A stretch of 64,000 bases of DNA from Hyphomicrobiales bacterium (GTDB taxonomy: Bacteria > Pseudomonadota > Alphaproteobacteria > Rhizobiales > Beijerinckiaceae): positions 1-64,000 of the forward strand of contig JAIXYZ010000007.1 of assembly GCA_027489955.1 (NCBI GenBank), in the 5' to 3' direction. Of this stretch, positions 1-64,000 are shown one piece after another. Below the pieces are notes generated by a model. That model had not been told where the DNA came from and ran no database searches. It worked only from the letters and a program-made list of their open reading frames with translations. The translations under genes and the position numbers were made by a program. How positions within the stretch are numbered: position 1 is the stretch's first letter; every line of letters starts with the position of its first letter.

Positions 1-542
1 CGGTGGAGACCCGCCCGGTCAAGCAGGGCTCGGCCGACGACGCGGCCTACCTCATGAAGAACGCCGGCAAGGTCATCATCGTGCCCGGCTACGGCATGGC
101 GGTGGCGCAGGCCCAGCACGCCCTGCGCGAAATGGCCGATCGCCTGAAGGCGGAAGGCGTCGAGGTGAAGTACGCCATCCACCCGGTGGCCGGCCGCATG
201 CCCGGCCACATGAACGTGCTGCTGGCCGAAGCCAACGTGCCCTATGACGAGGTCTTCGAGCTGGAGGACATCAACTCCGAGTTCGCCCAGGCCGACGTCG
301 CCTTCGTCATCGGCGCCAACGACGTGACGAACCCCGCGGCCAAGACCGACCCGGCTTCGCCCATCTTCGGCATGCCGATCCTGGACGTCGAGAAGGCCAA
401 GACCGTGCTGTTCATCAAGCGCGGCATGGGTTCAGGCTATGCGGGCGTGGAGAACGAGCTGTTCTTCAAGGACAACACGATGATGCTCTTCGCCGACGCC
501 AAGAAGATGGTCGAGGACATCGTCAAGGCGCTCGCCCACTAG
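1..542 (+). CDS. pntB: NAD(P) transhydrogenase subunit beta, C-terminal part
   Basis: The proton-translocating transhydrogenase transfers hydride between NADH and NADP+ at the inner membrane. Only the last 180 or so residues are present; the gene begins before the window, so the apparent GTG near base 3 is just an internal codon. What remains is the soluble NADP(H)-binding domain III. The dinucleotide-fold loop [10 protein letters not shown], the segment [13 protein letters not shown] and the motif [10 protein letters not shown] are all readable, and the protein ends in a normal TAG. An intrinsic terminator follows within 40 bases, so this is the last gene of its operon. The membrane domain II and the alpha subunits lie outside the window. 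Confidence 0.95.
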
Positions 543-576
543 GCGATCGCGCGGTCCCACGATCCTGAGAACGACG

Positions 577-603
577 CGGCGGGGCGACGAGCCCCGCCGT
601 TTT
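577..603 (+). terminator. intrinsic terminator after pntB
   Basis: A perfect 9-bp GC stem (CGGCGGGGC / GCCCCGCCG) with a 5-base loop is followed by TTTT. It starts 34 bases after the pntB stop and separates that operon from the response-regulator gene. Confidence 0.8.
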
Positions 604-743
604 CGTTGGCGCCCCCGGCCCCGCGCGGTTGCGTTAACAGCGGCTTTACGTTTGTCGCGCAGCATCGCCCCGAAACGAAACAGTGCCGGTCCCCGAGTCG
701 CATGCGGCCGGCCTGTTTCGCGATCCTTCTCAAGGAATTGCGC

Positions 744-2231
744 ATGACGGGGACGATTCTCATCGCCGACGACGATCCGGTCCAGCGCCGGCTGCTCGAG
801 GCGATGATCCGCCGCTTCGGCTACGAGCCCATCGTGGTGGAGAGCGGCGAGGACGCTCTGGCCAGGCTCACCGCTCCCGGCGGCGCGGCCATCGATCTCG
901 TGATCCTCGATCTCGTCATGCCGGGCCTTGGCGGCATGGGTGCGCTCGCGGCCCTGCGCGAGGCGGGGATCGGCAAGCCCGTGATCGTCCAGACCGCCAA
1001 CGGCTCCATCGACGCGGTGGTCGGCGCCATGCGCGCCGGCGCCGTCGACTTCGTGGTGAAGCCCGTGGGCGCGGAGCGCTTGCAGGTGTCGATCAAGAAC
1101 GCCCTGAAGGTCGGCGCGCTGGAGAGCGAGATCCGCCGCATCAACCACCGGGTCTCCGGCACGCTGGCCTTCCGCGACCTCGTCACGCGCAGCGGCGACA
1201 TGTCCCGCGCCATCCGCCTCGCGGAACGGGCGGCCAGGTCCTCGATCCCTATCCTGATCGAGGGCGAATCCGGCGTCGGCAAGGAAGTCCTGGCCCGCGC
1301 GGTGCAGGGTTCCTCGGAGCGGCGCGGCAAGCCCTTCGTCACGGTCAATTGCGGCGCGATTCCCGAGAACCTCGTGGAATCGACCCTGTTCGGCCACGAG
1401 AAGGGGGCGTTCACCGGCGCCACCGAGAAGCATGCCGGCAAGTTCGTGGAGGCCAATGGCGGCACGCTCTTCCTCGACGAGATCGGGGAACTGCCGCTGG
1501 AGGCGCAGGTCAAGCTCCTGCGCGCCATCCAGGAGGGAGAGGTCGACCCGGTCGGCGGCCGCAGGCCCGTCAAGGTCGATATCCGCATCATCTCGGCGAC
1601 GAACCGCAGCCTGCTCGACCTCGTCAAGCAGGGCCGGTTCCGCGAGGACCTATACTACCGCCTGAACGTCTTCCCCATCACCGTGCCGCCCCTGCGCTAT
1701 CGGCAGGAGGACATCCCCGATCTATGCCGCGCCTTCGTCGCGCGCTTCGCCGCCGAGGAAGGGCGCAAGATCCGCGGCATCAGCGCCGAGGCCCTCGCCT
1801 TGCTGACCCGGTATCCTTGGCCCGGCAACGTGCGGCAGCTGGAGAACGCCATCTTCCGCGCCGTCGTGCTGGCGGACGGCGATGAGCTGACCGTGGCCGA
1901 ATTCCCGCAGATCGCGGCCCAGGTGGACGGTTTCGACGTGCGAATCCCGCCGGCCCCGTCTCCCGCCGAGCTGCCCGCCGCCGACGCGCCGCGGGAGATC
2001 GTGCGCGTCGAGGTCCGCGATCCCGACGCGCTGGTCCTCACCGACGGACGGGGCGACGTGCGCACCCTGGAGGAGATCGAGGCGGACATCATCCGCTTCG
2101 CCCTGCGCCATTATCGCGGCCACATGTCGGAGGTGTCTCGCAAGCTGAAGATCGGCCGCTCGACGCTGTACCGGAAGCTCAAGGATCTCGGCCTCGACGA
2201 AGGCCTGGCGTCCGACAGCGACGCCGCATGA
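744..2231 (+). CDS. sigma-54-dependent response regulator (NtrC family)
   Basis: This 495-residue transcriptional activator has three domains. A receiver domain (about 1-120) has acidic residues D10/D11, phospho-acceptor D56 and K106. An AAA+ domain (about 145-385) has Walker A GESGVGKE near 174, the sigma-54 contact loop GAFTGA at 221-226 and Walker B LFLDE near 242-246. A Fis-type helix-turn-helix lies at about 445-485. The ATG at 744 is preferred because AAGGAA lies seven bases upstream and the receiver domain begins immediately; the open frame extends further upstream without a domain. No histidine kinase is adjacent, so the input signal is unknown. The intact GAFTGA loop predicts activation of sigma-54 promoters. 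The two downstream genes act on the cell wall, but nothing here shows they are its targets. Confidence 0.9.
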   Translation: MTGTILIADDDPVQRRLLEAMIRRFGYEPIVVESGEDALARLTAPGGAAIDLVILDLVMPGLGGMGALAALREAGIGKPVIVQTANGSIDAVVGAMRAGAVDFVVKPVGAERLQVSIKNALKVGALESEIRRINHRVSGTLAFRDLVTRSGDMSRAIRLAERAARSSIPILIEGESGVGKEVLARAVQGSSERRGKPFVTVNCGAIPENLVESTLFGHEKGAFTGATEKHAGKFVEANGGTLFLDEIGELPLEAQVKLLRAIQEGEVDPVGGRRPVKVDIRIISATNRSLLDLVKQGRFREDLYYRLNVFPITVPPLRYRQEDIPDLCRAFVARFAAEEGRKIRGISAEALALLTRYPWPGNVRQLENAIFRAVVLADGDELTVAEFPQIAAQVDGFDVRIPPAPSPAELPAADAPREIVRVEVRDPDALVLTDGRGDVRTLEEIEADIIRFALRHYRGHMSEVSRKLKIGRSTLYRKLKDLGLDEGLASDSDAA

Positions 2232-2334
2232 GCCGCGCGTCTCAGGTCATGTGCGCCATCGCACCGCAGCGCCTTTTCTCCGTCACGACACTCTGCGACG
2301 ACAGGTCTCGTGGCCGCGCCGGGAGGGTCTGGTC

Positions 2335-4128
2335 ATGAGAACCTACGAGGCGGACTGGACCGTCCGGAGCGTGCAGGCGATGCCATCGGGAGAGCGATTC
2401 AGGCGGTTCAGGCGCCGCGTGCGGGAAGGGTTCGGCATCCTGGCGCTCGCGCTCGCGCTCGCCACCGGATCGCAGGCTCAGGACGCCGCGCCGGTCCCGC
2501 TGCCGCCCGAGGCGCCCGTCGACCTCACCTTCCACGACGGCGACTTCACGCTGCCGCAGCTCGCCCTCCCCGCGTTCCCGGTCTTCGACGCCCCTGCACA
2601 GCCCAGGATGGCAGAGCGGGTCCTGACGGTCCCCGCTCCGCCCGATATCGCGGCTGCCGTCGGCGAGAGCCTGAAAGTCCTGCCGCTCGCCCAGCGCATC
2701 GAGGCGCGCCTCGGCGCGAACGATGCCGCCTGGCCGAGCCGCCTGCCCAAGCGCGAGCGGGAAGCCGTCGCCGCCTTCTATGCCGCCCGTTCCCATGCGC
2801 CCATCTGGATCGCCGATGGCAGGTTCCGGCCCGAGGCCGCCCATTTGCTGGACCGGCTGGGCCGGGCCGCGGAAGACGCCCTCTCCCCGTCGGACTACCT
2901 CGCCCCGCGTATCGACGTCCTGCCGCCCGGCGGCGGCCTCGACGTGCTTGCCGATGCGGATATCCGCCTGTCGGCCCTTGCGGTGCTCTATGCGCGCGAT
3001 GCCCGCGGCGGCCGGCTCGATCCCGTGCGGCTCTCCAACCTCATCACGCCCGAGCTGAAGCTCCCCGCCGCGGCCGACGTCCTCGAGGCGCTTGCCGGCA
3101 GCGGCCGGCCGGGCGACGTGCTCGCAGGATTCAACCCGCCGCATCCCGGCTATCGCGCGCTGAAGGCCACCCTGGCGGACATCCGCTCCCGCCGCCCGGA
3201 CACCCCGGTCGCCGTGCCCCGCGGACGGGCGCTGAAGGTCGGCATGAGCGATCCGCGCGTTCCCCTCGTGCGCGCCCGCTTCGGCCTCGGCCCCGCGGAG
3301 GACGACGAGAAGCTCTATGACGAACGGGTGGCCTCAGCCGTCGCCGACTTCCAGAAGAAGAACGGCCTGCCCGCCTCGGGCATCCTGACCGATCGCACCG
3401 TGTCGCTCCTGTCGGGCGCGCCGGCGCCGAGCGAAGCGCGGATCGTCGCCAACATGGAGCGGTGGCGCTGGCTTCCCGAGGATCTCGGCGCGCGGCACAT
3501 CATCGTCAACATCCCGGAATTCGCGCTGCGCCTGGTGGAGGACGGCGAAGTCCGCCACACCGCCCGCGTCATCGTCGGCAAGGTCGACACGCCGACCCCG
3601 ATCTTCTCCGACGAGATGGAGTTCGCGGTCATAAATCCGTCCTGGTACATCCCGCCCTCGATCATGAAGAACGAGATCCTGCCGGGCCTTGCCCGCGACC
3701 CGAACTATGCCGCAGCGCGCGGCTACGAGGTCGTGCGGCGCGGGGACCGGATCTCCGTCCGCCAGCCGCCGGGCGAGCGCAACGCCCTCGGCTTCATCAA
3801 GTTCATGTTCCCGAACCGCCACGCGGTCTACATCCACGACACGCCCAACCGGAAGCTGTTTGGTGCCGAGCGCCGCGCGTTCAGCCATGGCTGCGTGCGC
3901 GTTGACCAGCCGTTCCGCCTGGCGGACTTCGTGTTCGGCGAGACCTGGAGCGAGCCCCGCCTCAAGGCCCTGATCGGCAAGGGCGAGCGCACCATTCGCC
4001 TGCCCAGGCCGCTGCCGGTGCACCTGGTCTATTTCACGCTCGAGCAGCGGGACGGCGTCCTGCGCGGCCGGGACGACCTCTACGGCGTCGACGGCAAGAT
4101 CGCCGAGGCCCTCGGCCTTCGCGGCTGA
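2335..4128 (+). CDS. L,D-transpeptidase, YcbB-like (secreted, murein cross-linking)
   Basis: The predicted product is 597 residues. An arginine-rich start and a hydrophobic segment ending near ATGSQAQ suggest export to the periplasm. A peptidoglycan-binding domain lies in the middle (SDPRVPLVRARFGL through LPASGILTDRTVSLL). The YkuD catalytic domain follows, with the His of YIHDTPN and the signature SHGCVRV, whose Cys is about residue 520. YcbB-type enzymes form 3-3 meso-DAP cross-links in peptidoglycan. The ATG at 2335 follows a GGGAGGG Shine-Dalgarno; a second in-frame ATG at 2380 would give a more typical signal peptide, so the exact start is uncertain. The next gene also encodes a wall-active protein. 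Confidence 0.88.
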   Translation: MRTYEADWTVRSVQAMPSGERFRRFRRRVREGFGILALALALATGSQAQDAAPVPLPPEAPVDLTFHDGDFTLPQLALPAFPVFDAPAQPRMAERVLTVPAPPDIAAAVGESLKVLPLAQRIEARLGANDAAWPSRLPKREREAVAAFYAARSHAPIWIADGRFRPEAAHLLDRLGRAAEDALSPSDYLAPRIDVLPPGGGLDVLADADIRLSALAVLYARDARGGRLDPVRLSNLITPELKLPAAADVLEALAGSGRPGDVLAGFNPPHPGYRALKATLADIRSRRPDTPVAVPRGRALKVGMSDPRVPLVRARFGLGPAEDDEKLYDERVASAVADFQKKNGLPASGILTDRTVSLLSGAPAPSEARIVANMERWRWLPEDLGARHIIVNIPEFALRLVEDGEVRHTARVIVGKVDTPTPIFSDEMEFAVINPSWYIPPSIMKNEILPGLARDPNYAAARGYEVVRRGDRISVRQPPGERNALGFIKFMFPNRHAVYIHDTPNRKLFGAERRAFSHGCVRVDQPFRLADFVFGETWSEPRLKALIGKGERTIRLPRPLPVHLVYFTLEQRDGVLRGRDDLYGVDGKIAEALGLRG

Positions 4129-4309
4129 ACCGAGGCGGATGGCGCTTTTTCGCCCCATTGTTGATATGTAACCGCCGCGCTTGCCGCGCTGGCGGAGCCG
4201 GGCTTAACCTCGCGTTCACGCTTGCCGGTAAGATTCTGTTGAGATTCGGGGTCGTCCCGCGGTGCTGCCGCCGGGCCGATCTCCACCCCTCTCAAGGACG
4301 AGCCGCCCC

Positions 4310-6106
4310 TTGCCGCATCCGCGCGCCAGCGACGACTTCGCGAACGTTGACATCCCCCGGGATGCGGCGGGCGAAGCGTCTCCCCGCCGTCGCATCGGCC
4401 GCGGCGCACCCGTCGCCCTCGCCCTGTCCGCGATCATCGTCGTCTCGTTCACGGCGCCGCTGCAGAACGCGGTGGCCAACGGCGACACCCGCACGCTGTC
4501 CATCGTCCACACGCACACGAAGGAGGCCGCGACGGTCACCTTCAAGCGCAACGGCGTCTACGACCGCGAGGCGCTGAAGAAGCTCAACTGGCTGCTGCGC
4601 GACTGGCGCCGCGACGAGCCGACGGACATGGACCCGAAGCTCTTCGACATCGTCTGGGCGGTCCACCGCGACGTCGGCGCGTCCGAGCCGGTCCATGTCG
4701 TGTCGGCCTATCGCTCACCGCAGACGAATGCCGCGCTCCGCCGCCGTTCCCGCGCGGTCGCCGAGCACAGCCAGCACATGCTCGGCAAGGCGATGGATTT
4801 CTACATCCCCGATGCCGACATGGCGAAGGTACGCGCCATCGGCATGCGCCTGCAGCGCGGCGGCGTCGGCTATTATCCCAATTCCTACAGCCAGTTCGTC
4901 CATCTCGACGCCGGCAGCGTCCGCTCCTGGCCGCGCATGTCCCGCGACCAGCTGACCAGCCTGTTCCCGGACGGCAAGACCGTCCACATCCCGCGCGACG
5001 GCAAGCCGCTGCCCGGCTACGATTTCGCCAAGGCCGAAATCCTGGCCGCCGGCGGACGCGTCGCCGGCGAAATGGTCGCCGATGCCAGCGATGAAGCGCC
5101 GGGCGGCCGGCGCCGCAGCTTCTGGGCCGCCCTGTTCGGCGGGGCGGACGAGGAAGAGGATGCGGAGTTCGTCCGGCCGGCCAGCGGCCGCACCCGCGTC
5201 GCGGCGCTCGGCCCGACGAACAGCGACGACAGCCGGACCTTCTTTCTCAACGAAGGCCGGGTGAGCGAAACGCCGCCGGCGGCCTCCCGCGCTCCGGCTC
5301 CGGCCGCTCCCGTCGCGGCCCAGCCGGAGCCTGCCGAGCCTGCCGCACCGCAGGTCGCCATCGCCCAGGCGCCCCAGCCGGCTCCGTCACCGGCCCCGGC
5401 TCCGGGCGTCGCCCCGCCGCCCCGGCCGCCTGAATTCGCGCGCGTCGCCTCCATCGATCCCGCCGTGGCCCAGCGCACCGGCGCCACCCCGCCGGGCTGG
5501 CAGGCGGGTCCCGCGGGCCAGATCGCCGGCTCTCCGGGAGCTATCGCCATCACGGTCATGCCGGAGCCGCCGCGCCGTCCGGGCGACCAGGCCCCGACCG
5601 GGACGAGCGTCGCCATGCCCGAGCCGCCGCGGCGCCCCTCGGAACTCGCCACCCTGGATTCGGCCGGGCTGCTGCGCCTGTCCGGCACCGGCGAGCAGGC
5701 CCTGCCGCCGGCCGTGGCGGCCTATGCCGTCGTGGCCCATCCGGTGCCGCCGCCGCGCCCGGTCGAGATCGCCTCGCTCCAGCCGATCGTCCCGGCCGCC
5801 CCGCCGGCCCCAGCGCCCGTCCACACCGCCGCCCTGCCTGCGGCGACGGCGCCAGCCGCGGATCGCCAGGCTCTCGGCCGGCTGTTCGATCAGGCGGCCC
5901 TGGCCGGCCCGGTCGCGCGCCGCGACAAGGTGGCGACGGTCAGCGCGACCCATCGCGGCCAGGCGGCGCCCATCGCGCCCACCGTGTCGGCTCCGCCGCA
6001 GGAAATCGTTGCCGGGCGCTTCTCGCCCGGAGCCGGCGCCGTCCAGGCCGGGTTCCGCGGCAAGCTGGTCGCACCGATGGCGGTCGTGCGCTTCACCGCC
6101 CCTTGA
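4310..6106 (+). CDS. DUF882/peptidase M15-like protein with long proline-rich tail
   Basis: The N-terminal 250 residues match the DUF882 (YcbK-like) murein peptidase fold. They contain an uncleaved signal/anchor (VALALSAIIVVSFTAPL) and then the metal-site motifs HSQHMLGKAMDF and QFVHLDAG (His, Asp, His ligands of the M15 type). The remaining 330 or so residues are Ala/Pro-rich and of low complexity, with two copies of MPEPPRRP and several related PPPRP blocks; this part looks like a periplasmic spacer. No ATG stands near the domain. I chose the TTG at 4310, which has AAGGA 11 bases upstream, giving 598 residues; a CTG/ATG further upstream (4262) lacks a ribosome site. Together with the preceding L,D-transpeptidase it suggests a role in cell-wall remodelling. 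Confidence 0.75.
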   Translation: MPHPRASDDFANVDIPRDAAGEASPRRRIGRGAPVALALSAIIVVSFTAPLQNAVANGDTRTLSIVHTHTKEAATVTFKRNGVYDREALKKLNWLLRDWRRDEPTDMDPKLFDIVWAVHRDVGASEPVHVVSAYRSPQTNAALRRRSRAVAEHSQHMLGKAMDFYIPDADMAKVRAIGMRLQRGGVGYYPNSYSQFVHLDAGSVRSWPRMSRDQLTSLFPDGKTVHIPRDGKPLPGYDFAKAEILAAGGRVAGEMVADASDEAPGGRRRSFWAALFGGADEEEDAEFVRPASGRTRVAALGPTNSDDSRTFFLNEGRVSETPPAASRAPAPAAPVAAQPEPAEPAAPQVAIAQAPQPAPSPAPAPGVAPPPRPPEFARVASIDPAVAQRTGATPPGWQAGPAGQIAGSPGAIAITVMPEPPRRPGDQAPTGTSVAMPEPPRRPSELATLDSAGLLRLSGTGEQALPPAVAAYAVVAHPVPPPRPVEIASLQPIVPAAPPAPAPVHTAALPAATAPAADRQALGRLFDQAALAGPVARRDKVATVSATHRGQAAPIAPTVSAPPQEIVAGRFSPGAGAVQAGFRGKLVAPMAVVRFTAP

Positions 6107-6153
6107 GGCGAGGCTGCTACGCTAATCGCCTGGCCTGACGATCCCGCGGGACC

Positions 6154-6396
6154 TCACATGCCGAGCGCTTGCATGTAGAGCTCGAGGATCGCCTCTTCCT
6201 CCTGCCGCTCCGCATGGTCCTTGCGGCGCAGGCTGACGATCTTGCGCAGGACCTTGGTGTCGAAGCCGTTGCCCTTGGCCTCCGCATAGACGTCGCGGAT
6301 ATCGCTGGCGAGCGCAGCCTTCTCCTCTTCGAGGCGCTCGATGCGCTCGATGATGGCCTTCAGCTGGTCTGCGGCGATGGAATCGGTATCGGCCAT
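6154..6396 (-). CDS. gapR: GapR-family DNA-binding protein (DUF2312)
   Basis: This 80-residue protein is a two-helix coiled coil: [21 protein letters not shown], then [29 protein letters not shown], which is the near-invariant DUF2312 core. In Caulobacter, GapR is an AT-preferring nucleoid protein that tracks overtwisted DNA ahead of replication and transcription. The length and the FDTKVLRKI block match the family well. The ATG at 6396 is chosen because the domain begins at once; longer in-frame starts add unrelated residues. It converges with the preceding gene and is divergent from the transporter gene. Confidence 0.92.
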
Positions 6397-6559
6397 GACG
6401 GGTCCCGTGCGGCTTGTCGTGAATCTGGAGCCGGCCACAAGCCGCATGCAGGCGCATCCGTCAAGGCCGCCGGGGCCACCGGCCGGACGAAACCGGAACC
6501 GGCCGGTGGACACCGGGGACACCGGTGACCGCGGCAGCGAAACGGCTTACCAAGGCCGC

Positions 6560-7510
6560 ATGACCGAACGTGATCGCCGCGCCGCGCCGCCTGTCCTTGA
6601 AGCCGCATCGCGCGCGCCGGCAGCCGCCGAGCCTGCCGGACAGGCCGGCGCGTTCGTCGCCCTGGTGGCAGGGGCCATCGCCATGGGCATCTCGCCCGTT
6701 TTCGTGCGCCTGGCCGAGGTCGGCCCGTTCGCGAGCGCCTTCTGGCGCGTGCTGCTCGCCCTGCCGGTCCTCTATGCCTGGATGCGGATCGAGGAGGCGC
6801 GCCTGCCCGCCGCGCCGCGGCGCATGACGCGGGCGACCCTGCTCGCGGGGCTGGCCTTCGCCGGGGACCTGTTCTTCTGGCATCTCTCCATCGTCAACAC
6901 GACGGTCGCCAACGCGACCTTCTTCGCCACCACCGCGCCGGTCTTCGTCGTGCTGATGACGGTCGTCGCGCTGCGCCGGGCCGTCGCCGGGTCCGTCTAT
7001 GCCGGGCTCGCCCTTTGCCTGGCGGGAGGCGCGGCCCTCATCGGACAGAGCCTCGACATCGATCCCGCCCGCATCCGCGGGGACGTGTTCGGCATCGTCA
7101 CCGCCTTCTTCTTCGCGCTGTACTTCCTCGCGGTCAGCCGGGCGCGCGAGGAGGGATCGGGCGCCGCGGGCGTCACCTTCCGCGCGACCCTCGTCACCGC
7201 GGCCGTCCTGGCCGTCGTGGCGCTGGCCCTGGAGGATCGCATCCTGCCCCTGTCGGTTAAGGGCGCGGCGGCTCTCGTCGCCATGGCGCTCGTCAGCCAT
7301 GCCGGCGGGCAGGGCCTGCTGGCGGTGGCGCTCGGCCGCCTGCCGACCGTCTTCTCCTCGCTCGTGATCTTCCTGGAAGCCGTGGCGGCGGCGATCTTCG
7401 GATGGGTGCTGCTCGGCGAGGCGCTGACGCCGATCCAGGCGGCCGGCGGCGCGCTCATCCTGGCGGGATTGTGGGTCGCGCGGCCCGAACGCGCGGGAGC
7501 CCCGTCATGA
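6560..7510 (+). CDS. DMT-superfamily (EamA) transporter
   Basis: This 316-residue inner-membrane protein is made of two EamA repeats. About ten hydrophobic segments are visible, from FVALVAGAIAMGISPVFVRL to AAGGALILAGLWVA. Family members export metabolites or amino acids, or scavenge them; the substrate cannot be predicted. The ATG at 6560 follows CAAGG and gives the usual family length (about 300). Its TGA overlaps the ATG of the glycerate kinase gene (ATGA), so the two are translationally coupled. Confidence 0.88.
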   Translation: MTERDRRAAPPVLEAASRAPAAAEPAGQAGAFVALVAGAIAMGISPVFVRLAEVGPFASAFWRVLLALPVLYAWMRIEEARLPAAPRRMTRATLLAGLAFAGDLFFWHLSIVNTTVANATFFATTAPVFVVLMTVVALRRAVAGSVYAGLALCLAGGAALIGQSLDIDPARIRGDVFGIVTAFFFALYFLAVSRAREEGSGAAGVTFRATLVTAAVLAVVALALEDRILPLSVKGAAALVAMALVSHAGGQGLLAVALGRLPTVFSSLVIFLEAVAAAIFGWVLLGEALTPIQAAGGALILAGLWVARPERAGAPS

Positions 7511-8790
7511 GGGGCCATCGCGCCGTCCTGGAGCGCATCGTCCGGGCAGGCATCGCCACGGCCCTGCCCGAGACGTGCCTTCCGCCCTTCCTGCCGACGC
7601 CGCCCCGGGACGGGGATGTCATCGTCCTGGCATGCGGCAAGGCGGCCGGCAGCATGGTGGAAGCGGCCGAGAGCTTCTATCTCGATCGCAGGGGTCTTGC
7701 CCCCGAAAGGCTCCGCGGCCTGGCGGTGACGCGCCACGGCCATGCCCGGCCTGCCCGGCGCATCCGGGTCGTCGAGGCCGGGCACCCCATCCCCGATGCG
7801 GCCGGGCTGTCCGCCACCGGCGAGGTCATGGCGCTGGCGCGGGATGCCGGGGCCGGCGACCTCGTCGTCGTGCTCCTGTCCGGCGGCGGTTCCGCGAACT
7901 GGGTCGCACCGGCGGAGCACCTCACGCTGCCCGACAAGCAGGAACTGACCGCGGCCCTGCTGAAGGCCGGCGCCTCCATCGCGGAGGTCAACACCGTCCG
8001 CAAGCATCTCTCGCGGATCAAGGGCGGCCGGCTGGCGGCGCTCGCCTGGCCTGCGCGCGTGGTCACCCTCGCCATTTCCGACGTCGCCGGGGACGAGCCG
8101 TCCGTCATCGCCTCCGGACCGACTGTCGCCGACGTCACCACACTGTCCGATGCCCGTGCGGTCCTGGGGCGGCGGGGCATCCGCGTTCCCGCTGCGGTCG
8201 CGGCCGCTCTGGACGATCCCGCTAACGAGACGCCGAAGCCGGGCGATCCGCGCCTGAAGGGCACGTTCACGATCGTCGCCCGGCCGCTGGCCGCTCTGGA
8301 AGCCATGGCCCGGCAGGCGGCGCAGGCCGGTTTCGAGCCCGTCATCCTGAGCGCCGATATCGAGGGCGAGGCCCGGGTGATCGCTGCCCAGCACGCGAAG
8401 CTGGCGCTCGACCTGCGGCGCTCTGGACGGCGCGCTGCCCTCCTGTCGGGAGGCGAGCTGACCGTCACGGTTCGCGGCGAGGGTCGAGGCGGCCCGAACC
8501 AGGAATATGCGCTTGGCCTCGCGCTGGCGCTGGCGGGCGAGCCCGGCATCCATGCCCTGTCGGCCGACAGCGACGGCAGCGACGGAGGCAGCGGCGACGC
8601 GACCGATCCCGCGGGCGCATTCGTCGACCCGTCCACCCTCGCCCGGGCCGCCGCGGCGGGCCTGCAGGCGGCCGACGCGCTCCAGGCCAACGATTCGACC
8701 GGGTTCTTCGGGCGGCTCGGCGACCTGTATGCGCCTGGTCCGACGCTCACCAACATCAACGACCTGCGGGTGATCCTCGTTTCGCCCTGA
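7507..8790 (+). CDS. glycerate 2-kinase, MOFRL family (TtuD/GckA-like)
   Basis: This 427-residue protein has the DUF4147 N-terminal domain (VIVLACGKAAGSMVEAAE, LLSGGGSANW) and the C-terminal MOFRL domain (GGPNQEYALGLALAL, ADSDGSDGGSGDATDP). Family members phosphorylate D-glycerate to 2-phosphoglycerate, although many are mis-annotated as hydroxypyruvate reductase. The context fits: pyruvate kinase lies two genes downstream, so glycerate could enter lower glycolysis through 2-phosphoglycerate. It starts inside the stop codon of the DMT transporter gene. Confidence 0.88.
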   Translation: MRGHRAVLERIVRAGIATALPETCLPPFLPTPPRDGDVIVLACGKAAGSMVEAAESFYLDRRGLAPERLRGLAVTRHGHARPARRIRVVEAGHPIPDAAGLSATGEVMALARDAGAGDLVVVLLSGGGSANWVAPAEHLTLPDKQELTAALLKAGASIAEVNTVRKHLSRIKGGRLAALAWPARVVTLAISDVAGDEPSVIASGPTVADVTTLSDARAVLGRRGIRVPAAVAAALDDPANETPKPGDPRLKGTFTIVARPLAALEAMARQAAQAGFEPVILSADIEGEARVIAAQHAKLALDLRRSGRRAALLSGGELTVTVRGEGRGGPNQEYALGLALALAGEPGIHALSADSDGSDGGSGDATDPAGAFVDPSTLARAAAAGLQAADALQANDSTGFFGRLGDLYAPGPTLTNINDLRVILVSP

Positions 8791-8837
8791 TCCTGCGGCA
8801 GTTGACGCCGCTTCCATCGGCGTGTTGAGACTGCCAA

Positions 8838-9338
8838 ATGCTTCGCGCGGCACACGAATCCCGAAACGCGGCGGGGGAGTCGCCCGCTCCGCGACAGTCG
8901 GGGCTGCGCCTCCTGCCCGTTGTCCTGGCCCTCGCCGCCTTCGCGGGCGCGATGGCGGCCGCCGCGCCCGCCCGGGCGGAATTGCGTCTGTGCAACGGCA
9001 CGTCGAGCCGCGTCGGCATCGCCATCGGCTATCGGGACGCGCAGGGCTGGGTCACCGAAGGCTGGTGGAACGTGGCGCCCAAGGGCTGCGAGACCATCGT
9101 GCCCGGCACGCTCGGCTCGCGATTCTACTATGTCCACGCCGTCGACTACGACCGGGGCGGCCAGTGGGCCGGCACCGCGATGATGTGCACCCGGGACCGG
9201 GAGTTCACGATCCGCGGTTTCGAGGACTGCCTGGCAAGGGGGTATGACCGTTCGCCTTTCTTCGAGGTGGACACGGGCGAGCAACGCACATGGACTGTGC
9301 AGCTGACCGACAACCGCTCGCAGGAGCCCCGCCCATGA
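8838..9338 (+). CDS. DUF1036 domain secreted protein
   Basis: This 166-residue protein has a signal-type hydrophobic segment (LLPVVLALAAFAGAMAAAAPARA) and then the complete DUF1036 domain, recognisable by ELRLCNGTSSRVGIAIGYRD, WVTEGWWNVAPKGCETI and the paired Cys residues of MMCTRD and FEDCLARGY. DUF1036 proteins are alphaproteobacterial, of unknown function, and usually lie beside pyruvate kinase, as here. The four conserved Cys suggest disulfides in the periplasm. Confidence 0.88.
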   Translation: MLRAAHESRNAAGESPAPRQSGLRLLPVVLALAAFAGAMAAAAPARAELRLCNGTSSRVGIAIGYRDAQGWVTEGWWNVAPKGCETIVPGTLGSRFYYVHAVDYDRGGQWAGTAMMCTRDREFTIRGFEDCLARGYDRSPFFEVDTGEQRTWTVQLTDNRSQEPRP

Positions 9339-9368
9339 ACAGGAACCGCTCATGAAGAGGACCCGGCC

Positions 9369-10787
9369 ATGAGGCGGATGCGGCGCGTGAAGATCCTGGC
9401 CACGCTCGGCCCGGCCAGCCAGGACGAGCGCACGATCGCCAGGCTCTTCGAGGCCGGCGCCGACGTCTTCCGCATCAACATGAGCCACACGCCCCGCGAG
9501 AGCGTCAGGGAGCGCGTGGCGACGATCCGCCGGGTCGAGCAGCGGTTCGGCCGCCCGGTCGGCATCCTGGCGGACCTGCAGGGTCCGAAGATCCGCGTGG
9601 GCGAGTTCGCCGAGGGCTCGGCGCGCCTCGCCGAGGGCGCCGCCTTCACCCTCGATTCGGACGAGACGCCCGGCACGGCGACGCGCGTGCGCCTGCCGCA
9701 TCCCGAGATCCTGGCCGCGCTGCGACCCGGGCACGCCCTCCTGGTGGACGACGGCCGCATCCGCCTCGTCGTCGAGGAGGCCGGGGACGGCTTCGCCCGC
9801 ACGCGCGTCGTCGTCGGCGGGACGATCTCCAACCGCAAGGGCGCAAGCTTCCCGGATACGACGATCCCCGTCTCCGCGCTGACGGCCAAGGACCGGGCGG
9901 ACCTGGAGGCCGTCGTCGATGCCGGCGTAGACTGGGTGGCCCTCTCCTTCGTCCAGCGGCCCGAGGACATCGCCGAGGTGCGCAAGGTGACCCGCGGGCG
10001 CGCCTTCGTCATGGCGAAGATCGAGAAGCCCCAGGCCGTGAGCCGGCTCGACGAGATCATCGAGGCGGCGGACGGGCTGATGGTGGCCCGCGGCGACCTT
10101 GGCGTTGAAATGCCGCTGGAGCGCGTCCCCGGCCTGCAGAAGCGCATCACGCGGGCGGCGCGGCGCCTCGGCAAGCCGGTCGTCGTGGCCACGCAGATGC
10201 TGGAATCGATGATCACGGCGCCGGTGCCGACGCGCGCCGAGGTCTCCGACGTCGCCACCGCCGTGTTCGAGGGGGCGGATGCGGTCATGCTCTCCGCCGA
10301 GAGCGCGTCCGGCCAGCACCCGGTGGAGGCGGTCGCCACGATGAACCGCATCGCCGAGGAGGTGGAGGCCGATCCCGTCTACCGCACGATCATTACCGCC
10401 CAGCGCGCCGAACCGGAGCCGACCGGCGCCGACGCCATCGCCGCCGCCGCCCGCTCCGTCGCCGAGACGCTGGACCTGAAGGCCATCATCGCCTGGTCGT
10501 TCTCAGGGTCGACGGCGCTGCGCATCGCGCGCGAGCGGCCCCAGACGCCCGTGCTCGCCATGACGCCGAGCGTCGGCGTCGCCCGAAGGCTCTGCCTCGT
10601 CTGGGGCATCCACGCGATCACGACCGAGGACCTGCGGGACGTCGACGACATGGCCGAGCGATCCTGCTCCTTTGCCCGCGAGGCGGAATATGCGGGAACG
10701 GGTCAGCGCATCATCATCGTCGCCGGCGTTCCGTTCGGCACGCCCGGCGCGACCAACATGCTCCGCCTGGCCTATGTGCGGGACTGA
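9369..10787 (+). CDS. pyk: pyruvate kinase
   Basis: This 472-residue glycolytic enzyme converts phosphoenolpyruvate and ADP to pyruvate and ATP. It contains KILATLGPAS at the N-terminus, FRINMSH, the GILADLQGPKIRVG segment, the catalytic-lysine motif VMAKIEKPQA, the metal-site ARGDLGVEMP and the KPVVVATQMLESM helix, followed by the C-terminal domain (DAIAAAARSVAETL, ATNMLRLAYVRD). It is 30 bases downstream of the DUF1036 gene and likely cotranscribed with it. The stop codon faces the convergent hydrolase gene. Confidence 0.97.
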   Translation: MRRMRRVKILATLGPASQDERTIARLFEAGADVFRINMSHTPRESVRERVATIRRVEQRFGRPVGILADLQGPKIRVGEFAEGSARLAEGAAFTLDSDETPGTATRVRLPHPEILAALRPGHALLVDDGRIRLVVEEAGDGFARTRVVVGGTISNRKGASFPDTTIPVSALTAKDRADLEAVVDAGVDWVALSFVQRPEDIAEVRKVTRGRAFVMAKIEKPQAVSRLDEIIEAADGLMVARGDLGVEMPLERVPGLQKRITRAARRLGKPVVVATQMLESMITAPVPTRAEVSDVATAVFEGADAVMLSAESASGQHPVEAVATMNRIAEEVEADPVYRTIITAQRAEPEPTGADAIAAAARSVAETLDLKAIIAWSFSGSTALRIARERPQTPVLAMTPSVGVARRLCLVWGIHAITTEDLRDVDDMAERSCSFAREAEYAGTGQRIIIVAGVPFGTPGATNMLRLAYVRD

Positions 10788-10816
10788 GACGGCACTCCGG
10801 GCCTGAGCCTTTCCGC

Positions 10817-11848
10817 TCAGCGCGCCGCTGCGTCTCCCCTGCCCGCCAGTCCGTCAACGATGCGGCCGATCTCCGTCGCGACGAGCTCGGGATCGGCGAA
10901 TTGCGGCTGGTGCCCCACCCCCGGCATCACGATCAGCCGGGCTCCGGGGATCTGCCGTTTCAGCGTCAGCGAATGGATCGTCGGCGACACGATCGAATCG
11001 GTGTCACCGGTGATGATCGTCGCCGGCACCGCGATCTGCCCGTAGCGCGCCTGCTCGGCCTCGACGAAGGACATCAGACCCGCGATGTCCTGGGCATTGG
11101 CGCGGAAGACCGAGGGACGCAGCAGCAGCCGGATGCGGGCATCCTCGACATAGGTGGCGGGCATCGCCTGGGGCGCGAACACGGCCTTCGCGCCGGGCTC
11201 CAGCAGCGCGGCGGCGGCCGGCACCGCCAGCGTCTGCGAGAAGAGCCAGCCGGTCATGCTGCTCGCGGCGGCGGTATAGTACCAGGCGATGCCGCCCGGC
11301 CAGGGATGGCTGACAGGCGACAGCAGGACCAGCCCCCCGGCGAGGTCCGGCCGGTCCAGCGTCAGCGCCAGCGCGACGATACCGCCGAAGGAATGGCCGA
11401 CCACGATGGGCCGCTTCACGCCGAGCTGGTCCAGCGCCGCGCCCAAGGCCCGCGCCTGCCGGCGGGGCGAGGACTGGCCGTCATCCGACCGCTCGCTCCA
11501 GCCATGGCCCGGCCGGTCGATGGAGATGAGGCGGTAGCCGGCGCCCAGGACCGGCGCCATGACGCTCATAGGGTCGGTGGCGTTGCTGGACGCGCCATGG
11601 ATGAACACGATCGTGGCCCGCGGCTCGCCGGTCGCGGGGCCGCGCTCGATCACGTGCAGCCGCGTCCCGTCCACCGTCAGGAAGCGACCCTGCGGCGGAA
11701 GCGCCACCTCCACGCGGGCCGCGATGAAACGGGTCGTCGCGACGAGCGCCGCCACGATCGCCAGCAGGGCGACGGCCAGACCGTAGATCACGGCAAACAC
11801 CCGCCCGCGCCGGGGCGCTCGGGTCCGCAGAAGCTGCGCCTCAGCCAT
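10817..11848 (-). CDS. membrane-anchored alpha/beta hydrolase
   Basis: The 343-residue product has one N-terminal transmembrane helix (VFAVIYGLAVALLAIVAALV) followed by an alpha/beta-hydrolase domain. The oxyanion segment FIHGASSNATD, the nucleophile elbow GHSFGG and the final His in MPGVGHQPQF complete the expected triad. The substrate is unknown; the anchored layout suggests the domain sits at the periplasmic face. The ATG at 11848 is preferred over a TTG 15 bases upstream because AAGG stands six bases before it. It converges on pyk with a 29-base gap. Confidence 0.85.
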   Translation of the reverse strand: MAEAQLLRTRAPRRGRVFAVIYGLAVALLAIVAALVATTRFIAARVEVALPPQGRFLTVDGTRLHVIERGPATGEPRATIVFIHGASSNATDPMSVMAPVLGAGYRLISIDRPGHGWSERSDDGQSSPRRQARALGAALDQLGVKRPIVVGHSFGGIVALALTLDRPDLAGGLVLLSPVSHPWPGGIAWYYTAAASSMTGWLFSQTLAVPAAAALLEPGAKAVFAPQAMPATYVEDARIRLLLRPSVFRANAQDIAGLMSFVEAEQARYGQIAVPATIITGDTDSIVSPTIHSLTLKRQIPGARLIVMPGVGHQPQFADPELVATEIGRIVDGLAGRGDAAAR

Positions 11849-11901
11849 GTCATGCCTTCGCAAGTCTCATGGAATGGATACGCGCGGGGACCGTCGGGGG
11901 A

Positions 11902-12549
11902 TCAGAGATCCCGGCCCTCGACGTCGGGAGAGAGGCGATCGACGCTTTTGCGCACCGTCTCCAGGAAGGGGTGAACGGCCAGCGCGCGACGATAGGCGGC
12001 GACGGCGTTCTTCTCGTCGCCATAGGCCTGGAAGATGATGCCGACGCCCGCGAGCGCGTTGAAATGCCTCGGCTCGCGCCGCAGCGTCTCCTGCAGGTCC
12101 AGCATCGCGCGCTGGTAATCGCCCAGGGTGAAGAAGGCCGTGGCGCGGCGGCTCCAGGCCTCGGCCCAGTCGGGCTTGAGCGCCAGCGCCCGGTCAAGAA
12201 GTTCGATGGACAAAGGCACGTCGCCGCCGGAGATCGCGGCAAGCGCGCGCGACATCAGCAGATCAGCGGTGTCGCTGCCGGAACGCTGCCAGATGCGCTC
12301 GATGCGCAGGGCCAGTCCCTTGGCCGCGGCCTCGTCCTTGGTCGCGGCGAGCTGGTCCAGCAGTTCGGCCGCGCCGGCGGGACGGGCGATCGCCGTGGAG
12401 CGACGGGATTGGGGATCGCGCTCCTGCCGGGCCTGAGCCATCGCCTCTCCGGCAAGGGTCGCGGCAAGGGTCGCGGCCATGGCCAGAGCGAGCGCGGCAC
12501 CGGCAATGGTGCGAAGGACAGTCAGCGCGGCAGCGGTCGTGTTCGCCAT
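11902..12549 (-). CDS. secreted TPR-repeat protein
   Basis: This 215-residue protein begins with a signal sequence (AGAALALAMAATLAATLAGEAMAQA). About three tetratricopeptide repeats follow (LLMSRALAAISGGDVPLSIE; WAEAWSRRATAFFTLGDYQR; HFNALAGVGIIFQAYGDEKN). TPR domains mediate protein-protein contacts, and no enzymatic motif is present. The ATG at 12549 was chosen because it puts the signal peptide at the N-terminus. It precedes the hydrolase gene in the same direction with 53 bases between them, so the two may share a transcript. Confidence 0.82.
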   Translation of the reverse strand: MANTTAAALTVLRTIAGAALALAMAATLAATLAGEAMAQARQERDPQSRRSTAIARPAGAAELLDQLAATKDEAAAKGLALRIERIWQRSGSDTADLLMSRALAAISGGDVPLSIELLDRALALKPDWAEAWSRRATAFFTLGDYQRAMLDLQETLRREPRHFNALAGVGIIFQAYGDEKNAVAAYRRALAVHPFLETVRKSVDRLSPDVEGRDL

Positions 12550-12675
12550 GACCGCGATGATAGGCTGCCGAAAACGGCATTCAAGCGGCGGCATGCCATC
12601 GGTGGCGGCGATACACGCAAACGTGCGGGACGAGGCCGGGCGGACAGGCGCGGCGAACGCCGTGTGGAGCGCATG

Positions 12676-12697
12676 AAAAAACCCCGCCGGAGCGGGG
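12676..12697 (-). terminator. intrinsic terminator after rpmJ
   Basis: Read on the minus strand, a 6-bp stem (CCCCGC / GCGGGG, 4-base loop) is followed by six T residues. It ends the short rpmJ transcript and isolates it from the TPR gene downstream. Confidence 0.85.
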
Positions 12698-12726
12698 CTT
12701 TGTCGATACGCGAGACCGGAGCGGTC

Positions 12727-12852
12727 TCAGCCCTGGCGGGCCTTGTAGCGCTTCTGGGTCTTGTTGATGATGTAGATGCGGCCCTTGCGACGGACCAGCT
12801 GGTTGTCGCGATGGCGGTCGCGCAGCGACTTCAGCGAGTTGCGGATCTTCAT
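12727..12852 (-). CDS. rpmJ: 50S ribosomal protein L36, type B (zinc-free)
   Basis: A 41-codon gene reads [20 protein letters not shown] and continues [21 protein letters not shown]. This is the Cys-lacking (YkgO-like) form of L36, a small protein of the large ribosomal subunit; the zinc-binding C4 motif of the type A form is absent. A GGAG Shine-Dalgarno lies seven bases upstream of the ATG and an intrinsic terminator lies just downstream, so it is a one-gene transcript. Its position near pyk and DUF1036 is common in Hyphomicrobiales. Confidence 0.96.
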
Positions 12853-12989
12853 CGGTCTGCTCCGGCGGTCCGGCGCGGAGCCGGCCTATCTGATCTAAAA
12901 TGGAAGGCGCGCCGGTCAGGCGCGCGTTGCCGGGTGTATAGCCGACTTCGCGGCAGATGCAAGCCTCAAAGCATGCGGGAGAGGGCCGC

Positions 12990-14114
12990 TCAACCGATCC
13001 GGTAGCGCTGCAGCCGGTCCATGTCGAGCGTCACGCCCCACCCGGCGCCCTCCCCGGCCGTGTAATGCCCGTCCTGCAGCGGACCGCGGTCCACGATCAT
13101 GCCGTGGAACAGCGGATCGCGGTCGGGATGGTGGGTTTCCACATAGGTCCGCCGCGTCGCCGATCCCACCAGATGGATGCCCAGATGCGGCTCCCCGTGC
13201 TGCGCCATGGCGATGCCCTTGAGCGCGGCGAACCCGGCCACCCGGCGCCATTCGGAGGCGCCTCCGCCCCAGCTCGCGTCGAAATTGCAGATGTCGATGG
13301 CGCCCGTTTCCATCAGCTGCGCGCATCCGCGGCCGGAGATTTCCGACTGCCCGGCGCAGATCGCCATGCCGGTCACCCTGCGGACATGGGCATCGTCCTC
13401 GCTAGCATTGCGCCAGCCGCACGGCTCTTCCAGCCAGCGAAGGCCCATGCCCTCTACAAGGCGGCAGAAGCGGACGGCCCGCTCGCGGTCCCAGGAGCGG
13501 TTGGCGTCGGCCGCCAGCACGAAGTCCGGCCCGACGGCCGCGCGCGCGGCTTCCACCCGGGCCGCATGATGGCCGGGATCGCCACCGACCTTGAACTTGC
13601 AGCCGCCAAGGCCCAGCGCCTGAAGCTCGAGCATCTCCTGCGCGAACGCCTCAGGCGAGGAGGCGGCATCGTAGCCGGCATTGGCGAGCGTGCGCAGCGT
13701 CGGGCGGGAGGCGCCCCAGAGGCGATGAAGCGGCAGACCGGCCGCCTTCCCGGCAAGATCCCACAGGGCGCAGTCGACGGCCGACAGGGCGCGCACCGCC
13801 GGCCGGATATCCCGGTCGATGCGCGCGGTCACCGCGTCGGCGGCCAGCCAGCAGCCGTCGATGTCCGCTGTGTCCCGTCCGGCCAGCAGCGGCGCGATCT
13901 CCGCCTCGACGATCCGCGCGACCGTCTCCGCCATCCCGGTCTCGCCGGACGCGTTGAGCGCTTCGCCGACAAGGCCGCCGGCATGGACGCGCGTCAGCGT
14001 CGCCGTGCGGTGGGTGACGGTGTAGCCGGGGCCGGCGAAGGCGCGCGGCAGGGGAATGGCGAAGGGAATGGCCTCGATCCGCCCGATGGACAGGACCGGG
14101 CGCGCCAGGCTCAC
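12990..14114 (-). CDS. mandelate racemase/muconate lactonizing enzyme family protein
   Basis: This 374-residue member of the enolase superfamily has the base motif KxK (KFKVGG). The metal ligands lie in ADANRSW, WLEEPCGW and ICAGQSE. The opposite-face Asp (NFDASWGGG) and His (QHGEPHLGIH) of the mandelate-racemase subgroup are also present. Such enzymes abstract the alpha-proton of carboxylates, giving racemisation or dehydration of hydroxy acids. Its GTG start at 14114 overlaps the TGA of the alcohol dehydrogenase gene (GTGA) and has GGAGG nearby. It is the last gene of the tcuA-type operon of cluster A. Confidence 0.88.
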   Translation of the reverse strand: MSLARPVLSIGRIEAIPFAIPLPRAFAGPGYTVTHRTATLTRVHAGGLVGEALNASGETGMAETVARIVEAEIAPLLAGRDTADIDGCWLAADAVTARIDRDIRPAVRALSAVDCALWDLAGKAAGLPLHRLWGASRPTLRTLANAGYDAASSPEAFAQEMLELQALGLGGCKFKVGGDPGHHAARVEAARAAVGPDFVLAADANRSWDRERAVRFCRLVEGMGLRWLEEPCGWRNASEDDAHVRRVTGMAICAGQSEISGRGCAQLMETGAIDICNFDASWGGGASEWRRVAGFAALKGIAMAQHGEPHLGIHLVGSATRRTYVETHHPDRDPLFHGMIVDRGPLQDGHYTAGEGAGWGVTLDMDRLQRYRIG

Positions 14115-15262
14115 CAGGCAGCCTCCAGGAGCGCGGCGATGTCGCCTTCGGTCACGTCCTGGCGCGGATTGAAGCTCATGCCGGGTTCGCGCAGGACACG
14201 TTCGGGCAGGAGCGGAAGCACCGTCCGGTCGAGCCCACTGTCCCGCAGCCGGGAGGGAAGTCCGAAGGGCCGCGCCAGGTCCCGCACGGCCGCCGCCAGG
14301 GCGTCCGGCCCGTCGACCCCGACCTTGGCCGCCAGCGGCGCCAGGAAGGCCCACCCCTCGCGAGCGTTGAAGCCGATGACATGGGGCAGCATCACCGTGT
14401 TCGCCACGCCGTGCGGCACACCGACCGCGCCCAGGACATGGCACATGCCGTGATGGAGCCCCGTGCGCGCGTTGACGATGGAGCGACCGGCGAGGTTGGC
14501 GCCGACCAGCAGCGTGCGATACGCGTCCCGGTCGCCGGCGGCCAGCGCCTTCAGGCCCTCGGCTAGCATGTCGAACCCGGCGAGCGCCAGGTGGCCGGAG
14601 ATCGGGTCCCGCCCGCGGGAATAGAGCGCCTCGACGCAGTGCGCGATGGCGTTCATGCAGGTCGGCACGAGGATGGCGTTGGGCACGCTTGCCATCGCGG
14701 CGGGGTCGAGCACGATCAGCGAGGGGAAGACGCGCGCGTCGCGGAACAGGCGCTTCTGGCCGCCCTCGTCCTTCTGCCCGAAGCCAGGCGTCAGCTCCGC
14801 GCCCGAGGCGGTGCTGGGCACGGCGACGATTGGCGGCGCGCCCCCGCCCATGTCGCCCGCGAAAGGCGGACGCCGGCCCGTACTGCCTGCGGAAATCGGC
14901 TTCAGGTCCCCGCCGGTCGCCAGCCACAGGGCGATGCCCTTGGCCTGGTCCGAGGACCCGCCGCCGCCGATCGCGATCAGGCAGTCGGCGCCCAGCGATC
15001 GCGCCAGGGCGGCGCCACGCGCCGCAGCAGCGAGCGTCGGGTGGGGATCGACCTCTCCGAACGTCCCGGCATGAAGCGGGCCGAGCGCCGTGGAGATGCC
15101 CTTGGTGAAGGGAGAGGCCGCCTCGCGCGCGCTGCACACGAACATAGCCCGGGAGAGCCCGGCCGCCTTCAGTTCGTCCCGCAGCGTCGCCCCGGTGTCC
15201 TGCGTCAGGATGGTGCGCAGGCGCGGCCCGTCGAAGCGGAAGTCCTCGGGATGGACAGTCAT
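14111..15262 (-). CDS. iron-containing alcohol dehydrogenase / maleylacetate-reductase-like
   Basis: This 383-residue group III dehydrogenase contains the NAD(P)-binding GGGGSSDQAKGIA, the metal-site helix CMNAIAHCVEAL and the His-rich GLHHGMCHVLGA followed by VPHGVANTVMLP. The LHHGxCH pattern is closer to maleylacetate reductases than to ethanol dehydrogenases. It probably reduces an oxo- or enol-acid, or oxidises a hydroxy acid, with NAD(P)H. The ATG at 15262 overlaps the TGA of the PrpD-family gene (ATGA), so translation is coupled. Confidence 0.85.
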   Translation of the reverse strand: MTVHPEDFRFDGPRLRTILTQDTGATLRDELKAAGLSRAMFVCSAREAASPFTKGISTALGPLHAGTFGEVDPHPTLAAAARGAALARSLGADCLIAIGGGGSSDQAKGIALWLATGGDLKPISAGSTGRRPPFAGDMGGGAPPIVAVPSTASGAELTPGFGQKDEGGQKRLFRDARVFPSLIVLDPAAMASVPNAILVPTCMNAIAHCVEALYSRGRDPISGHLALAGFDMLAEGLKALAAGDRDAYRTLLVGANLAGRSIVNARTGLHHGMCHVLGAVGVPHGVANTVMLPHVIGFNAREGWAFLAPLAAKVGVDGPDALAAAVRDLARPFGLPSRLRDSGLDRTVLPLLPERVLREPGMSFNPRQDVTEGDIAALLEAAW

Positions 15263-16650
15263 GGAGCGCCGATCCAGCCGGTGGAGCCTTCCGTCTCCAG
15301 CGTTTCGAGCCGCGCGAAGTGACGCTCCGCCGCGTCCCTCGCCATCGGGCCGGCGGCGAGCCGCATGAACTTCTCGTGGCGCTGGGCGGGCGTGAAGGGC
15401 TGGGCGGGCGTTCCGGGGATCGTGTCGACCGCAAGCCCGAGGGTGCGCCCGTCCGCGAGCGTGACGGTGACGTCCGCCGCCCAGGGGTCCCGCCCCGGCG
15501 ATGGCGGCGCCGCGACCAGGTCGATCCGGCTTGCCAGGTCCAGCACCTGCGCATCGGCCAGGGCGGCGCCATGGAAGTGCCGCGGATCGGCGATCTCCCG
15601 CAGCAGGGCCACCGCGACGCAGAAGGGAATGCTGTACTGGGCAAGCCCCATGTCGGCCGGGCGCGGGATGTTGTGCAGCTTCGCCGCCTTGGCCGAACAC
15701 GCGACCTCGATCCGGGCGATATCCCCGGCGTCGAAGCCGTGCCTTGCCTTCAGCGCCGTCACCGCCTCGACGGGGGCATGCGCGGTGATGTGGCAGGGAT
15801 AGCGCTTGAAGCAGAGCCGGTCGCTCTCGAACATCGTGCCCAGATCGCCCGCGAGCGCGGCAGGGTCGGCCTGCGCGCAGAAGACGGCAAGGAAGCCGAA
15901 GCCGCCGTCGAGCACGGATGCCGGGCCTGTCATGCCCTTGGCCGCGAGTTCGGCGGCGACGACGCCGCTCTCCGCCGCGCGCGCCAGATGCAGCTTCTTC
16001 ACCATGGAGCCGTCGCCGGAGCGGGCGAATTCCAGAAGGCCGGATGCGAGCGAGCCCGCGATGCCGAGCGCCCTTGTCATGGCCTGCGCATCCAGCCCCA
16101 GCAGCCGGCCGACGGCGATGGCGGCGCCGAACGGACCGGTGAGACCGGGAGCATGGAAGCCCTTCGTCTCGCAGGAATGATGCGTGGCCCGGCCGATGCG
16201 GAACATCACCTCGAGCCCGGCGGCGACCGCCTCGATCAGCGCCGCCCCGCTGGCGCCGCTGCGCTGGGCGACCGCCAGGGCGGCGGCCACGACCGGCGCG
16301 CCGTGGACGCCGGCGCCGGGCTTGCGCAGGCAGTCATATTCGATGGCGTGGCTGAACAGGCCGTTGAGGAAGGCTGCGGTCGCGGCGCTGGTGCGCCGGC
16401 CCGTCCCGTCCAGGATGACGCTGGAGCCGCCCGTGCCCAGCCCCTCCGCGTAGGCAAGGCCGATGCGGCTTGGCTCCCACGCCGATCCGCCGGTGCAGAC
16501 GCCGACCGTATCGAGGATCGCCTCCCGCACGCAGGCGAGCGTGCGCGGGGGCAGGTCGGCGAGCTTCAGGGATGCGGCATAGGCCGCCAGAACCGGGGCG
16601 GCCGGATCATCGCCTGCCGCCGCGACGGCCTCGTCTCCTCGCAGGGCCAA
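15259..16650 (-). CDS. MmgE/PrpD family protein (copy 1)
   Basis: The product is 463 residues with the two-domain MmgE/PrpD fold. An all-helical domain carries FLNGLFSHAIEYD, GFHAPGLTGPFGAAI and LHLARAAESGV, and a C-terminal domain includes FKRYPCHITAH. Characterised members are 2-methylcitrate dehydratase, cis-aconitate decarboxylase and iminodisuccinate epimerase, so the reaction here is only a family guess: lyase or isomerase on a polycarboxylate. The start is a TTG preceded by GGGAGAAG at good spacing; no ATG is available nearby. It lies 24 bases after the lyase gene in the same operon. Confidence 0.88.
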   Translation of the reverse strand: MALRGDEAVAAAGDDPAAPVLAAYAASLKLADLPPRTLACVREAILDTVGVCTGGSAWEPSRIGLAYAEGLGTGGSSVILDGTGRRTSAATAAFLNGLFSHAIEYDCLRKPGAGVHGAPVVAAALAVAQRSGASGAALIEAVAAGLEVMFRIGRATHHSCETKGFHAPGLTGPFGAAIAVGRLLGLDAQAMTRALGIAGSLASGLLEFARSGDGSMVKKLHLARAAESGVVAAELAAKGMTGPASVLDGGFGFLAVFCAQADPAALAGDLGTMFESDRLCFKRYPCHITAHAPVEAVTALKARHGFDAGDIARIEVACSAKAAKLHNIPRPADMGLAQYSIPFCVAVALLREIADPRHFHGAALADAQVLDLASRIDLVAAPPSPGRDPWAADVTVTLADGRTLGLAVDTIPGTPAQPFTPAQRHEKFMRLAAGPMARDAAERHFARLETLETEGSTGWIGAP

Positions 16651-16674
16651 GGCGCTTCTCCCTAAAGTCGGCCG

Positions 16675-17619
16675 TCAGAGCGTGGGATGGGCACCGTTGG
16701 CGCCGTTGCCCTTGCCCTTCTCCTTGGCGGATGCGTCCGCCTTCGGCAGGGCATAGCGCTGCTCCTGCTCATCGTACCATGGCTTGCCCACGAGGCGCTG
16801 GCGCTCGCGGAAATCCACCAGCAGGTCTTCGGCTCCGGCCAGCGAACCGTTGGCATGGAGATGCGAGAGCACCTCCTGCATCGCCCGCATGGCGGCCTGG
16901 AGCGCGGCGTTGGCATAGAGCACGACGCTGAACCCCATCTCCCGCAGCCGCGCCGTGTCGCTCATCGGCGTCATGCCGCCCGCGACGAGGTTGACGATCT
17001 GCGGGACGGGAATGTCCTTCGCGATCCTGGCCATGTCCTCCAGCGAGGTCGGTGCCTCGACGAAGGTCACGTCCGCGCCCGCTTCCACATAGGCGTGGGC
17101 GCGCTCCAGCGCGTCCTCGATGCCGTTGCAGGCGATGGCGTCGGTGCGCGCGATGATCTGGAAATTCTCGTTACCGCGCGCGTCGACGGCCGCGCGGATC
17201 TTCATGACCATCTCGGCGGACGGGATGATGCTCTTGCCGGTGAAGTGACCGCACTTCTTGGGGAAGTCCTGGTCCTCGAGCTGGATGGCGCTCGCGCCGG
17301 CCCGCTCCAGCACCTTCACCGTCCGGCCCACATTGATGGCGTTGCCGAAGCCGGTATCGGCATCGACGATGAGCGGCACCGTGCACGCGTCGCGGATCGT
17401 GGCGACATGCTGGGCCAGCTCGGTGAGGGTGATGAGCCCGATATCCGGCGTGCCGAGATAGGAGTTGGTCACCCCGGCGCCGGTCACGTAGACGGCCTCG
17501 AACCCCACATCCTGCGCGATGCGGGCGGCGAGCGCGTTGGACGCGCCGGGCACGATGGACGCGGCGCGGCGCGCGAAGAAGGCGCTGAGCCGGGCGTTGA
17601 GTTCGGTCTGGTCGCTCAT
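16675..17619 (-). CDS. isocitrate lyase/PEP mutase family lyase
   Basis: This 314-residue TIM-barrel protein carries the superfamily signature KKCGH (EDQDFPKKCGHFTGK), the Mg-binding VDADTGFGNAINV and IARTDA. The Cys of KKCGH is the general acid in true C-C bond lyases (isocitrate, methylisocitrate and 2,3-dimethylmalate lyases), and its presence argues against phosphonomutase function. The predicted step is retro-aldol cleavage of a 2- or 3-hydroxy polycarboxylate into an oxo acid and a smaller acid. It lies between the tcuA-like and PrpD genes. The lysine-rich C-terminal tail (KEKGKGNG) is unusual. Confidence 0.88.
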   Translation of the reverse strand: MSDQTELNARLSAFFARRAASIVPGASNALAARIAQDVGFEAVYVTGAGVTNSYLGTPDIGLITLTELAQHVATIRDACTVPLIVDADTGFGNAINVGRTVKVLERAGASAIQLEDQDFPKKCGHFTGKSIIPSAEMVMKIRAAVDARGNENFQIIARTDAIACNGIEDALERAHAYVEAGADVTFVEAPTSLEDMARIAKDIPVPQIVNLVAGGMTPMSDTARLREMGFSVVLYANAALQAAMRAMQEVLSHLHANGSLAGAEDLLVDFRERQRLVGKPWYDEQEQRYALPKADASAKEKGKGNGANGAHPTL

Positions 17620-17658
17620 GGGTGGACGCGTCCCTCGATCGGCGCGGAAGCGCGGGCC

Positions 17659-19197
17659 TCAGCCCGCATGGGCGGCGCGCTGCGTGGCCGGCTGGCGCCG
17701 CGCGGCGTGGGCGGCGGCATGGGCGCCCGCCAGCCGTCCGAACGTCGCGCCGGACATCAGCCCCGTGCCGCTGGCGTAATTGTTGAAGAACAGCCCGCCG
17801 ACGATCTCGCCCGCGGCATAGAGGCCGGGGATCGTGCCGCCATACAGGCTCTCCACGGCGGCGTCGGTCGTCACCTTCAGGCCGCCGAAGGTGAAGGTGA
17901 TGCCGGTCGTCACCTGGTAGGCGTGGAAGGGCGGGGTATCGAGCGGGTTCGCCCAGTTCGACTTGTCGATGGCCAGGCCCTTCGTGCCGCGCCCGTCTCT
18001 GACGTTCGGGTTGAACGGCACGTCGGTCTGGCAGGCGGCGTTGAACTCGTGCACCGTCTTCAGGAAGCCCTGGGGGTCGACCCCCTCCAGCTTCTCCGCC
18101 AGCTCCTCCAGCGTCTGCGCCTCGGCCTTGGTGACGCGCGAGATGCGGTACTCGCCGCGCAGCAGGTGCGTGACCTTGCTGTCGAAGACCTGCCAGGCGA
18201 ACATGCCGGGCTGCTTCAGGATCTCGCCGCCATACTTGGCGTAGGTGTGGCTGTGGAAGTTGGCGCCTTCGTCGAGATAGCGCTCGCCGCGGGCGTTCAC
18301 CATGATCCCGAACGGATAATTGTGCTTCTGGAACTGGTCGCCGATGGTCAGGTCGCCGAAGGGCGGGGCGTTCACGTCCCAGGCCACGGCGTGGCAGCCG
18401 GACCAGTTGCCGTGCGGGCGCGCGCCCGCCGCCAGCGCCATGGTCAGGCCAGCGCCCATGTTGAACCGCGTGCCGCGGACCTTGGCGACGTCCCAGCCGG
18501 GGCCGAGATAGCGCGCGCGCATCTCCGGGTTGGACTCAAAGCCGCCGCAGGCCAGGATCACGGCGCCGGCTTCGATCCTGACGCTCCTGCCGCCGACCCG
18601 CGCGATGACGCCGGTGACGGAGTCGCCGTCCTGGATCAGCTCGACGGCCGGGGCCTCGTATACGACGCGGATGCCGCGGCGGGCGATGTTCTCGTTGAGC
18701 GCGCGCAGCAGTTCCGCGCCGCCGCCCCAGATATGCAGGGCAAGGCCGCCCCAGAACTTGAACTTGCCGTCGACCTTGTAGGCCTGGCGCCCGAGGCCGG
18801 GCTGGAGCTTCACGCCCTGCGAGGCGATCCACACCGCCGTGTCGAGGCTCGACCGGACGAGAAGCTCGCAGAGCTCCGGATCGGTTCGGTACTCGGTCAG
18901 CTCGAACATGTCGTCGAAGAACTGGTCTTCGGTGTAAGAGCCGAAATCGATGTTCTCCAGCTCGGCGTCGGTCAGTTCCGGGCAGACCTTCTTCAGGTCC
19001 TCGACGCCCGCATAGGCGAACCGGAAGGCCCCGCCCGTGTAGTGGGAATTGCCGCCGGCATCCTCCATGGGCGCCGCTTCCAGCACCAGGACGCGGGCCC
19101 CGGCTTCGTGCGCGGAGATCGCCGCGCAGAGCGCGGCATTGCCGGCGCCCACCACCACCACGTCGGGATTGTATGCTGCGATTTCGTCCGCGTTCAT
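17659..19197 (-). CDS. FAD-dependent tricarballylate dehydrogenase-like flavoprotein
   Basis: The 512-residue product belongs to the fumarate reductase/succinate dehydrogenase flavoprotein family and resembles TcuA. It has the FAD-binding VVVVGAGNAALCAA at the N-terminus, the GGNSHYTGG region, a long substrate domain and a C-terminal GLYAAGEIVGGLFFNNYASG loop. TcuA oxidises tricarballylate to cis-aconitate. The similarity is of family type, and the true substrate may be another saturated di- or tricarboxylate. No TcuB (the partner that reoxidises TcuA) is present in the window. It is the first gene of a five-gene minus-strand operon, with an operator-like palindrome 127 bases upstream. Confidence 0.85.
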   Translation of the reverse strand: MNADEIAAYNPDVVVVGAGNAALCAAISAHEAGARVLVLEAAPMEDAGGNSHYTGGAFRFAYAGVEDLKKVCPELTDAELENIDFGSYTEDQFFDDMFELTEYRTDPELCELLVRSSLDTAVWIASQGVKLQPGLGRQAYKVDGKFKFWGGLALHIWGGGAELLRALNENIARRGIRVVYEAPAVELIQDGDSVTGVIARVGGRSVRIEAGAVILACGGFESNPEMRARYLGPGWDVAKVRGTRFNMGAGLTMALAAGARPHGNWSGCHAVAWDVNAPPFGDLTIGDQFQKHNYPFGIMVNARGERYLDEGANFHSHTYAKYGGEILKQPGMFAWQVFDSKVTHLLRGEYRISRVTKAEAQTLEELAEKLEGVDPQGFLKTVHEFNAACQTDVPFNPNVRDGRGTKGLAIDKSNWANPLDTPPFHAYQVTTGITFTFGGLKVTTDAAVESLYGGTIPGLYAAGEIVGGLFFNNYASGTGLMSGATFGRLAGAHAAAHAARRQPATQRAAHAG

Positions 19198-19323
19198 TCG
19201 CCTTCACCGTCAAGCCGGCTGGAAACCATGTCCGGAACGGCCAGAATGACGGGCGGTTCCGGGGCGCGGCCGGCCCGGAACAGCTCGGCGACGCTGGGTC
19301 AGATGTCCCACGCACCGCGCAAT

Positions 19324-19333
19324 CTGTCAACAG
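19324..19333. promoter_or_regulatory. operator-like palindrome S1 upstream of the tcuA-like operon
   Basis: CTGTCAACAG (reverse strand ACTGTTGACAG in context) lies in the 196-base gap between the GntR gene and the tcuA-like gene. The same core recurs at 23066, 25905, 36121 and 38153. On the minus strand it includes a TTGACA that could double as a -35 box. Confidence 0.6.
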
Positions 19334-19393
19334 TCTGCACTTATCGGATTGGCTGCGATCTGTGCATCGTGCCCGGATCGCAGGCCGGAACGC

Positions 19394-20122
19394 TCAACCC
19401 CGCGCGGCGGCGCGCCGGCGCGGCGGCGCCTTCTTCTCCACGGCGGCCTCGCCCTCGACCTGCTCCATGAGGTTGTCGAGAGCGGTCCGGATGTGCCGGC
19501 GCATCAGCGTCTCGGCCTTGTCCGCGTCGCGCGCGCGCATGGCGTCGATGATGGCCTTGTGCTCGTCATAGGCCTGCGAGGCGCGGCCGGGAGACGCGCT
19601 CGACCGGTACCGGTAGATGCGCATGAAATAGTAGAAGTCCTCGCACAGGATGCCGAAGAGGCGCTGGTTCTTTGATCCGCGCGCGATCCGGTAGTGGAGG
19701 TCGAACTCGCCGGCCCGCTGGAAGTACGACGACCCCTGGCGCAGCTCCGCGTGGCTGCCGTGCTCGTCGAGCAGGCTGCCGAGCTGCTCGATCTCCGCAT
19801 CCGTCATGTTCTGCGTGGCCAGGCGGCAGGCCATGCCCTCCAGCGCCTCGCGCATCTGGAAGATCTCGATGACGTCCTTCAGCGAGACGTCGGCGACGCG
19901 CATGCCGAAATTGGGCGTGTATTCCAGGATGCGGCGCCCCTCGAGCCGGGCGAGCGCCTCCCGCAGCGGGCCGCGGCTGATCCCCAGCTGGCGCGCGAGC
20001 GTCGCCTCGCGGATGCGGCTGCCGGGGGGCAGGTCGCCCTTCTCGATCGCTTCCGTGATGATGTTCAGGACTTTGTCCGCGAGCGACTCGGCGACAAGGG
20101 AGGCGTTGAGGACGGAGACCAT
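19394..20122 (-). CDS. GntR-family regulator, FCD (FadR/VanR) subfamily
   Basis: The 242-residue regulator has an N-terminal winged helix (about 12-78; REATLARQLGISRGPLREAL is the recognition part). The C-terminal helical FCD domain has His-rich positions (FDLHYRIARG, YDEHKAIID, LMRRHI) that in relatives bind a metal and a carboxylate ligand. FCD regulators bind short TGTnnACA-type palindromes; five such sites are found in front of the surrounding operons. It sits 75 bases after the ABC ATPase gene in the same direction, so it may be autoregulated through the operator at 23066. It is the best candidate controller of cluster A. Confidence 0.9.
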   Translation of the reverse strand: MVSVLNASLVAESLADKVLNIITEAIEKGDLPPGSRIREATLARQLGISRGPLREALARLEGRRILEYTPNFGMRVADVSLKDVIEIFQMREALEGMACRLATQNMTDAEIEQLGSLLDEHGSHAELRQGSSYFQRAGEFDLHYRIARGSKNQRLFGILCEDFYYFMRIYRYRSSASPGRASQAYDEHKAIIDAMRARDADKAETLMRRHIRTALDNLMEQVEGEAAVEKKAPPRRRAAARG

Positions 20123-20196
20123 GGGAACGTCCAGTTGACGGGCTGTAATGCGCCGGAGATTGCTTCCTTTTAAATCGTCTAAGTCATTCGCGCTGT

Positions 20197-21006
20197 TTAG
20201 TCAGCCCCGATTTCGAGCCGTGCGTTTTCCTCGCTGATGCTCTGGCGCACATCCTGCTCGATCAGGTTCCAGATCGTGTCGACCAGATGACCGAACTCCG
20301 CGGTTCGCTTGATCTCGAGAGGACGGGGTCGCGGGAGCGTCACCGGCAGCACTTCCCGGATCCGTCCGGGCCGGCGGCCGAGCACCACAACCTTGTCGGC
20401 GAGGAACACGGCCTCGTCGATCTGGTGGGTGATGAACAGCACCGTCTTCTTCCCCTGCTCCCAGATGCGCAGGAGCTCGACCTGCATGATCTCGCGGGTC
20501 TGGGCATCGAGCGCGGAGAACGGCTCGTCCATCAGGAGGACTTCGGGCTGGACGGCCAGGGCGCGGGCGAGGTTCACCCGCTGGCGCATGCCGCCCGACA
20601 ATTGCCAAGGATAGTACTTCTCGAAGCCTTTCAGGCCGACGAGCTCGAGCAGGGACATCGCATACTCGCGGTTGCGCGCGTCCAGCCGCCCGTTAATCTC
20701 CAAGCCGATCACCGTGTTGTGCCAGACGCTCCGCCACGGCAGGAGGCAATCGGCCTGGAACACGACGGCGCGGTCCGAACCGGGACCCGCGACCTCGCGG
20801 CCGTCGATCCAGATGCCGCCCAGATCGGGCTCTTCGAGCCCGGCCAGGATGCGCAGCAGCGTGGTCTTCCCGCAGCCCGACGGCCCGACCAGCGCGATGA
20901 ACTCGCCCGCCTGGACGTCGAGGTTCAGGTTGTCCAGTGCCAGCAGCGAGCCGAAGCTCTTGGTGAGGTCCGCGATCTGGAGCTTGGTGTCGGCTTTGTC
21001 CGTCAT
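20197..21006 (-). CDS. ABC transporter ATP-binding protein (SsuB/TauB type)
   Basis: This 269-residue importer ATPase has Walker A GPSGCGKTT, the Q-loop FQADCLLPW, the signature LSGGMRQRVNLARAL and Walker B VLLMDEPFSALD, followed by the H-loop FITHQ. Its closest types are the nitrate/sulfonate/taurine importers. The ATG at 21006 overlaps the permease TGA (ATGA). Confidence 0.93.
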   Translation of the reverse strand: MTDKADTKLQIADLTKSFGSLLALDNLNLDVQAGEFIALVGPSGCGKTTLLRILAGLEEPDLGGIWIDGREVAGPGSDRAVVFQADCLLPWRSVWHNTVIGLEINGRLDARNREYAMSLLELVGLKGFEKYYPWQLSGGMRQRVNLARALAVQPEVLLMDEPFSALDAQTREIMQVELLRIWEQGKKTVLFITHQIDEAVFLADKVVVLGRRPGRIREVLPVTLPRPRPLEIKRTAEFGHLVDTIWNLIEQDVRQSISEENARLEIGAD

Positions 21007-21851
21007 GATCTGTTCCAGGGCACGAGCTTGGTTTCCGCGGCGCGGCACAGCGCCATCAGGGCGATCCCGGCGGCGGCCAGCACGGCGACGCCTGCGAAAA
21101 GCCGCGGCATGTTGAACACCTCCGCCGATTGCAGGATCACGAAGCCGACGCCGGCGCGCGCGCCGAAGAGCTCGCCCACCACGACGCCGATCAGGCCGCG
21201 GCCGATGCCGAGGCGCAGCCCCGCCAGGATGAAGGGCAGGGCAGACGGCAGCATCACCTTGGTGAAGAGCTGCGTGCGGGAGGCGCCGAAGGAGCGGATG
21301 GCTTCGACCAGCGCCTTGTCAGTGGAGCGGATGCCGGCCTCGGTGTTGATGATCACCGGGAAGATCACGACGCTGATGACGACGATGACCTTCGACCAGA
21401 TGCCGATGCCGGCCCACAGGATGACGAGCGGCGCGATCGCGATGATGGGCGTGGCATAAAGGCCCGCGACCCAGGGCCCGAGCGCGGCGTTCGCCGCCCT
21501 GGAGGACGCCATGGCAAGGCCGATCGCGATGCCGGCGATGGACGCGATGAGGAAGCCGTAGATGAATTCCTGCCCGCTGACCCAGACATGATATTGCAGT
21601 TCGCCGGACGCGGTCATGCGCGCCAACTCGGCCATGGCCTGGAGCGGGGTGGCGAGGAACAGCGAATTGCTGACGACGAAGCGGCCCAGCAATTCCCAGA
21701 TCAGCAGGCCGCCGACCACGGAGGCCACCGAGATCAGCTTCTGGCGCGCCGGGCTCGTGGGCACGTTGCGCCGCCGCCGGGACGTTCCGGGCCGGGATGG
21801 TGTGGGCGCGGTGCCCGCCGGGGGAACCGCGCCATCGGTCGCGATGGTCAT
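21003..21851 (-). CDS. ABC transporter permease (SsuC/TauC type)
   Basis: This 282-residue inner-membrane permease has about six transmembrane segments and the EAA-type cytoplasmic loop (EAIRSFGASRTQLFTKVMLPSALPF, split over the loop). It pairs with the ATPase that overlaps it and with the periplasmic binding protein upstream. The N-terminal 40 residues are Pro/Arg-rich and poorly conserved in this type. Confidence 0.92.
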   Translation of the reverse strand: MTIATDGAVPPAGTAPTPSRPGTSRRRRNVPTSPARQKLISVASVVGGLLIWELLGRFVVSNSLFLATPLQAMAELARMTASGELQYHVWVSGQEFIYGFLIASIAGIAIGLAMASSRAANAALGPWVAGLYATPIIAIAPLVILWAGIGIWSKVIVVISVVIFPVIINTEAGIRSTDKALVEAIRSFGASRTQLFTKVMLPSALPFILAGLRLGIGRGLIGVVVGELFGARAGVGFVILQSAEVFNMPRLFAGVAVLAAAGIALMALCRAAETKLVPWNRS

Positions 21852-21895
21852 GGGGCTTGCCGCCTGTTGTCGTTGCCGGGACGATCGGGATGAGG

Positions 21896-21924
21896 AAAGC
21901 GCGGCTCCGCCCTTGGGGCCGCGC
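21896..21924 (-). terminator. intercistronic hairpin after the binding-protein gene
   Basis: A 7-bp stem (GCGCGGC / GCCGCGC) begins seven bases after the stop codon and is followed, on the minus strand, by only TTT. It may attenuate transcription or protect the binding-protein mRNA; it is weak as a terminator. Confidence 0.45.
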
Positions 21925-21930
21925 CGTCAC

Positions 21931-22941
21931 TCAGTTCTTCGCGCGCTGCACGAAGCTTCCGTCGTAGATCTTGGAGACCGGGACATCGGCGCTCTTGATG
22001 TCGCCGTCGGCCTTCAGGATCTCCAGCGCCTTGCGGATGCCGGTGTCGGAGATGCCCGAGCCGGGGGCGTAGCCCTTGATCTTCAGGATCAGGTCATAGT
22101 TCTTCACGGCCGTGTCGAGGTCGATCTGCGCCTTCTCGGCGAGGATCTTGGATGCCTCGTCGCGATTCTTGGGATCGTTGAGGAAGTCGATCGCCTTGTT
22201 GTGCGCCTTGATGAAGCCCGTGACGGCGGCCGGGTTCTCGGCGGCCCATTTGCGGCTGGCGTGGAAGACCAGGTAGGGCACGTCCTTCAGGTAGGCCGCG
22301 ACCGGGCCGAGATCGACATAGCCTTCCTCGATCGCCTTGAAGGTGGCGGGCGGCGCGAGCACCGCCGCCTCGACGCCGCCCGAGGCCAGGGCCGCGAAGC
22401 GGTTGGCGGTCGAGCCGGAATACAGCGTCTGCACGTCCTTCTCGGGGTCGACCTTCTGGTCGCGGGCCATGGCCGCCCACCACACATTGGTGATGTCCTT
22501 GGTGCCGCCAACGATGACGCGCTTGCCCTTCAGGTCGGCGACGGACTTGATCGACTTGGCGGCGATGAGCCCGTGCATGCTGATGTCGAGGCCGTTGGCG
22601 ACCACGACGATGTCCGTGCCAGCCTCGATGGCCCGCGCGGTGTCCATGAGCGACGAAGAGCCCATATGAGCCGCGCCCGCCGCCACCTGCTGGATGGACT
22701 TGGCGCTGGAGCCGGTATTGACGAACTCGGCATCGACGCCGAACTCGGCGAAGTAGCCCTTGGATTCGGCGATCAGCGTCGGCCAGATGGACGACGTGAT
22801 GCCGATCAGGCCGACGGTGATCTTGGGACGGGCATTGGCCTGGGCCTGCGCCGTCGCGACGGTGCCGGCGGTCATCAAACCGGCGGACAGGGCGGTGAGC
22901 GCGGCAAGCGCGGTCGCCCTGAGGAAGGTGCGCTTCAACAT
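21931..22941 (-). CDS. ABC transporter substrate-binding protein (NMT1/SsuA-like)
   Basis: This 336-residue periplasmic binding protein has a typical signal peptide (MLKRTFLRATALAALTALSA up to TAQAQA). The mature part starts KITVGLIGITSSIWPTLIAESKGYF, the standard beginning of NMT1/sulfonate-type binding proteins. The ligand cannot be inferred from sequence. The ATG at 22941 is the start that yields the signal peptide. It is the first gene of the SBP-permease-ATPase(-GntR) series, 125 bases from operator S2 on the divergent side of the PrpD copy 2 gene. Confidence 0.9.
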   Translation of the reverse strand: MLKRTFLRATALAALTALSAGLMTAGTVATAQAQANARPKITVGLIGITSSIWPTLIAESKGYFAEFGVDAEFVNTGSSAKSIQQVAAGAAHMGSSSLMDTARAIEAGTDIVVVANGLDISMHGLIAAKSIKSVADLKGKRVIVGGTKDITNVWWAAMARDQKVDPEKDVQTLYSGSTANRFAALASGGVEAAVLAPPATFKAIEEGYVDLGPVAAYLKDVPYLVFHASRKWAAENPAAVTGFIKAHNKAIDFLNDPKNRDEASKILAEKAQIDLDTAVKNYDLILKIKGYAPGSGISDTGIRKALEILKADGDIKSADVPVSKIYDGSFVQRAKN

Positions 22942-23065
22942 CTGGAATCCCCTGTTAGCTTCGACGGCTGGAGCCCTCCCGTCCGGCGGATCGGGGGCTC
23001 GGGCGGGCTTCGGCCAAGCGGCTGCGCCCGTCTCTTGACGAGGCACTTTCGGGGCTTTACCGCCT

Positions 23066-23077
23066 ACTGTCAACAGT
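23066..23077. promoter_or_regulatory. operator-like palindrome S2
   Basis: ACTGTCAACAGT, a perfect 10-bp inverted core with flanking A/T, lies between the divergently transcribed binding-protein gene and the PrpD copy 2 gene. Its complement reads AACTGTTGACAGT in context and matches the S3 site over AACTGTTGACA. Confidence 0.65.
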
Positions 23078-23168
23078 TGTCATTTTGCCGTATCGGCGGG
23101 ATGGCGTCCCTGCGGAGAGGTCTGCGGACCCTTTCGCGACCACGCGAACGATCAGGAAGGGCGGGCCC

Positions 23169-24566
23169 ATGGGTGCTCACGAACCGGCCGACAATCCCCA
23201 CACGCGGGCGATCGCCGACTTCATCGCGGACTTCCGGTACGAAAATCTGCCCGACGATGTCCGGCATCGGCTGAAACTGCTGATGCTCGATTCCCTGGGC
23301 TGCGCCATCTATGGCCAGTCCCTGCCCTGGTCGAAGATCCTGCGGGAGACGCTGGGCGCGATGGACTCCACCAGCGGCATCGGCGTCTGGGGCACGAAGG
23401 ACCGGCTCTCGGCGCCCCATGCCGTGCTGGTCAACGGCACGCTCGTGCAGAGCTTCGAACTGGACGACGTGCACCGCATCGGCGTCCTGCATGTGGGCGC
23501 GGTGACGCTGCCGGCCGTGTTCGCGGTGGCGGGCCTGCGGCCAGGCATGTCCGGCCGCGACCTGCTGCGCGCATCCGCCATCGGTTACGAGATCGGGCCC
23601 CGCGTCGGCATGTGCATGGGGCCCGAGCATATCGGCCAGGGCTGGCATTCGGGCGCCACGCTCGGCGTCTATTCCGCCGCGGCCGGCGCAGCCGCGGCCC
23701 TGAAGCTCGACTCAGAGCGCGCCGTCCACGCGCTCGGCATCGCGGGCACCCAGTCGGCGGGCCTCATGGCCGCGCAATACGGCGCCATGGTCAAGCGCAT
23801 GCATGCCGGCCGCGCGTCCCAGTCGGGCTTCTACGGCGCGATGCTGGCGGAGAACGGCTTCACCGGCATCGTGGACGTGTTCGAGAGCCCCTATGGCGGC
23901 TTCTGCACCACGTTCTCGCGCTCCGACGACCGGTTCAACCTGGACGAGCTGTCGCGCGACCTCGGCACCCGCTTCGAGATCATGCGCATCGCGCTGAAGT
24001 TCTACTCGTGCGTCGGCAGCAACCACACGACGCTGGACGCCATCCGGTCCATGCAGGAGGAGCGGCCCTTCGGCCCCGACGATATCGGCGTCATCCGGGT
24101 CCATGGCTCGAAGGTGACGGTGGACCATGTCGGCTGGCCCTACCGGCCGCTGGGCCTGACGTCGGCGCAGCTGAACCTGCCCTATTGCGTCGCGACCTTC
24201 CTGCTGGAAGGCCACGCCTTCGTGGACCAGTTCACCGAGGACATGGTCGCGGACGAGACCCGCATGGCGCTGTCGCGCAAGGTGGAAGTCGTCGAGGATC
24301 CGGCGATCACCGCGCGCGGCCGCGTCTATCGCCACATGGTCCGGGTCGAGGTTGAGCTTGCTGACGGCACGCGCATGGAGCGCACGGTCGAGGCGCCGCG
24401 CGGAAGCGAAGTGCACTTCGCCACCGATGCCGACGTCCTCGACAAGTTCATGCTGCTGGCGAGCCATTCCCTGCCCGAAGCACAGGCGCGGCGCATCGCC
24501 GACATCACGATGAACCTGGAAGGCGAGAAGGATGCCGGCGAGCTGCTGAAGGCCTTGTCGGCCTGA
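23169..24566 (+). CDS. MmgE/PrpD family protein (copy 2)
   Basis: This 465-residue MmgE/PrpD protein has VNGTLVQSFELDDVH, GWHSGATLGVYSAAAGAAAALKL split around the active-site region, KRMHAGRASQSGFYGA and FYSCVGSNHTTLDAI. Family members act as dehydratases, decarboxylases or epimerases of carboxylates. The ATG at 23169 has AGGAAGG seven bases upstream. It is transcribed alone, away from the ABC importer, from the region carrying S2. Its TGA is directly followed by the convergent amidase stop (TGATCA), leaving no spacer. Confidence 0.9.
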   Translation: MGAHEPADNPHTRAIADFIADFRYENLPDDVRHRLKLLMLDSLGCAIYGQSLPWSKILRETLGAMDSTSGIGVWGTKDRLSAPHAVLVNGTLVQSFELDDVHRIGVLHVGAVTLPAVFAVAGLRPGMSGRDLLRASAIGYEIGPRVGMCMGPEHIGQGWHSGATLGVYSAAAGAAAALKLDSERAVHALGIAGTQSAGLMAAQYGAMVKRMHAGRASQSGFYGAMLAENGFTGIVDVFESPYGGFCTTFSRSDDRFNLDELSRDLGTRFEIMRIALKFYSCVGSNHTTLDAIRSMQEERPFGPDDIGVIRVHGSKVTVDHVGWPYRPLGLTSAQLNLPYCVATFLLEGHAFVDQFTEDMVADETRMALSRKVEVVEDPAITARGRVYRHMVRVEVELADGTRMERTVEAPRGSEVHFATDADVLDKFMLLASHSLPEAQARRIADITMNLEGEKDAGELLKALSA

Positions 24567-25853
24567 TCAGTCCGGCCGGGGGCCGAATGCGCCGGCGGCG
24601 TGTTCGGCCGCCTCGAACAGGAGATGGTCGCGGCCGCGCGCCGCGATCAGCTGCAACCCGATCGGCATCCCGTCGATGCGCTCGGCCAGCGGGATCGTCA
24701 TGCAAGGCCCGTGGAGCGCGGTCCAGATCGAGGAGAACTCGGCCGGTCCCGTGGAGCTGAGGCCGATATCGGCGATGCCGGAAACCGACGGCGCGACGAT
24801 CACGTCCCACGATGCGAAGAGATCGGCGGCCGACAGGCGCGCATGCTCCAGCGCCGTCACCGCCTCCACATAGGCCTCGGGGCTCACCGCCAGTCCCTCC
24901 GCCATCTTGCCGTCGCGCAGAAGCGGGCTGAGCCCGCTAGGGTGCTGGTGCCGCTCGGTCGCCAGGCCCGTTGCCAGCTCGTAGCTCGAGACCGCCCTGT
25001 GCGCCTTGGCGATGCGCGCCAGCGCGTCGGGAAGCACGACCTCGCCGAATGCCGAAACCTGCGCGAGCCGGGCGACGGCCCGTTCCATGGCGGCCGCCGC
25101 CCGCGGCTCCACCCTGTCCCAGAAGGGCGTGCGGCAGAAGCCGAAGCGAAGGGCGCCGCCCTCCCCTGCCGGCGGCCGAAGCTCCGCGCCCAGAAGCGCG
25201 TCCCGCATCAGCGCACAATCCCGCACCGTGCGGCCGAACACGCCCAGCGTGTCGAAGGATGGCGAGGACGGCTTGACCCCGGCGCAGCTCATGAGCCCGA
25301 AAGTCGGCCGGTAGCCCACGATGCCGCAGAAGCTCGCAGGTCGGATGACGGACGCGGTCGTCTGCGTCCCCAGCGCGAGGGGGAGCATCCAGTCGGCGAC
25401 CGCCGCCGCCGAGCCCGAAGACGACCCGCCGGGCGTGCGGCTGAGATCGAGCGGATTGCGGGTCGGTCCCGGCAGCCTGTGGGCGAACTCCGCGGTCACC
25501 GTCTTGCCGACGATGACGGCCCCGGCCGCCCGCAGCATCGCCACCGACGCGGCGTCGACGGACGGCCTGTGCGCTTCGTAGATGACGGAACCGTAGGCCG
25601 TGGGCTGGTCGGCCGTGTCGATAATGTCCTTGATCCCCAGCGGCAGGCCGCCGAGGAGGCCCCGCACACCCGCCCGGTCCAGCGAATCGGCCGTGCGCCG
25701 CGCGCCTTCGGCATCGACATGGGCGAAGGCCTGCACTGCGGGCTCGCGCTCCGCGATCCGCTCCAGATGCGCCTCGAGCAACGCCCGCACGGAGACGGAA
25801 CCCGCCTCCAGGGCCTCCCGCTGAGCCAGTGCGTCCAGTCGATTCAGAATCAT
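24567..25853 (-). CDS. amidase signature family enzyme
   Basis: The 428-residue product has the Ser-cisSer-Lys catalytic set of the amidase signature family. The Lys lies in LGIKDIIDTAD, the cis-Ser in the GGSSSGSAAAV stretch, and the nucleophile region is LGTQTTASVIRP, where the usual GSDTGGSIR is altered but the Ser-Ile-Arg-Pro end is kept with one inserted Val. It hydrolyses an amide to acid and ammonia; the substrate is unknown. It is transcribed alone from the S3 region, divergent from PrpD copies 3 and 4. Confidence 0.85.
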   Translation of the reverse strand: MILNRLDALAQREALEAGSVSVRALLEAHLERIAEREPAVQAFAHVDAEGARRTADSLDRAGVRGLLGGLPLGIKDIIDTADQPTAYGSVIYEAHRPSVDAASVAMLRAAGAVIVGKTVTAEFAHRLPGPTRNPLDLSRTPGGSSSGSAAAVADWMLPLALGTQTTASVIRPASFCGIVGYRPTFGLMSCAGVKPSSPSFDTLGVFGRTVRDCALMRDALLGAELRPPAGEGGALRFGFCRTPFWDRVEPRAAAAMERAVARLAQVSAFGEVVLPDALARIAKAHRAVSSYELATGLATERHQHPSGLSPLLRDGKMAEGLAVSPEAYVEAVTALEHARLSAADLFASWDVIVAPSVSGIADIGLSSTGPAEFSSIWTALHGPCMTIPLAERIDGMPIGLQLIAARGRDHLLFEAAEHAAGAFGPRPD

Positions 25854-25904
25854 CGGGAGCCTTCCGGAAAGCAGCGGTTCAACGCCGCGACGCTACAATG
25901 TGTG

Positions 25905-25916
25905 AACTGTTGACAC
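25905..25916. promoter_or_regulatory. operator-like palindrome S3
   Basis: AACTGTTGACAC lies in the 126-base divergent region between the amidase and PrpD copy 3 genes. It shares 11 consecutive bases (AACTGTTGACA) with the complement of S2. Confidence 0.65.
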
Positions 25917-25979
25917 AACTGACGGCAGGTGAGAGCTTGCCGTTACGCGCCCCCCGGCGCGCAGTGGAGGACGGACGAC

Positions 25980-27350
25980 ATGGTGGCCTTGGCATCCCGC
26001 GCGGTCCAGCCCGCCGGCACGACGATGCGCGCCGCCGAGCTCGCCTGCGACACGCGCTTCACCGACCTTCCCGACGACGCGGTCGAACTGGTGCGCCAGT
26101 GCATCCTCGACACGATCGGCGTCACCATCGCCGGAGCCGACGAACCCGTCGTGCGGGCCGTTCTCGCCGATGCCCGCGAACAGGGCGGGCGGGCGGAAGC
26201 CTCGATCCTGGGCCATCCAGACAGGCTGCCGCTGCGGGCGGCGGCCCTCGTCAACGGCACGACCGGGCATGCCCTCGATTACGACGATTGCAACCTCAAT
26301 ATGAACGGCCACGTCTCGGTCGTCGTCCTGCCGGCCGTGATGGCCGTGGCTGAGCGGGACAGGCTATCCGGCCCCGAGCTCATCGCCTCGTTCTTCGCAG
26401 GCTACGAGACGGCCTGCCGCGTCGGGCAGACCGTCGCGCCCGGACACTACGACCGAGGCTTCCATGCCACCGGGACGATCGGCGCGATCGCCGCCGCGGC
26501 CGGGAGCGCCCGCGCCCTGAAGATGGACACTGAGCAGACCGCCAACGCCATCGCCATCGCCGTGACCATGGCCGCCGGCCTCAAGGGCCTGTTCGGCACG
26601 ATGTGCAAGCCGTTCCATGCGGGCCGCGCCGCCGAGAACGGGCTCTATGCGGCACTCCTCTCCCGGCGGGGCATGCTGGCAAAGCCCGACGCCATCGAGT
26701 GCCGCCAGGGCTTCGCCGACGCGCTGGCCCCCGCCTTCCATCCCGACATGGTCGACGCCGCACCCGCCCGCGGGCTCTACATCCGCCACAACCTCTTCAA
26801 GTATCACGCCGCCTGCTACGGCACCCATGGCGCCATCGAATGCGGGCGGCTGATGCGCGACCTCGTCGCCGACCCCGACGGGATCGTCGGCATGACGCTC
26901 GAGGTCGCCGTCGAGAACGACAAGACCTGCAATATCCAGACGCCGCATGTCGCGTCCGAGGCCCGCTTCAGCCTGCGCCATTGCGTGGCCATGGCGATGG
27001 CCGGCATCGACACGGGATCGGCGGGAGCCTACGGCGCCCCCTCCCTCGACCATCCGCTCGTGGCGCGGCTGCGCGAGCTCATCGAGGTGAAGCTCGTCCC
27101 CGGCCTCGACATCGCCGAGAGCCGCCTCACGGCCCATACGGGCGATGGCGGCGTCCACCGCGTGGATTTCGACGCCACGATCCCGGAAAGCGACATCGCG
27201 CTCCAGCGCCGCCGTCTCGTCGACAAGTTCGATGCGCTGGTGACGCCGGTCACGGGCGCCGCCCGTGCGGCCGCGATCCGCGACGCGATCCTTGCCCTCG
27301 ACACGCTGGGCGACGTGTCCGAGCTCGCCCACCTGTGCGGCCGGGCCTGA
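25980..27350 (+). CDS. MmgE/PrpD family protein (copy 3)
   Basis: This 456-residue MmgE/PrpD protein has NGTTGHALDYDDCN, GFHATGTIGAIAAAAG, FHAGRAAENGLYAA and FKYHAACYGTHGAIE. It is the copy with the most standard family motifs. The ATG at 25980 is preceded by GGAGG with 9-base spacing. It is followed after four bases by copy 4, so the two are cotranscribed and may form a heteromer or act in sequence. Confidence 0.9.
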   Translation: MVALASRAVQPAGTTMRAAELACDTRFTDLPDDAVELVRQCILDTIGVTIAGADEPVVRAVLADAREQGGRAEASILGHPDRLPLRAAALVNGTTGHALDYDDCNLNMNGHVSVVVLPAVMAVAERDRLSGPELIASFFAGYETACRVGQTVAPGHYDRGFHATGTIGAIAAAAGSARALKMDTEQTANAIAIAVTMAAGLKGLFGTMCKPFHAGRAAENGLYAALLSRRGMLAKPDAIECRQGFADALAPAFHPDMVDAAPARGLYIRHNLFKYHAACYGTHGAIECGRLMRDLVADPDGIVGMTLEVAVENDKTCNIQTPHVASEARFSLRHCVAMAMAGIDTGSAGAYGAPSLDHPLVARLRELIEVKLVPGLDIAESRLTAHTGDGGVHRVDFDATIPESDIALQRRRLVDKFDALVTPVTGAARAAAIRDAILALDTLGDVSELAHLCGRA

Positions 27351-27354
27351 TCCC

Positions 27355-28731
27355 GTGAACGCGCCCATCCAGCTTGCCGCAGACCGCGCGACCATCGCCG
27401 CGGAGATCGAGGCCCTGTGCGCCTGGGCCGCCGCTGCGCCGGCCGTGCCGGACGAGGTCCTCGCCAAGACGGCCCTGGTCTTCGTCGACGACGTCGCGGC
27501 CGCGGCCGCCGCCCATGCCGAGCCGGAAATCGTCGCCCTCGTCGAGAAGCGCGAAGCCGGATCCGCAGCGACGCTCCTCAGGCCGGGAGCGCCCCGCGCC
27601 ACGCGGCGCGACGCAGCGCTGGTCAACGGGGTCGCCGGCTGCTGGGCGGAGCTGGACGAGGGCTATCGAGGCGCGCCGGCGCACGCCGCGCTCTACATCC
27701 TTCCCGCGCTGCTGGCCGAGGCCGAGCGGCGCGGCGCCACGACGCGCCAGGCGCTGACGCTCCTGGCGGTCGCCTACGAGGTTGTGGCCCGGCTGGCCGA
27801 GACGTGGCGGTTTCCCGGGGGCACGATCCATCCGCATGCCGCAATGGGCGGTATCGGCGCGGCGGTCGGCGCGGCTCTCGCGCGCGGCAGCGACGCCCGC
27901 GTGCTCCGTGACGCCGTGACGATCGCCGGTGGCCTGGTCGCGGCCGGCACGTACCAGGCCGCGATCGAAGGCTCGCTCGTACGCAACCTGTGGACCGGCC
28001 AGGGCGCGGTCACGGGGCTCGACTGCGCAGACTGGGCCGAGGCCGGCTTCTCGGGGTTTCCCGACGGTCCGCACCAGGCGTTCACCAAGCTGCTCCAGGG
28101 CACGCCGGACCCCCGCGCCCTGCGTGACGGCCTGGGCGAGCGCTGGGCGATCCTGCTCTGCTACCACAAGCTCCACGGCTGCTGTCACTCGACCCACGCC
28201 GCGGTGGAGGCCGTGCTCGACATCCGCAGCCGGCTGCGGGCGCACCAGACACCGGACCAGATCGAGGCCATCCGGGTGCGCACCCACCGGCCCTCGATGA
28301 GCAATCGCCGCCCCCATAACGGGCTCGCAGCTCGCTTCTCGTTCGAGCATGTCGTGGCGACCGCCATCGTCAACGGCCATGCCGGACCGTCCGCCTTCAC
28401 CCGAGAGGCGATCGCCGACCCGGACGTGGCGCGGCTCCGGGACCTGACCAGGCTGGAAGCGTTTTCGCCGCTGCCGCCCTGGCCGCAGGACCGGCCGGCC
28501 CACGTCACAGTGGATTTCCTCGACGGCGCGCGCATCTCGTCCACCTGCATGAGCGCCCCCGGCGGCCCCGACCGGCCGCTGTCGGCGCGGGAGATCGTTG
28601 CCAAGGCCGAAGCGGTGGCCGGCACGGCGTGCCCATCCTTTGCAGGAATGGCGCGGCAGATCGTGGCGATGGACGACGCCGTGCTCGACCAGCCGCTCGA
28701 GCGGACCCTGGCCGACCTTCTGGCTGTCTGA
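27355..28731 (+). CDS. MmgE/PrpD family protein (copy 4, divergent)
   Basis: This 458-residue, more divergent MmgE/PrpD protein has VNGVAGCWAELDEGYRG, HPHAAMGGIGAAVGAALARG and YHKLHGCCHSTHAAVEA; the family's KPFHAGRAAENG block is replaced by VRNLWTGQGAVTG. It starts with GTG at 27355, four bases after the stop of copy 3; no better start is in frame. The loss of the usual HAGR segment suggests a different substrate or a partner subunit rather than a duplicate activity. Confidence 0.82.
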   Translation: MNAPIQLAADRATIAAEIEALCAWAAAAPAVPDEVLAKTALVFVDDVAAAAAAHAEPEIVALVEKREAGSAATLLRPGAPRATRRDAALVNGVAGCWAELDEGYRGAPAHAALYILPALLAEAERRGATTRQALTLLAVAYEVVARLAETWRFPGGTIHPHAAMGGIGAAVGAALARGSDARVLRDAVTIAGGLVAAGTYQAAIEGSLVRNLWTGQGAVTGLDCADWAEAGFSGFPDGPHQAFTKLLQGTPDPRALRDGLGERWAILLCYHKLHGCCHSTHAAVEAVLDIRSRLRAHQTPDQIEAIRVRTHRPSMSNRRPHNGLAARFSFEHVVATAIVNGHAGPSAFTREAIADPDVARLRDLTRLEAFSPLPPWPQDRPAHVTVDFLDGARISSTCMSAPGGPDRPLSAREIVAKAEAVAGTACPSFAGMARQIVAMDDAVLDQPLERTLADLLAV

Positions 28732-28732
28732 G

Positions 28733-30019
28733 CTAGTCCGCCAGCAGCGCCGCCAGGAGGCGGGCGCCCTGCCCGAAATCAGCGATGGGCATGTCCTCGT
28801 CCGGATGATGGCTGCCGTTCGGATTGCGAACGAAGATAATCGCAGTGGGAATGCCTGCGAGGGCAAAGTTCGCCGCATCATGCCCCCCGCCGCTCGCCAG
28901 ATCGATGGCCGGGATGCCGAGTTCGGCCGCCAGGTCGCGCAGGCGGCCGCGAAGGTCCGGAGACATCGTGGCGGGAGCCGCGCGGTCGATCCGGCCGAGG
29001 TCGATGGCGACGCCGCGCTGCGCGCCGATGTCCCGCGCGGCCGCGACGACGAAATCCTCCGCATCGCGCAGGAGCGCCTCGTCCTCGCTGCGGATGTCGA
29101 GCGTGAAGGTCACCAGGCCCGGCACCTTGGTCAGGCTGGCTTGCGCGGGATCGGTGGAGAAGCGCCCGAGCGTCGCGACCATGTCGCGGCCCTGCGCCAG
29201 CCAGTCCTCCCAGCGCGCTTCCAGCGCTCCGGCGAAGGCGGCGGCGGCCAGCAGCGCGTCGCGCCGATACTCGCGCGGGACGGCGCCGGAATGCGCATGG
29301 GCGCCCTCGGCCCGGGCGTCGCGCGCCCGGCGCGTGCCCCTGATGCCGGACACGATGCCCACCGGAACGGCGCGCCGGTCCAGCACGGGTCCCTGCTCGA
29401 TGTGAAGCTCCACGAAGCCGTGGGCCATCTCCGGCCGGATGGAGGGCGCCTCGGCCGCGCCTTTCGGATCGAAGCCCGCATCGGCGATCATCTGGGCCAG
29501 CGACCGTCCGTCGACCACGGAGCGCGCGGCGTCCATCTCCGCCGCGGAAAGCTGGCCGAGGGCCGCCCGGCCCCCGAAATGGCTCTTGTGGGGGCCGGAG
29601 AACCAGCTCGAACCCTCTTCACCGCGCGTCGCCAGCACGGTGACGTTCCGCGCCGGAACGAGGCCGTGGGCGCGGAACGCATGCAGCGCTGCCAGCCCGG
29701 CGACGACCCCAGCAGCGCCGTCGAAATTGCCGCCGCACGGCACCGAGTCGAGATGGGACCCGGTGAACCAGGCCGGCGCCTCCGCATCCCGCCCCGCCAT
29801 GGTCATGAACAGGTTGCCCGCCGCATCGGTCGAGACGGTCAGCCCCAGATCGCGGGCTGCTGCCGCGACGAGATCGTGAGCGGCCTGCTCGCCCTCCCCC
29901 CAGGACGCCCGCGTCACCCCGTCCGGGCCGCGGGTCCGTCGGTCCAGTTCGTCGAACAGCCCTTCGGCGAAGGCGATCGCCTCCGCCCAGACTGCCGCCG
30001 GCAGGACCGCCCGGGCCAT
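28733..30019 (-). CDS. M20-family N-carbamoyl-amino-acid hydrolase / allantoate amidohydrolase-like
   Basis: This 428-residue metallo-amidohydrolase has GSHLDSVPCGGNFDGAAGV (metal ligands), LATRGEEGSSW (catalytic Glu), ELHIEQGPVL and SGGGHDAANFA. In the AllC/HyuC group these enzymes remove an N-carbamoyl or ureido group, releasing ammonia and CO2. The gene overlaps the deacetylase-like gene by one base (TGATG) and is the last of an eight-gene operon reaching back to 36057. Its stop converges on PrpD copy 4 with one base between. Confidence 0.9.
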   Translation of the reverse strand: MARAVLPAAVWAEAIAFAEGLFDELDRRTRGPDGVTRASWGEGEQAAHDLVAAAARDLGLTVSTDAAGNLFMTMAGRDAEAPAWFTGSHLDSVPCGGNFDGAAGVVAGLAALHAFRAHGLVPARNVTVLATRGEEGSSWFSGPHKSHFGGRAALGQLSAAEMDAARSVVDGRSLAQMIADAGFDPKGAAEAPSIRPEMAHGFVELHIEQGPVLDRRAVPVGIVSGIRGTRRARDARAEGAHAHSGAVPREYRRDALLAAAAFAGALEARWEDWLAQGRDMVATLGRFSTDPAQASLTKVPGLVTFTLDIRSEDEALLRDAEDFVVAAARDIGAQRGVAIDLGRIDRAAPATMSPDLRGRLRDLAAELGIPAIDLASGGGHDAANFALAGIPTAIIFVRNPNGSHHPDEDMPIADFGQGARLLAALLAD

Positions 30020-30900
30020 CAGATCGTCGCGCCCGACTTGAGATAGTGCTCGACGATCTCCTCGCCGGTGGCGAACCAGACCTTGTCGTGGGACCGGATG
30101 TAGGACAGGGCCGATTCCAGGCCCTTGATCCGGTGGGGGACGCCGATGATGAACGGATGGAGACAGACGGCCATGACCCGACCGGACTCCGCGCCCTCCT
30201 CGTACAGGACGTCGAACTGGCGTTTGATCAGCTTCTCGAACTCGTCGATCGAGCCGTTGCGATAATAGAGGAAGGGCGAGTCGTTGACCTCGTAGGAATA
30301 CGGGATCGACGCGATCTGCCGGCCCTCGACATTCATCAGGTACGGCTGGTCGTCGTTCGTCCAGTCGGCGACGTAGGTGAACTTCTCGTCGAGCAGGAAT
30401 TCCAGCGTGTCCCACGTCTCGGCCAAGGCCGAGCCGAGCCAGCCCTTGGGCCGCTTGCCCGAGAAGCGTTCGATCTTCTCCGCGCAGCGCGCGATGAGCG
30501 CCCGCTCCTCCTCGGGCCCGAATTCGGTCAGGCGCACCGAGTTGGTCTCGTTGTGGCCCATCAGCTCCCAGCCGAGCTTCAGCGCCTCTTCCACGATCTG
30601 GGGGTGATGGTCGATGAGGTCGGTGTTCAGCGTGGCGGTGGCGCGGATCTCCAGGCGCTTGAGCACCTCCATGATGCGCCAGATGCCGACCCGGTTGCCG
30701 TAGTCGCGTTGCGCCCAGGGCCGCACCGTCGGGGCCTTGCCCTTGGCCTCGAACGGATGGCCGGCGAGCCCCTTGGTCAGGGGGAAGAATTCCAGGTTCG
30801 GCACGAGCCAGAAGGCCACGCGCGCACCGTTCGGCCATTTCAGCGGCGGGCGCTGGGTGATCGGCACATAGGGGAAGGGGCCGTAATCGCGCGGTTGCAT
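30019..30900 (-). CDS. polysaccharide deacetylase-fold protein, PuuE-like (copy 1)
   Basis: This 293-residue NodB-homology protein has KWPNGARVAFWLVPN, RDYGNRVGIWRIMEVLKR, GWELMGHNETNS and VCLHPFIIGVPHR. Its nearest functional types are the non-sugar members such as PuuE allantoinase and cyclic-imide hydrolases, which open rings or cleave amides rather than deacetylate chitin. No signal peptide is present, which supports a cytoplasmic amidohydrolase. It is directly coupled to the M20 gene, as a ring opener would be to an N-carbamoyl hydrolase. A clear paralogue lies at 36186. Confidence 0.87.
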   Translation of the reverse strand: MQPRDYGPFPYVPITQRPPLKWPNGARVAFWLVPNLEFFPLTKGLAGHPFEAKGKAPTVRPWAQRDYGNRVGIWRIMEVLKRLEIRATATLNTDLIDHHPQIVEEALKLGWELMGHNETNSVRLTEFGPEEERALIARCAEKIERFSGKRPKGWLGSALAETWDTLEFLLDEKFTYVADWTNDDQPYLMNVEGRQIASIPYSYEVNDSPFLYYRNGSIDEFEKLIKRQFDVLYEEGAESGRVMAVCLHPFIIGVPHRIKGLESALSYIRSHDKVWFATGEEIVEHYLKSGATI

Positions 30901-30918
30901 GCCAAGCCTCGTCGTCGC

Positions 30919-32151
30919 TCAGGAGGAAATGCGGTTGCCGGCGTCCCGCCAGCCGCGCACGAGATCGAGCACCCGCCCGACATCGCTCGCATCGTTGTAC
31001 AGGTGGAAGGAGAAGCGCAGCAGCCCGCGGCGCACCGACAGCTTGACGCCGTTCTGCGCCAGATGCGCGTAAAGCGGCTCCGCCCAGCTGAAGTCGCCGC
31101 CGGGTCCGCCCACCGTGACCATGTTCGCCAGGTGCGGGCCAGGAGGCAGCCCCCAGATCGGCAGGCCGAGGTCCTTGAGGCCCTCGGCCAGCGAGAGCGC
31201 CAGGCCGCAGGCATGGGCCTCGATCGCGGGCACGCCGACATCCGCCAGCATCGCCATCGACGCGTCGACCGCGGCGGCGGCGGGGAAGTTGTGGTTGCCG
31301 AGATCGAACCGGCGCGCGCCCGGCATCAGCGCGTAGTCGTCGTTGCCGCCGTCGGCCTCGTGCGCGTCCCCCAGATCGACGCCGAACCGGGCGAGATAGA
31401 CCGGGGACAGCCCCTCGGCGACGGCGCGGCGGACATATAGGAAGCCCATGCCGTAAAGTCCGAGCAACCCCTTCTGCGTCGACACGACGAGGGCGTCGAC
31501 GGGAGTCCGGGCCATGTCGTGCGCCAGGATGCCGGCCGACTGCGCCCCGTCGACCAGGAGAATGACGCCCCGCTCGCGGCAGGCCGCGCCGAGCGTGTCG
31601 AGGTCCGTCCTGAAGCCGGGCAGGAACGTCGTCGACGAGACCGAGACCATGCGCGTCTTCGGCCCGATCGCCGCGATCATCCGCTCGACCGGGACGTGCC
31701 CTCCTTCATTGGCCACCTGAACCGGGACGATGCCGCAACGCCTGGCGAGGTTGTGCCAGAGGTAGATGTTGTTGGGATGCTCGCGCTCGGCGCAGACGAC
31801 CACCTCGTCGCCCTCGCGCCACGGATAGGCGCAGGCGACCGCGTTCAGGCCCTCCGAGATGTTCTTGATGATGGCGATCTCGTCCGGCGCGGCGTTGATC
31901 AGCGCCGCGAAGCGGGCGCGCGCTGATTCCACCATGGCGAACATGGCCGCCTTGTCGCCGCCGTCGGCGACGTTCATGTCGAGATAGGCATCGACCGCCG
32001 CCCGCGTCGTCGAAGGCAGGATGCCGCGCCCCGCTACATCGAGGTAGGTCCATTTCGCGGCGCCCGGGAACCTGGCGCGGGCAGCTGCGAAGACGTCGCC
32101 GCGCGGGGCGGGGATCGGCTGGGAAGCGATCATGGGCTGGGAAGCGGTCAT
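30919..32151 (-). CDS. class V aminotransferase (NifS/isopenicillin-N-epimerase-like)
   Basis: This 410-residue PLP enzyme has the PLP-binding Asp region VDGAQSAGILAHDM, the Schiff-base Lys in VVSTQKGLLGLYG and the N-terminal EREHPNNIYLWHNL. Class V enzymes include desulfurases, epimerases and aminotransferases; no active-site Cys loop of a desulfurase is obvious. It may epimerise or deaminate an amino acid delivered by the adjacent ABC importer. The ATG at 32151 overlaps the permease TGA (ATGA). Confidence 0.85.
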   Translation of the reverse strand: MTASQPMIASQPIPAPRGDVFAAARARFPGAAKWTYLDVAGRGILPSTTRAAVDAYLDMNVADGGDKAAMFAMVESARARFAALINAAPDEIAIIKNISEGLNAVACAYPWREGDEVVVCAEREHPNNIYLWHNLARRCGIVPVQVANEGGHVPVERMIAAIGPKTRMVSVSSTTFLPGFRTDLDTLGAACRERGVILLVDGAQSAGILAHDMARTPVDALVVSTQKGLLGLYGMGFLYVRRAVAEGLSPVYLARFGVDLGDAHEADGGNDDYALMPGARRFDLGNHNFPAAAAVDASMAMLADVGVPAIEAHACGLALSLAEGLKDLGLPIWGLPPGPHLANMVTVGGPGGDFSWAEPLYAHLAQNGVKLSVRRGLLRFSFHLYNDASDVGRVLDLVRGWRDAGNRISS

Positions 32152-32819
32152 GCCTTGGCGGTCATCCGGCGTTCGAAGCGGCTGAGGAACCGCACGATCG
32201 GCCAGCAGACGGCGAGATAGATCGCCGCCGCCGCGATCAGCGGGGTGGGATTGTAGGTCGAGCCCTGGGCGAGCCGCGCCATCCGCAGCAGTTCGGGCAG
32301 CGCGACCACGCTGGCGATGGATGTCAGCTTGATGACCTCCAGCGTGTTGCTGATGAGGTCCGGCACGACGTTGCGGATGGCCTGGGGCAGGACAATGTAG
32401 GCCAGCGTCTGGATGCGCGTCATGCCCGTGGAGCGGGCGGCCTCCTGCTGGCCACGGGGAATGGATTCGATCCCCGCGCGGATGATCTCGCCGTAATAGG
32501 CCGATGTGTTCAGGAGGAACGACAGGACCACCGCGCCGAGCGCCGGGATGTCGACGCCCATCATGGGCAGGCCCTGATACACGAAGACCAGCAGCACCAG
32601 CGGCGGCAGGGAGCGGAACAGGTCCACATAGACCACGAGCAGCCACCGCAGCCAGGGAATGCCGTAGGACCCCAGGACCGCGACGATCGTTCCGCCGATG
32701 AGGCCCACGGGGATGACGATGAGGCAGAGCTCGATCATCACCAGGAAGCCGCGCACCAGGTAGGGCGCGGTCTCCGCCAGGACCTTGAGGTTGAAGAAGT
32801 TCTCGACGATCAGGTCCAT
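32148..32819 (-). CDS. polar amino acid ABC transporter permease (HisM/GlnP type), 1
   Basis: This 223-residue inner-membrane permease of the amino-acid family has an EAA loop (EAARSTGMTRIQTLAYIVLP) and the typical FRSLPPLVLLVFVYQG segment. It pairs with the next permease to form the heterodimer usual for these importers. Confidence 0.93.
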   Translation of the reverse strand: MDLIVENFFNLKVLAETAPYLVRGFLVMIELCLIVIPVGLIGGTIVAVLGSYGIPWLRWLLVVYVDLFRSLPPLVLLVFVYQGLPMMGVDIPALGAVVLSFLLNTSAYYGEIIRAGIESIPRGQQEAARSTGMTRIQTLAYIVLPQAIRNVVPDLISNTLEVIKLTSIASVVALPELLRMARLAQGSTYNPTPLIAAAAIYLAVCWPIVRFLSRFERRMTAKA

Positions 32820-32826
32820 GGCCGCC

Positions 32827-33501
32827 TCAATGCTTCCACGCGAAGCGGTGCTCGATCCACCGGCTGAAGGCGACGAGCGGCACGAAGATCACGAGATAGG
32901 CGATGGCCGCCATCGTCAGCGGCGTCGTGTTGGCGCTGTAGGCCTGGGCGGTGGCGGCGTTGGCGAGGATTTCCTCCACCGCGACCACCGAGGCGAGCGC
33001 GGTCATCTTCGTCACCGCGATCGTGCGGTTGGTCAGGGGCGGGATCGCGAGCCGCACCGCCTGGGGCAGGACGACGTAGCCGAGCGTCTGGCCGTAGCGC
33101 AGGCCGGTGGAGCGCGCCGCCTCCCACTGGCCGCGGCCGACCGACAGGATGCCGGCCCAGAAGATCTCCTCCGCGAATGCGGCGAGCGCAAGCGACAGGG
33201 AGAGCCAGGTTGCGACGAAGCCGGACATGCGGATGCCCACGAACGGGCCGGCGAAGTAGAAGATGATGAGCACGACCAGCGGCGGCAGCGCCCGGAAGAT
33301 GTCGGCGAAGATCACGATCGGCCAGGACAGGACGCGCCATTGCAGGGCCCGGAGGAAGGCCAGAAGCAGCCCCAGGCCCAGCCCGGTGAACACGATGAGC
33401 ACGGCCAGGTGGATCGTGACGATCATCCCCTCGCCGATGCTGGGCAGGTAGCGCCAGGCGACGTCGAGGTTGAAGAAGTTCTCTTGGAGCCGCGCGAGCA
33501 T
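32827..33501 (-). CDS. polar amino acid ABC transporter permease, 2
   Basis: This 224-residue permease is paralogous to the preceding one: FRALPPLVVLIIFYFAG and EAARSTGLRYGQTLGYVVLP mirror its motifs. The ATG at 33501 was chosen because upstream in-frame residues are Arg/Ser-rich and not part of the fold. There are seven bases between the two permease genes. Confidence 0.93.
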   Translation of the reverse strand: MLARLQENFFNLDVAWRYLPSIGEGMIVTIHLAVLIVFTGLGLGLLLAFLRALQWRVLSWPIVIFADIFRALPPLVVLIIFYFAGPFVGIRMSGFVATWLSLSLALAAFAEEIFWAGILSVGRGQWEAARSTGLRYGQTLGYVVLPQAVRLAIPPLTNRTIAVTKMTALASVVAVEEILANAATAQAYSANTTPLTMAAIAYLVIFVPLVAFSRWIEHRFAWKH

Positions 33502-33505
33502 GGCG

Positions 33506-34255
33506 TCAGTGCCCGCCGACGGCTTCGAGGAAGGTCGAGGTGCGCTGGTGCTGCGGCCGCGTGAAGATCTGCTCCGGCGGCCCCTCCTCCACGATCCGGC
33601 CCGCATCCATGAAGACGACGCGGTCGGCCGCATCCCGGGCAAAGCGCATCTCGTGGGAGACGACGATCATCGTCATGCCGGACAGGCGCATGTCGCGCAT
33701 CACGGCGAGCACGCTGCCGACCAGTTCGGGATCGAGCGCCGAAGTCGGCTCGTCGAAGAGCATGACCTTGGGCTCGAGCGCGAGGGCCCGCGCGATGGCG
33801 ACCCGCTGCTGCTGCCCGCCGGAGAGCTCGTTCGGGAAGGCGGCCTCCTTGAACAGGAGCCCGACGCGGTCGAGTGCGGCGCGGCCGATCTCGGTGGCCT
33901 CCGCCCGGCTCTTGCCCAGCACCTTGGTGAGCGCGAGGGTGACGTTCCCCAGCGCGCTCATGTGCGGGTAGAGGTTGAACGACTGGAACACCATGCCGAT
34001 GCCGCGGCGCACGACGTTGATGTCAGTGCTGCGCGCTGTGATGTCGGTGCCGTCGACGACGATCCGGCCGGATGTCGGCTCCTCGAGCCGGTTGCAGCAG
34101 CGCAGCAGCGTGCTCTTCCCCGAGCCGGAGGGACCGATGATGAAGACCAGCTCCTGCGGCGCGACGGCCAGGTCCACGCCGTGGAGCACTTCGACGCCGG
34201 CGAAGGACTTGTGCAGTCCCTCGACGCGCAGGATCGGCTCGGACGTCGTCGACAT
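33506..34255 (-). CDS. polar amino acid ABC transporter ATP-binding protein
   Basis: This 249-residue ATPase of the GlnQ/HisP type has Walker [13 protein letters not shown]-loop FQSFNLYPH, signature [17 protein letters not shown], Walker [15 protein letters not shown] and H-loop VVSHEM. The ATG at 34255 starts the domain after a short leader. Confidence 0.95.
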
Positions 34256-34283
34256 GGATCGTTCCTTGAGCGTTCGGCGGGCG

Positions 34284-34313
34284 CCGGCCGGCCCCCGCGA
34301 GGGGGTCGGCCGG
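34284..34313 (-). other. strong intercistronic hairpin after the amino-acid binding-protein gene
   Basis: A GC-rich inverted repeat (CCGGCCGgCCCCC / GGGGG-tCGGCCGG) lies between the binding-protein stop and the ATPase start, without a T-tract. Such stems commonly protect the 3' end of the highly needed binding-protein mRNA inside an operon. Confidence 0.5.
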
Positions 34314-34323
34314 GTCGATGCCG

Positions 34324-35178
34324 TCAGTTGCACTTCAGCTCGTGCGGGGTGGGGTCGTAGCCGGGCATGCCGGGTTCGCCCCAGCCGGCCGCGATCTTGT
34401 AGGCCGACGATTCCTTGGGCGGATCGAAGCCGAGCCACTTGGCGTGGAGCTTGGCCATCGTGCCGTCCTTCTTCATGCACTCCACGGCCATCTCGACCTT
34501 GTTGCGCAGCTCGGCGTCGTCCTTGCGGAAGGCCATGCCCTTCGTCTGGCCGGAATCGATGACCAGCGAGGCCTTCAGGCGGGGATTCTTGGAGGCCGTC
34601 CAGACGGTGGCGCCCGCGCTCGCCAGGTTGGCGAAGGCCCGCCCGCCGAGCACCGCCTGCACGGCGTCCTCGTTCTTGGCGTAGCGCTCGATCTTCCAGC
34701 CGTACTGCGCCTCGCGCTCGGCCAGCCACTTGTCGTAGACGTTGCCCTGGTTGACCGCGATGACCTTGCCGCGCAGGTCGTCGAGCGTCTTCACCTCCGG
34801 CGCGTCCGCCCCGACGAGGAAGCGGTAGTCGTTGCCGTGGTCGCCTTCCGTGAAGAGCACGGCCTCGGACCGCTCCTTCGTGATGACGGTGGAGGCCATG
34901 ATCAGGTCGAACCGCTTGGCGTTCAGGCCCGCGAAGATGCCGGACCATTGCTGGTCGACCAGCTTGAAGCCCGGGCGGCCGAGACGGCGGGCGATCTCCG
35001 CCAGGCGGTCCACGTCGAAGCCCTCATAGGTGCCGTCGGGCTTCTGCATGATGTAGGGGGCGTTGCCGACGTCGGCGCCGCCGACGAGCGGGCCTTCCTG
35101 GGCGGCGACCGGCGCGATGCCGATCGCGAGGGCGAGGGCGAGCGTGGCCCCCGATGTGCCGTACCGTGCGCGTGTCAT
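34324..35178 (-). CDS. polar amino acid ABC transporter substrate-binding protein
   Basis: This 284-residue periplasmic protein has a signal peptide ([16 protein letters not shown]) and the SBP family 3 pattern: [35 protein letters not shown] and [15 protein letters not shown]. Two Cys residues lie near the C-terminus (ECMKKDG, LKCN). It completes the importer with the two permeases and the ATPase and is the second gene of the operon that starts with the SDR gene. Confidence 0.92.
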
Positions 35179-35262
35179 TGAACTCTCCCGTTCTGTTCTG
35201 ACGCTGATGGTCGGTCCCGCGGCCGGCCGTTTGTCCGGCCTTGTGCTGTCGGCGGGGTGTTT

Positions 35263-36057
35263 TCAGAGGATGCTGCGCGTCTGGCTTCCGTCGACGCGCA
35301 GGATGCTGCCGGTCATGTAGCCGGACTGCTCGGCCGCCATGAACGCGATGGCCGCGCCGAACTCGGCGAGCTCGCCGAAGCGGCCGGCGGGGATGCTCTC
35401 GATGCGCCGGCGCATGGCCTCCTCCACGCTGATGCCCATCAGGCGCGCGTTGGAGGCGGTGGAATCGTGCACGCGATCGGTGACGAACGTCCCGGGCAGG
35501 ATGATGTTGACGGTGACGTTGTCGGCGGCGACCTCGTTCGCCAGCGCCTTCGTGTAGCCGACGATGGCCGGGCGCAGCGTGTTGTCCATCACCTTGTTGG
35601 GCAGGGGCTGCACGATGCTGCCGCCGCTGATCGAGATGATGCGCCCGAAGCGGCGCTCGCGCATGCCGGGCAGCACGTGGCGGATCAGGCGGATCGGGTT
35701 CGACACGATGAGCAGGAACTGCTTCTGCAGGACGTCGAGGTCGATCTCGGTCGCGACGCCGAGGGCGGGGCCCGTGTGGTTGATCACGAGGATATCGATG
35801 CCGCCGCCCAGGGCCTCGACGGCGCCTGCGTGGAGCGTGTCGATTGCGGACGGATCGAACGCGTCGGCGGCGATGCCGGCGGTCCGCACGCCATGCCTGG
35901 CGGCGATCTCGCCCGCCACCGCCTCGCACCGCTCGCGGCTGGAGGACGTGATGGCGACATGCGCGCCCTCGGCCGCCAGGGCTTCGGCCGCGGCCCGGCC
36001 CAGGCCCTTGGTCGAGGCCAGGATCAGCGCGCGCCTGTTGCGAAGACCGAGATCCAT
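35263..36057 (-). CDS. short-chain dehydrogenase/reductase with atypical active site
   Basis: This 264-residue Rossmann protein has the cofactor loop ASTKGLG instead of TGxxxGxG, then NHTGPALG and SISGGSI. The usual catalytic YxxxK before GLTKxLA is missing: the aligned positions hold Asp and Arg (DNTLRPAIVGYTKALA). A known SDR subgroup shares this replacement, so the fold is sure but the chemistry is not. It is the first gene of the eight-gene operon driven from the S4 region. Confidence 0.85.
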   Translation of the reverse strand: MDLGLRNRRALILASTKGLGRAAAEALAAEGAHVAITSSSRERCEAVAGEIAARHGVRTAGIAADAFDPSAIDTLHAGAVEALGGGIDILVINHTGPALGVATEIDLDVLQKQFLLIVSNPIRLIRHVLPGMRERRFGRIISISGGSIVQPLPNKVMDNTLRPAIVGYTKALANEVAADNVTVNIILPGTFVTDRVHDSTASNARLMGISVEEAMRRRIESIPAGRFGELAEFGAAIAFMAAEQSGYMTGSILRVDGSQTRSIL

Positions 36058-36120
36058 GCGATGCCGCCTTGCCGGAATGTCCTACCCCGGCGACGCTAGC
36101 ATGTGCAATTTTTGAGTGTC

Positions 36121-36134
36121 AACTGTAGACAGTT
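36121..36134. promoter_or_regulatory. operator-like palindrome S4
   Basis: AACTGTAGACAGTT is a perfect 14-bp palindrome apart from its central two bases (AACTGT-AG-ACAGTT). It lies between the divergent SDR and deacetylase copy 2 genes, 52 bases before the latter's ATG, and TGTCAAC directly precedes it. It is the most symmetric member of the S1-S5 set. Confidence 0.7.
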
Positions 36135-36185
36135 TTAGCGGCTGATCCTAGCTTCGACGTCAGTCCGCCTGACGGAGACGCTCGC

Positions 36186-37073
36186 ATGCAACCGCGCCGC
36201 TACGGTCCCTTTCCCTACCAGCCCATCGTCGGCCGCCGGCCCTGGAAGTGGCCGAACGGCGCGCGGCTGGCCCTGTGGGTCATCCCGAACATCGAGATCT
36301 TCCACCTCGACGTGCCCATGCCAGGGGACTCCCAGGAACGGCCCAAGCCGGGCGATGCCGTTCCCGCGGTGCGCCAATGGGCACAGCGCGACTATGGCAA
36401 CCGCGTCGGCATCTGGCGCGTCATGGACGTGCTCAAGCGCCGGGGCATCCGCGCGACGGCGGCGCTGAACAGCGACATCTGCCTGGACATGCCGGAGATC
36501 GTGGAGGCCTGCCTGTCTCTGGACTGGGAGCTGATCGGCCACGGCAGGACGAATTCGCTGCGGGTCAACGAGGTGCCGCCCGATCAGGAACGCCAGCTGA
36601 TCCGCGAATGCCTCGACACCATCGAGAAGGCGTCCGGCAAACGCCCGGTCGGCTGGCTGGGGTCGGGCCTGCAGGAAAGCTGGCACACGCTCGACAATCT
36701 CATCGACAATGGCTGTCGCTACGTCGCCGACTGGGTCAACGACGACCAGCCCTATCCGATGGACGTGGACGGGCGCCGGATCGTCTCCATCCCCTACCCG
36801 TTCGAGCTCAACGACAGCGCCGCGCTGATGCGCAACAAGCTGTCCATGCCCGAGTTCGAGCGGATGATCCGCGACACGTTTGAGGTGCTCTATGCCGAGG
36901 GCGAGCATGCCGGCCGGGTGATGGCCCTCAGCCTGCACCCCTTCGTGATCGGCCACCCTCACCGCATCCCCACGCTGGACCGGGCGCTGGAATGGATCAT
37001 GGGCCACGAGGGCGTCTGGGCGGCGACGGGCGAGGAGATCCTTGACGCCTATCTCGCCGCCGTGAATGCATGA
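36186..37073 (+). CDS. polysaccharide deacetylase-fold protein, PuuE-like (copy 2)
   Basis: This 295-residue paralogue of the protein at 30019 shares MQPRxYGPFPYxPI, KWPNGAR, AQRDYGNRVGIWR, the GH.(K/R)TNS-like block (IGHGRTNSLRV), WVNDDQPY and LHPFVIG(H)PHRI. It is cytoplasmic and likely a cyclic amide or imide hydrolase. It is transcribed alone, divergent from the SDR operon across S4. Two paralogues in one regulon suggest related substrates or stereoisomers. Confidence 0.87.
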   Translation: MQPRRYGPFPYQPIVGRRPWKWPNGARLALWVIPNIEIFHLDVPMPGDSQERPKPGDAVPAVRQWAQRDYGNRVGIWRVMDVLKRRGIRATAALNSDICLDMPEIVEACLSLDWELIGHGRTNSLRVNEVPPDQERQLIRECLDTIEKASGKRPVGWLGSGLQESWHTLDNLIDNGCRYVADWVNDDQPYPMDVDGRRIVSIPYPFELNDSAALMRNKLSMPEFERMIRDTFEVLYAEGEHAGRVMALSLHPFVIGHPHRIPTLDRALEWIMGHEGVWAATGEEILDAYLAAVNA

Positions 37074-37097
37074 CGCCGCGGGGAGGTCCCCGCGGCG
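37074..37097. other. GC hairpin between convergent genes
   Basis: A perfect 10-bp stem (CGCCGCGGGG / CCCCGCGGCG, 4-base loop) begins right after the deacetylase stop. No T-tract follows on either strand, so it may stop transcription only weakly or protect the mRNA end. Confidence 0.4.
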
Positions 37098-37125
37098 CCC
37101 GGCGTTCAGGATCGGAGGCGACCCC

Positions 37126-38103
37126 TCATTCCGGCTTGATGTTGGCGGTCCTGACGACCTCGGTCCACTTCTTGATCTCATCGCCGATGAAGGCCTGGAA
37201 CTCGGCCGGCGAGGACGTCCACGGCGCGACGCCGAGCTTGGCGAGCCGCTCCTTCATGGCCGGGTCCTGGGCGATCGCGGTCAGCTCCTTGTGGAGCCGC
37301 GCGACGACAGCCTCCGGCATCTTCGCCGGGCCGAGGATCCCGTACCAGCCGGAGGCGACGAAGCCGGGCGCGCCCGAGGCCGTGAGCGGGCGCAGGTTCG
37401 GGAACGAGGCGAACGTGCCTTCCGTGCTGACGCCCAGCGCCCGCAGCTTGCCCGACTCGATATAGGGCGCGAGCGGGCTCATGTCGGAGAAGATGAACTG
37501 GATGCGGCCCGACAGCAGGTCCGTCATCGCCGGGCCGAGACCCTTGTAGGGGACGTGCACCACGTCGATGCCGGCCTTGGCGCGGAACAGCTCCGAAACC
37601 AGGTGCAGCGACGAGCCGACGCCCGAGGAACCGTAATTGATCGAGCCCGGCTTGTCCTTGGCCAGCTTGATCAGGTCCTCCGTCGTCTTGGCAGGCGATT
37701 CCGCCGGCACGGCGAGAACGAACGGGCCCTGCGCCACCGGCGCGATGGCGGTGAAGTCCTTCGTCACGTCGAAGGACAGGTTCTGGTGAAGGCTGGGATT
37801 GCCGGCGAAGGTGCTGACCGCGCCGATGACCAGCGTATAGCCGTCGGGCGCCGACTTCGCGACGGCCTCGGTGCCGACGATGCCGCCCGCCCCGCCCCTG
37901 TTGTCCACGACGACCTGCTGGCCGAGGCGCTCGCTCAGCGCCTGGGCGACGATCCGTCCGATGACGTCGTTGCTGCCCCCGGGCGGGAACGGCACAACGA
38001 GGCGGACGGGCTTGTCCGGATATGACTGGGCGATTGCACCCTGCGCGAAGGGCAGGGCCAGCGCCAGCGCGGCTGCGGCCGCGACGAAACCACGACGATC
38101 CAT
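37126..38103 (-). CDS. tripartite tricarboxylate transporter binding protein (TctC/Bug family), 1
   Basis: This 325-residue periplasmic receptor has a signal peptide (RGFVAAAAALALALPFAQGAIA). The Bug motifs are present: YPDKPVRLVVPFPPGGSNDVIGR, split around the ligand loop, NRGGAGGIVGTEAVAKSAPDGY and VPYKGLGPAM. Bug proteins bind carboxylates and present them to TctAB. It is divergent from the matching tctBA genes across S5, a common layout for these systems. Confidence 0.93.
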   Translation of the reverse strand: MDRRGFVAAAAALALALPFAQGAIAQSYPDKPVRLVVPFPPGGSNDVIGRIVAQALSERLGQQVVVDNRGGAGGIVGTEAVAKSAPDGYTLVIGAVSTFAGNPSLHQNLSFDVTKDFTAIAPVAQGPFVLAVPAESPAKTTEDLIKLAKDKPGSINYGSSGVGSSLHLVSELFRAKAGIDVVHVPYKGLGPAMTDLLSGRIQFIFSDMSPLAPYIESGKLRALGVSTEGTFASFPNLRPLTASGAPGFVASGWYGILGPAKMPEAVVARLHKELTAIAQDPAMKERLAKLGVAPWTSSPAEFQAFIGDEIKKWTEVVRTANIKPE

Positions 38104-38152
38104 GTCTCATACCTCCCGTATGACCAGCCCAGCTAAACGCAGCTTGCGAACT

Positions 38153-38164
38153 TTGTCTACAGTT
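38153..38164. promoter_or_regulatory. operator-like palindrome S5
   Basis: TTGTCTACAGTT (complement AACTGTAGACAA) lies between the divergent TctC and TctB genes; a second half-site, TTTACAGTTG, follows at once. It matches S4 over AACTGTAGACA. Confidence 0.65.
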
Positions 38165-38230
38165 TACAGTTGAACCGCCTCGCGGAACGTGGTGCGATGC
38201 CTTTCGTCGGCCGAACCGGGAGTAGCCGCC

Positions 38231-38686
38231 ATGCGGGTCCGATCCGTCAATGACGTCCTCATCGGCTGTTTCCTCATCCTCCTCGGCGCCTGGGGCCTGT
38301 GGCTCATGCGCGGCGCGCCGATGGGCACGCTGGGGCGCATGTCCACCGGCTTTCTCCCTACAGTGCTCGGCTGGCTGATGATCGGCAACGGGATTGCGGT
38401 CATCGTGCGGGCCTTCCTCGTTGCCGAGCCCGGGCCGAGCCGCGTCCACTGGCGGCCCCTGGCGGCGATCATGGCCGCGCTGGCCGTGTTCGCGGCGGCG
38501 ACGCCGGTCCTGGGCCTCGCCGCTGGCACGATCCTCCTGGTCCTCGTCGCGACCGCCGCCGAGCGCGACGCGCGGTGGCTCACCGCCATCGTGCTCGCAG
38601 TCACGCTGGCCGTGTTCTGCTCCATCGTCTTCGTCCGGCTGCTGGGCATTCCGCTGCCGATCCTGCCTGGATTTATCGGCTCATGA
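38231..38686 (+). CDS. tripartite tricarboxylate transporter small membrane protein (TctB), 1
   Basis: This 151-residue protein has four predicted transmembrane helices (VNDVLIGCFLILLGAWGLWL; TVLGWLMIGNGIAVIVRAF; LAAIMAALAVFAAATPV; ITILLVL-type segment), the TctB pattern. The ATG at 38231 starts the first helix region. Its TGA overlaps the TctA ATG (ATGA). Confidence 0.88.
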   Translation: MRVRSVNDVLIGCFLILLGAWGLWLMRGAPMGTLGRMSTGFLPTVLGWLMIGNGIAVIVRAFLVAEPGPSRVHWRPLAAIMAALAVFAAATPVLGLAAGTILLVLVATAAERDARWLTAIVLAVTLAVFCSIVFVRLLGIPLPILPGFIGS

Positions 38687-40179
38687 TCGAATTCATCGAC
38701 GGCCTCTGGATCGCGCTCACGCCGATCAACCTGCTCTACTGCTTCGCCGGCGTGCTGGTGGGCACGCTGGTCGGCATCCTGCCGGGCCTCGGCCCGGTGC
38801 CGACGCTGGCCATGCTCCTGCCGCTGACCTTCTTCGCGCCGCCGGTTTCGGCCCTGATCATGCTGGCGGGCATCTATTACGGCGCGCAGTACGGCGGCTC
38901 GACGACCGCGATCCTCGTCAACCTGCCCGGGGAGAACTCGTCGGTCGTCACATGTCTCGACGGCTACCAGATGGCGCGCAAGGGCCGGGCCGGTCCCGCG
39001 CTCGCGGTCGCTGCCCTGTCCTCGCTGTTCGCGGGCGTCGTGGCGACCCTGTTCATCGCGCTGTTCGCTCCCCCGCTCGCCAACGCCGCGCTCCTGTTCG
39101 GCCCGGCCGATTACTTCTCGCTGATGGTGCTCGGCCTGGTGACGTCGATCGTGCTGGCCCAGGGTTCGCTCATCAAGGCCTTCGGCATGATCCTGGCCGG
39201 GCTCCTGCTGTCGCTAGTGGGCGTCGACGTCAATTCCGGCCAGGCCCGCATGACCCTCGGCATCACCGAGTTGCGCGACGGCATCGGCTTCGTGCCGCTG
39301 GCCATGGGCCTGTTCGCCGTCGCCGAGATCCTGAAGAACCTGGAAGAGCCGGAGGACCGCTCGATCCTGAACAAGAAGGTCACCTCGCTCTGGCCCAGCC
39401 GCGACGACGCGCGCCGCTCCGCCCCTGCGGCCGCCCGGGGCACCGCGCTCGGCTGCATCCTGGGCCTTCTGCCCGGCGGCGGCGCCATGCTGTCCTCCTT
39501 CGCCGCCTATACGCTGGAGAAGCGCATATCCCGGGAGCCTTCCCGCTTCGGGAAGGGCGCCGTGGAGGGCGTAGCCGCGCCCGAGGCCGCCAACAATGCC
39601 GGTGCGCAAACGTCCTTCATCCCGCTCCTGACGCTCGGCATCCCGGCCAACCCCGTGATCGCGCTGGTCGCGGGGGCGATGACCATCCAGGGCATCCAGC
39701 CGGGCCCCGAGATCATGACCCGCAGCCCCGACCTGTTCTGGGGCCTCGTCGCGTCCATGCTGGTCGGCAACGTCATGCTGGTCATCATCAACCTGCCGCT
39801 GATCGGCATCTGGGTGCGGCTGCTCAACGTGCCGTACCAGTGGCTCTATCCCAGCCTGCTGGTCTTCTGCTGCATCGGCGCCTTCAGCCTGAACAACTCG
39901 ATGTTCGACGTCATGCTGCTGCTGATCTGCGGACTGGTCGGCTACGCGCTGATGAAGTGGCGGTGCGAGCCGGCCCCGCTCCTGCTCGCCTTCGTCCTTG
40001 GTCCGATGATGGAGGAATATCTGCGCCGGGCGCTGCTTCTGTCCCGCGGCGACGGCATGGTGTTCCTCACGAGCCCGATCAGCCTGACGCTGCTGATCAT
40101 GGCGGCCCTGCTGCTGGTCCTGGTCATGCTGCCGGCCTTCAAGATCCGCCGGAAGGAGGCGTTCGCCGAGCCCGGTTGA
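38683..40179 (+). CDS. tripartite tricarboxylate transporter large permease (TctA), 1
   Basis: This 498-residue permease has about twelve transmembrane segments and the two TctA signatures: LVGILPGLGPVPTLAML near the N-terminus and the mid-protein GLLPGGGAMLSSFAAY with EAANNAGAQTSFIPLLTLGI. It forms the channel of an ion-driven carboxylate importer with TctB and the binding protein at 37126. The gene ends seven bases before the convergent PrpD copy 5 gene, which marks the border to cluster B. Confidence 0.95.
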   Translation: MIEFIDGLWIALTPINLLYCFAGVLVGTLVGILPGLGPVPTLAMLLPLTFFAPPVSALIMLAGIYYGAQYGGSTTAILVNLPGENSSVVTCLDGYQMARKGRAGPALAVAALSSLFAGVVATLFIALFAPPLANAALLFGPADYFSLMVLGLVTSIVLAQGSLIKAFGMILAGLLLSLVGVDVNSGQARMTLGITELRDGIGFVPLAMGLFAVAEILKNLEEPEDRSILNKKVTSLWPSRDDARRSAPAAARGTALGCILGLLPGGGAMLSSFAAYTLEKRISREPSRFGKGAVEGVAAPEAANNAGAQTSFIPLLTLGIPANPVIALVAGAMTIQGIQPGPEIMTRSPDLFWGLVASMLVGNVMLVIINLPLIGIWVRLLNVPYQWLYPSLLVFCCIGAFSLNNSMFDVMLLLICGLVGYALMKWRCEPAPLLLAFVLGPMMEEYLRRALLLSRGDGMVFLTSPISLTLLIMAALLLVLVMLPAFKIRRKEAFAEPG

Positions 40180-40186
40180 GCCACGC

Positions 40187-41521
40187 TCAGGCCGGGCGGG
40201 CCATTTCCAGGACGGCGCCGATATCCGGCTCGTCCTCGATGCGGCGCAGGCGGCCGAGGAGCGCCGCCGCCCTCTCCTCCCCGAGCACGGGAACGACCAG
40301 GGCCAGGAACTTCCGGTCGAGCGCCGCGTCGTCCATCGGATTGGCGAGCGAACCAAGCGCGCTGCCGACGCTGTGGACGTGCTCGTCGCCGCCGGCGAGG
40401 CGAAGCCGCATGTCCGCCTGCTCCTTCCGGTAGCCCGGCTCGATGCGGATCGACACGCGCTCCCTGAGGGCGGCATAGCGGGGATCGTCCGCGGCGGCCT
40501 CGGAAAAGGCGGCAAGCGGCGTGGCGCCATGCACGAGGCCGACGGCCGCGCAATGGGCGAGGCTGAACTTGGTCTCCAGGCCCGTCGTCGGACGGGCGAC
40601 GCCCGCCAGGTCCACCGCGATCGGAGGCACGACGAGCTCGATCGCGGCGATGTCCGCCGGCTGCGCGAACGGGCGCAGGGCGATCGCGCAGTCGATCGTG
40701 GCATGGGTCACCACCGCGCAAGGATAGGGCTTGAACGTGTTGAGCTCGATCTCGAAGCCGCTGCCGAGACCGGCGGCGAGGCCCGACAGGTCCTCCACGT
40801 CGCTGAAGACCGGTCCCAGCCCCTTGCGGCCTTCCAGCGGCGCGGCCGGACCGCTGAAGCCGCCGGCCGCCATCAGTGCGGCATAAAGCCCGCTCTGCGC
40901 GGCCCGGCCCGGCGTCAGCGCCTTGCACATCGTGCCGTACATCTCCCGCAGCCCGCTGGACTGGTTGGCGGCGATGCCGAAGGCGTCCACCATCCGCGCC
41001 GCGTCGAGCCCCATCGCCCGCGCGACCGCCGCCGCCGCGCCGACCGGGCCCGCGGCGCCCGTGACGTGCCAGCCCCGGTTGCCCGAGCCGAACACGACGT
41101 TGGCGATCCGGCACGCGACCTCCACGCCCGACACATAGGCGGCCATGAACGTGCGCCCATCGAGCGTCCTTCGACCCGCAAGCGCGAACAGCGCGGGCAG
41201 GACAGGGCCGCTGGGGTGGATGTTAGTGCGCTTGAGCTGTGTGGAATCGAAGTCGAGCACCGCCGACGCGATCCCGTTGACGAGCGCCGCGCTCGCCGCA
41301 TCGGACCGGTCGCGGCGCCCCAGGAGCACCGCATCCCCCTCGACGCCGAGCAGCGCCAGGCCAGCGACCGTCGCCTCCACCGCCTCGTGGCTGCCGCCGG
41401 CCACCGTGACGCCGACGAAGTTGACCAGCGAGCGCAGCGCGGCCGTGCGGGCGGGCGGAGTGATCGCGCCGGCATCGAGCGCGACGGCGTAGCGGGCGAG
41501 CGCGAGGGACAGGTCGGACAT
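40187..41521 (-). CDS. MmgE/PrpD family protein (copy 5)
   Basis: This 444-residue MmgE/PrpD protein has ALVNGIASAVLDFDS, GWHVTGAAGPVGAAAAVA, ALTPGRAAQSGLYAA and FKPYPCAVVTHATID. It belongs to cluster B: it lies downstream of an SDR gene and a Bug-type binding protein in the same direction. The substrate is unknown; a lyase, dehydratase or isomerase acting on the carboxylate imported by that binding protein is plausible. Confidence 0.88.
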   Translation of the reverse strand: MSDLSLALARYAVALDAGAITPPARTAALRSLVNFVGVTVAGGSHEAVEATVAGLALLGVEGDAVLLGRRDRSDAASAALVNGIASAVLDFDSTQLKRTNIHPSGPVLPALFALAGRRTLDGRTFMAAYVSGVEVACRIANVVFGSGNRGWHVTGAAGPVGAAAAVARAMGLDAARMVDAFGIAANQSSGLREMYGTMCKALTPGRAAQSGLYAALMAAGGFSGPAAPLEGRKGLGPVFSDVEDLSGLAAGLGSGFEIELNTFKPYPCAVVTHATIDCAIALRPFAQPADIAAIELVVPPIAVDLAGVARPTTGLETKFSLAHCAAVGLVHGATPLAAFSEAAADDPRYAALRERVSIRIEPGYRKEQADMRLRLAGGDEHVHSVGSALGSLANPMDDAALDRKFLALVVPVLGEERAAALLGRLRRIEDEPDIGAVLEMARPA

Positions 41522-41541
41522 GGTCAAGCCTTGCTCGGTCT

Positions 41542-42294
41542 TCAGTGGCAGGAGAAACCGCCATTCACGTGGATCGCCTGGCCGGTGACGTAGCGGGCAC
41601 CGGGACCGCAGAGCATGCGCACCATGGCGGCGACCTCCCAGGGCTGGCCGCGGCGGCCGAGCGGCGGCAGGCGCTTGCCGGCGAAGGCGACGCCGTCGTG
41701 GCGCGTCATGGCGGAGGCGGCGGTATCCATCGCACCCGGCACGACGCAATTGCAGGTGATGCCCTCGGCCGCCAGATCGAGGGCGACCGCCTTGGTCAGG
41801 CCCGCGAGCCCGGCCTTGGCCGTCACGACATGGGCGCGGTTCGGAGCACCGGTATGTCCCGTCTCGCCGCCGATATTGACGATCGTGCCGCGCGAGGAAC
41901 GCCGCAGGTCCGGCAGCGTCTCCTGGATCGTGTTGAACGCCCCGTCGAGGACGATGCCGAGAATGGCCTGCCACCTCTCGAGCGGGATCGCATCCAGCGG
42001 CTGCTCCTCGCGCACGGCGGCGCAGTTGACCAGGATGTCGATGGGTCCGAGCGTGCCGCGGATGGCCTGGACCGCATCGGCCACGGCCGGGCGGTCGCGC
42101 ACGTCGAACGTCCATGCGCCCGCACGGCCGCCGCGCTGGCGGATGGCGTCAGCCACGTTTCCCGCGGCCTCGACGCCGGAATGACCGCAGACGGCCACCG
42201 CCGCGCCGCCCTCCGCGAGTGCCTCCGCGATGGCGCGGCCGATATTGCGCGTTGCGCCGGTGACCAGCGCCACCGTCCCGACGAGTTCGTTCAT
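41542..42294 (-). CDS. short-chain dehydrogenase/reductase with altered catalytic Tyr
   Basis: This 250-residue SDR has a normal cofactor motif (TGATRNIG), NCAAVRE and a C-terminal YVTGQAIHVNGGFSCH. The catalytic YxxxK is VVTAK here (HVVTAKAGLAGLTKA): Lys is kept, Tyr is replaced by Val, with His just before. A natural SDR subgroup with the same replacement exists. The start codon at 42294 is preceded by a terminator-like hairpin separating it from the upstream binding-protein gene. Confidence 0.87.
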   Translation of the reverse strand: MNELVGTVALVTGATRNIGRAIAEALAEGGAAVAVCGHSGVEAAGNVADAIRQRGGRAGAWTFDVRDRPAVADAVQAIRGTLGPIDILVNCAAVREEQPLDAIPLERWQAILGIVLDGAFNTIQETLPDLRRSSRGTIVNIGGETGHTGAPNRAHVVTAKAGLAGLTKAVALDLAAEGITCNCVVPGAMDTAASAMTRHDGVAFAGKRLPPLGRRGQPWEVAAMVRMLCGPGARYVTGQAIHVNGGFSCH

Positions 42295-42319
42295 GGCAGT
42301 CCCTCCTCGTCCGGGCACG

Positions 42320-42348
42320 AAAAAGGGCGCGCCCCGACAGGCGCGCCC
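42320..42348 (-). terminator. intrinsic terminator between binding-protein and SDR genes
   Basis: On the minus strand a perfect 9-bp stem (GGGCGCGCC / GGCGCGCCC, 6-base loop) is followed by TTTTT. It starts 17 bases after the binding-protein stop, so it should reduce read-through into the SDR and PrpD genes and raise the relative level of the binding protein. Confidence 0.75.
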
Positions 42349-42365
42349 CGATTCAGGCGATGGGA

Positions 42366-43361
42366 TTATTGCAGGCCCATGTCCTGGAGAACGGCCTCCA
42401 GATCGGTCTTCTCCTTGGCGCAGTAGGACGCGAAGTCGGCGCCCTTCAGCAGCAGGATCGACTGGTAGGAATCCTCCGCGGACTTGCGGAATTCCGGATC
42501 GTTCACGGTCTTCTCGAGGACGCCTTCCCAGTAGGCGACGGCCTCGGCGGGCATGCCCTTGGGACCGATCACGCCGCGCCAGTTGGAGACCACGGTGTCG
42601 ATGCCGAGCTCCTTCCAGGTCGGTACGTTCGACACCGCGCCCGGCAGGCGCTCGGGGCTGCTGACCGCGAGCAGGCGGAGCTGGCCTGCCTCGACCTGCT
42701 TCACCAGGCTGCCGACGCTGGCAGGCACGATGTCGATATGCTTGCCGAGCACCGCGGTGCGCGCCTCGCTTCCCGCCTGGAAGATCACCGTCTTCAGGCG
42801 CTTCACGTCGATCCCGGCCTTCTTGGCGGGGATCGCGATGGCCTGGTGGTTGGAATTGCCGCGGCTCGTGGCGATGCCGATCGACAGCGATTGCGGATCG
42901 GACTTCAGCTTGTCGAGAAGGTCCTTGCCGGTCTTGAGCGGGGAGTCGGGATGGACCGCGATGCCGATATACTCGGCGAGCACGTGGCCGAGCATCGTCA
43001 CGTCCGGGCAGCCGATGGGCGAGCGCCCGGCGAGATTGTTGGAGACCATGCTGGCGCCCGCGATGGCGATCGCATTGCCGCTGCCCGCATGCGTGTTGTT
43101 CAGGTAGGCCAGGCCCACCGCGCCGCCGCCGCCCGGCTTGTTCACCACCGACACGTTGGCCTTCACAGTGCCCTGCTGCTTCCACATGCCCTGGAACTGG
43201 CGGGCGAGCTGGTCGGGCGCGGTGCCGGGGCCGACCGTCACGAGGATCTCGACGTCCTTCGTCGGCTGCCACTGGGCGAAGGCGGGGCCGGCGACGAGCG
43301 AGGCCGAAACGATGGCGGCCTGCCAGAGGCGGGCGCGGATACGGGCTCCTGATGGACGCAT
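42366..43361 (-). CDS. tripartite tricarboxylate transporter binding protein (TctC/Bug family), 2
   Basis: This 331-residue periplasmic receptor has a signal peptide (LWQAAIVSASLVAGPAFAQW) and Bug-like VNKPGGGGAVGLAYL and GVIGPKGMPAEAVAYW. The ATG at 43361 has AGGAGG upstream; an in-frame ATG nine codons earlier lacks one. The gene starts 29 bases from the AT-rich operator. Its likely TctBA partners are 3 kb away (46546, 47029) on the other strand. Confidence 0.9.
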   Translation of the reverse strand: MRPSGARIRARLWQAAIVSASLVAGPAFAQWQPTKDVEILVTVGPGTAPDQLARQFQGMWKQQGTVKANVSVVNKPGGGGAVGLAYLNNTHAGSGNAIAIAGASMVSNNLAGRSPIGCPDVTMLGHVLAEYIGIAVHPDSPLKTGKDLLDKLKSDPQSLSIGIATSRGNSNHQAIAIPAKKAGIDVKRLKTVIFQAGSEARTAVLGKHIDIVPASVGSLVKQVEAGQLRLLAVSSPERLPGAVSNVPTWKELGIDTVVSNWRGVIGPKGMPAEAVAYWEGVLEKTVNDPEFRKSAEDSYQSILLLKGADFASYCAKEKTDLEAVLQDMGLQ

Positions 43362-43389
43362 GGGGATCCTCCTGATTTTTTGTCTCATG

Positions 43390-43408
43390 CAAATATATAT
43401 ATATTTAG
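43390..43408. promoter_or_regulatory. AT-rich palindromic operator OA (cluster B)
   Basis: CAAATATATATATATTTAG contains a perfect 16-bp A/T palindrome. It lies between the GntR/UTRA regulator gene stop and the start of binding protein 2, where the promoter of the binding protein-SDR-PrpD genes must be. A 17/19 match (inverted) is at 46439. Confidence 0.7.
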
Positions 43409-43427
43409 CAGTGAGTCAAAAGGATCG

Positions 43428-44159
43428 TCAGGGCAGCTCTATGCGATAATGAAACTTGTCGCTGCGGCCGACCGTGCGGCGCCATTCCACGACGCCGCTC
43501 TGGCTGCCATAGGCCGTGCGCTCGATAACCATCACGGGCGTGCGCGGCGCGATGCGCAGGAGCGCCGCCTCCTCGTCGCTGGGGCTGCCGGCGCTCAGAA
43601 GCTCCTCGGCCCGGACGACGTGCGAGCCATAGGCCTGCTCCAGCGCCGCATAAAGGCGCTTGTCGTCCAGATCGAGCCGGTCGAGGTTCCGGAAGCGCGC
43701 CTCGTCCAGATAGGACACGTACAGGCAGATCGGCTCGTCGTTGGCGAAGAGGATGCGGCGCACCCGGTAGATCGGCGCCCGCGGCGCGATCCGCAGCCGC
43801 GCCGCCACCTCGGCGTCGCCGTCCTTCAGCAGGACCGTGTCGACATGGTGCGAGCGCGGCGTGATCTTGTCCCTCAGGTCCTCGCTGAACCGGAAGAACC
43901 GCCCGAAGCCGCGGTTGATCGTGTCGAGCCGCGCGACGAACGTGCCGCTGCCCGGCCTGCGCACGAGCAGGCCCTCGCGCACAAGCGCCAGCACCGCCTG
44001 CCGCACGGTGCCGGTGCTGACGGCGAAATGGGATGCCAGCTCAGCCTCGGTCGGCAGGATGTCGCCAGGCTTCCAGCGCCCCGCGTCGAGATCGGCCTTC
44101 AACTGCTGGCGAACGGCCTGGTAGAGCGGAAGGCCAAGCGCTTTGGCGTCGGCGAGCAC
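43428..44159 (-). CDS. GntR-family regulator, UTRA (HutC) subfamily
   Basis: This 243-residue regulator has an N-terminal winged helix (EAELASHFAVSTGTVRQAVL followed by the wing RPGSGTFVA). The C-terminal UTRA ligand-binding domain has the usual PIYRVRRILFANDEPICLYVSYL and PVMVIERTAYGSQSGVVEW pattern. It starts with GTG, GGGAA upstream. It ends the minus-strand operon FAH-decarboxylase-cupin-regulator and is thus autoregulated if it binds the 46439 site. The ligand is probably the imported substrate of cluster B or a metabolite of it. Confidence 0.9.
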   Translation of the reverse strand: MLADAKALGLPLYQAVRQQLKADLDAGRWKPGDILPTEAELASHFAVSTGTVRQAVLALVREGLLVRRPGSGTFVARLDTINRGFGRFFRFSEDLRDKITPRSHHVDTVLLKDGDAEVAARLRIAPRAPIYRVRRILFANDEPICLYVSYLDEARFRNLDRLDLDDKRLYAALEQAYGSHVVRAEELLSAGSPSDEEAALLRIAPRTPVMVIERTAYGSQSGVVEWRRTVGRSDKFHYRIELP

Positions 44160-44187
44160 TGGAAGTTCCCCCGGTATCGGCGCGAGA

Positions 44188-44538
44188 CTACTCGACGAGA
44201 TCGATCTTGATGTCCTCGAACCGGTCCTTGACGGTCAGGAAGATGACGTCCTCGTCGTCGGTCGCCGTGATCGTGTGGACCACATTGGCGGGGATGTAAA
44301 TCACGCCGCCGCGCGTCACCGTCATCTCCTCGTCGCCCACCTTCGCATGCACCGTGCCCTGCAGCATGTAGTTGAACTGCTCGACATTGTGCTTGTGGGG
44401 CTTCGACCCGGTGCCGCGCTTCTTCTCGGCGATCCCGAGGATCATGCGGTCGCCGGTGACCTTCGCCCCGAAGGACGTCGTCACCTTCGGACCGAAAGCG
44501 AAATGCTCCATCTCGTCGAAGCGGAAGAAGTACTTCAT
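44188..44538 (-). CDS. small cupin-domain protein
   Basis: This 116-residue single-domain cupin has the first motif PHKHNVEQFNYMLQG (two His and Glu ligands) and the second PANVVHTITA (last His), which together give a metal site. Small cupins of this sort act as isomerases, dioxygenases or stabilisers; no specific function can be assigned. It lies between the decarboxylase-like and regulator genes, so it belongs to the same pathway. Confidence 0.85.
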   Translation of the reverse strand: MKYFFRFDEMEHFAFGPKVTTSFGAKVTGDRMILGIAEKKRGTGSKPHKHNVEQFNYMLQGTVHAKVGDEEMTVTRGGVIYIPANVVHTITATDDEDVIFLTVKDRFEDIKIDLVE

Positions 44539-44553
44539 GGGAGCCGTCTCCTG

Positions 44554-45549
44554 TTATGCGGCAATGAGTTCGGGAACGAACAGGTCGCGCGGATCGACCT
44601 GCCGGGCGGACAGCCCCTGGCGGAACGAGTACCGGCACAGGGCCTGAAGGGTCCCGGCATTGGCGGCGTATCCGTAGGGCCAGAAATCGGCGCCGAGCGC
44701 CGCGCGCGTGGCGGCCAGTTCGGCGGCAAGGAAGGGCAGCATGACCGGGAGCGAGGGCGCCGCGGCCATCTGCTCCAGGCGCCGGTAGCCCGCGTCCCGG
44801 GACTGGACCAGCGCGGCGTAAAGGCGCGCGGCAAGACCGGGATGGCGCTCCAGCACCTCCCGGCGCACGGCCACCAGATGCATGATGGGGAAAATCCCCG
44901 TTTTGGAGAAATAGGCCTGCTCGGCGGCGCGCGGGTCGGCGAACAGCCGCTTGACCGGAGCCGAGCCGTTGCGGAAGCAGGCCGGCGGTTCGGGCGCGAT
45001 CACCGCGTCGATCTCGCCCGAGGCCAGCATCGCGTCCAGCGTCCGGTCTTCCGGGATCGGCGCGATCCGGTAACCCGGCGCCGGCTCGATGCGGATGCGC
45101 TCCTTGCGCCCGGGCTGGTTCAGGCCGCCCGTGACGTAGGAGACCGATTCCGGATCCAGCCCGAACCCGTCCTGCAGCATGCCGCGCACCCACAGGCCCG
45201 CCGTCATCTGGAACTCCGGGGTGCCGACCGTGCGTCCCGCCAGGTCGGCCGGCGCCTCGATGCCGCGATCGGCGCGGACATACACCGCATCCAGCCGGAA
45301 CGAGCGCGACAGGAAGACGGGCAGCGCCACGTAGGCGCAGGTGCCGCGCGAGACCTGGACCAGGTAGCTGCTGGCGGACAGTTCGCAGATGTCGAACTCC
45401 GCCCGATTCAGCGCCCGCGGAAAGATCTCCGAGGGTGGCAGGGCGAGCATGGCCAGCCGCGCGCCCTCGACGGCAATAGAGCCGTCGAACAGCGCCTCGG
45501 TCCGGTCCGTGCGGCCGCAGGCGAAGGTGAGGGTCGGCTGGGGCGTCAC
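44554..45549 (-). CDS. 4,5-dihydroxyphthalate decarboxylase-like protein (periplasmic-binding-protein fold)
   Basis: The 331-residue product resembles Pht5/4,5-dihydroxyphthalate decarboxylase, a cytoplasmic enzyme of the type 2 periplasmic-binding-protein fold. It shows CELSASSYLVQVSRGT and YVALPVFLSRSFR, the LAGRTVGTPEFQMTAGLWVRG block and GIFPIMHLVAVRRE. No signal peptide is seen, which supports an enzyme rather than a transport receptor. Family members are also mis-annotated as ABC binding proteins, so decarboxylation is inferred. The GTG start at 45549 overlaps the FAH gene's TGA (GTGA). Confidence 0.8.
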   Translation of the reverse strand: MTPQPTLTFACGRTDRTEALFDGSIAVEGARLAMLALPPSEIFPRALNRAEFDICELSASSYLVQVSRGTCAYVALPVFLSRSFRLDAVYVRADRGIEAPADLAGRTVGTPEFQMTAGLWVRGMLQDGFGLDPESVSYVTGGLNQPGRKERIRIEPAPGYRIAPIPEDRTLDAMLASGEIDAVIAPEPPACFRNGSAPVKRLFADPRAAEQAYFSKTGIFPIMHLVAVRREVLERHPGLAARLYAALVQSRDAGYRRLEQMAAAPSLPVMLPFLAAELAATRAALGADFWPYGYAANAGTLQALCRYSFRQGLSARQVDPRDLFVPELIAA

Positions 45550-46385
45550 GCGCCCGGCTCCGCCTTCACGGTGTTTGCGAGCACGCCGATGCCGTCGATC
45601 TCCACCTCGACCCGGTCGCCGGCCTTCATGAACAGCGGCGGCTGGCGGGCGACGCCCACGCCTCCCGGGGTGCCCGTGATGATCACGTCCCCGGTGCGCA
45701 GGGGCGAGAAGCTCGACATGTAGGCGATCAGGGACGGCACGCCGAAGATCAGGTCGGTGAAGGAGGAGTGCTGGACGACCTCGCCGTTGAGCCGGGTGGT
45801 GACGCCGTGATCCTCGATGCGGCCGAACTCGTCGGGCGTGACGAGCCAGGGGCCGAAGGCGCCGGTGCCGGGAAAGTTCTTGCCAGCGGTGAACTGGATC
45901 GTGTGGCGCTGGAAGTCGCGCACGCTGCCGTCATTGTAGCAGGCATAGCCCGCGACGTGATCGAGCGCGTTCTCCTCGGAAATGTGGCGGCCCGGCTTGC
46001 CGATGACGACGGCGAGCTCGCCCTCGAAGTCGAACTTGTCGGAATTGCGCGGCAGGATGAGCGCCTCGCCATGCGCCACCTGGCTGCGGGCGAGCCGCAT
46101 GAAGATCGCCGGCTTCTCCGGCATCGGCCGGCCCATCTCCTGGACGTGGTTGGCGTAGTTCATGCCCACGCAGAAGATCGCGCCCGGCTCCGGCACGACG
46201 GGGGCGTAGCGGATGTCCTCCAGCGGCACTTCCACGGTGCCGGAAAGGTCCGCGCGTGCGAGCGCGGGATCGGCGAGCGCCTCCGTCAGGGTGGGCCAGC
46301 GGCTGCCGGACAGGACGTGGACCCGGTCGCCGACGACGGCGCCGAAGGCCGGCTGCTGACCCATGACGAAACTGACGAGCTTCAC
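45546..46385 (-). CDS. fumarylacetoacetate hydrolase family protein
   Basis: This 279-residue enzyme has the C-terminal FAH domain: metal ligands Glu-x-Glu in FDFEGELAVVIGK, Asp in CYNDGSVRDFQ, and ITGTPGGVGVA. Members hydrolyse acylpyruvates or decarboxylate or hydrate oxo-acids (HpaG/MhpD-related, oxaloacetate decarboxylase-like). It is the first gene of the minus-strand operon and diverges from tctB2 across OB. The ATG at 46385 is the natural start (MKLVSFVMG). Confidence 0.9.
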   Translation of the reverse strand: MKLVSFVMGQQPAFGAVVGDRVHVLSGSRWPTLTEALADPALARADLSGTVEVPLEDIRYAPVVPEPGAIFCVGMNYANHVQEMGRPMPEKPAIFMRLARSQVAHGEALILPRNSDKFDFEGELAVVIGKPGRHISEENALDHVAGYACYNDGSVRDFQRHTIQFTAGKNFPGTGAFGPWLVTPDEFGRIEDHGVTTRLNGEVVQHSSFTDLIFGVPSLIAYMSSFSPLRTGDVIITGTPGGVGVARQPPLFMKAGDRVEVEIDGIGVLANTVKAEPGA

Positions 46386-46438
46386 GGAACGCCTCCCTTG
46401 TATCGTGGGCCTGTTCTAGAGCGACGCCGATGCTTCGT

Positions 46439-46457
46439 CTATATATTTATATATTTG
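46439..46457. promoter_or_regulatory. AT-rich palindromic operator OB (cluster B)
   Basis: CTATATATTTATATATTTG (complement CAAATATATAAATATATAG) lies in the 160-base region between the divergent FAH and TctB2 genes. It differs from OA by two of 19 bases. One copy could control both divergent operons, including the regulator itself. Confidence 0.7.
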
Positions 46458-46545
46458 ACATGCGGTCGCATGCCCCCCTACGGTGCCCGCGAGCCGAAGC
46501 TCGACCTGACAAGGCCGCCATGAGAGCGGCGGGAGGAGATTGCCC

Positions 46546-47013
46546 ATGCAGCGAGGCCTGGCCCTGGCGGCGATCGCCCTTGGCGGCGCCTATCTCGCCC
46601 TCGTGCTGTCCATGCGCGTCGGCGATGTGGAGGACCCCGTCGGTCCGCGCATGTTTCCGCTGATGATCGCCATCGGCATCCTGCTGACCGGCATCGCCAT
46701 GTGGTTCGAACAGGCGGGCAAGCCCGCCGCGGCCCCAGCCGCGCCCATCGATGACGCCGAGCGCGCCCTGCGGCGCAGCCAGGCGATCGCGGTCGCCGGC
46801 GTCGCCGCCGGCGCAGTGGCCTTCATGCTGCTGATGCAGCCGCTCGGCTTCTTCACGGTGGCCACGCTGCTCATGCTCGGCATGCTCACGGCGTTCAACC
46901 GCGGGCGCCATGGCCTCAATGTCGCGGTGGCGGTCGGCGTCTCCGCCGTCCTCTACATCGGCCTGAAGCGCTATCTCGGCGTCGCTCTCCCGAGCGGCAT
47001 CCTCCCCTTCTGA
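46546..47013 (+). CDS. tripartite tricarboxylate transporter small membrane protein (TctB), 2
   Basis: This 155-residue, four-helix TctB-type protein has the conserved GDVEDPVGPRMFPLMIAIG loop (phase-typical GPRxFPxxI). GGGAGGAG precedes the ATG at 46546; an upstream TTG would add two residues. It is followed 15 bases later by TctA2. Confidence 0.88.
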   Translation: MQRGLALAAIALGGAYLALVLSMRVGDVEDPVGPRMFPLMIAIGILLTGIAMWFEQAGKPAAAPAAPIDDAERALRRSQAIAVAGVAAGAVAFMLLMQPLGFFTVATLLMLGMLTAFNRGRHGLNVAVAVGVSAVLYIGLKRYLGVALPSGILPF

Positions 47014-47028
47014 CCGCGAGCGACGGAC

Positions 47029-48543
47029 ATGGAAACCCTCGGCCACGTCATCAACGGATTCTCCGTCGCGCTGCAGCCCATGAACATCCTGTTCGTGTTC
47101 CTGGGCGCGCTCCTCGGCACGATCATCGGCATCCTGCCCGGCATCGGCGCCACCGCGGGCATCGCGCTGCTTCTGCCGCTCACCTTCGGCATGGACCCGG
47201 TCGCCGCGCTGATCATGCTGACTGGCATCTATTACGGCTCGTCCTATGGCGGCACGGCCGCATCCGTCCTCATCAACACGCCCGGCGACGGCACCTCCGT
47301 CATCACAGTGTTCGACGGCTACCCGATGGCGCGCAACGGCCGCGCCGGGGCGGCGCTCGCCGTGGCCGCGGTCGGCTCCTTCGTGGCGGGAACGATCAGC
47401 GTCATCGCGCTCACGCTCCTGGCCGTGCCCTTCTCGGCGGTGGCGCTGAAATTCGGCCCGGCCGAGAACTTCATGCTCATGGCCTTCACCATGACGGCGG
47501 TCGGCTCCTTCACGTCCGGGTCCCTGCCCAAGGGCCTGTTCTCGGCGCTGGTCGGCCTGATGATCGCCACCGTCGGCATCGACCTGCAGAGCGGGCAGGA
47601 ACGCTTCACCTTCGGCATGCCCACCCTGCAGGAAGGCGTGCCGTTCCTGTCGGTCGTCGTCGGCTTCTTCGCCCTGACCGAGGTCGTGTACCAGGTGCTG
47701 GGATGGTATCGCGGCGAGCTGAAGCCGATCCGCATGGAAGGCAAGCTCTGGTGCACGCCCGAGGAATGGCGCCGCTCAATCGGCCCGATCACCCGCGGCG
47801 GCATCATCGGCTTCATCATCGGCGTCTTGCCGGGCGCCGGTGGCGTCATCGCCACCGTGATCTCCTATGCCACCGAGAAGAAGCTCTCCAAGCATCCCGA
47901 GATGTTCGGCAAGGGCGCCATCGAGGGCGTCGCCGGGCCTGAAGCGGCCAACAACGCGGCAACATCCGGCAACCTCGTGCCCCTGCTGACGCTCGGCATC
48001 CCGGGCTCGGGCGTCACGGCGGTCCTGCTGGGCGCCTTCATCATGTACGGCATCCAGCCCGGTCCCCAGCTCATGCAGGAGCGGCCCGACCTCGTCTGGG
48101 GCCTCATCGACAGCATGTATGTGGGCAACGTCATCCTCGTGATCCTGAACCTGCCGCTGATCGGCCTGTTCGTGCGCATCCTCTACCTGCCGGTGGGGAT
48201 CCTCATGTCCGGCATCCTGCTGATCGCGCTCACCGGCGTGTATTCGGTGAACACCAGCGCCACCGAGGTCTACATGGCGATGCTGTTCGCCATCGCGGGC
48301 TTCGCCTTCCGGCGCTACGACATCCCGGTCGCGCCGCTGATCCTCGGCGCCGTGCTCGGCGGGCTCATGGAGCAGGCCTTCCGTCAGGGCATGACGATCT
48401 CCAGCGGCAATCCGTCGATCTTCCTGTCCAGCACGGTCTGCGTGGTTCTGGCCCTGCTCAGCGTCGCCTCGCTGGCGACCCCGGTGCTGCAGCACATGCG
48501 CAAGCGGCGGGACGCGCGTGTGCAGGCCAGCCAGGCCTCGTGA
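47029..48543 (+). CDS. tripartite tricarboxylate transporter large permease (TctA), 2
   Basis: This 504-residue permease has about twelve membrane segments, signature [18 protein letters not shown] near residue 35, and the central [18 protein letters not shown] and [19 protein letters not shown]. It pairs with TctB2 directly upstream and probably with binding protein 2 at 42366. The stop overlaps the next gene start by one base. Confidence 0.95.
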
Positions 48544-49100
48544 TGGACGAGGGCGGCGCAGAACGGCCGCCGCCCCGCAGGGCGCGAAGCCTCGCCCGTC
48601 TCGCGCTTCCCGTCGGGCTGTCCGCGATCGCCGTCGCCGCCAGCGTCGCCCATGCGGGATGGTCCGGCACCGCCGCGGCGGCCATCGGCGCCGGCCCGCA
48701 ACTGGGGACGCTCGCGGTGCGCGTCGGCGCGGCGTTGCTCCTGGCAGCCGTCATCCAGGTCTGGCTCCCGCGCGAACGCATGCGCAGGCTGCTGGGCTCA
48801 GGCCGGGGCATCCTGCCGCTCTTTCTCGCCGGGCTGGTCGGCAGCGTCACGGTCGGCGGCCCGATGACCTCGTTCCCGATCCTGGCTGCGCTCGCGGCGG
48901 CGCAGGTCGAGGCCGGCGCGCTCGTCGCCTTCCTCACCGGCTGGAGCCTGCTCGCCGTGCAGCGGATCATCGTCTGGGAATGGCCGCTCCTCGGCCCGGA
49001 ATTCGTCCTGGTCCGCCTGGCCGCCTCCTTCGCGCTGCCCGTGGTGGCCGGGCTCATCATGCGCGCCCTGGTTCGCCGGGCCGCCGGAGGCCCGGCATGA
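48543..49100 (+). CDS. half-size permease-like membrane protein A
   Basis: This 185-residue integral membrane protein has about five hydrophobic segments and the motif LVGSVTVGGPMTSFPILAA. The C-terminal part reads GWSLLAVQRIIVWEWPLLG. It resembles one half of a YraQ/DUF318-like permease, in which a Gly-Pro-rich segment repeats in each half. The ATG at 48543 overlaps the TctA2 stop (TGATG). Its neighbour at 49097 is homologous, so the two probably assemble as a heterodimer. The transported substrate is not known. Confidence 0.75.
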   Translation: MDEGGAERPPPRRARSLARLALPVGLSAIAVAASVAHAGWSGTAAAAIGAGPQLGTLAVRVGAALLLAAVIQVWLPRERMRRLLGSGRGILPLFLAGLVGSVTVGGPMTSFPILAALAAAQVEAGALVAFLTGWSLLAVQRIIVWEWPLLGPEFVLVRLAASFALPVVAGLIMRALVRRAAGGPA

Positions 49101-49579
49101 ACGCGATCGACATCGCGCTCGTTATCGCCGCCATTGCGGGGCTGGCCGTCACGGCGCTGCTGGACCGGGACCGGCTGCGGGAGGCGCTCGCCATCGCCGG
49201 TGCCAACACCCGCGCCGTCGCCCCCGCAGTCGTGCTGATGACGCTGGCCGCAGCGCTGCTCCTGCCCGTCGTGCCCACGCGGCTGGTCTCGGGGCTGATC
49301 GGGCCGGAATCGGGCGTCCTTGGCGTCCTCGTCGGGGCGCTGGTGGGCGGGATCATCCCGGGCGGCCCCATGGTGTCGTTCCCGATCGTCGTCGTGCTCC
49401 AGGGCGCGGGCGCGGGCCAGGCCCAGCTCATCGCCCTCCTGTCCGCCTGGTCGGCGATCGCGCTCCACCGGGTCGCCGCCTTCGAGCTTCCCATGATGGG
49501 CCCGGCCTTCGTGCGCCACCGGCTCGTCGCCTCCCTGCCGCTCCCGGTCCTCGCCGGGCTGGCGGCGCTCGTCTTCTGA
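49097..49579 (+). CDS. half-size permease-like membrane protein B
   Basis: This 160-residue membrane protein has five hydrophobic segments; LVGGIIPGGPMVSFPIVVV and SAWSAIALHRVAAFELPMMG match the corresponding motifs of the preceding protein. The start overlaps the previous stop (ATGA), so the products are made together. The pattern fits a pair of repeats encoded as two genes instead of one. It is the only clearly new-looking transport component in cluster B. Confidence 0.75.
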   Translation: MNAIDIALVIAAIAGLAVTALLDRDRLREALAIAGANTRAVAPAVVLMTLAAALLLPVVPTRLVSGLIGPESGVLGVLVGALVGGIIPGGPMVSFPIVVVLQGAGAGQAQLIALLSAWSAIALHRVAAFELPMMGPAFVRHRLVASLPLPVLAGLAALVF

Positions 49580-49583
49580 ACGG

Positions 49584-50687
49584 ATGGACGCCATGAAGAT
49601 CGCCCGCATCGAAGCCACCGTCCACAAGGTCGCCCTGCCGCTGCCGGTCGATCCCGCACGGCGCATGGCCTGGGGCTTCGTGTTCTGCGCGGTCACGACC
49701 GAGGACGGGCGCACGGGCCAGGGCCTGACGGGCAAGATGCTGCCCTTCGCGGTGGCGGACGTGCTCACGCGGGAAATCCAGGACCTGGTGAAGGGCATGG
49801 ACCCGCGCCGCACCGAGGCGATCCACCACGCCGTCTGGCGCAAGCTGAACATGCGCAGCCAGACGGGAGCCATCGTCCACGCGCTCTCGGCGCTCGACAT
49901 CGCCCTGTGGGACCTGGCCGGCCAGGAGGCCGGCCGGAGCATCGCCAGCCTGCTGGGAGGCCATGCCGAGGACGCCGAGACCTACTGCACGTTCGGGCTC
50001 GCCGAATATTCCCGGGACGAACTTGTCGCGGCGGCGCGGGACTGCGCCGCCGCCGGCCATACCGGGCTGAAGATGGTGGTGGGCGCCGCCAGGGGAGGCT
50101 GGCGCGAGGACCTCGCGCGGCTGCGGGCCGTGCGCGATGCGATCGGGCCGGACGTCGCCCTGATGATGGATGCCAATTACTGCCTCGACCCGTTCCAGGC
50201 CCGCAGCCTCGCCCAGGCGGCCGAGGAACTGGACATCGCCTTCTTCGAGGAGCCGCTGCACCAGAACGACGCCCGCGCCCTCGCCGAGCTGCGGCACCTC
50301 ACGCGCATTCCCATCGCCGCCGGCCAGATGGAGGGTCATCGCTGGCGCTATCGCGAGCTGATCGAGCACCGGGCGGTGGATATCCTCCAGCCCAATTGCT
50401 GCTACGGCAGCGGCTATACCGAGACCCGCAAGGTCTGCCACGCGGCGCAGCTCTTCAACCTGCCGCTGGCCGTCGGCGGGGGCTGGCCTTTGTTCAACCT
50501 CCACCTGATGGCGGGGATGATGAATGGCGGGCCGGTCGAGCTGCACGCCGTCACGGCGGCGGTCTGCGAGCACGTCTTCCCCGGCGCGCCGCCGTCCCGG
50601 GCCGGGCGCATGGCGGTACCCGACGCGCCGGGCCTGGGCGTGCGCGCCGATCCCGACGTCCTGAAGGACACGCTTGTGCGTCCTTGA
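49584..50687 (+). CDS. enolase-superfamily protein (mandelate racemase/MLE fold) with reduced active site
   Basis: The product is 367 residues. Metal ligands are present in MMDANYC, FFEEPLHQ and AAGQMEG. The second Lys of the KxK motif is replaced (GLKMVVG instead of KxKxG). The position of the opposite-face His is taken by a glycine run (AVGGGWPLF), and ILQPN replaces ILQPD. Dehydratase or racemase activity by the standard mechanism is therefore doubtful; only one base, the first Lys, remains. It is the last gene of the TctBA2 operon. Either of the ATGs at 49584 and 49593 could be the start. Confidence 0.8.
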   Translation: MDAMKIARIEATVHKVALPLPVDPARRMAWGFVFCAVTTEDGRTGQGLTGKMLPFAVADVLTREIQDLVKGMDPRRTEAIHHAVWRKLNMRSQTGAIVHALSALDIALWDLAGQEAGRSIASLLGGHAEDAETYCTFGLAEYSRDELVAAARDCAAAGHTGLKMVVGAARGGWREDLARLRAVRDAIGPDVALMMDANYCLDPFQARSLAQAAEELDIAFFEEPLHQNDARALAELRHLTRIPIAAGQMEGHRWRYRELIEHRAVDILQPNCCYGSGYTETRKVCHAAQLFNLPLAVGGGWPLFNLHLMAGMMNGGPVELHAVTAAVCEHVFPGAPPSRAGRMAVPDAPGLGVRADPDVLKDTLVRP

Positions 50688-50712
50688 GCGGAACGAAGAA
50701 GGCCGCGGAACG

Positions 50713-50750
50713 AAAAAGGCCCCGGAACGCGGCGTGCGGTCCGGGGCCTT
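50713..50750 (-). terminator. intrinsic terminator of tRNA-Val (bidirectional stem)
   Basis: A perfect 11-bp inverted repeat (AAGGCCCCGGA / TCCGGGGCCTT) is followed on the minus strand by TTTTT. It lies 9 bases beyond the CCA end of tRNA-Val. The same stem could also slow transcription leaving cluster B on the plus strand, where the T-tract is poor. Confidence 0.8.
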
Positions 50751-50758
50751 CCTGAAAA

Positions 50759-50833
<75 letters not shown>

Positions 50834-50929
50834 GGCGCGCCCTGTCGGGCACGATCGGTTGGCGGGGCTATACCGGCTCGCGCCAGCCGACGCAAGCCGC
50901 CTTCGGCAGGCCCCGGCAAGCCGCCTTCG

Positions 50930-51289
50930 TCAGGCGGCGAGCATCTTCTCGACCTCGTTCACGAGGTCGCGCAGATGGAACGGCTTCGACAGGATCTTCG
51001 CATCCTTGGGCGCGTTCGAATCGGGATTGAGCGCCACGGCCGCAAAGCCGGTGATGAACATGACCTTCATGTCCGGGTCGAGTTCGGTGGCGCGGCGCGC
51101 CAGCTCGATCCCGTCCATCTCGGGCATGACGATATCGGTCAGCAGGAGCTCGAAGGGCTCTTCCCGCAGGCGGTTATACGCCGACAGGCCGTTGTCAAAC
51201 GAGGCGACCTCGTATCCGGCGTTCTGCAACGCCTTCACGAGGAAGCGGCGCATGTCGTTGTCGTCTTCGGCAAGCAGGATCTTGGTCAT
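50930..51289 (-). CDS. cpdR: cell-cycle response regulator CpdR
   Basis: This 119-residue stand-alone receiver domain has acidic pocket AEDDNDM, phospho-Asp in LLTDIVMPEMDG and the conserved Lys in LSKPFHL. The sequence KALQNAGYEVASFDNGLSAY and KVMFITGFAAVALN is typical of CpdR. In Caulobacter, unphosphorylated CpdR directs ClpXP to the cell pole and licenses degradation of CtrA and PdeA; CckA/ChpT phosphorylates it. The ATG at 51289 gives the family length. Confidence 0.93.
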   Translation of the reverse strand: MTKILLAEDDNDMRRFLVKALQNAGYEVASFDNGLSAYNRLREEPFELLLTDIVMPEMDGIELARRATELDPDMKVMFITGFAAVALNPDSNAPKDAKILSKPFHLRDLVNEVEKMLAA

Positions 51290-51494
51290 GTCCGTGTCGG
51301 CTTGAGCGGGCGGATGGCCCAATGGCCTCTCATAAACACCGAACCTCGTAAAGGTCTGGTGAAGATGTTAACCTTGAAGCGCGCCCGGCCTCGCGCCCAT
51401 GGACAAGAGTCCCGCGCGCCGTCACACTGTTCACAGCTCCGACAGAAGCGGCCGCCGCAGGCCGCCGCGGCAGGAGGGACGGACCCGGGCGGAC

Positions 51495-52376
51495 ATGATC
51501 GAGAAGGCCGAAACACCCTTCGTGATCCGCGAACCCTCGCGGCTCGCCGCGCCGGTCGTGTTCAACGTCCCTCATGCGGGCCGGGACTATTACGCGCATT
51601 TCCTGTCCGCCTCCCGCCTCGATGCGCTGACCCTGCGCCGGTCCGAGGACGCCTTCGTCGACGACCTGTTCGCCGGCGTGCTGGGCCTTGGCGCCCCGCT
51701 CATGATCGCCCGGTTCCCGCGCGCCTTCCTCGACGTCAACCGCGAGCCCTACGAGCTCGACCCGCGCCTGTTCGAAGGACGCCTGCCGCCCTTCGCCAAC
51801 ACCCGTTCCATGCGGGTCGCCGGCGGGCTGGGCACCATTCCCCGCATCGTCGGCGACGGGCGCGAAATCTATCCCGGCCGCATCCCGGCGGACGAGGGGC
51901 TCGCCCGGATCGAGGGTTTCTACAAGCCCTACCACCAGTCGCTGCGGGCTCTGGTCATGCGCACCGCCCGGGAATTCGGCGTCGCGGCGCTGATCGACTG
52001 CCATTCCATGCCCTCGGCCGGGCTGGCGCGGGACGGCGGGCGCCGGCCCGACGTCATCCTGGGAGACCGGTTCGGGACGAGCTGCGCCGGGGCGCTGACC
52101 GACCGCGTCGAGCGCGAGCTGCGCCGGCACGGCTTCCATGTGGTGCGCAACAAGCCCTATGCGGGCGGATTCATCACCGAGCATTATGGCGAGCCACTGG
52201 CGGGCCGCCACGCGCTGCAGGTGGAGATCAACCGCGCCCTCTACATGAACGAGCGGACGCTGGAGCCGACGAACCAGTACGGGCGGCTGGCGGAGACGCT
52301 CACGGGCGTGTTCAAGGCCGTCATTCCGCACCTGGCGGACGACCTGGCGCCTGGCCGTCGGCTGGCGGCCGAGTAG
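51495..52376 (+). CDS. N-formylglutamate amidohydrolase family protein
   Basis: This 293-residue enzyme has the FGase pattern: VVFNVPHAGRDY near the N-terminus, FPRAFLDVNREPYELDP, ALIDCHSMPSAG and GGFITEHYGEP, with His and Glu positions for zinc. The name comes from histidine breakdown (N-formylglutamate to glutamate and formate), but here no hut genes are near, so the natural substrate is uncertain. The ATG at 51495 was chosen by family length; AGGAGGG is 16 bases upstream, somewhat far. It precedes the sRNA and hisN. Confidence 0.85.
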   Translation: MIEKAETPFVIREPSRLAAPVVFNVPHAGRDYYAHFLSASRLDALTLRRSEDAFVDDLFAGVLGLGAPLMIARFPRAFLDVNREPYELDPRLFEGRLPPFANTRSMRVAGGLGTIPRIVGDGREIYPGRIPADEGLARIEGFYKPYHQSLRALVMRTAREFGVAALIDCHSMPSAGLARDGGRRPDVILGDRFGTSCAGALTDRVERELRRHGFHVVRNKPYAGGFITEHYGEPLAGRHALQVEINRALYMNERTLEPTNQYGRLAETLTGVFKAVIPHLADDLAPGRRLAAE

Positions 52377-52401
52377 CTGCCCCGCCACGGTGCGGCCTTC
52401 C

Positions 52402-52478
52402 AAAAAGAAAAAGGACCGCGCACTTGCGTGAGCGGTCCAAGTCTAGGGAGGAAACGCCCAAGGAGGGCAGCGATACCG
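52402..52478 (-). ncRNA. mmgR: MmgR/suhB-family small RNA (RF00519-like)
   Basis: Read on the minus strand, a first hairpin (GCCC-UCCUU-GGGC) is followed by the single-stranded UUUCCUCCCU, which can pair with Shine-Dalgarno sequences. Then comes CUAGACUU and a terminator hairpin (GGACCGC / GCGGUCC) with UUUUUCUUUUU. This order is what I recall of the alphaproteobacterial MmgR/suhB sRNA, which controls polyhydroxybutyrate granules in Sinorhizobium. The location next to an inositol-monophosphatase-family gene also fits. The 5' end is approximate. Confidence 0.8.
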
Positions 52479-52656
52479 CAACGCCAATCACGATATCGCA
52501 CTGCAACAATATGCGCGTGCACCGCAAAATTCGCAAGGGGCCAGCCCTTCGTTTTCGTCATGGCTGCCCAGCAAGCCATGCGGTATCCGCGGCTCGATTG
52601 CCGTTGCGGCCCGAAGCGGCTAGAGCCGTTCCATCGACCCTGGGACCTCATGGACC

Positions 52657-53439
52657 ATGACGGCAGTTGATTTCACCCATTTCGTCGACGAACTGGCGAC
52701 GATCTCCGGCAGCGCGATCCTGCCTTTCTTCCGAACGCATCTGGCCGCCCAGGACAAGAATGCCGGCGGCGCCTTCGACCCCGTCACCGAGGCGGACAAG
52801 GCGGCCGAGGCGGCCATGCGCCACCTCATCAAGCGCACCTTTCCGGCCCACGGCATCATCGGCGAGGAATACGGGGCCGAGCAGCCGGACGCGGAATATG
52901 TCTGGGTGCTCGATCCCATCGACGGCACCAAGTCCTTCATCTGCGGCCTGCCCATGTGGGGCACGCTGATCGGGCTGACGCGCAACGGCATTCCCTGCCA
53001 CGGCATGATGCACCAGCCCTTCACGGGAGAACGCTTCTCCGGCGACGGCAAGCGGACGCTGTGGCGCGGCAACGGGAGCCAGCGCACGCTGCGCACGCGC
53101 GACTGCCCGGGCCTCGACCAGGCGACGGTGATGACGACGAGCCCGCTCCTCATGTCCGAGGAAAACCGCGAGCGGTTCCGCCGCGTTGAGGCGAAGGCGC
53201 GGCTCTCGCGCTATGGCGGCGACTGCTATTCCTATTGCATGCTGGCGGCGGGCTTCGTCGACCTCGTGATCGAGACCAACCTGCAGCCCTACGACATCGT
53301 CGCGATCATCCCCATCGTCGAGGGCGCCGGCGGGATCGTCACCGCCTGGGACGGCGGTCCGGCCCACAAGGGCGGCTCGGTGATCGCGTCAGGCAGCCGG
53401 GCCGTTCACGAGGCGGCGATGGCGCTGCTCGCGGGCTGA
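52657..53439 (+). CDS. hisN: histidinol-phosphatase, inositol monophosphatase family
   Basis: This 260-residue Mg-dependent phosphatase has GEEYG (metal Glu), DPIDGTKSFI (two Asp) and the C-terminal PYDIVA block. The sequence around FICGLPMWGTLIGLT matches the alphaproteobacterial histidinol-phosphatase form, which performs the penultimate step of histidine synthesis; inositol monophosphatase is the alternative. It starts 177 bases after the sRNA start on the opposite strand. The last 34 bases overlap the convergent hydrolase gene. Confidence 0.85.
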   Translation: MTAVDFTHFVDELATISGSAILPFFRTHLAAQDKNAGGAFDPVTEADKAAEAAMRHLIKRTFPAHGIIGEEYGAEQPDAEYVWVLDPIDGTKSFICGLPMWGTLIGLTRNGIPCHGMMHQPFTGERFSGDGKRTLWRGNGSQRTLRTRDCPGLDQATVMTTSPLLMSEENRERFRRVEAKARLSRYGGDCYSYCMLAAGFVDLVIETNLQPYDIVAIIPIVEGAGGIVTAWDGGPAHKGGSVIASGSRAVHEAAMALLAG

Positions 53440-54407
53440 TCGGGCTCGCCCGCATCCGGCGCGGCAGGACGTTCCGTGCCCGGCACGAACGCATCGAACG
53501 CCGCCCAGAATTCCTGCCGGACGACGTCGAGCTCGTTGAGGATCTCGTGCCGCGCGCCCGGCGCGATCAGGGCGTAGCCGCCCTTGAGCCGCGACGCGAA
53601 ACGCTCGGTCGCGCGCGTCGAGACGATCTCGTCGTCGCCGGCGGCCATGATCAGCGTGGGAACGGTGATCTCCAGCGGATAGCGCGGCGCCCTGAAGGCC
53701 TTCAGCGCCCAAAGAACCGTCCATAGCCAGGAGACGGTCGGTTCTCCGATCGCCAGATGCGGGAAGCGCGCGGCGAGGTCGGCGTTGCGGGCATAGCGCA
53801 CCGGGTCGCGGGACAGGCGGTTGCCGGCGAAGGGCTTGGTCATGAGCGAGGTCTCGCCGCCGCCCGGGATGAACGACGAACCCATGCCCAGCGCCTTCAG
53901 CGTCCCGGCGACGATGAACGGCCAGGTCCGACCCTCCGTCGCGCGGATGTCGATGAGCGGCGCGGTGAGCATCATCCGCCGGAACGGCAATCCGCCGCGA
54001 TGGGCCGCCGTCAGGAGGACCGCCGCGCCCATGGAATGGCCGAGGGCGAACCAGGGCTGCGGCAGCCCCGACAGGACATCGGCGATGATCGCATCGAGGT
54101 CGCGCAGGTAATGGGCGAACCGGCGCACATGGCCCTTGCGCGGATTGCCGGTGAGGCGCTGCGAGGCGCCCTGCCCGCGGAAGTCGAACGCGACGACATG
54201 GAAGCCGCGCCGCCGCAGATCGCCGATCGTCTCGAAGTACTTCTCGATGAACTCCGCCCTGCCCTGCACCACCACGACGGTGCCCTTGACCTTCCGGGTC
54301 GTCGGCCGCCATCGCGCCGCGCGCAGGACCACGCCGTCGGCGGTCCTGACCGACAGCGCCTGGCCTTGTGCCGGGATCGGGTTGTCGGGAGTGGCGAAGA
54401 GTTCCAT
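53406..54407 (-). CDS. alpha/beta hydrolase, lysophospholipase (PldB)-like
   Basis: This 333-residue hydrolase has VVQGRAEFIEKYFETIGDL, DFRGQGAS, the nucleophile elbow GHSMGAA, the Asp region MAAGDDEIVS and His in GARHEILNE. It resembles PldB/monoacylglycerol lipase-type serine hydrolases. No signal peptide is visible, so it is probably cytoplasmic or peripheral. The ATG at 54407 was chosen because upstream in-frame codons are not part of the fold. The 3' end overlaps hisN by 34 bases. Confidence 0.85.
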   Translation of the reverse strand: MELFATPDNPIPAQGQALSVRTADGVVLRAARWRPTTRKVKGTVVVVQGRAEFIEKYFETIGDLRRRGFHVVAFDFRGQGASQRLTGNPRKGHVRRFAHYLRDLDAIIADVLSGLPQPWFALGHSMGAAVLLTAAHRGGLPFRRMMLTAPLIDIRATEGRTWPFIVAGTLKALGMGSSFIPGGGETSLMTKPFAGNRLSRDPVRYARNADLAARFPHLAIGEPTVSWLWTVLWALKAFRAPRYPLEITVPTLIMAAGDDEIVSTRATERFASRLKGGYALIAPGARHEILNELDVVRQEFWAAFDAFVPGTERPAAPDAGEPDQPASSAIAAS

Positions 54408-54437
54408 GGCTGACGCATCCGGTCCCCGCGCGGGGGT

Positions 54438-54466
54438 CTTGAAACGGCGAAACGCGATTCCCAACT
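54438..54466 (+). promoter_or_regulatory. RpoH (sigma-32)-type promoter of hsp20
   Basis: CTTGAAA at 54438-54444 is a perfect heat-shock -35 element. It is followed after 15 bases by CCCAACT at 54460-54466, close to the alphaproteobacterial RpoH -10. The predicted start of transcription lies immediately before the ROSE-like leader. Confidence 0.65.
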
Positions 54467-54474
54467 CGTTGTCC

Positions 54475-54564
54475 GTGCAGGCCGTGACGGCTGCACGACA
54501 GAACCGGTCCGGCCCCTCGGGGCGGACTTCAGGCAACCGCATGTCGCTTCAAGGAGGATATGCC
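54475..54564 (+). promoter_or_regulatory. ROSE-like RNA thermometer in the hsp20 leader
   Basis: Three hairpins are stacked in the leader: GUGCAG-GCCG / CGGC-UGCAC, then GUCC-GCCCC / GGGGC-GGAC, and a 3' stem GCAUGUCGCU / AGGAGGAUAUGC that buries the Shine-Dalgarno. The 3' stem contains the ROSE motif UYGCU (UCGCU), with a G opposite a Shine-Dalgarno G. ROSE elements melt at heat-shock temperature and free the ribosome site. The homology is by pattern, not by alignment. Confidence 0.7.
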
Positions 54565-55044
54565 ATGCGTCAGTTCGATCCGTCTTCCCTTTATCGCTCC
54601 ACCGTGGGCTTCGATCGCCTGTTCTCCATGCTCGACCAGATTTCGGGCGTGGACGGCGGCAATGCCTACCCGCCCTACAACATCGAGCGCACCGGCGAGA
54701 ACCATTACCGGATCTCGGTCGCCGTCGCGGGCTTCTCGGAGAACGACCTCGCCATCGAGGTTCGCGAGCAGACCCTCTCGATCCGGGGCGACAAGACCGG
54801 CAGCGAAGCCAAGGCCCGCGCGGAAGGCAACCGCGAGGTCCTGCATCAGGGCATCGCAGCTCGCGCCTTCGAGCGCCGGTTCCAGCTTGCCGACCATGTC
54901 CAGGTGGAAAGCGCCACGCTGGAGCACGGCCTGCTCCATGTCGACCTCGTTCGCGAGGTTCCGGAAGCCAAGAAGCCGCGCCTGATCCCCATCGGCGCCA
55001 CCGGCTCGGCAACCGTGATCGAAGGCAAGGCCAAGGCGGCCTGA
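54565..55044 (+). CDS. small heat-shock protein Hsp20 (IbpA-like)
   Basis: This 159-residue protein has a central alpha-crystallin domain: YPPYNIERTGENHYRISVAV, the core VREQTLSIRGD, and the ATLEHGLLHVDL end motif (AxLxxGLL type). It binds unfolding proteins in large oligomers and passes them to DnaK and ClpB. AAGGAGG is seven bases before the ATG and is sequestered in the 3' hairpin of the ROSE-like leader. It ends at an intrinsic terminator. Confidence 0.94.
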   Translation: MRQFDPSSLYRSTVGFDRLFSMLDQISGVDGGNAYPPYNIERTGENHYRISVAVAGFSENDLAIEVREQTLSIRGDKTGSEAKARAEGNREVLHQGIAARAFERRFQLADHVQVESATLEHGLLHVDLVREVPEAKKPRLIPIGATGSATVIEGKAKAA

Positions 55045-55091
55045 CAGGTCCGCAGCGGCCGCGCCATCATCCGGCGCGTCCCGAACAGACA

Positions 55092-55125
55092 AGCGCCCCG
55101 GCGGTCTCCCGCCGGGGCGCTTTTT
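55092..55125 (+). terminator. intrinsic terminator of hsp20
   Basis: A 13-bp GC-rich stem (AGCGCCCCGGCGG / CCGCCGGGGCGCT, small loop) is followed by TTTT. It is 48 bases after the hsp20 stop. Confidence 0.9.
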
Positions 55126-55150
55126 CATGACGGCCGAAAGAGGGGTCCGC

Positions 55151-56389
55151 TCAGTCCAGCGCCACGGGCGGCACGGCCGGGGTCGGGCGGCGGCGGGGCT
55201 GCGCGTCCTCCAACGGCGTCACCGGAACCTGAACCACCGGCACCTGCACTACCGGAATCTGCGGCTTCTCGGCCGCCTCCGCCGGTGCCGGAGCCGCCTG
55301 GTCCGGACGGGCTTCCACCGGGCGAGGCTCCGGACGGGGTGCGGTGGCACGAGGGGCAGGCCTGGGCTCGGGCGTCGTGCGGGCGGCCGGGGCGGCAGGC
55401 TTGGGATCGACCGCCGCCGTGGCCGGGCGAGCCGGCTGGGTTGGCTGCTGCTCGGCCGGAACCCGCGTCTCCTCGCGCCGGACGGGCGCGGGTGCGCCCT
55501 CGGGCTTCGGATCGACGGCCGCGGGACGCGCGGCAGGCGCCTCGGGCGCCTTGGCTGCAGGCGGCGTGCCCGGGATCGGGATGACCGGGGTCGCCACGGG
55601 CGGAACCGGCAGGCGAATCTCAGGCTCCGGCGGCTTCGCGGCAGGCTGGGCCGGATCGGGACGGGCGGCGACCGAAGGCGCCGCCGGCTGCGGCGATGGC
55701 CTGGGCGCGGGCTCGGCCGTCGTGGGCGAGGCCGGCGCGCGCGTCGCCTCCGAGGGCGCGGGAGCGGCGGGCTTTTCCGGGGCGCGTACTTCCGGCGCAG
55801 GGCGGGCGGGTTCGGGGCGCGCCGCTGGCGGGGCCGTGATCACGCGGGGCTTGTCCTGGACGGGCGGCGCAACGGCGCGCGCCTCGCGCCGGGGCGCGGC
55901 GCGGACCGGCGGATCGTCGCGCACGACGCGGCCGGCGAGCGCCTGGCGCTCGATGACGCTGCCGTCATAGGCGTCGACGACCACCCGCAGGCGCTGCCCG
56001 CGCCGGCTCGTGCCCTCGACGATGTAGGCGTCTCCCGCCGGACGGATTGAGGACACCGCGGCGAGCCCGGCATTGCGGGCAACCCGCGCCGCGGCGCCGC
56101 GCGGCAGCGGCATCTCGTCGACGTAACGCGGCTCGGGAGCGTAGACCCGCCGTCCCGGGCCGGGGATCGGCAGGGGCGGAACCGGGATCGGCTCCGCGTA
56201 GCGCGGGCCCCAGGCCCGGACGCCGTAATACTCGCGGTAGACGTAGACCTGCGCCGAGGCCGGCATCGCGGCGAGCGCGACGACCGCGCCGGCGGCCGCG
56301 CCGAGCAGGCCGGAAACCCATGTCCGCCGGGACCGGGCCACTAAAGCGCCCGCGCCTGCCGTGACCGGAAGGGAAGAAACCATGTCCAT
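55151..56389 (-). CDS. proline-rich secreted protein with PepSY-like N-terminal part
   Basis: The product is 412 residues: a signal peptide (GLLGAAAGAVVALAAMPASAQ), then a short segment with the PepSY-like AYIVEGTSRRGQRLRVVVDA, then about 250 residues of Ala/Pro/Glu-rich, low-complexity sequence. The tail repeats PxxARP, VDPKP twice and PVVQVPVVQVPV. The function is unknown; long proline-rich tails often span the periplasm. AGGAG precedes the ATG at 56389; a second ATG two codons later is also possible. Confidence 0.65.
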   Translation of the reverse strand: MDMVSSLPVTAGAGALVARSRRTWVSGLLGAAAGAVVALAAMPASAQVYVYREYYGVRAWGPRYAEPIPVPPLPIPGPGRRVYAPEPRYVDEMPLPRGAAARVARNAGLAAVSSIRPAGDAYIVEGTSRRGQRLRVVVDAYDGSVIERQALAGRVVRDDPPVRAAPRREARAVAPPVQDKPRVITAPPAARPEPARPAPEVRAPEKPAAPAPSEATRAPASPTTAEPAPRPSPQPAAPSVAARPDPAQPAAKPPEPEIRLPVPPVATPVIPIPGTPPAAKAPEAPAARPAAVDPKPEGAPAPVRREETRVPAEQQPTQPARPATAAVDPKPAAPAARTTPEPRPAPRATAPRPEPRPVEARPDQAAPAPAEAAEKPQIPVVQVPVVQVPVTPLEDAQPRRRPTPAVPPVALD

Positions 56390-56528
56390 GTCGCTCCTGA
56401 GCGCCCGCCCTCGCCTTACAGGAGTAGAGCGGCCGCGAATACGGCACGGTTAAGGCAGGGTTAATGGCAGGGCGGCAGGCCGGGCGGAAGGCCGGGCGCT
56501 GCAGCGCCTCGCTTTGTCGGGACGGCGG

Positions 56529-57587
56529 TCAGGCTTGCGCCGCGACCGAAAGGAGCCGTTCCACCGTATCGGGCCGTGTCGCCCAGGAGGTGACCATCCG
56601 GACCAGCCTCTCGTCCGCGCCGATCGTGTCGCCCGGCATCAGCGAGCCCGTCGCCCAGGGCAGGAAAGCAAAGCCCGCCGCTCGCAACCGGGCGTCCATC
56701 GCCGCGGGCAGGATGGGGAACACCTCGTTGGCCTCCGCGGGCCAGGCCAGCCTCACCCCGGGCAGGGCGGCAAGCCCGTCGGCGAGGCGGCGCGCGGTGG
56801 CATTGGCGTGGCGCGCCAGATCGAGCCAATACCCGTCGGCCAGGAGCGCGTTGGCCTGCGCGCCCAGAAGCCGGCCCTTCGACAGGGTGTGCCCGCCGCG
56901 CTTGCGCCGGTACGGCAATGTCTCGGCCAATACCGGATCGAACACGACGATGGCCTCGCAGGCGAGCCCGCCGACCTTGGTCAGGCCGAGCGTGACGACG
57001 TCCGCGCCCGCCTTCCAGCTCATGTCCGCGGGCGTGCATCCGAGGGCGACGAGCGCGTTGGCGAAGCGCGCGCCGTCCAGATGGACTTTCAGCCCCGCGT
57101 CCTTGGCGGCGGCCGAAAGCGCTGCGATCTCCGCCAGCGTGTAGAGCGTGCCGGCCTCGGTGACCTGCGACAGCGAGAGCACCGCCGGCTGCACGGACTT
57201 CACGGCCTTGGGAAACCGCGTCAGCGCGTGGCGGAAGGATGCCGGGTCGATCTTGCCCGCTGCCCCGGGAATGCCGGCGAGCTTGGCGCCGTGGGTGAAG
57301 AACTCGGGGGCGCCGCACTCGTCGTCGTTGACGTGCGCCTCCTCGTGGCAGAGGACTGCACCCCAGGGCGGCGTCAGCGCCGCCAGCGCCAGAGCGTTGG
57401 CGGCGGTGCCGGTGGCGACGAGGAAGACCACCGCCTCGGGCGCCTCGAACAGGTCGGCGATCCGCCGTGCGGCCGCATTGCTCTCCGCGTCGGTGCCGTA
57501 GGCGGCATCTGCGCTCTCGCCGAGGGCCGCGAGGGCTTCGAGGACGCGCGGGGCGGCGCCGGTAACGTTGTCGCTGACGAAGTTCAT
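56529..57587 (-). CDS. ltaE: L-threonine aldolase, low specificity
   Basis: This 352-residue PLP enzyme splits threonine (and allo-threonine) to glycine and acetaldehyde. It has the N-terminal NFVSDNVTGAAPRVLEAL, YGTDAESN, AVVFLVATGTAANALAL, the His-rich EEAHVNDDECGAPEFF, the Asp of HLDGARFANA and the Schiff-base Lys in LGLTKVGG. The ATG at 57587 was chosen because the domain begins at once. Confidence 0.88.
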   Translation of the reverse strand: MNFVSDNVTGAAPRVLEALAALGESADAAYGTDAESNAAARRIADLFEAPEAVVFLVATGTAANALALAALTPPWGAVLCHEEAHVNDDECGAPEFFTHGAKLAGIPGAAGKIDPASFRHALTRFPKAVKSVQPAVLSLSQVTEAGTLYTLAEIAALSAAAKDAGLKVHLDGARFANALVALGCTPADMSWKAGADVVTLGLTKVGGLACEAIVVFDPVLAETLPYRRKRGGHTLSKGRLLGAQANALLADGYWLDLARHANATARRLADGLAALPGVRLAWPAEANEVFPILPAAMDARLRAAGFAFLPWATGSLMPGDTIGADERLVRMVTSWATRPDTVERLLSVAAQA

Positions 57588-58188
57588 GCGGTCCTCGATA
57601 GAAGTAACGGTCGGGGACCGCCACGCGCGATGCAGGATTTGCATCGATCCGGCGATCCCATGTGCCTTTTGCGTCGCTGGGTCCGGTGCGGCGGATTCGA
57701 CACAGAGTTGCGACTTCCGCCCCCTTCCTTATCGTTCATGTCGCATTGTCCGCACCATTCGACATTTTATGTCTCCGGGAGGCCAAAACGGCGCTTGTGA
57801 ACTATATGCACATATGACATTGTGCAGCCGCTTTAGGACAGCCTTACTGTCCTTTCCATTCACCCGGTTTCGGCCCGATCCCGCGAGGGAGGGCCGAAGG
57901 AGCGATGCAGGCGGCGATGACGATGGTTCGTGCGGCGAAACAGGCCAAGCGTGACCGGGCGTACGCCGACCGCGATACGCGAGCCGGAACGAAAACGATG
58001 GCGGACTACCGCCTTGCGGGCCTCTAGCCCGGTCGTCGAGACCGGGCCTGCCCGCGGGGAGCGGGCGACAGGCAAGCGCAAGGCCTCTCAACCGATCCTC
58101 CAGGGCGCAGACGAAAGCGGCGCAGGCGGGCGTTCCCATGCCCTGCCGTAGCCGCAGGACGAAGACGCTGGAACCGAGGATCGAGGCC
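57588..58188. other. 600-base intergenic region upstream of gltB
   Basis: Between the divergent ltaE and gltB genes no clear larger gene is seen. It contains TGCACA-N8-TGTGCA (57807-57826), a hairpin AGGACAG-CCTTA-CTGTCCT (57835-57853) and a possible 40-codon reading frame (57905). The first part probably holds the promoters of both flanking genes; the second could be a leader. Confidence 0.6.
57905..58027 (+). CDS. possible 40-residue small protein upstream of gltB
   Basis: The frame ATGCAGGCGGCGATGACG... runs to a TAG at 58025, giving [20 protein letters not shown] and about 20 more basic residues. AAGGAG is two bases before the ATG, which is too close, and GGAGG lies further upstream. No known domain is recognised. 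It might be a leader peptide of gltB or a chance frame. Confidence 0.25.
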
Positions 58189-62922
<4,734 letters not shown>

Positions 62923-62932
62923 GATACCGCCC

Positions 62933-63053
62933 TGTCATCCCCGGCGGCGCGTCAGCGCCGGGAAGGGGATCCAGGACGGTGATTGACGATGGAAACGGCC
63001 GGCAAGGCCTGGATCCCCTTCCCGCCCCGCTTCGCGGTGCGCCGGGGATGACA
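62933..63053. repeat. imperfect palindromic repeat between gltB and gltD
   Basis: The ends TGTCATCCCCGGC (62933-62945) and GCCGGGGATGACA (63041-63053) are perfect inverted copies. Inside them GGAAGGGGATCCAGG (62961-62975) and CCTGGATCCCCTTCC (63008-63022) form a second perfect pair, with a GC hairpin in each arm. The 121-bp element could fold into one large stem. It resembles intergenic palindromic repeats of alphaproteobacterial genomes; no transposase is present. Confidence 0.75.
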
Positions 63054-63070
63054 CTGCGATAGGCGAGACG

Positions 63071-64000
63071 ATGGGCAAGGTAACCGGCTTTCTCGAATAC
63101 GACCGGCAGGAGCAGAAGTATCAGCTCGCCGGGGATCGCATCCGCCATTTCCGGGAGTTCACGCTCCCGCTGGAAGAAGGCGACGTGAAGAAGCAGGCCG
63201 CCCGCTGCATGGATTGCGGGATCCCCTTCTGCCACGGCCCCACCGGCTGCCCGGTGCATAACCAGATCCCGGACTGGAACGACCTCGTCTTCTCCGGGGA
63301 CTGGGAGGAGGCCGCCCGCAACCTCCACTCCACCAACAACTTCCCCGAGTTCACGGGCCGCATCTGCCCCGCGCCCTGCGAGGAGGCGTGCACGCTGAAC
63401 CTCGAGAACGTGCCGGTCACGATCAAGACGATCGAGCAGGCCATCGCGGACAAGAGCTGGGAGATGGGCTGGGTCCGCCCCGAGATCGCGGAGACGCGCA
63501 CCGGCAAGAGCGTCGGCATCGTCGGGTCCGGCCCTGCGGGGCTCGCCGCCGCCCAGCAGCTGGCCCGGACCGGGCACGAGGTCCATGTCTACGAGCGCGA
63601 ACCTCGCGCCGGAGGCCTCCTGCGCTACGGCATTCCCGACTTCAAGATGGAGAAGCGCCACATCGACCGGCGCATCGCCCAGATGGAGGCCGAGGGCGTC
63701 ACGTTCCACTACGGCGCGAATGTCGGGGTCACGACCTCGTTCGCCGAGCTGGAGGCGCGCCATGACGCCGTGCTGCTGGCGGGCGGGGCCGAGGCGCCGC
63801 GCGATCCGCAGCTGCCAGGCATGGAGCTGGACGGCGTGCACTACGCCATGCCGTTCCTGACCCAGCAGAACCGGCGCGTCGGCGGCGAGGACGTCTCCGG
63901 CATCAAGCCGATCCTGGCGTCCGGCAAGCAGGTCGTGGTGATCGGCGGCGGCGACACGGCGTCCGACTGCATCGGCACGTCCTTCCGCCAGGGTGCCCTC
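63071..64000 (+). CDS. gltD: glutamate synthase small subunit, N-terminal part
   Basis: The first 310 residues of the beta subunit are present; the frame is open to the window end. N-terminal Cys clusters [18 protein letters not shown] and CPAPCEEAC form 4Fe-4S sites. The FAD-binding motif is [19 protein letters not shown], and the NADPH-binding GGGDTASDC appears near the end. It delivers electrons from NADPH to GltB. The ATG at 63071 follows a repeat element, 148 bases after gltB. Confidence 0.95.

Follow-up and report, generated by a model that had tools for sequence, protein, structure and literature searches.

The window, meaning the whole 64-kb stretch of DNA that was analysed (64,000 nucleotides, 69.8% GC), carries a gene cluster with two A/T tracts, termed here site 1 and site 2. 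The features of the cluster are as follows:

40187–41521, minus strand: MmgE/PrpD-family protein (weak profile match, below cut-off)
41542–42294, minus strand: SDR oxidoreductase (profile search)
42324–42349, minus strand: intrinsic terminator in the TctC/SDR gap (11-pair stem, 4-nt loop, T run)
42366–43361, minus strand: TctC-type binding protein (profile search), downstream of site 1
43390–43408, plus strand: site 1, the 19-mer CAAATATATATATATTTAG
43392–43419, minus strand: sigma-70-like TctC promoter, with TTGACT (43419–43414), a 16-nt spacer and TATATT (43397–43392)
43428–44159, minus strand: GntR/UTRA regulator, 243 aa (Pfam GntR 1.8e-22, UTRA 5.3e-32)
44188–44538, minus strand: cupin protein of the FAH operon (profile search)
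44554–45549, minus strand: NMT1/THI5-like protein of the substrate-binding-protein fold family (profile search)
45546–46385, minus strand: FAH-family hydrolase (profile 1.1e-69), first gene of the operon ending with the regulator
46437–46459, minus strand: site 2, GTCAAATATATAAATATATAGAC, which includes the 19-mer CAAATATATAAATATATAG (46439–46457)
46455–46484, plus strand: possible TctBA-MLE promoter, with TTGACA (46455–46460), an 18-nt spacer and TACGGT (46479–46484)
46546–47013, plus strand: TctB (profile search)
47029–48543, plus strand: TctA (profile search)
48543–49579, plus strand: two overlapping small membrane-protein genes (48543–49100 and 49097–49579), read from the sequence
49584–50687, plus strand: enolase-superfamily (MR/MLE) enzyme, nearest to sugar-acid dehydratases but below equivalog cut-offs

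The gene arrangement agreed with that of the original prediction. Site 2 lies in a 160-bp divergent region, from which one operon is read on the minus strand in the order FAH (from 46385), NMT1-like protein, cupin and UTRA regulator (ending at 43428), and the other on the plus strand in the order TctB, TctA, two small membrane proteins and MLE; the regulator gene is, as claimed, the last of its operon. Neither small membrane protein had a family match above cut-off in the profile search. The best profile of the FAH protein was 2,4-didehydro-3-deoxy-L-rhamnonate hydrolase, again below the equivalog cut-off, and the FAH, MLE and SDR proteins together may resemble a non-phosphorylative sugar-acid pathway spread over three units. 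The three gene sets serve the uptake, and probably also the degradation, of a sugar acid or other organic acid. The genome contains a second FAH-family gene (G000:C2:210470-211315, locus L208), whose product is 62% identical to that of the cluster. The NMT1-like protein was considered as a guide to syntenic clusters and found uninformative, belonging to a large paralogous family with at least eight members per genome in genus g28 (e.g., G154, G167 and G587).

Both 19-mers were found where they had been predicted, and re-reading confirmed that they are identical at 17 of 19 bases. They also proved to be, as claimed, almost purely A/T in GC-rich DNA: the longest A/T run reaches 17 bases, against 7–10 in Markov simulations (n = 20), and dinucleotide-preserving shuffles of the window (n = 100) contained no match to the 19-mer at up to 3 mismatches. 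At the same tolerance, sites 1 and 2 are its sole places in the whole genome (3,130,975 bases searched, 97% complete), a third match being site 1 read backwards rather than a separate place; the tracts thus do not recur in unrelated promoters of this genome, and the recurrence that had been named as refuting the prediction is not seen. A/T-only runs of at least 16 bases occur three times in the genome, namely, at site 1, at site 2 and as AAAAATAAATAAAAATT, which sits on a different contig from the cluster. The proposed search of related genomes covered 298 genomes of the family. This one alone has two copies of the pattern; single copies at up to 2 mismatches were present in 14 others, a rate similar to that of the control, the reversed pattern.

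That the tracts are chance or relic low-complexity sequence might be argued from their resemblance to each other, which is only mildly surprising once A/T and dinucleotide content is granted (p = 0.033). Against this stand the zero matches expected from the shuffles, the length of the A/T run relative to the simulations and the position of both tracts at promoters of one cluster, and we regard this as the least probable of the explanations considered. MucR/Ros-type, IHF and H-NS-like proteins prefer A/T-rich DNA in GC-rich genomes, and a different protein of this sort could in principle bind the tracts. A global binder, however, should have many sites, and the genome has two at 3 mismatches, making this explanation very improbable as well. 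Dyad symmetry was dropped as evidence for operators, as it did not exceed chance for tracts of such composition (p about 0.2).

A gap of 66 bp separates the regulator gene from TctC and contains site 1, which overlaps the spacer and the -10 hexamer of the TctC promoter. This promoter has 10 of 12 consensus bases in the promoter scan and is the sole well-scoring one within 40000–51000. Within site 1, positions 43391–43406 form a perfect 16-bp palindrome, AAATATATATATATTT. Site 2 is an imperfect dyad, in which a 17-bp A/T tract is flanked by outer GTC/GAC arms. The description as an AT-palindrome operator needs amending: both tracts are better assigned to a larger operator type with multiple half-sites than to simple palindromes. 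Site 2 overlaps TTGACA, the -35 hexamer of the possible TctB promoter; the -10 hexamer TACGGT is weak, and this promoter was read from the sequence, not being called by the promoter scan. In its spacer, adjoining site 2, lies the perfect 6-bp dyad CATGCGGTCGCATG (46459–46472; arms CATGCG and CGCATG around GT). This palindrome was rejected as a candidate: its exact copy is single in the window, but near-matches occur at chance level. Overall, gene order and promoter positions support the claim that each tract lies at a promoter region of the cluster.

The same positions permit a simpler reading, in which the tracts are plain promoter elements, such as an A/T-rich -10 or UP-like sequence, without a dedicated regulator. 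Site 1 does include the -10 hexamer of the one promoter that scores well in the region, and TTGACA adjoins site 2. Yet no other promoter in the 3.13-Mb genome has such a tract, and the comparison with related regulators given below also argues against this reading. As to the extent of control, the original prediction had the binding protein, SDR and PrpD genes regulated jointly. Site 1 is indeed placed at the TctC promoter, but the terminator follows TctC, so that from site 1 the SDR and PrpD genes could at best be controlled in part, via read-through. This terminator is strong and likely sets an excess of the binding protein over SDR-PrpD.

The regulator has an N-terminal GntR winged helix and a C-terminal UTRA domain, both far above curated cut-offs, and its nearest solved structures are YvoA/NagR. 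NagR uses Arg38 and Arg48 to read two guanines, with Gly69 as the anchor of the wing (PMC4333415); the aligned residues of the regulator are Ala39, Thr49 and Gly70. The genome encodes three UTRA proteins, of which the other two carry Arg at the second of these positions. The tree places the window regulator among the arginine-less proteins (support 100/100), where its long branch falls outside the clades with Gln and with Val/Ile at position 49, and its union with the Val/Ile type in one clade was rejected (p-AU 0.02). Searches of the one other genome of the genus, the family and class samples, plasmids and genome contigs yielded no ortholog above 41% identity, the best plasmid match being about 36%, and for this reason no phylogenetic footprint is available for the two sites.

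The comparison was therefore made with the upstream regions of about 150 regulator homologues, all at or below 41% identity. Those that lack the guanine-reading arginines carry dyad-like, A/T-rich sites a short distance upstream of the regulator gene itself. With Gln49, TCTTATATAAGA is present upstream at up to 2 mismatches in 54 of 66, often followed by ATAAGA; it equals the published SdhR motif, TCTTATGTCTTATATAAGACATAAGA (PMC4494728). With Val/Ile49, TCATATATATGA is found at the same tolerance in 62 of 68, mostly with outer half-sites at a distance of 8 bp. Neither sequence occurs in any of the nine Arg49 relatives. Many of the Val/Ile loci come from Bradyrhizobium, and each of the two types, Gln and Val/Ile, corresponds in essence to one clade; therefore, the link between residue and half-site rests on few independent changes. 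Two small Pro/His49 groups (A[PH]GT and SPGT) have the AAGA operator form; loci L106, L107 and L173, UTRA relatives whose recognition helices read A-[PH]-G-T-[AT]-R and whose operators are AAGA-type, lie on the Val/Ile side of the tree and lend themselves to probing the residue-49 link. In Caballeronia (L158 and L159), two Val/Ile-type operators, at about 6310 and 8566 in L158, are placed one before an MFS-amidohydrolase unit and the other before a chemoreceptor gene, a layout which suggests that the neighbouring UTRA regulator jointly controls chemotaxis and uptake. The STSTMRK relatives (L009 and L012), which also have Thr49, lent no support, their upstream A/T tracts being unlike each other.

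Across the 64-kb window, a matrix of 50 distinct Val/Ile sites, none from this genome, scored highest at site 2 (46437–46459, minus strand; 20.3, the best elsewhere being 12.6). The score exceeded those of column-permuted matrices (p = 0.001, 0.004 and 0.009 for three column ranges) and of shuffled versions of the site with its dinucleotides preserved (p = 0.003), so the fit does not come from A/T content alone. Site 1 scored weakly (2.7, p = 0.05–0.09). In all, nine settings of the matrix were compared, combining three site sets with three column ranges; with the mixed set, site 2 reached p = 0.007–0.02 and site 1 nothing, and neither site fitted the Gln49/SdhR-type matrix. The genome has no good match to the SdhR core motif, nor is there a GTCTTNTATAAGAC-like site near the cluster. 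Site 2 resembles what related regulators use as operators in more than its A/T content, and relatives have matching sites adjoining UTRA genes; these points render plain promoter elements an unlikely explanation, albeit the strongest of the three alternatives.

The reading we prefer, with a probability of roughly 0.8, is that both tracts serve as operators for the UTRA regulator whose gene they flank, as predicted from their sequence and setting. The regulator belongs to an arginine-less HutC/UTRA branch using A/T-rich, multi-half-site operators of the SdhR kind. Bound as a dimer or a pair of dimers, it would cover the spacer and -10 of the TctC promoter at site 1, and at site 2 it could block both the FAH-NMT1-cupin-regulator operon, i.e., its own expression, and the divergent TctBA-permease-MLE operon. 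Release would come from a substrate-derived effector or pathway intermediate bound by the UTRA domain, and a tripartite transporter would thus be co-ordinated with dehydratase-, dehydrogenase- and hydrolase-like sugar-acid enzymes split over three units. Repression and autoregulation are both likely, the latter because the tracts lie in promoters, the regulator is the last gene read from site 2 and the sites of relatives stand upstream of their own genes. The original prediction is largely borne out, subject to the corrections given above and to the weak score of site 1 on the relatives' motif. We infer binding, sign of control, effector and pathway from the sites, their uniqueness, gene order, the missing arginines and the relatives' sites. 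A DNA loop between the sites, whose centres are 3,049 bp apart, is possible, and nothing in the analysis supports it.

More tentatively, and with rather more doubt than confidence, residue 49 may set the half-site within the arginine-less branch (Gln: AAGA; Val/Ile: ATGA). The Thr49 regulator would then be an end case reading a G/C-free 17-bp operator, probably via DNA shape and contacts to the flanking GTC/GAC. What was a sequence hunch is now a testable regulator–operator pair, tied to UTRA regulators whose operators were omitted from the published specificity analysis, from which SdhR was excluded (PMC4494728). The Gln, Val/Ile and Thr types offer natural material on how an arginine-less recognition helix reads A/T-rich DNA.

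The consensus operator of the HutC/UTRA subfamily is GT-N4-AC (PMC4494728), which is absent from both sites as read from their sequences. NagR/YvoA and DasR, the HutC members with solved structures, have the fold, domain order and wing glycine in common with the window regulator, for which their mode of repression is also expected; however, both guanine-reading arginines and the GT-N4-AC operator are missing here. The Val/Ile49 relatives, from Bradyrhizobium, Ralstonia, Rhodopseudomonas and others, adjoin MFS or TRAP transporters at several of the examined loci and share an A/T-rich operator, GTCATATATATGACTATATGA, immediately before the regulator gene. It can be aligned with site 2 without gaps, whereas the half-site ATGA is absent from site 1, and the window regulator differs from that clade by its Thr49. 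SdhR, likewise a published exception to the consensus, is a GntR-UTRA protein of the same subfamily; its operator combines an A/T-rich dyad with additional half-sites, as here, and regulators like it have the equivalents of NagR Arg38/Arg48 replaced, as does the window regulator. In contrast, the SdhR type pairs Gln49 with a core GTCTTATATAAGAC operator and AAGA half-sites, while the window sites contain neither this core nor AAGA and the Thr49 regulator falls outside that clade. In sum, the regulator is an unusual variant within a known family, not a system of a new sort, and its two probable sites add a new operator variant to the SdhR-like UTRA branch.
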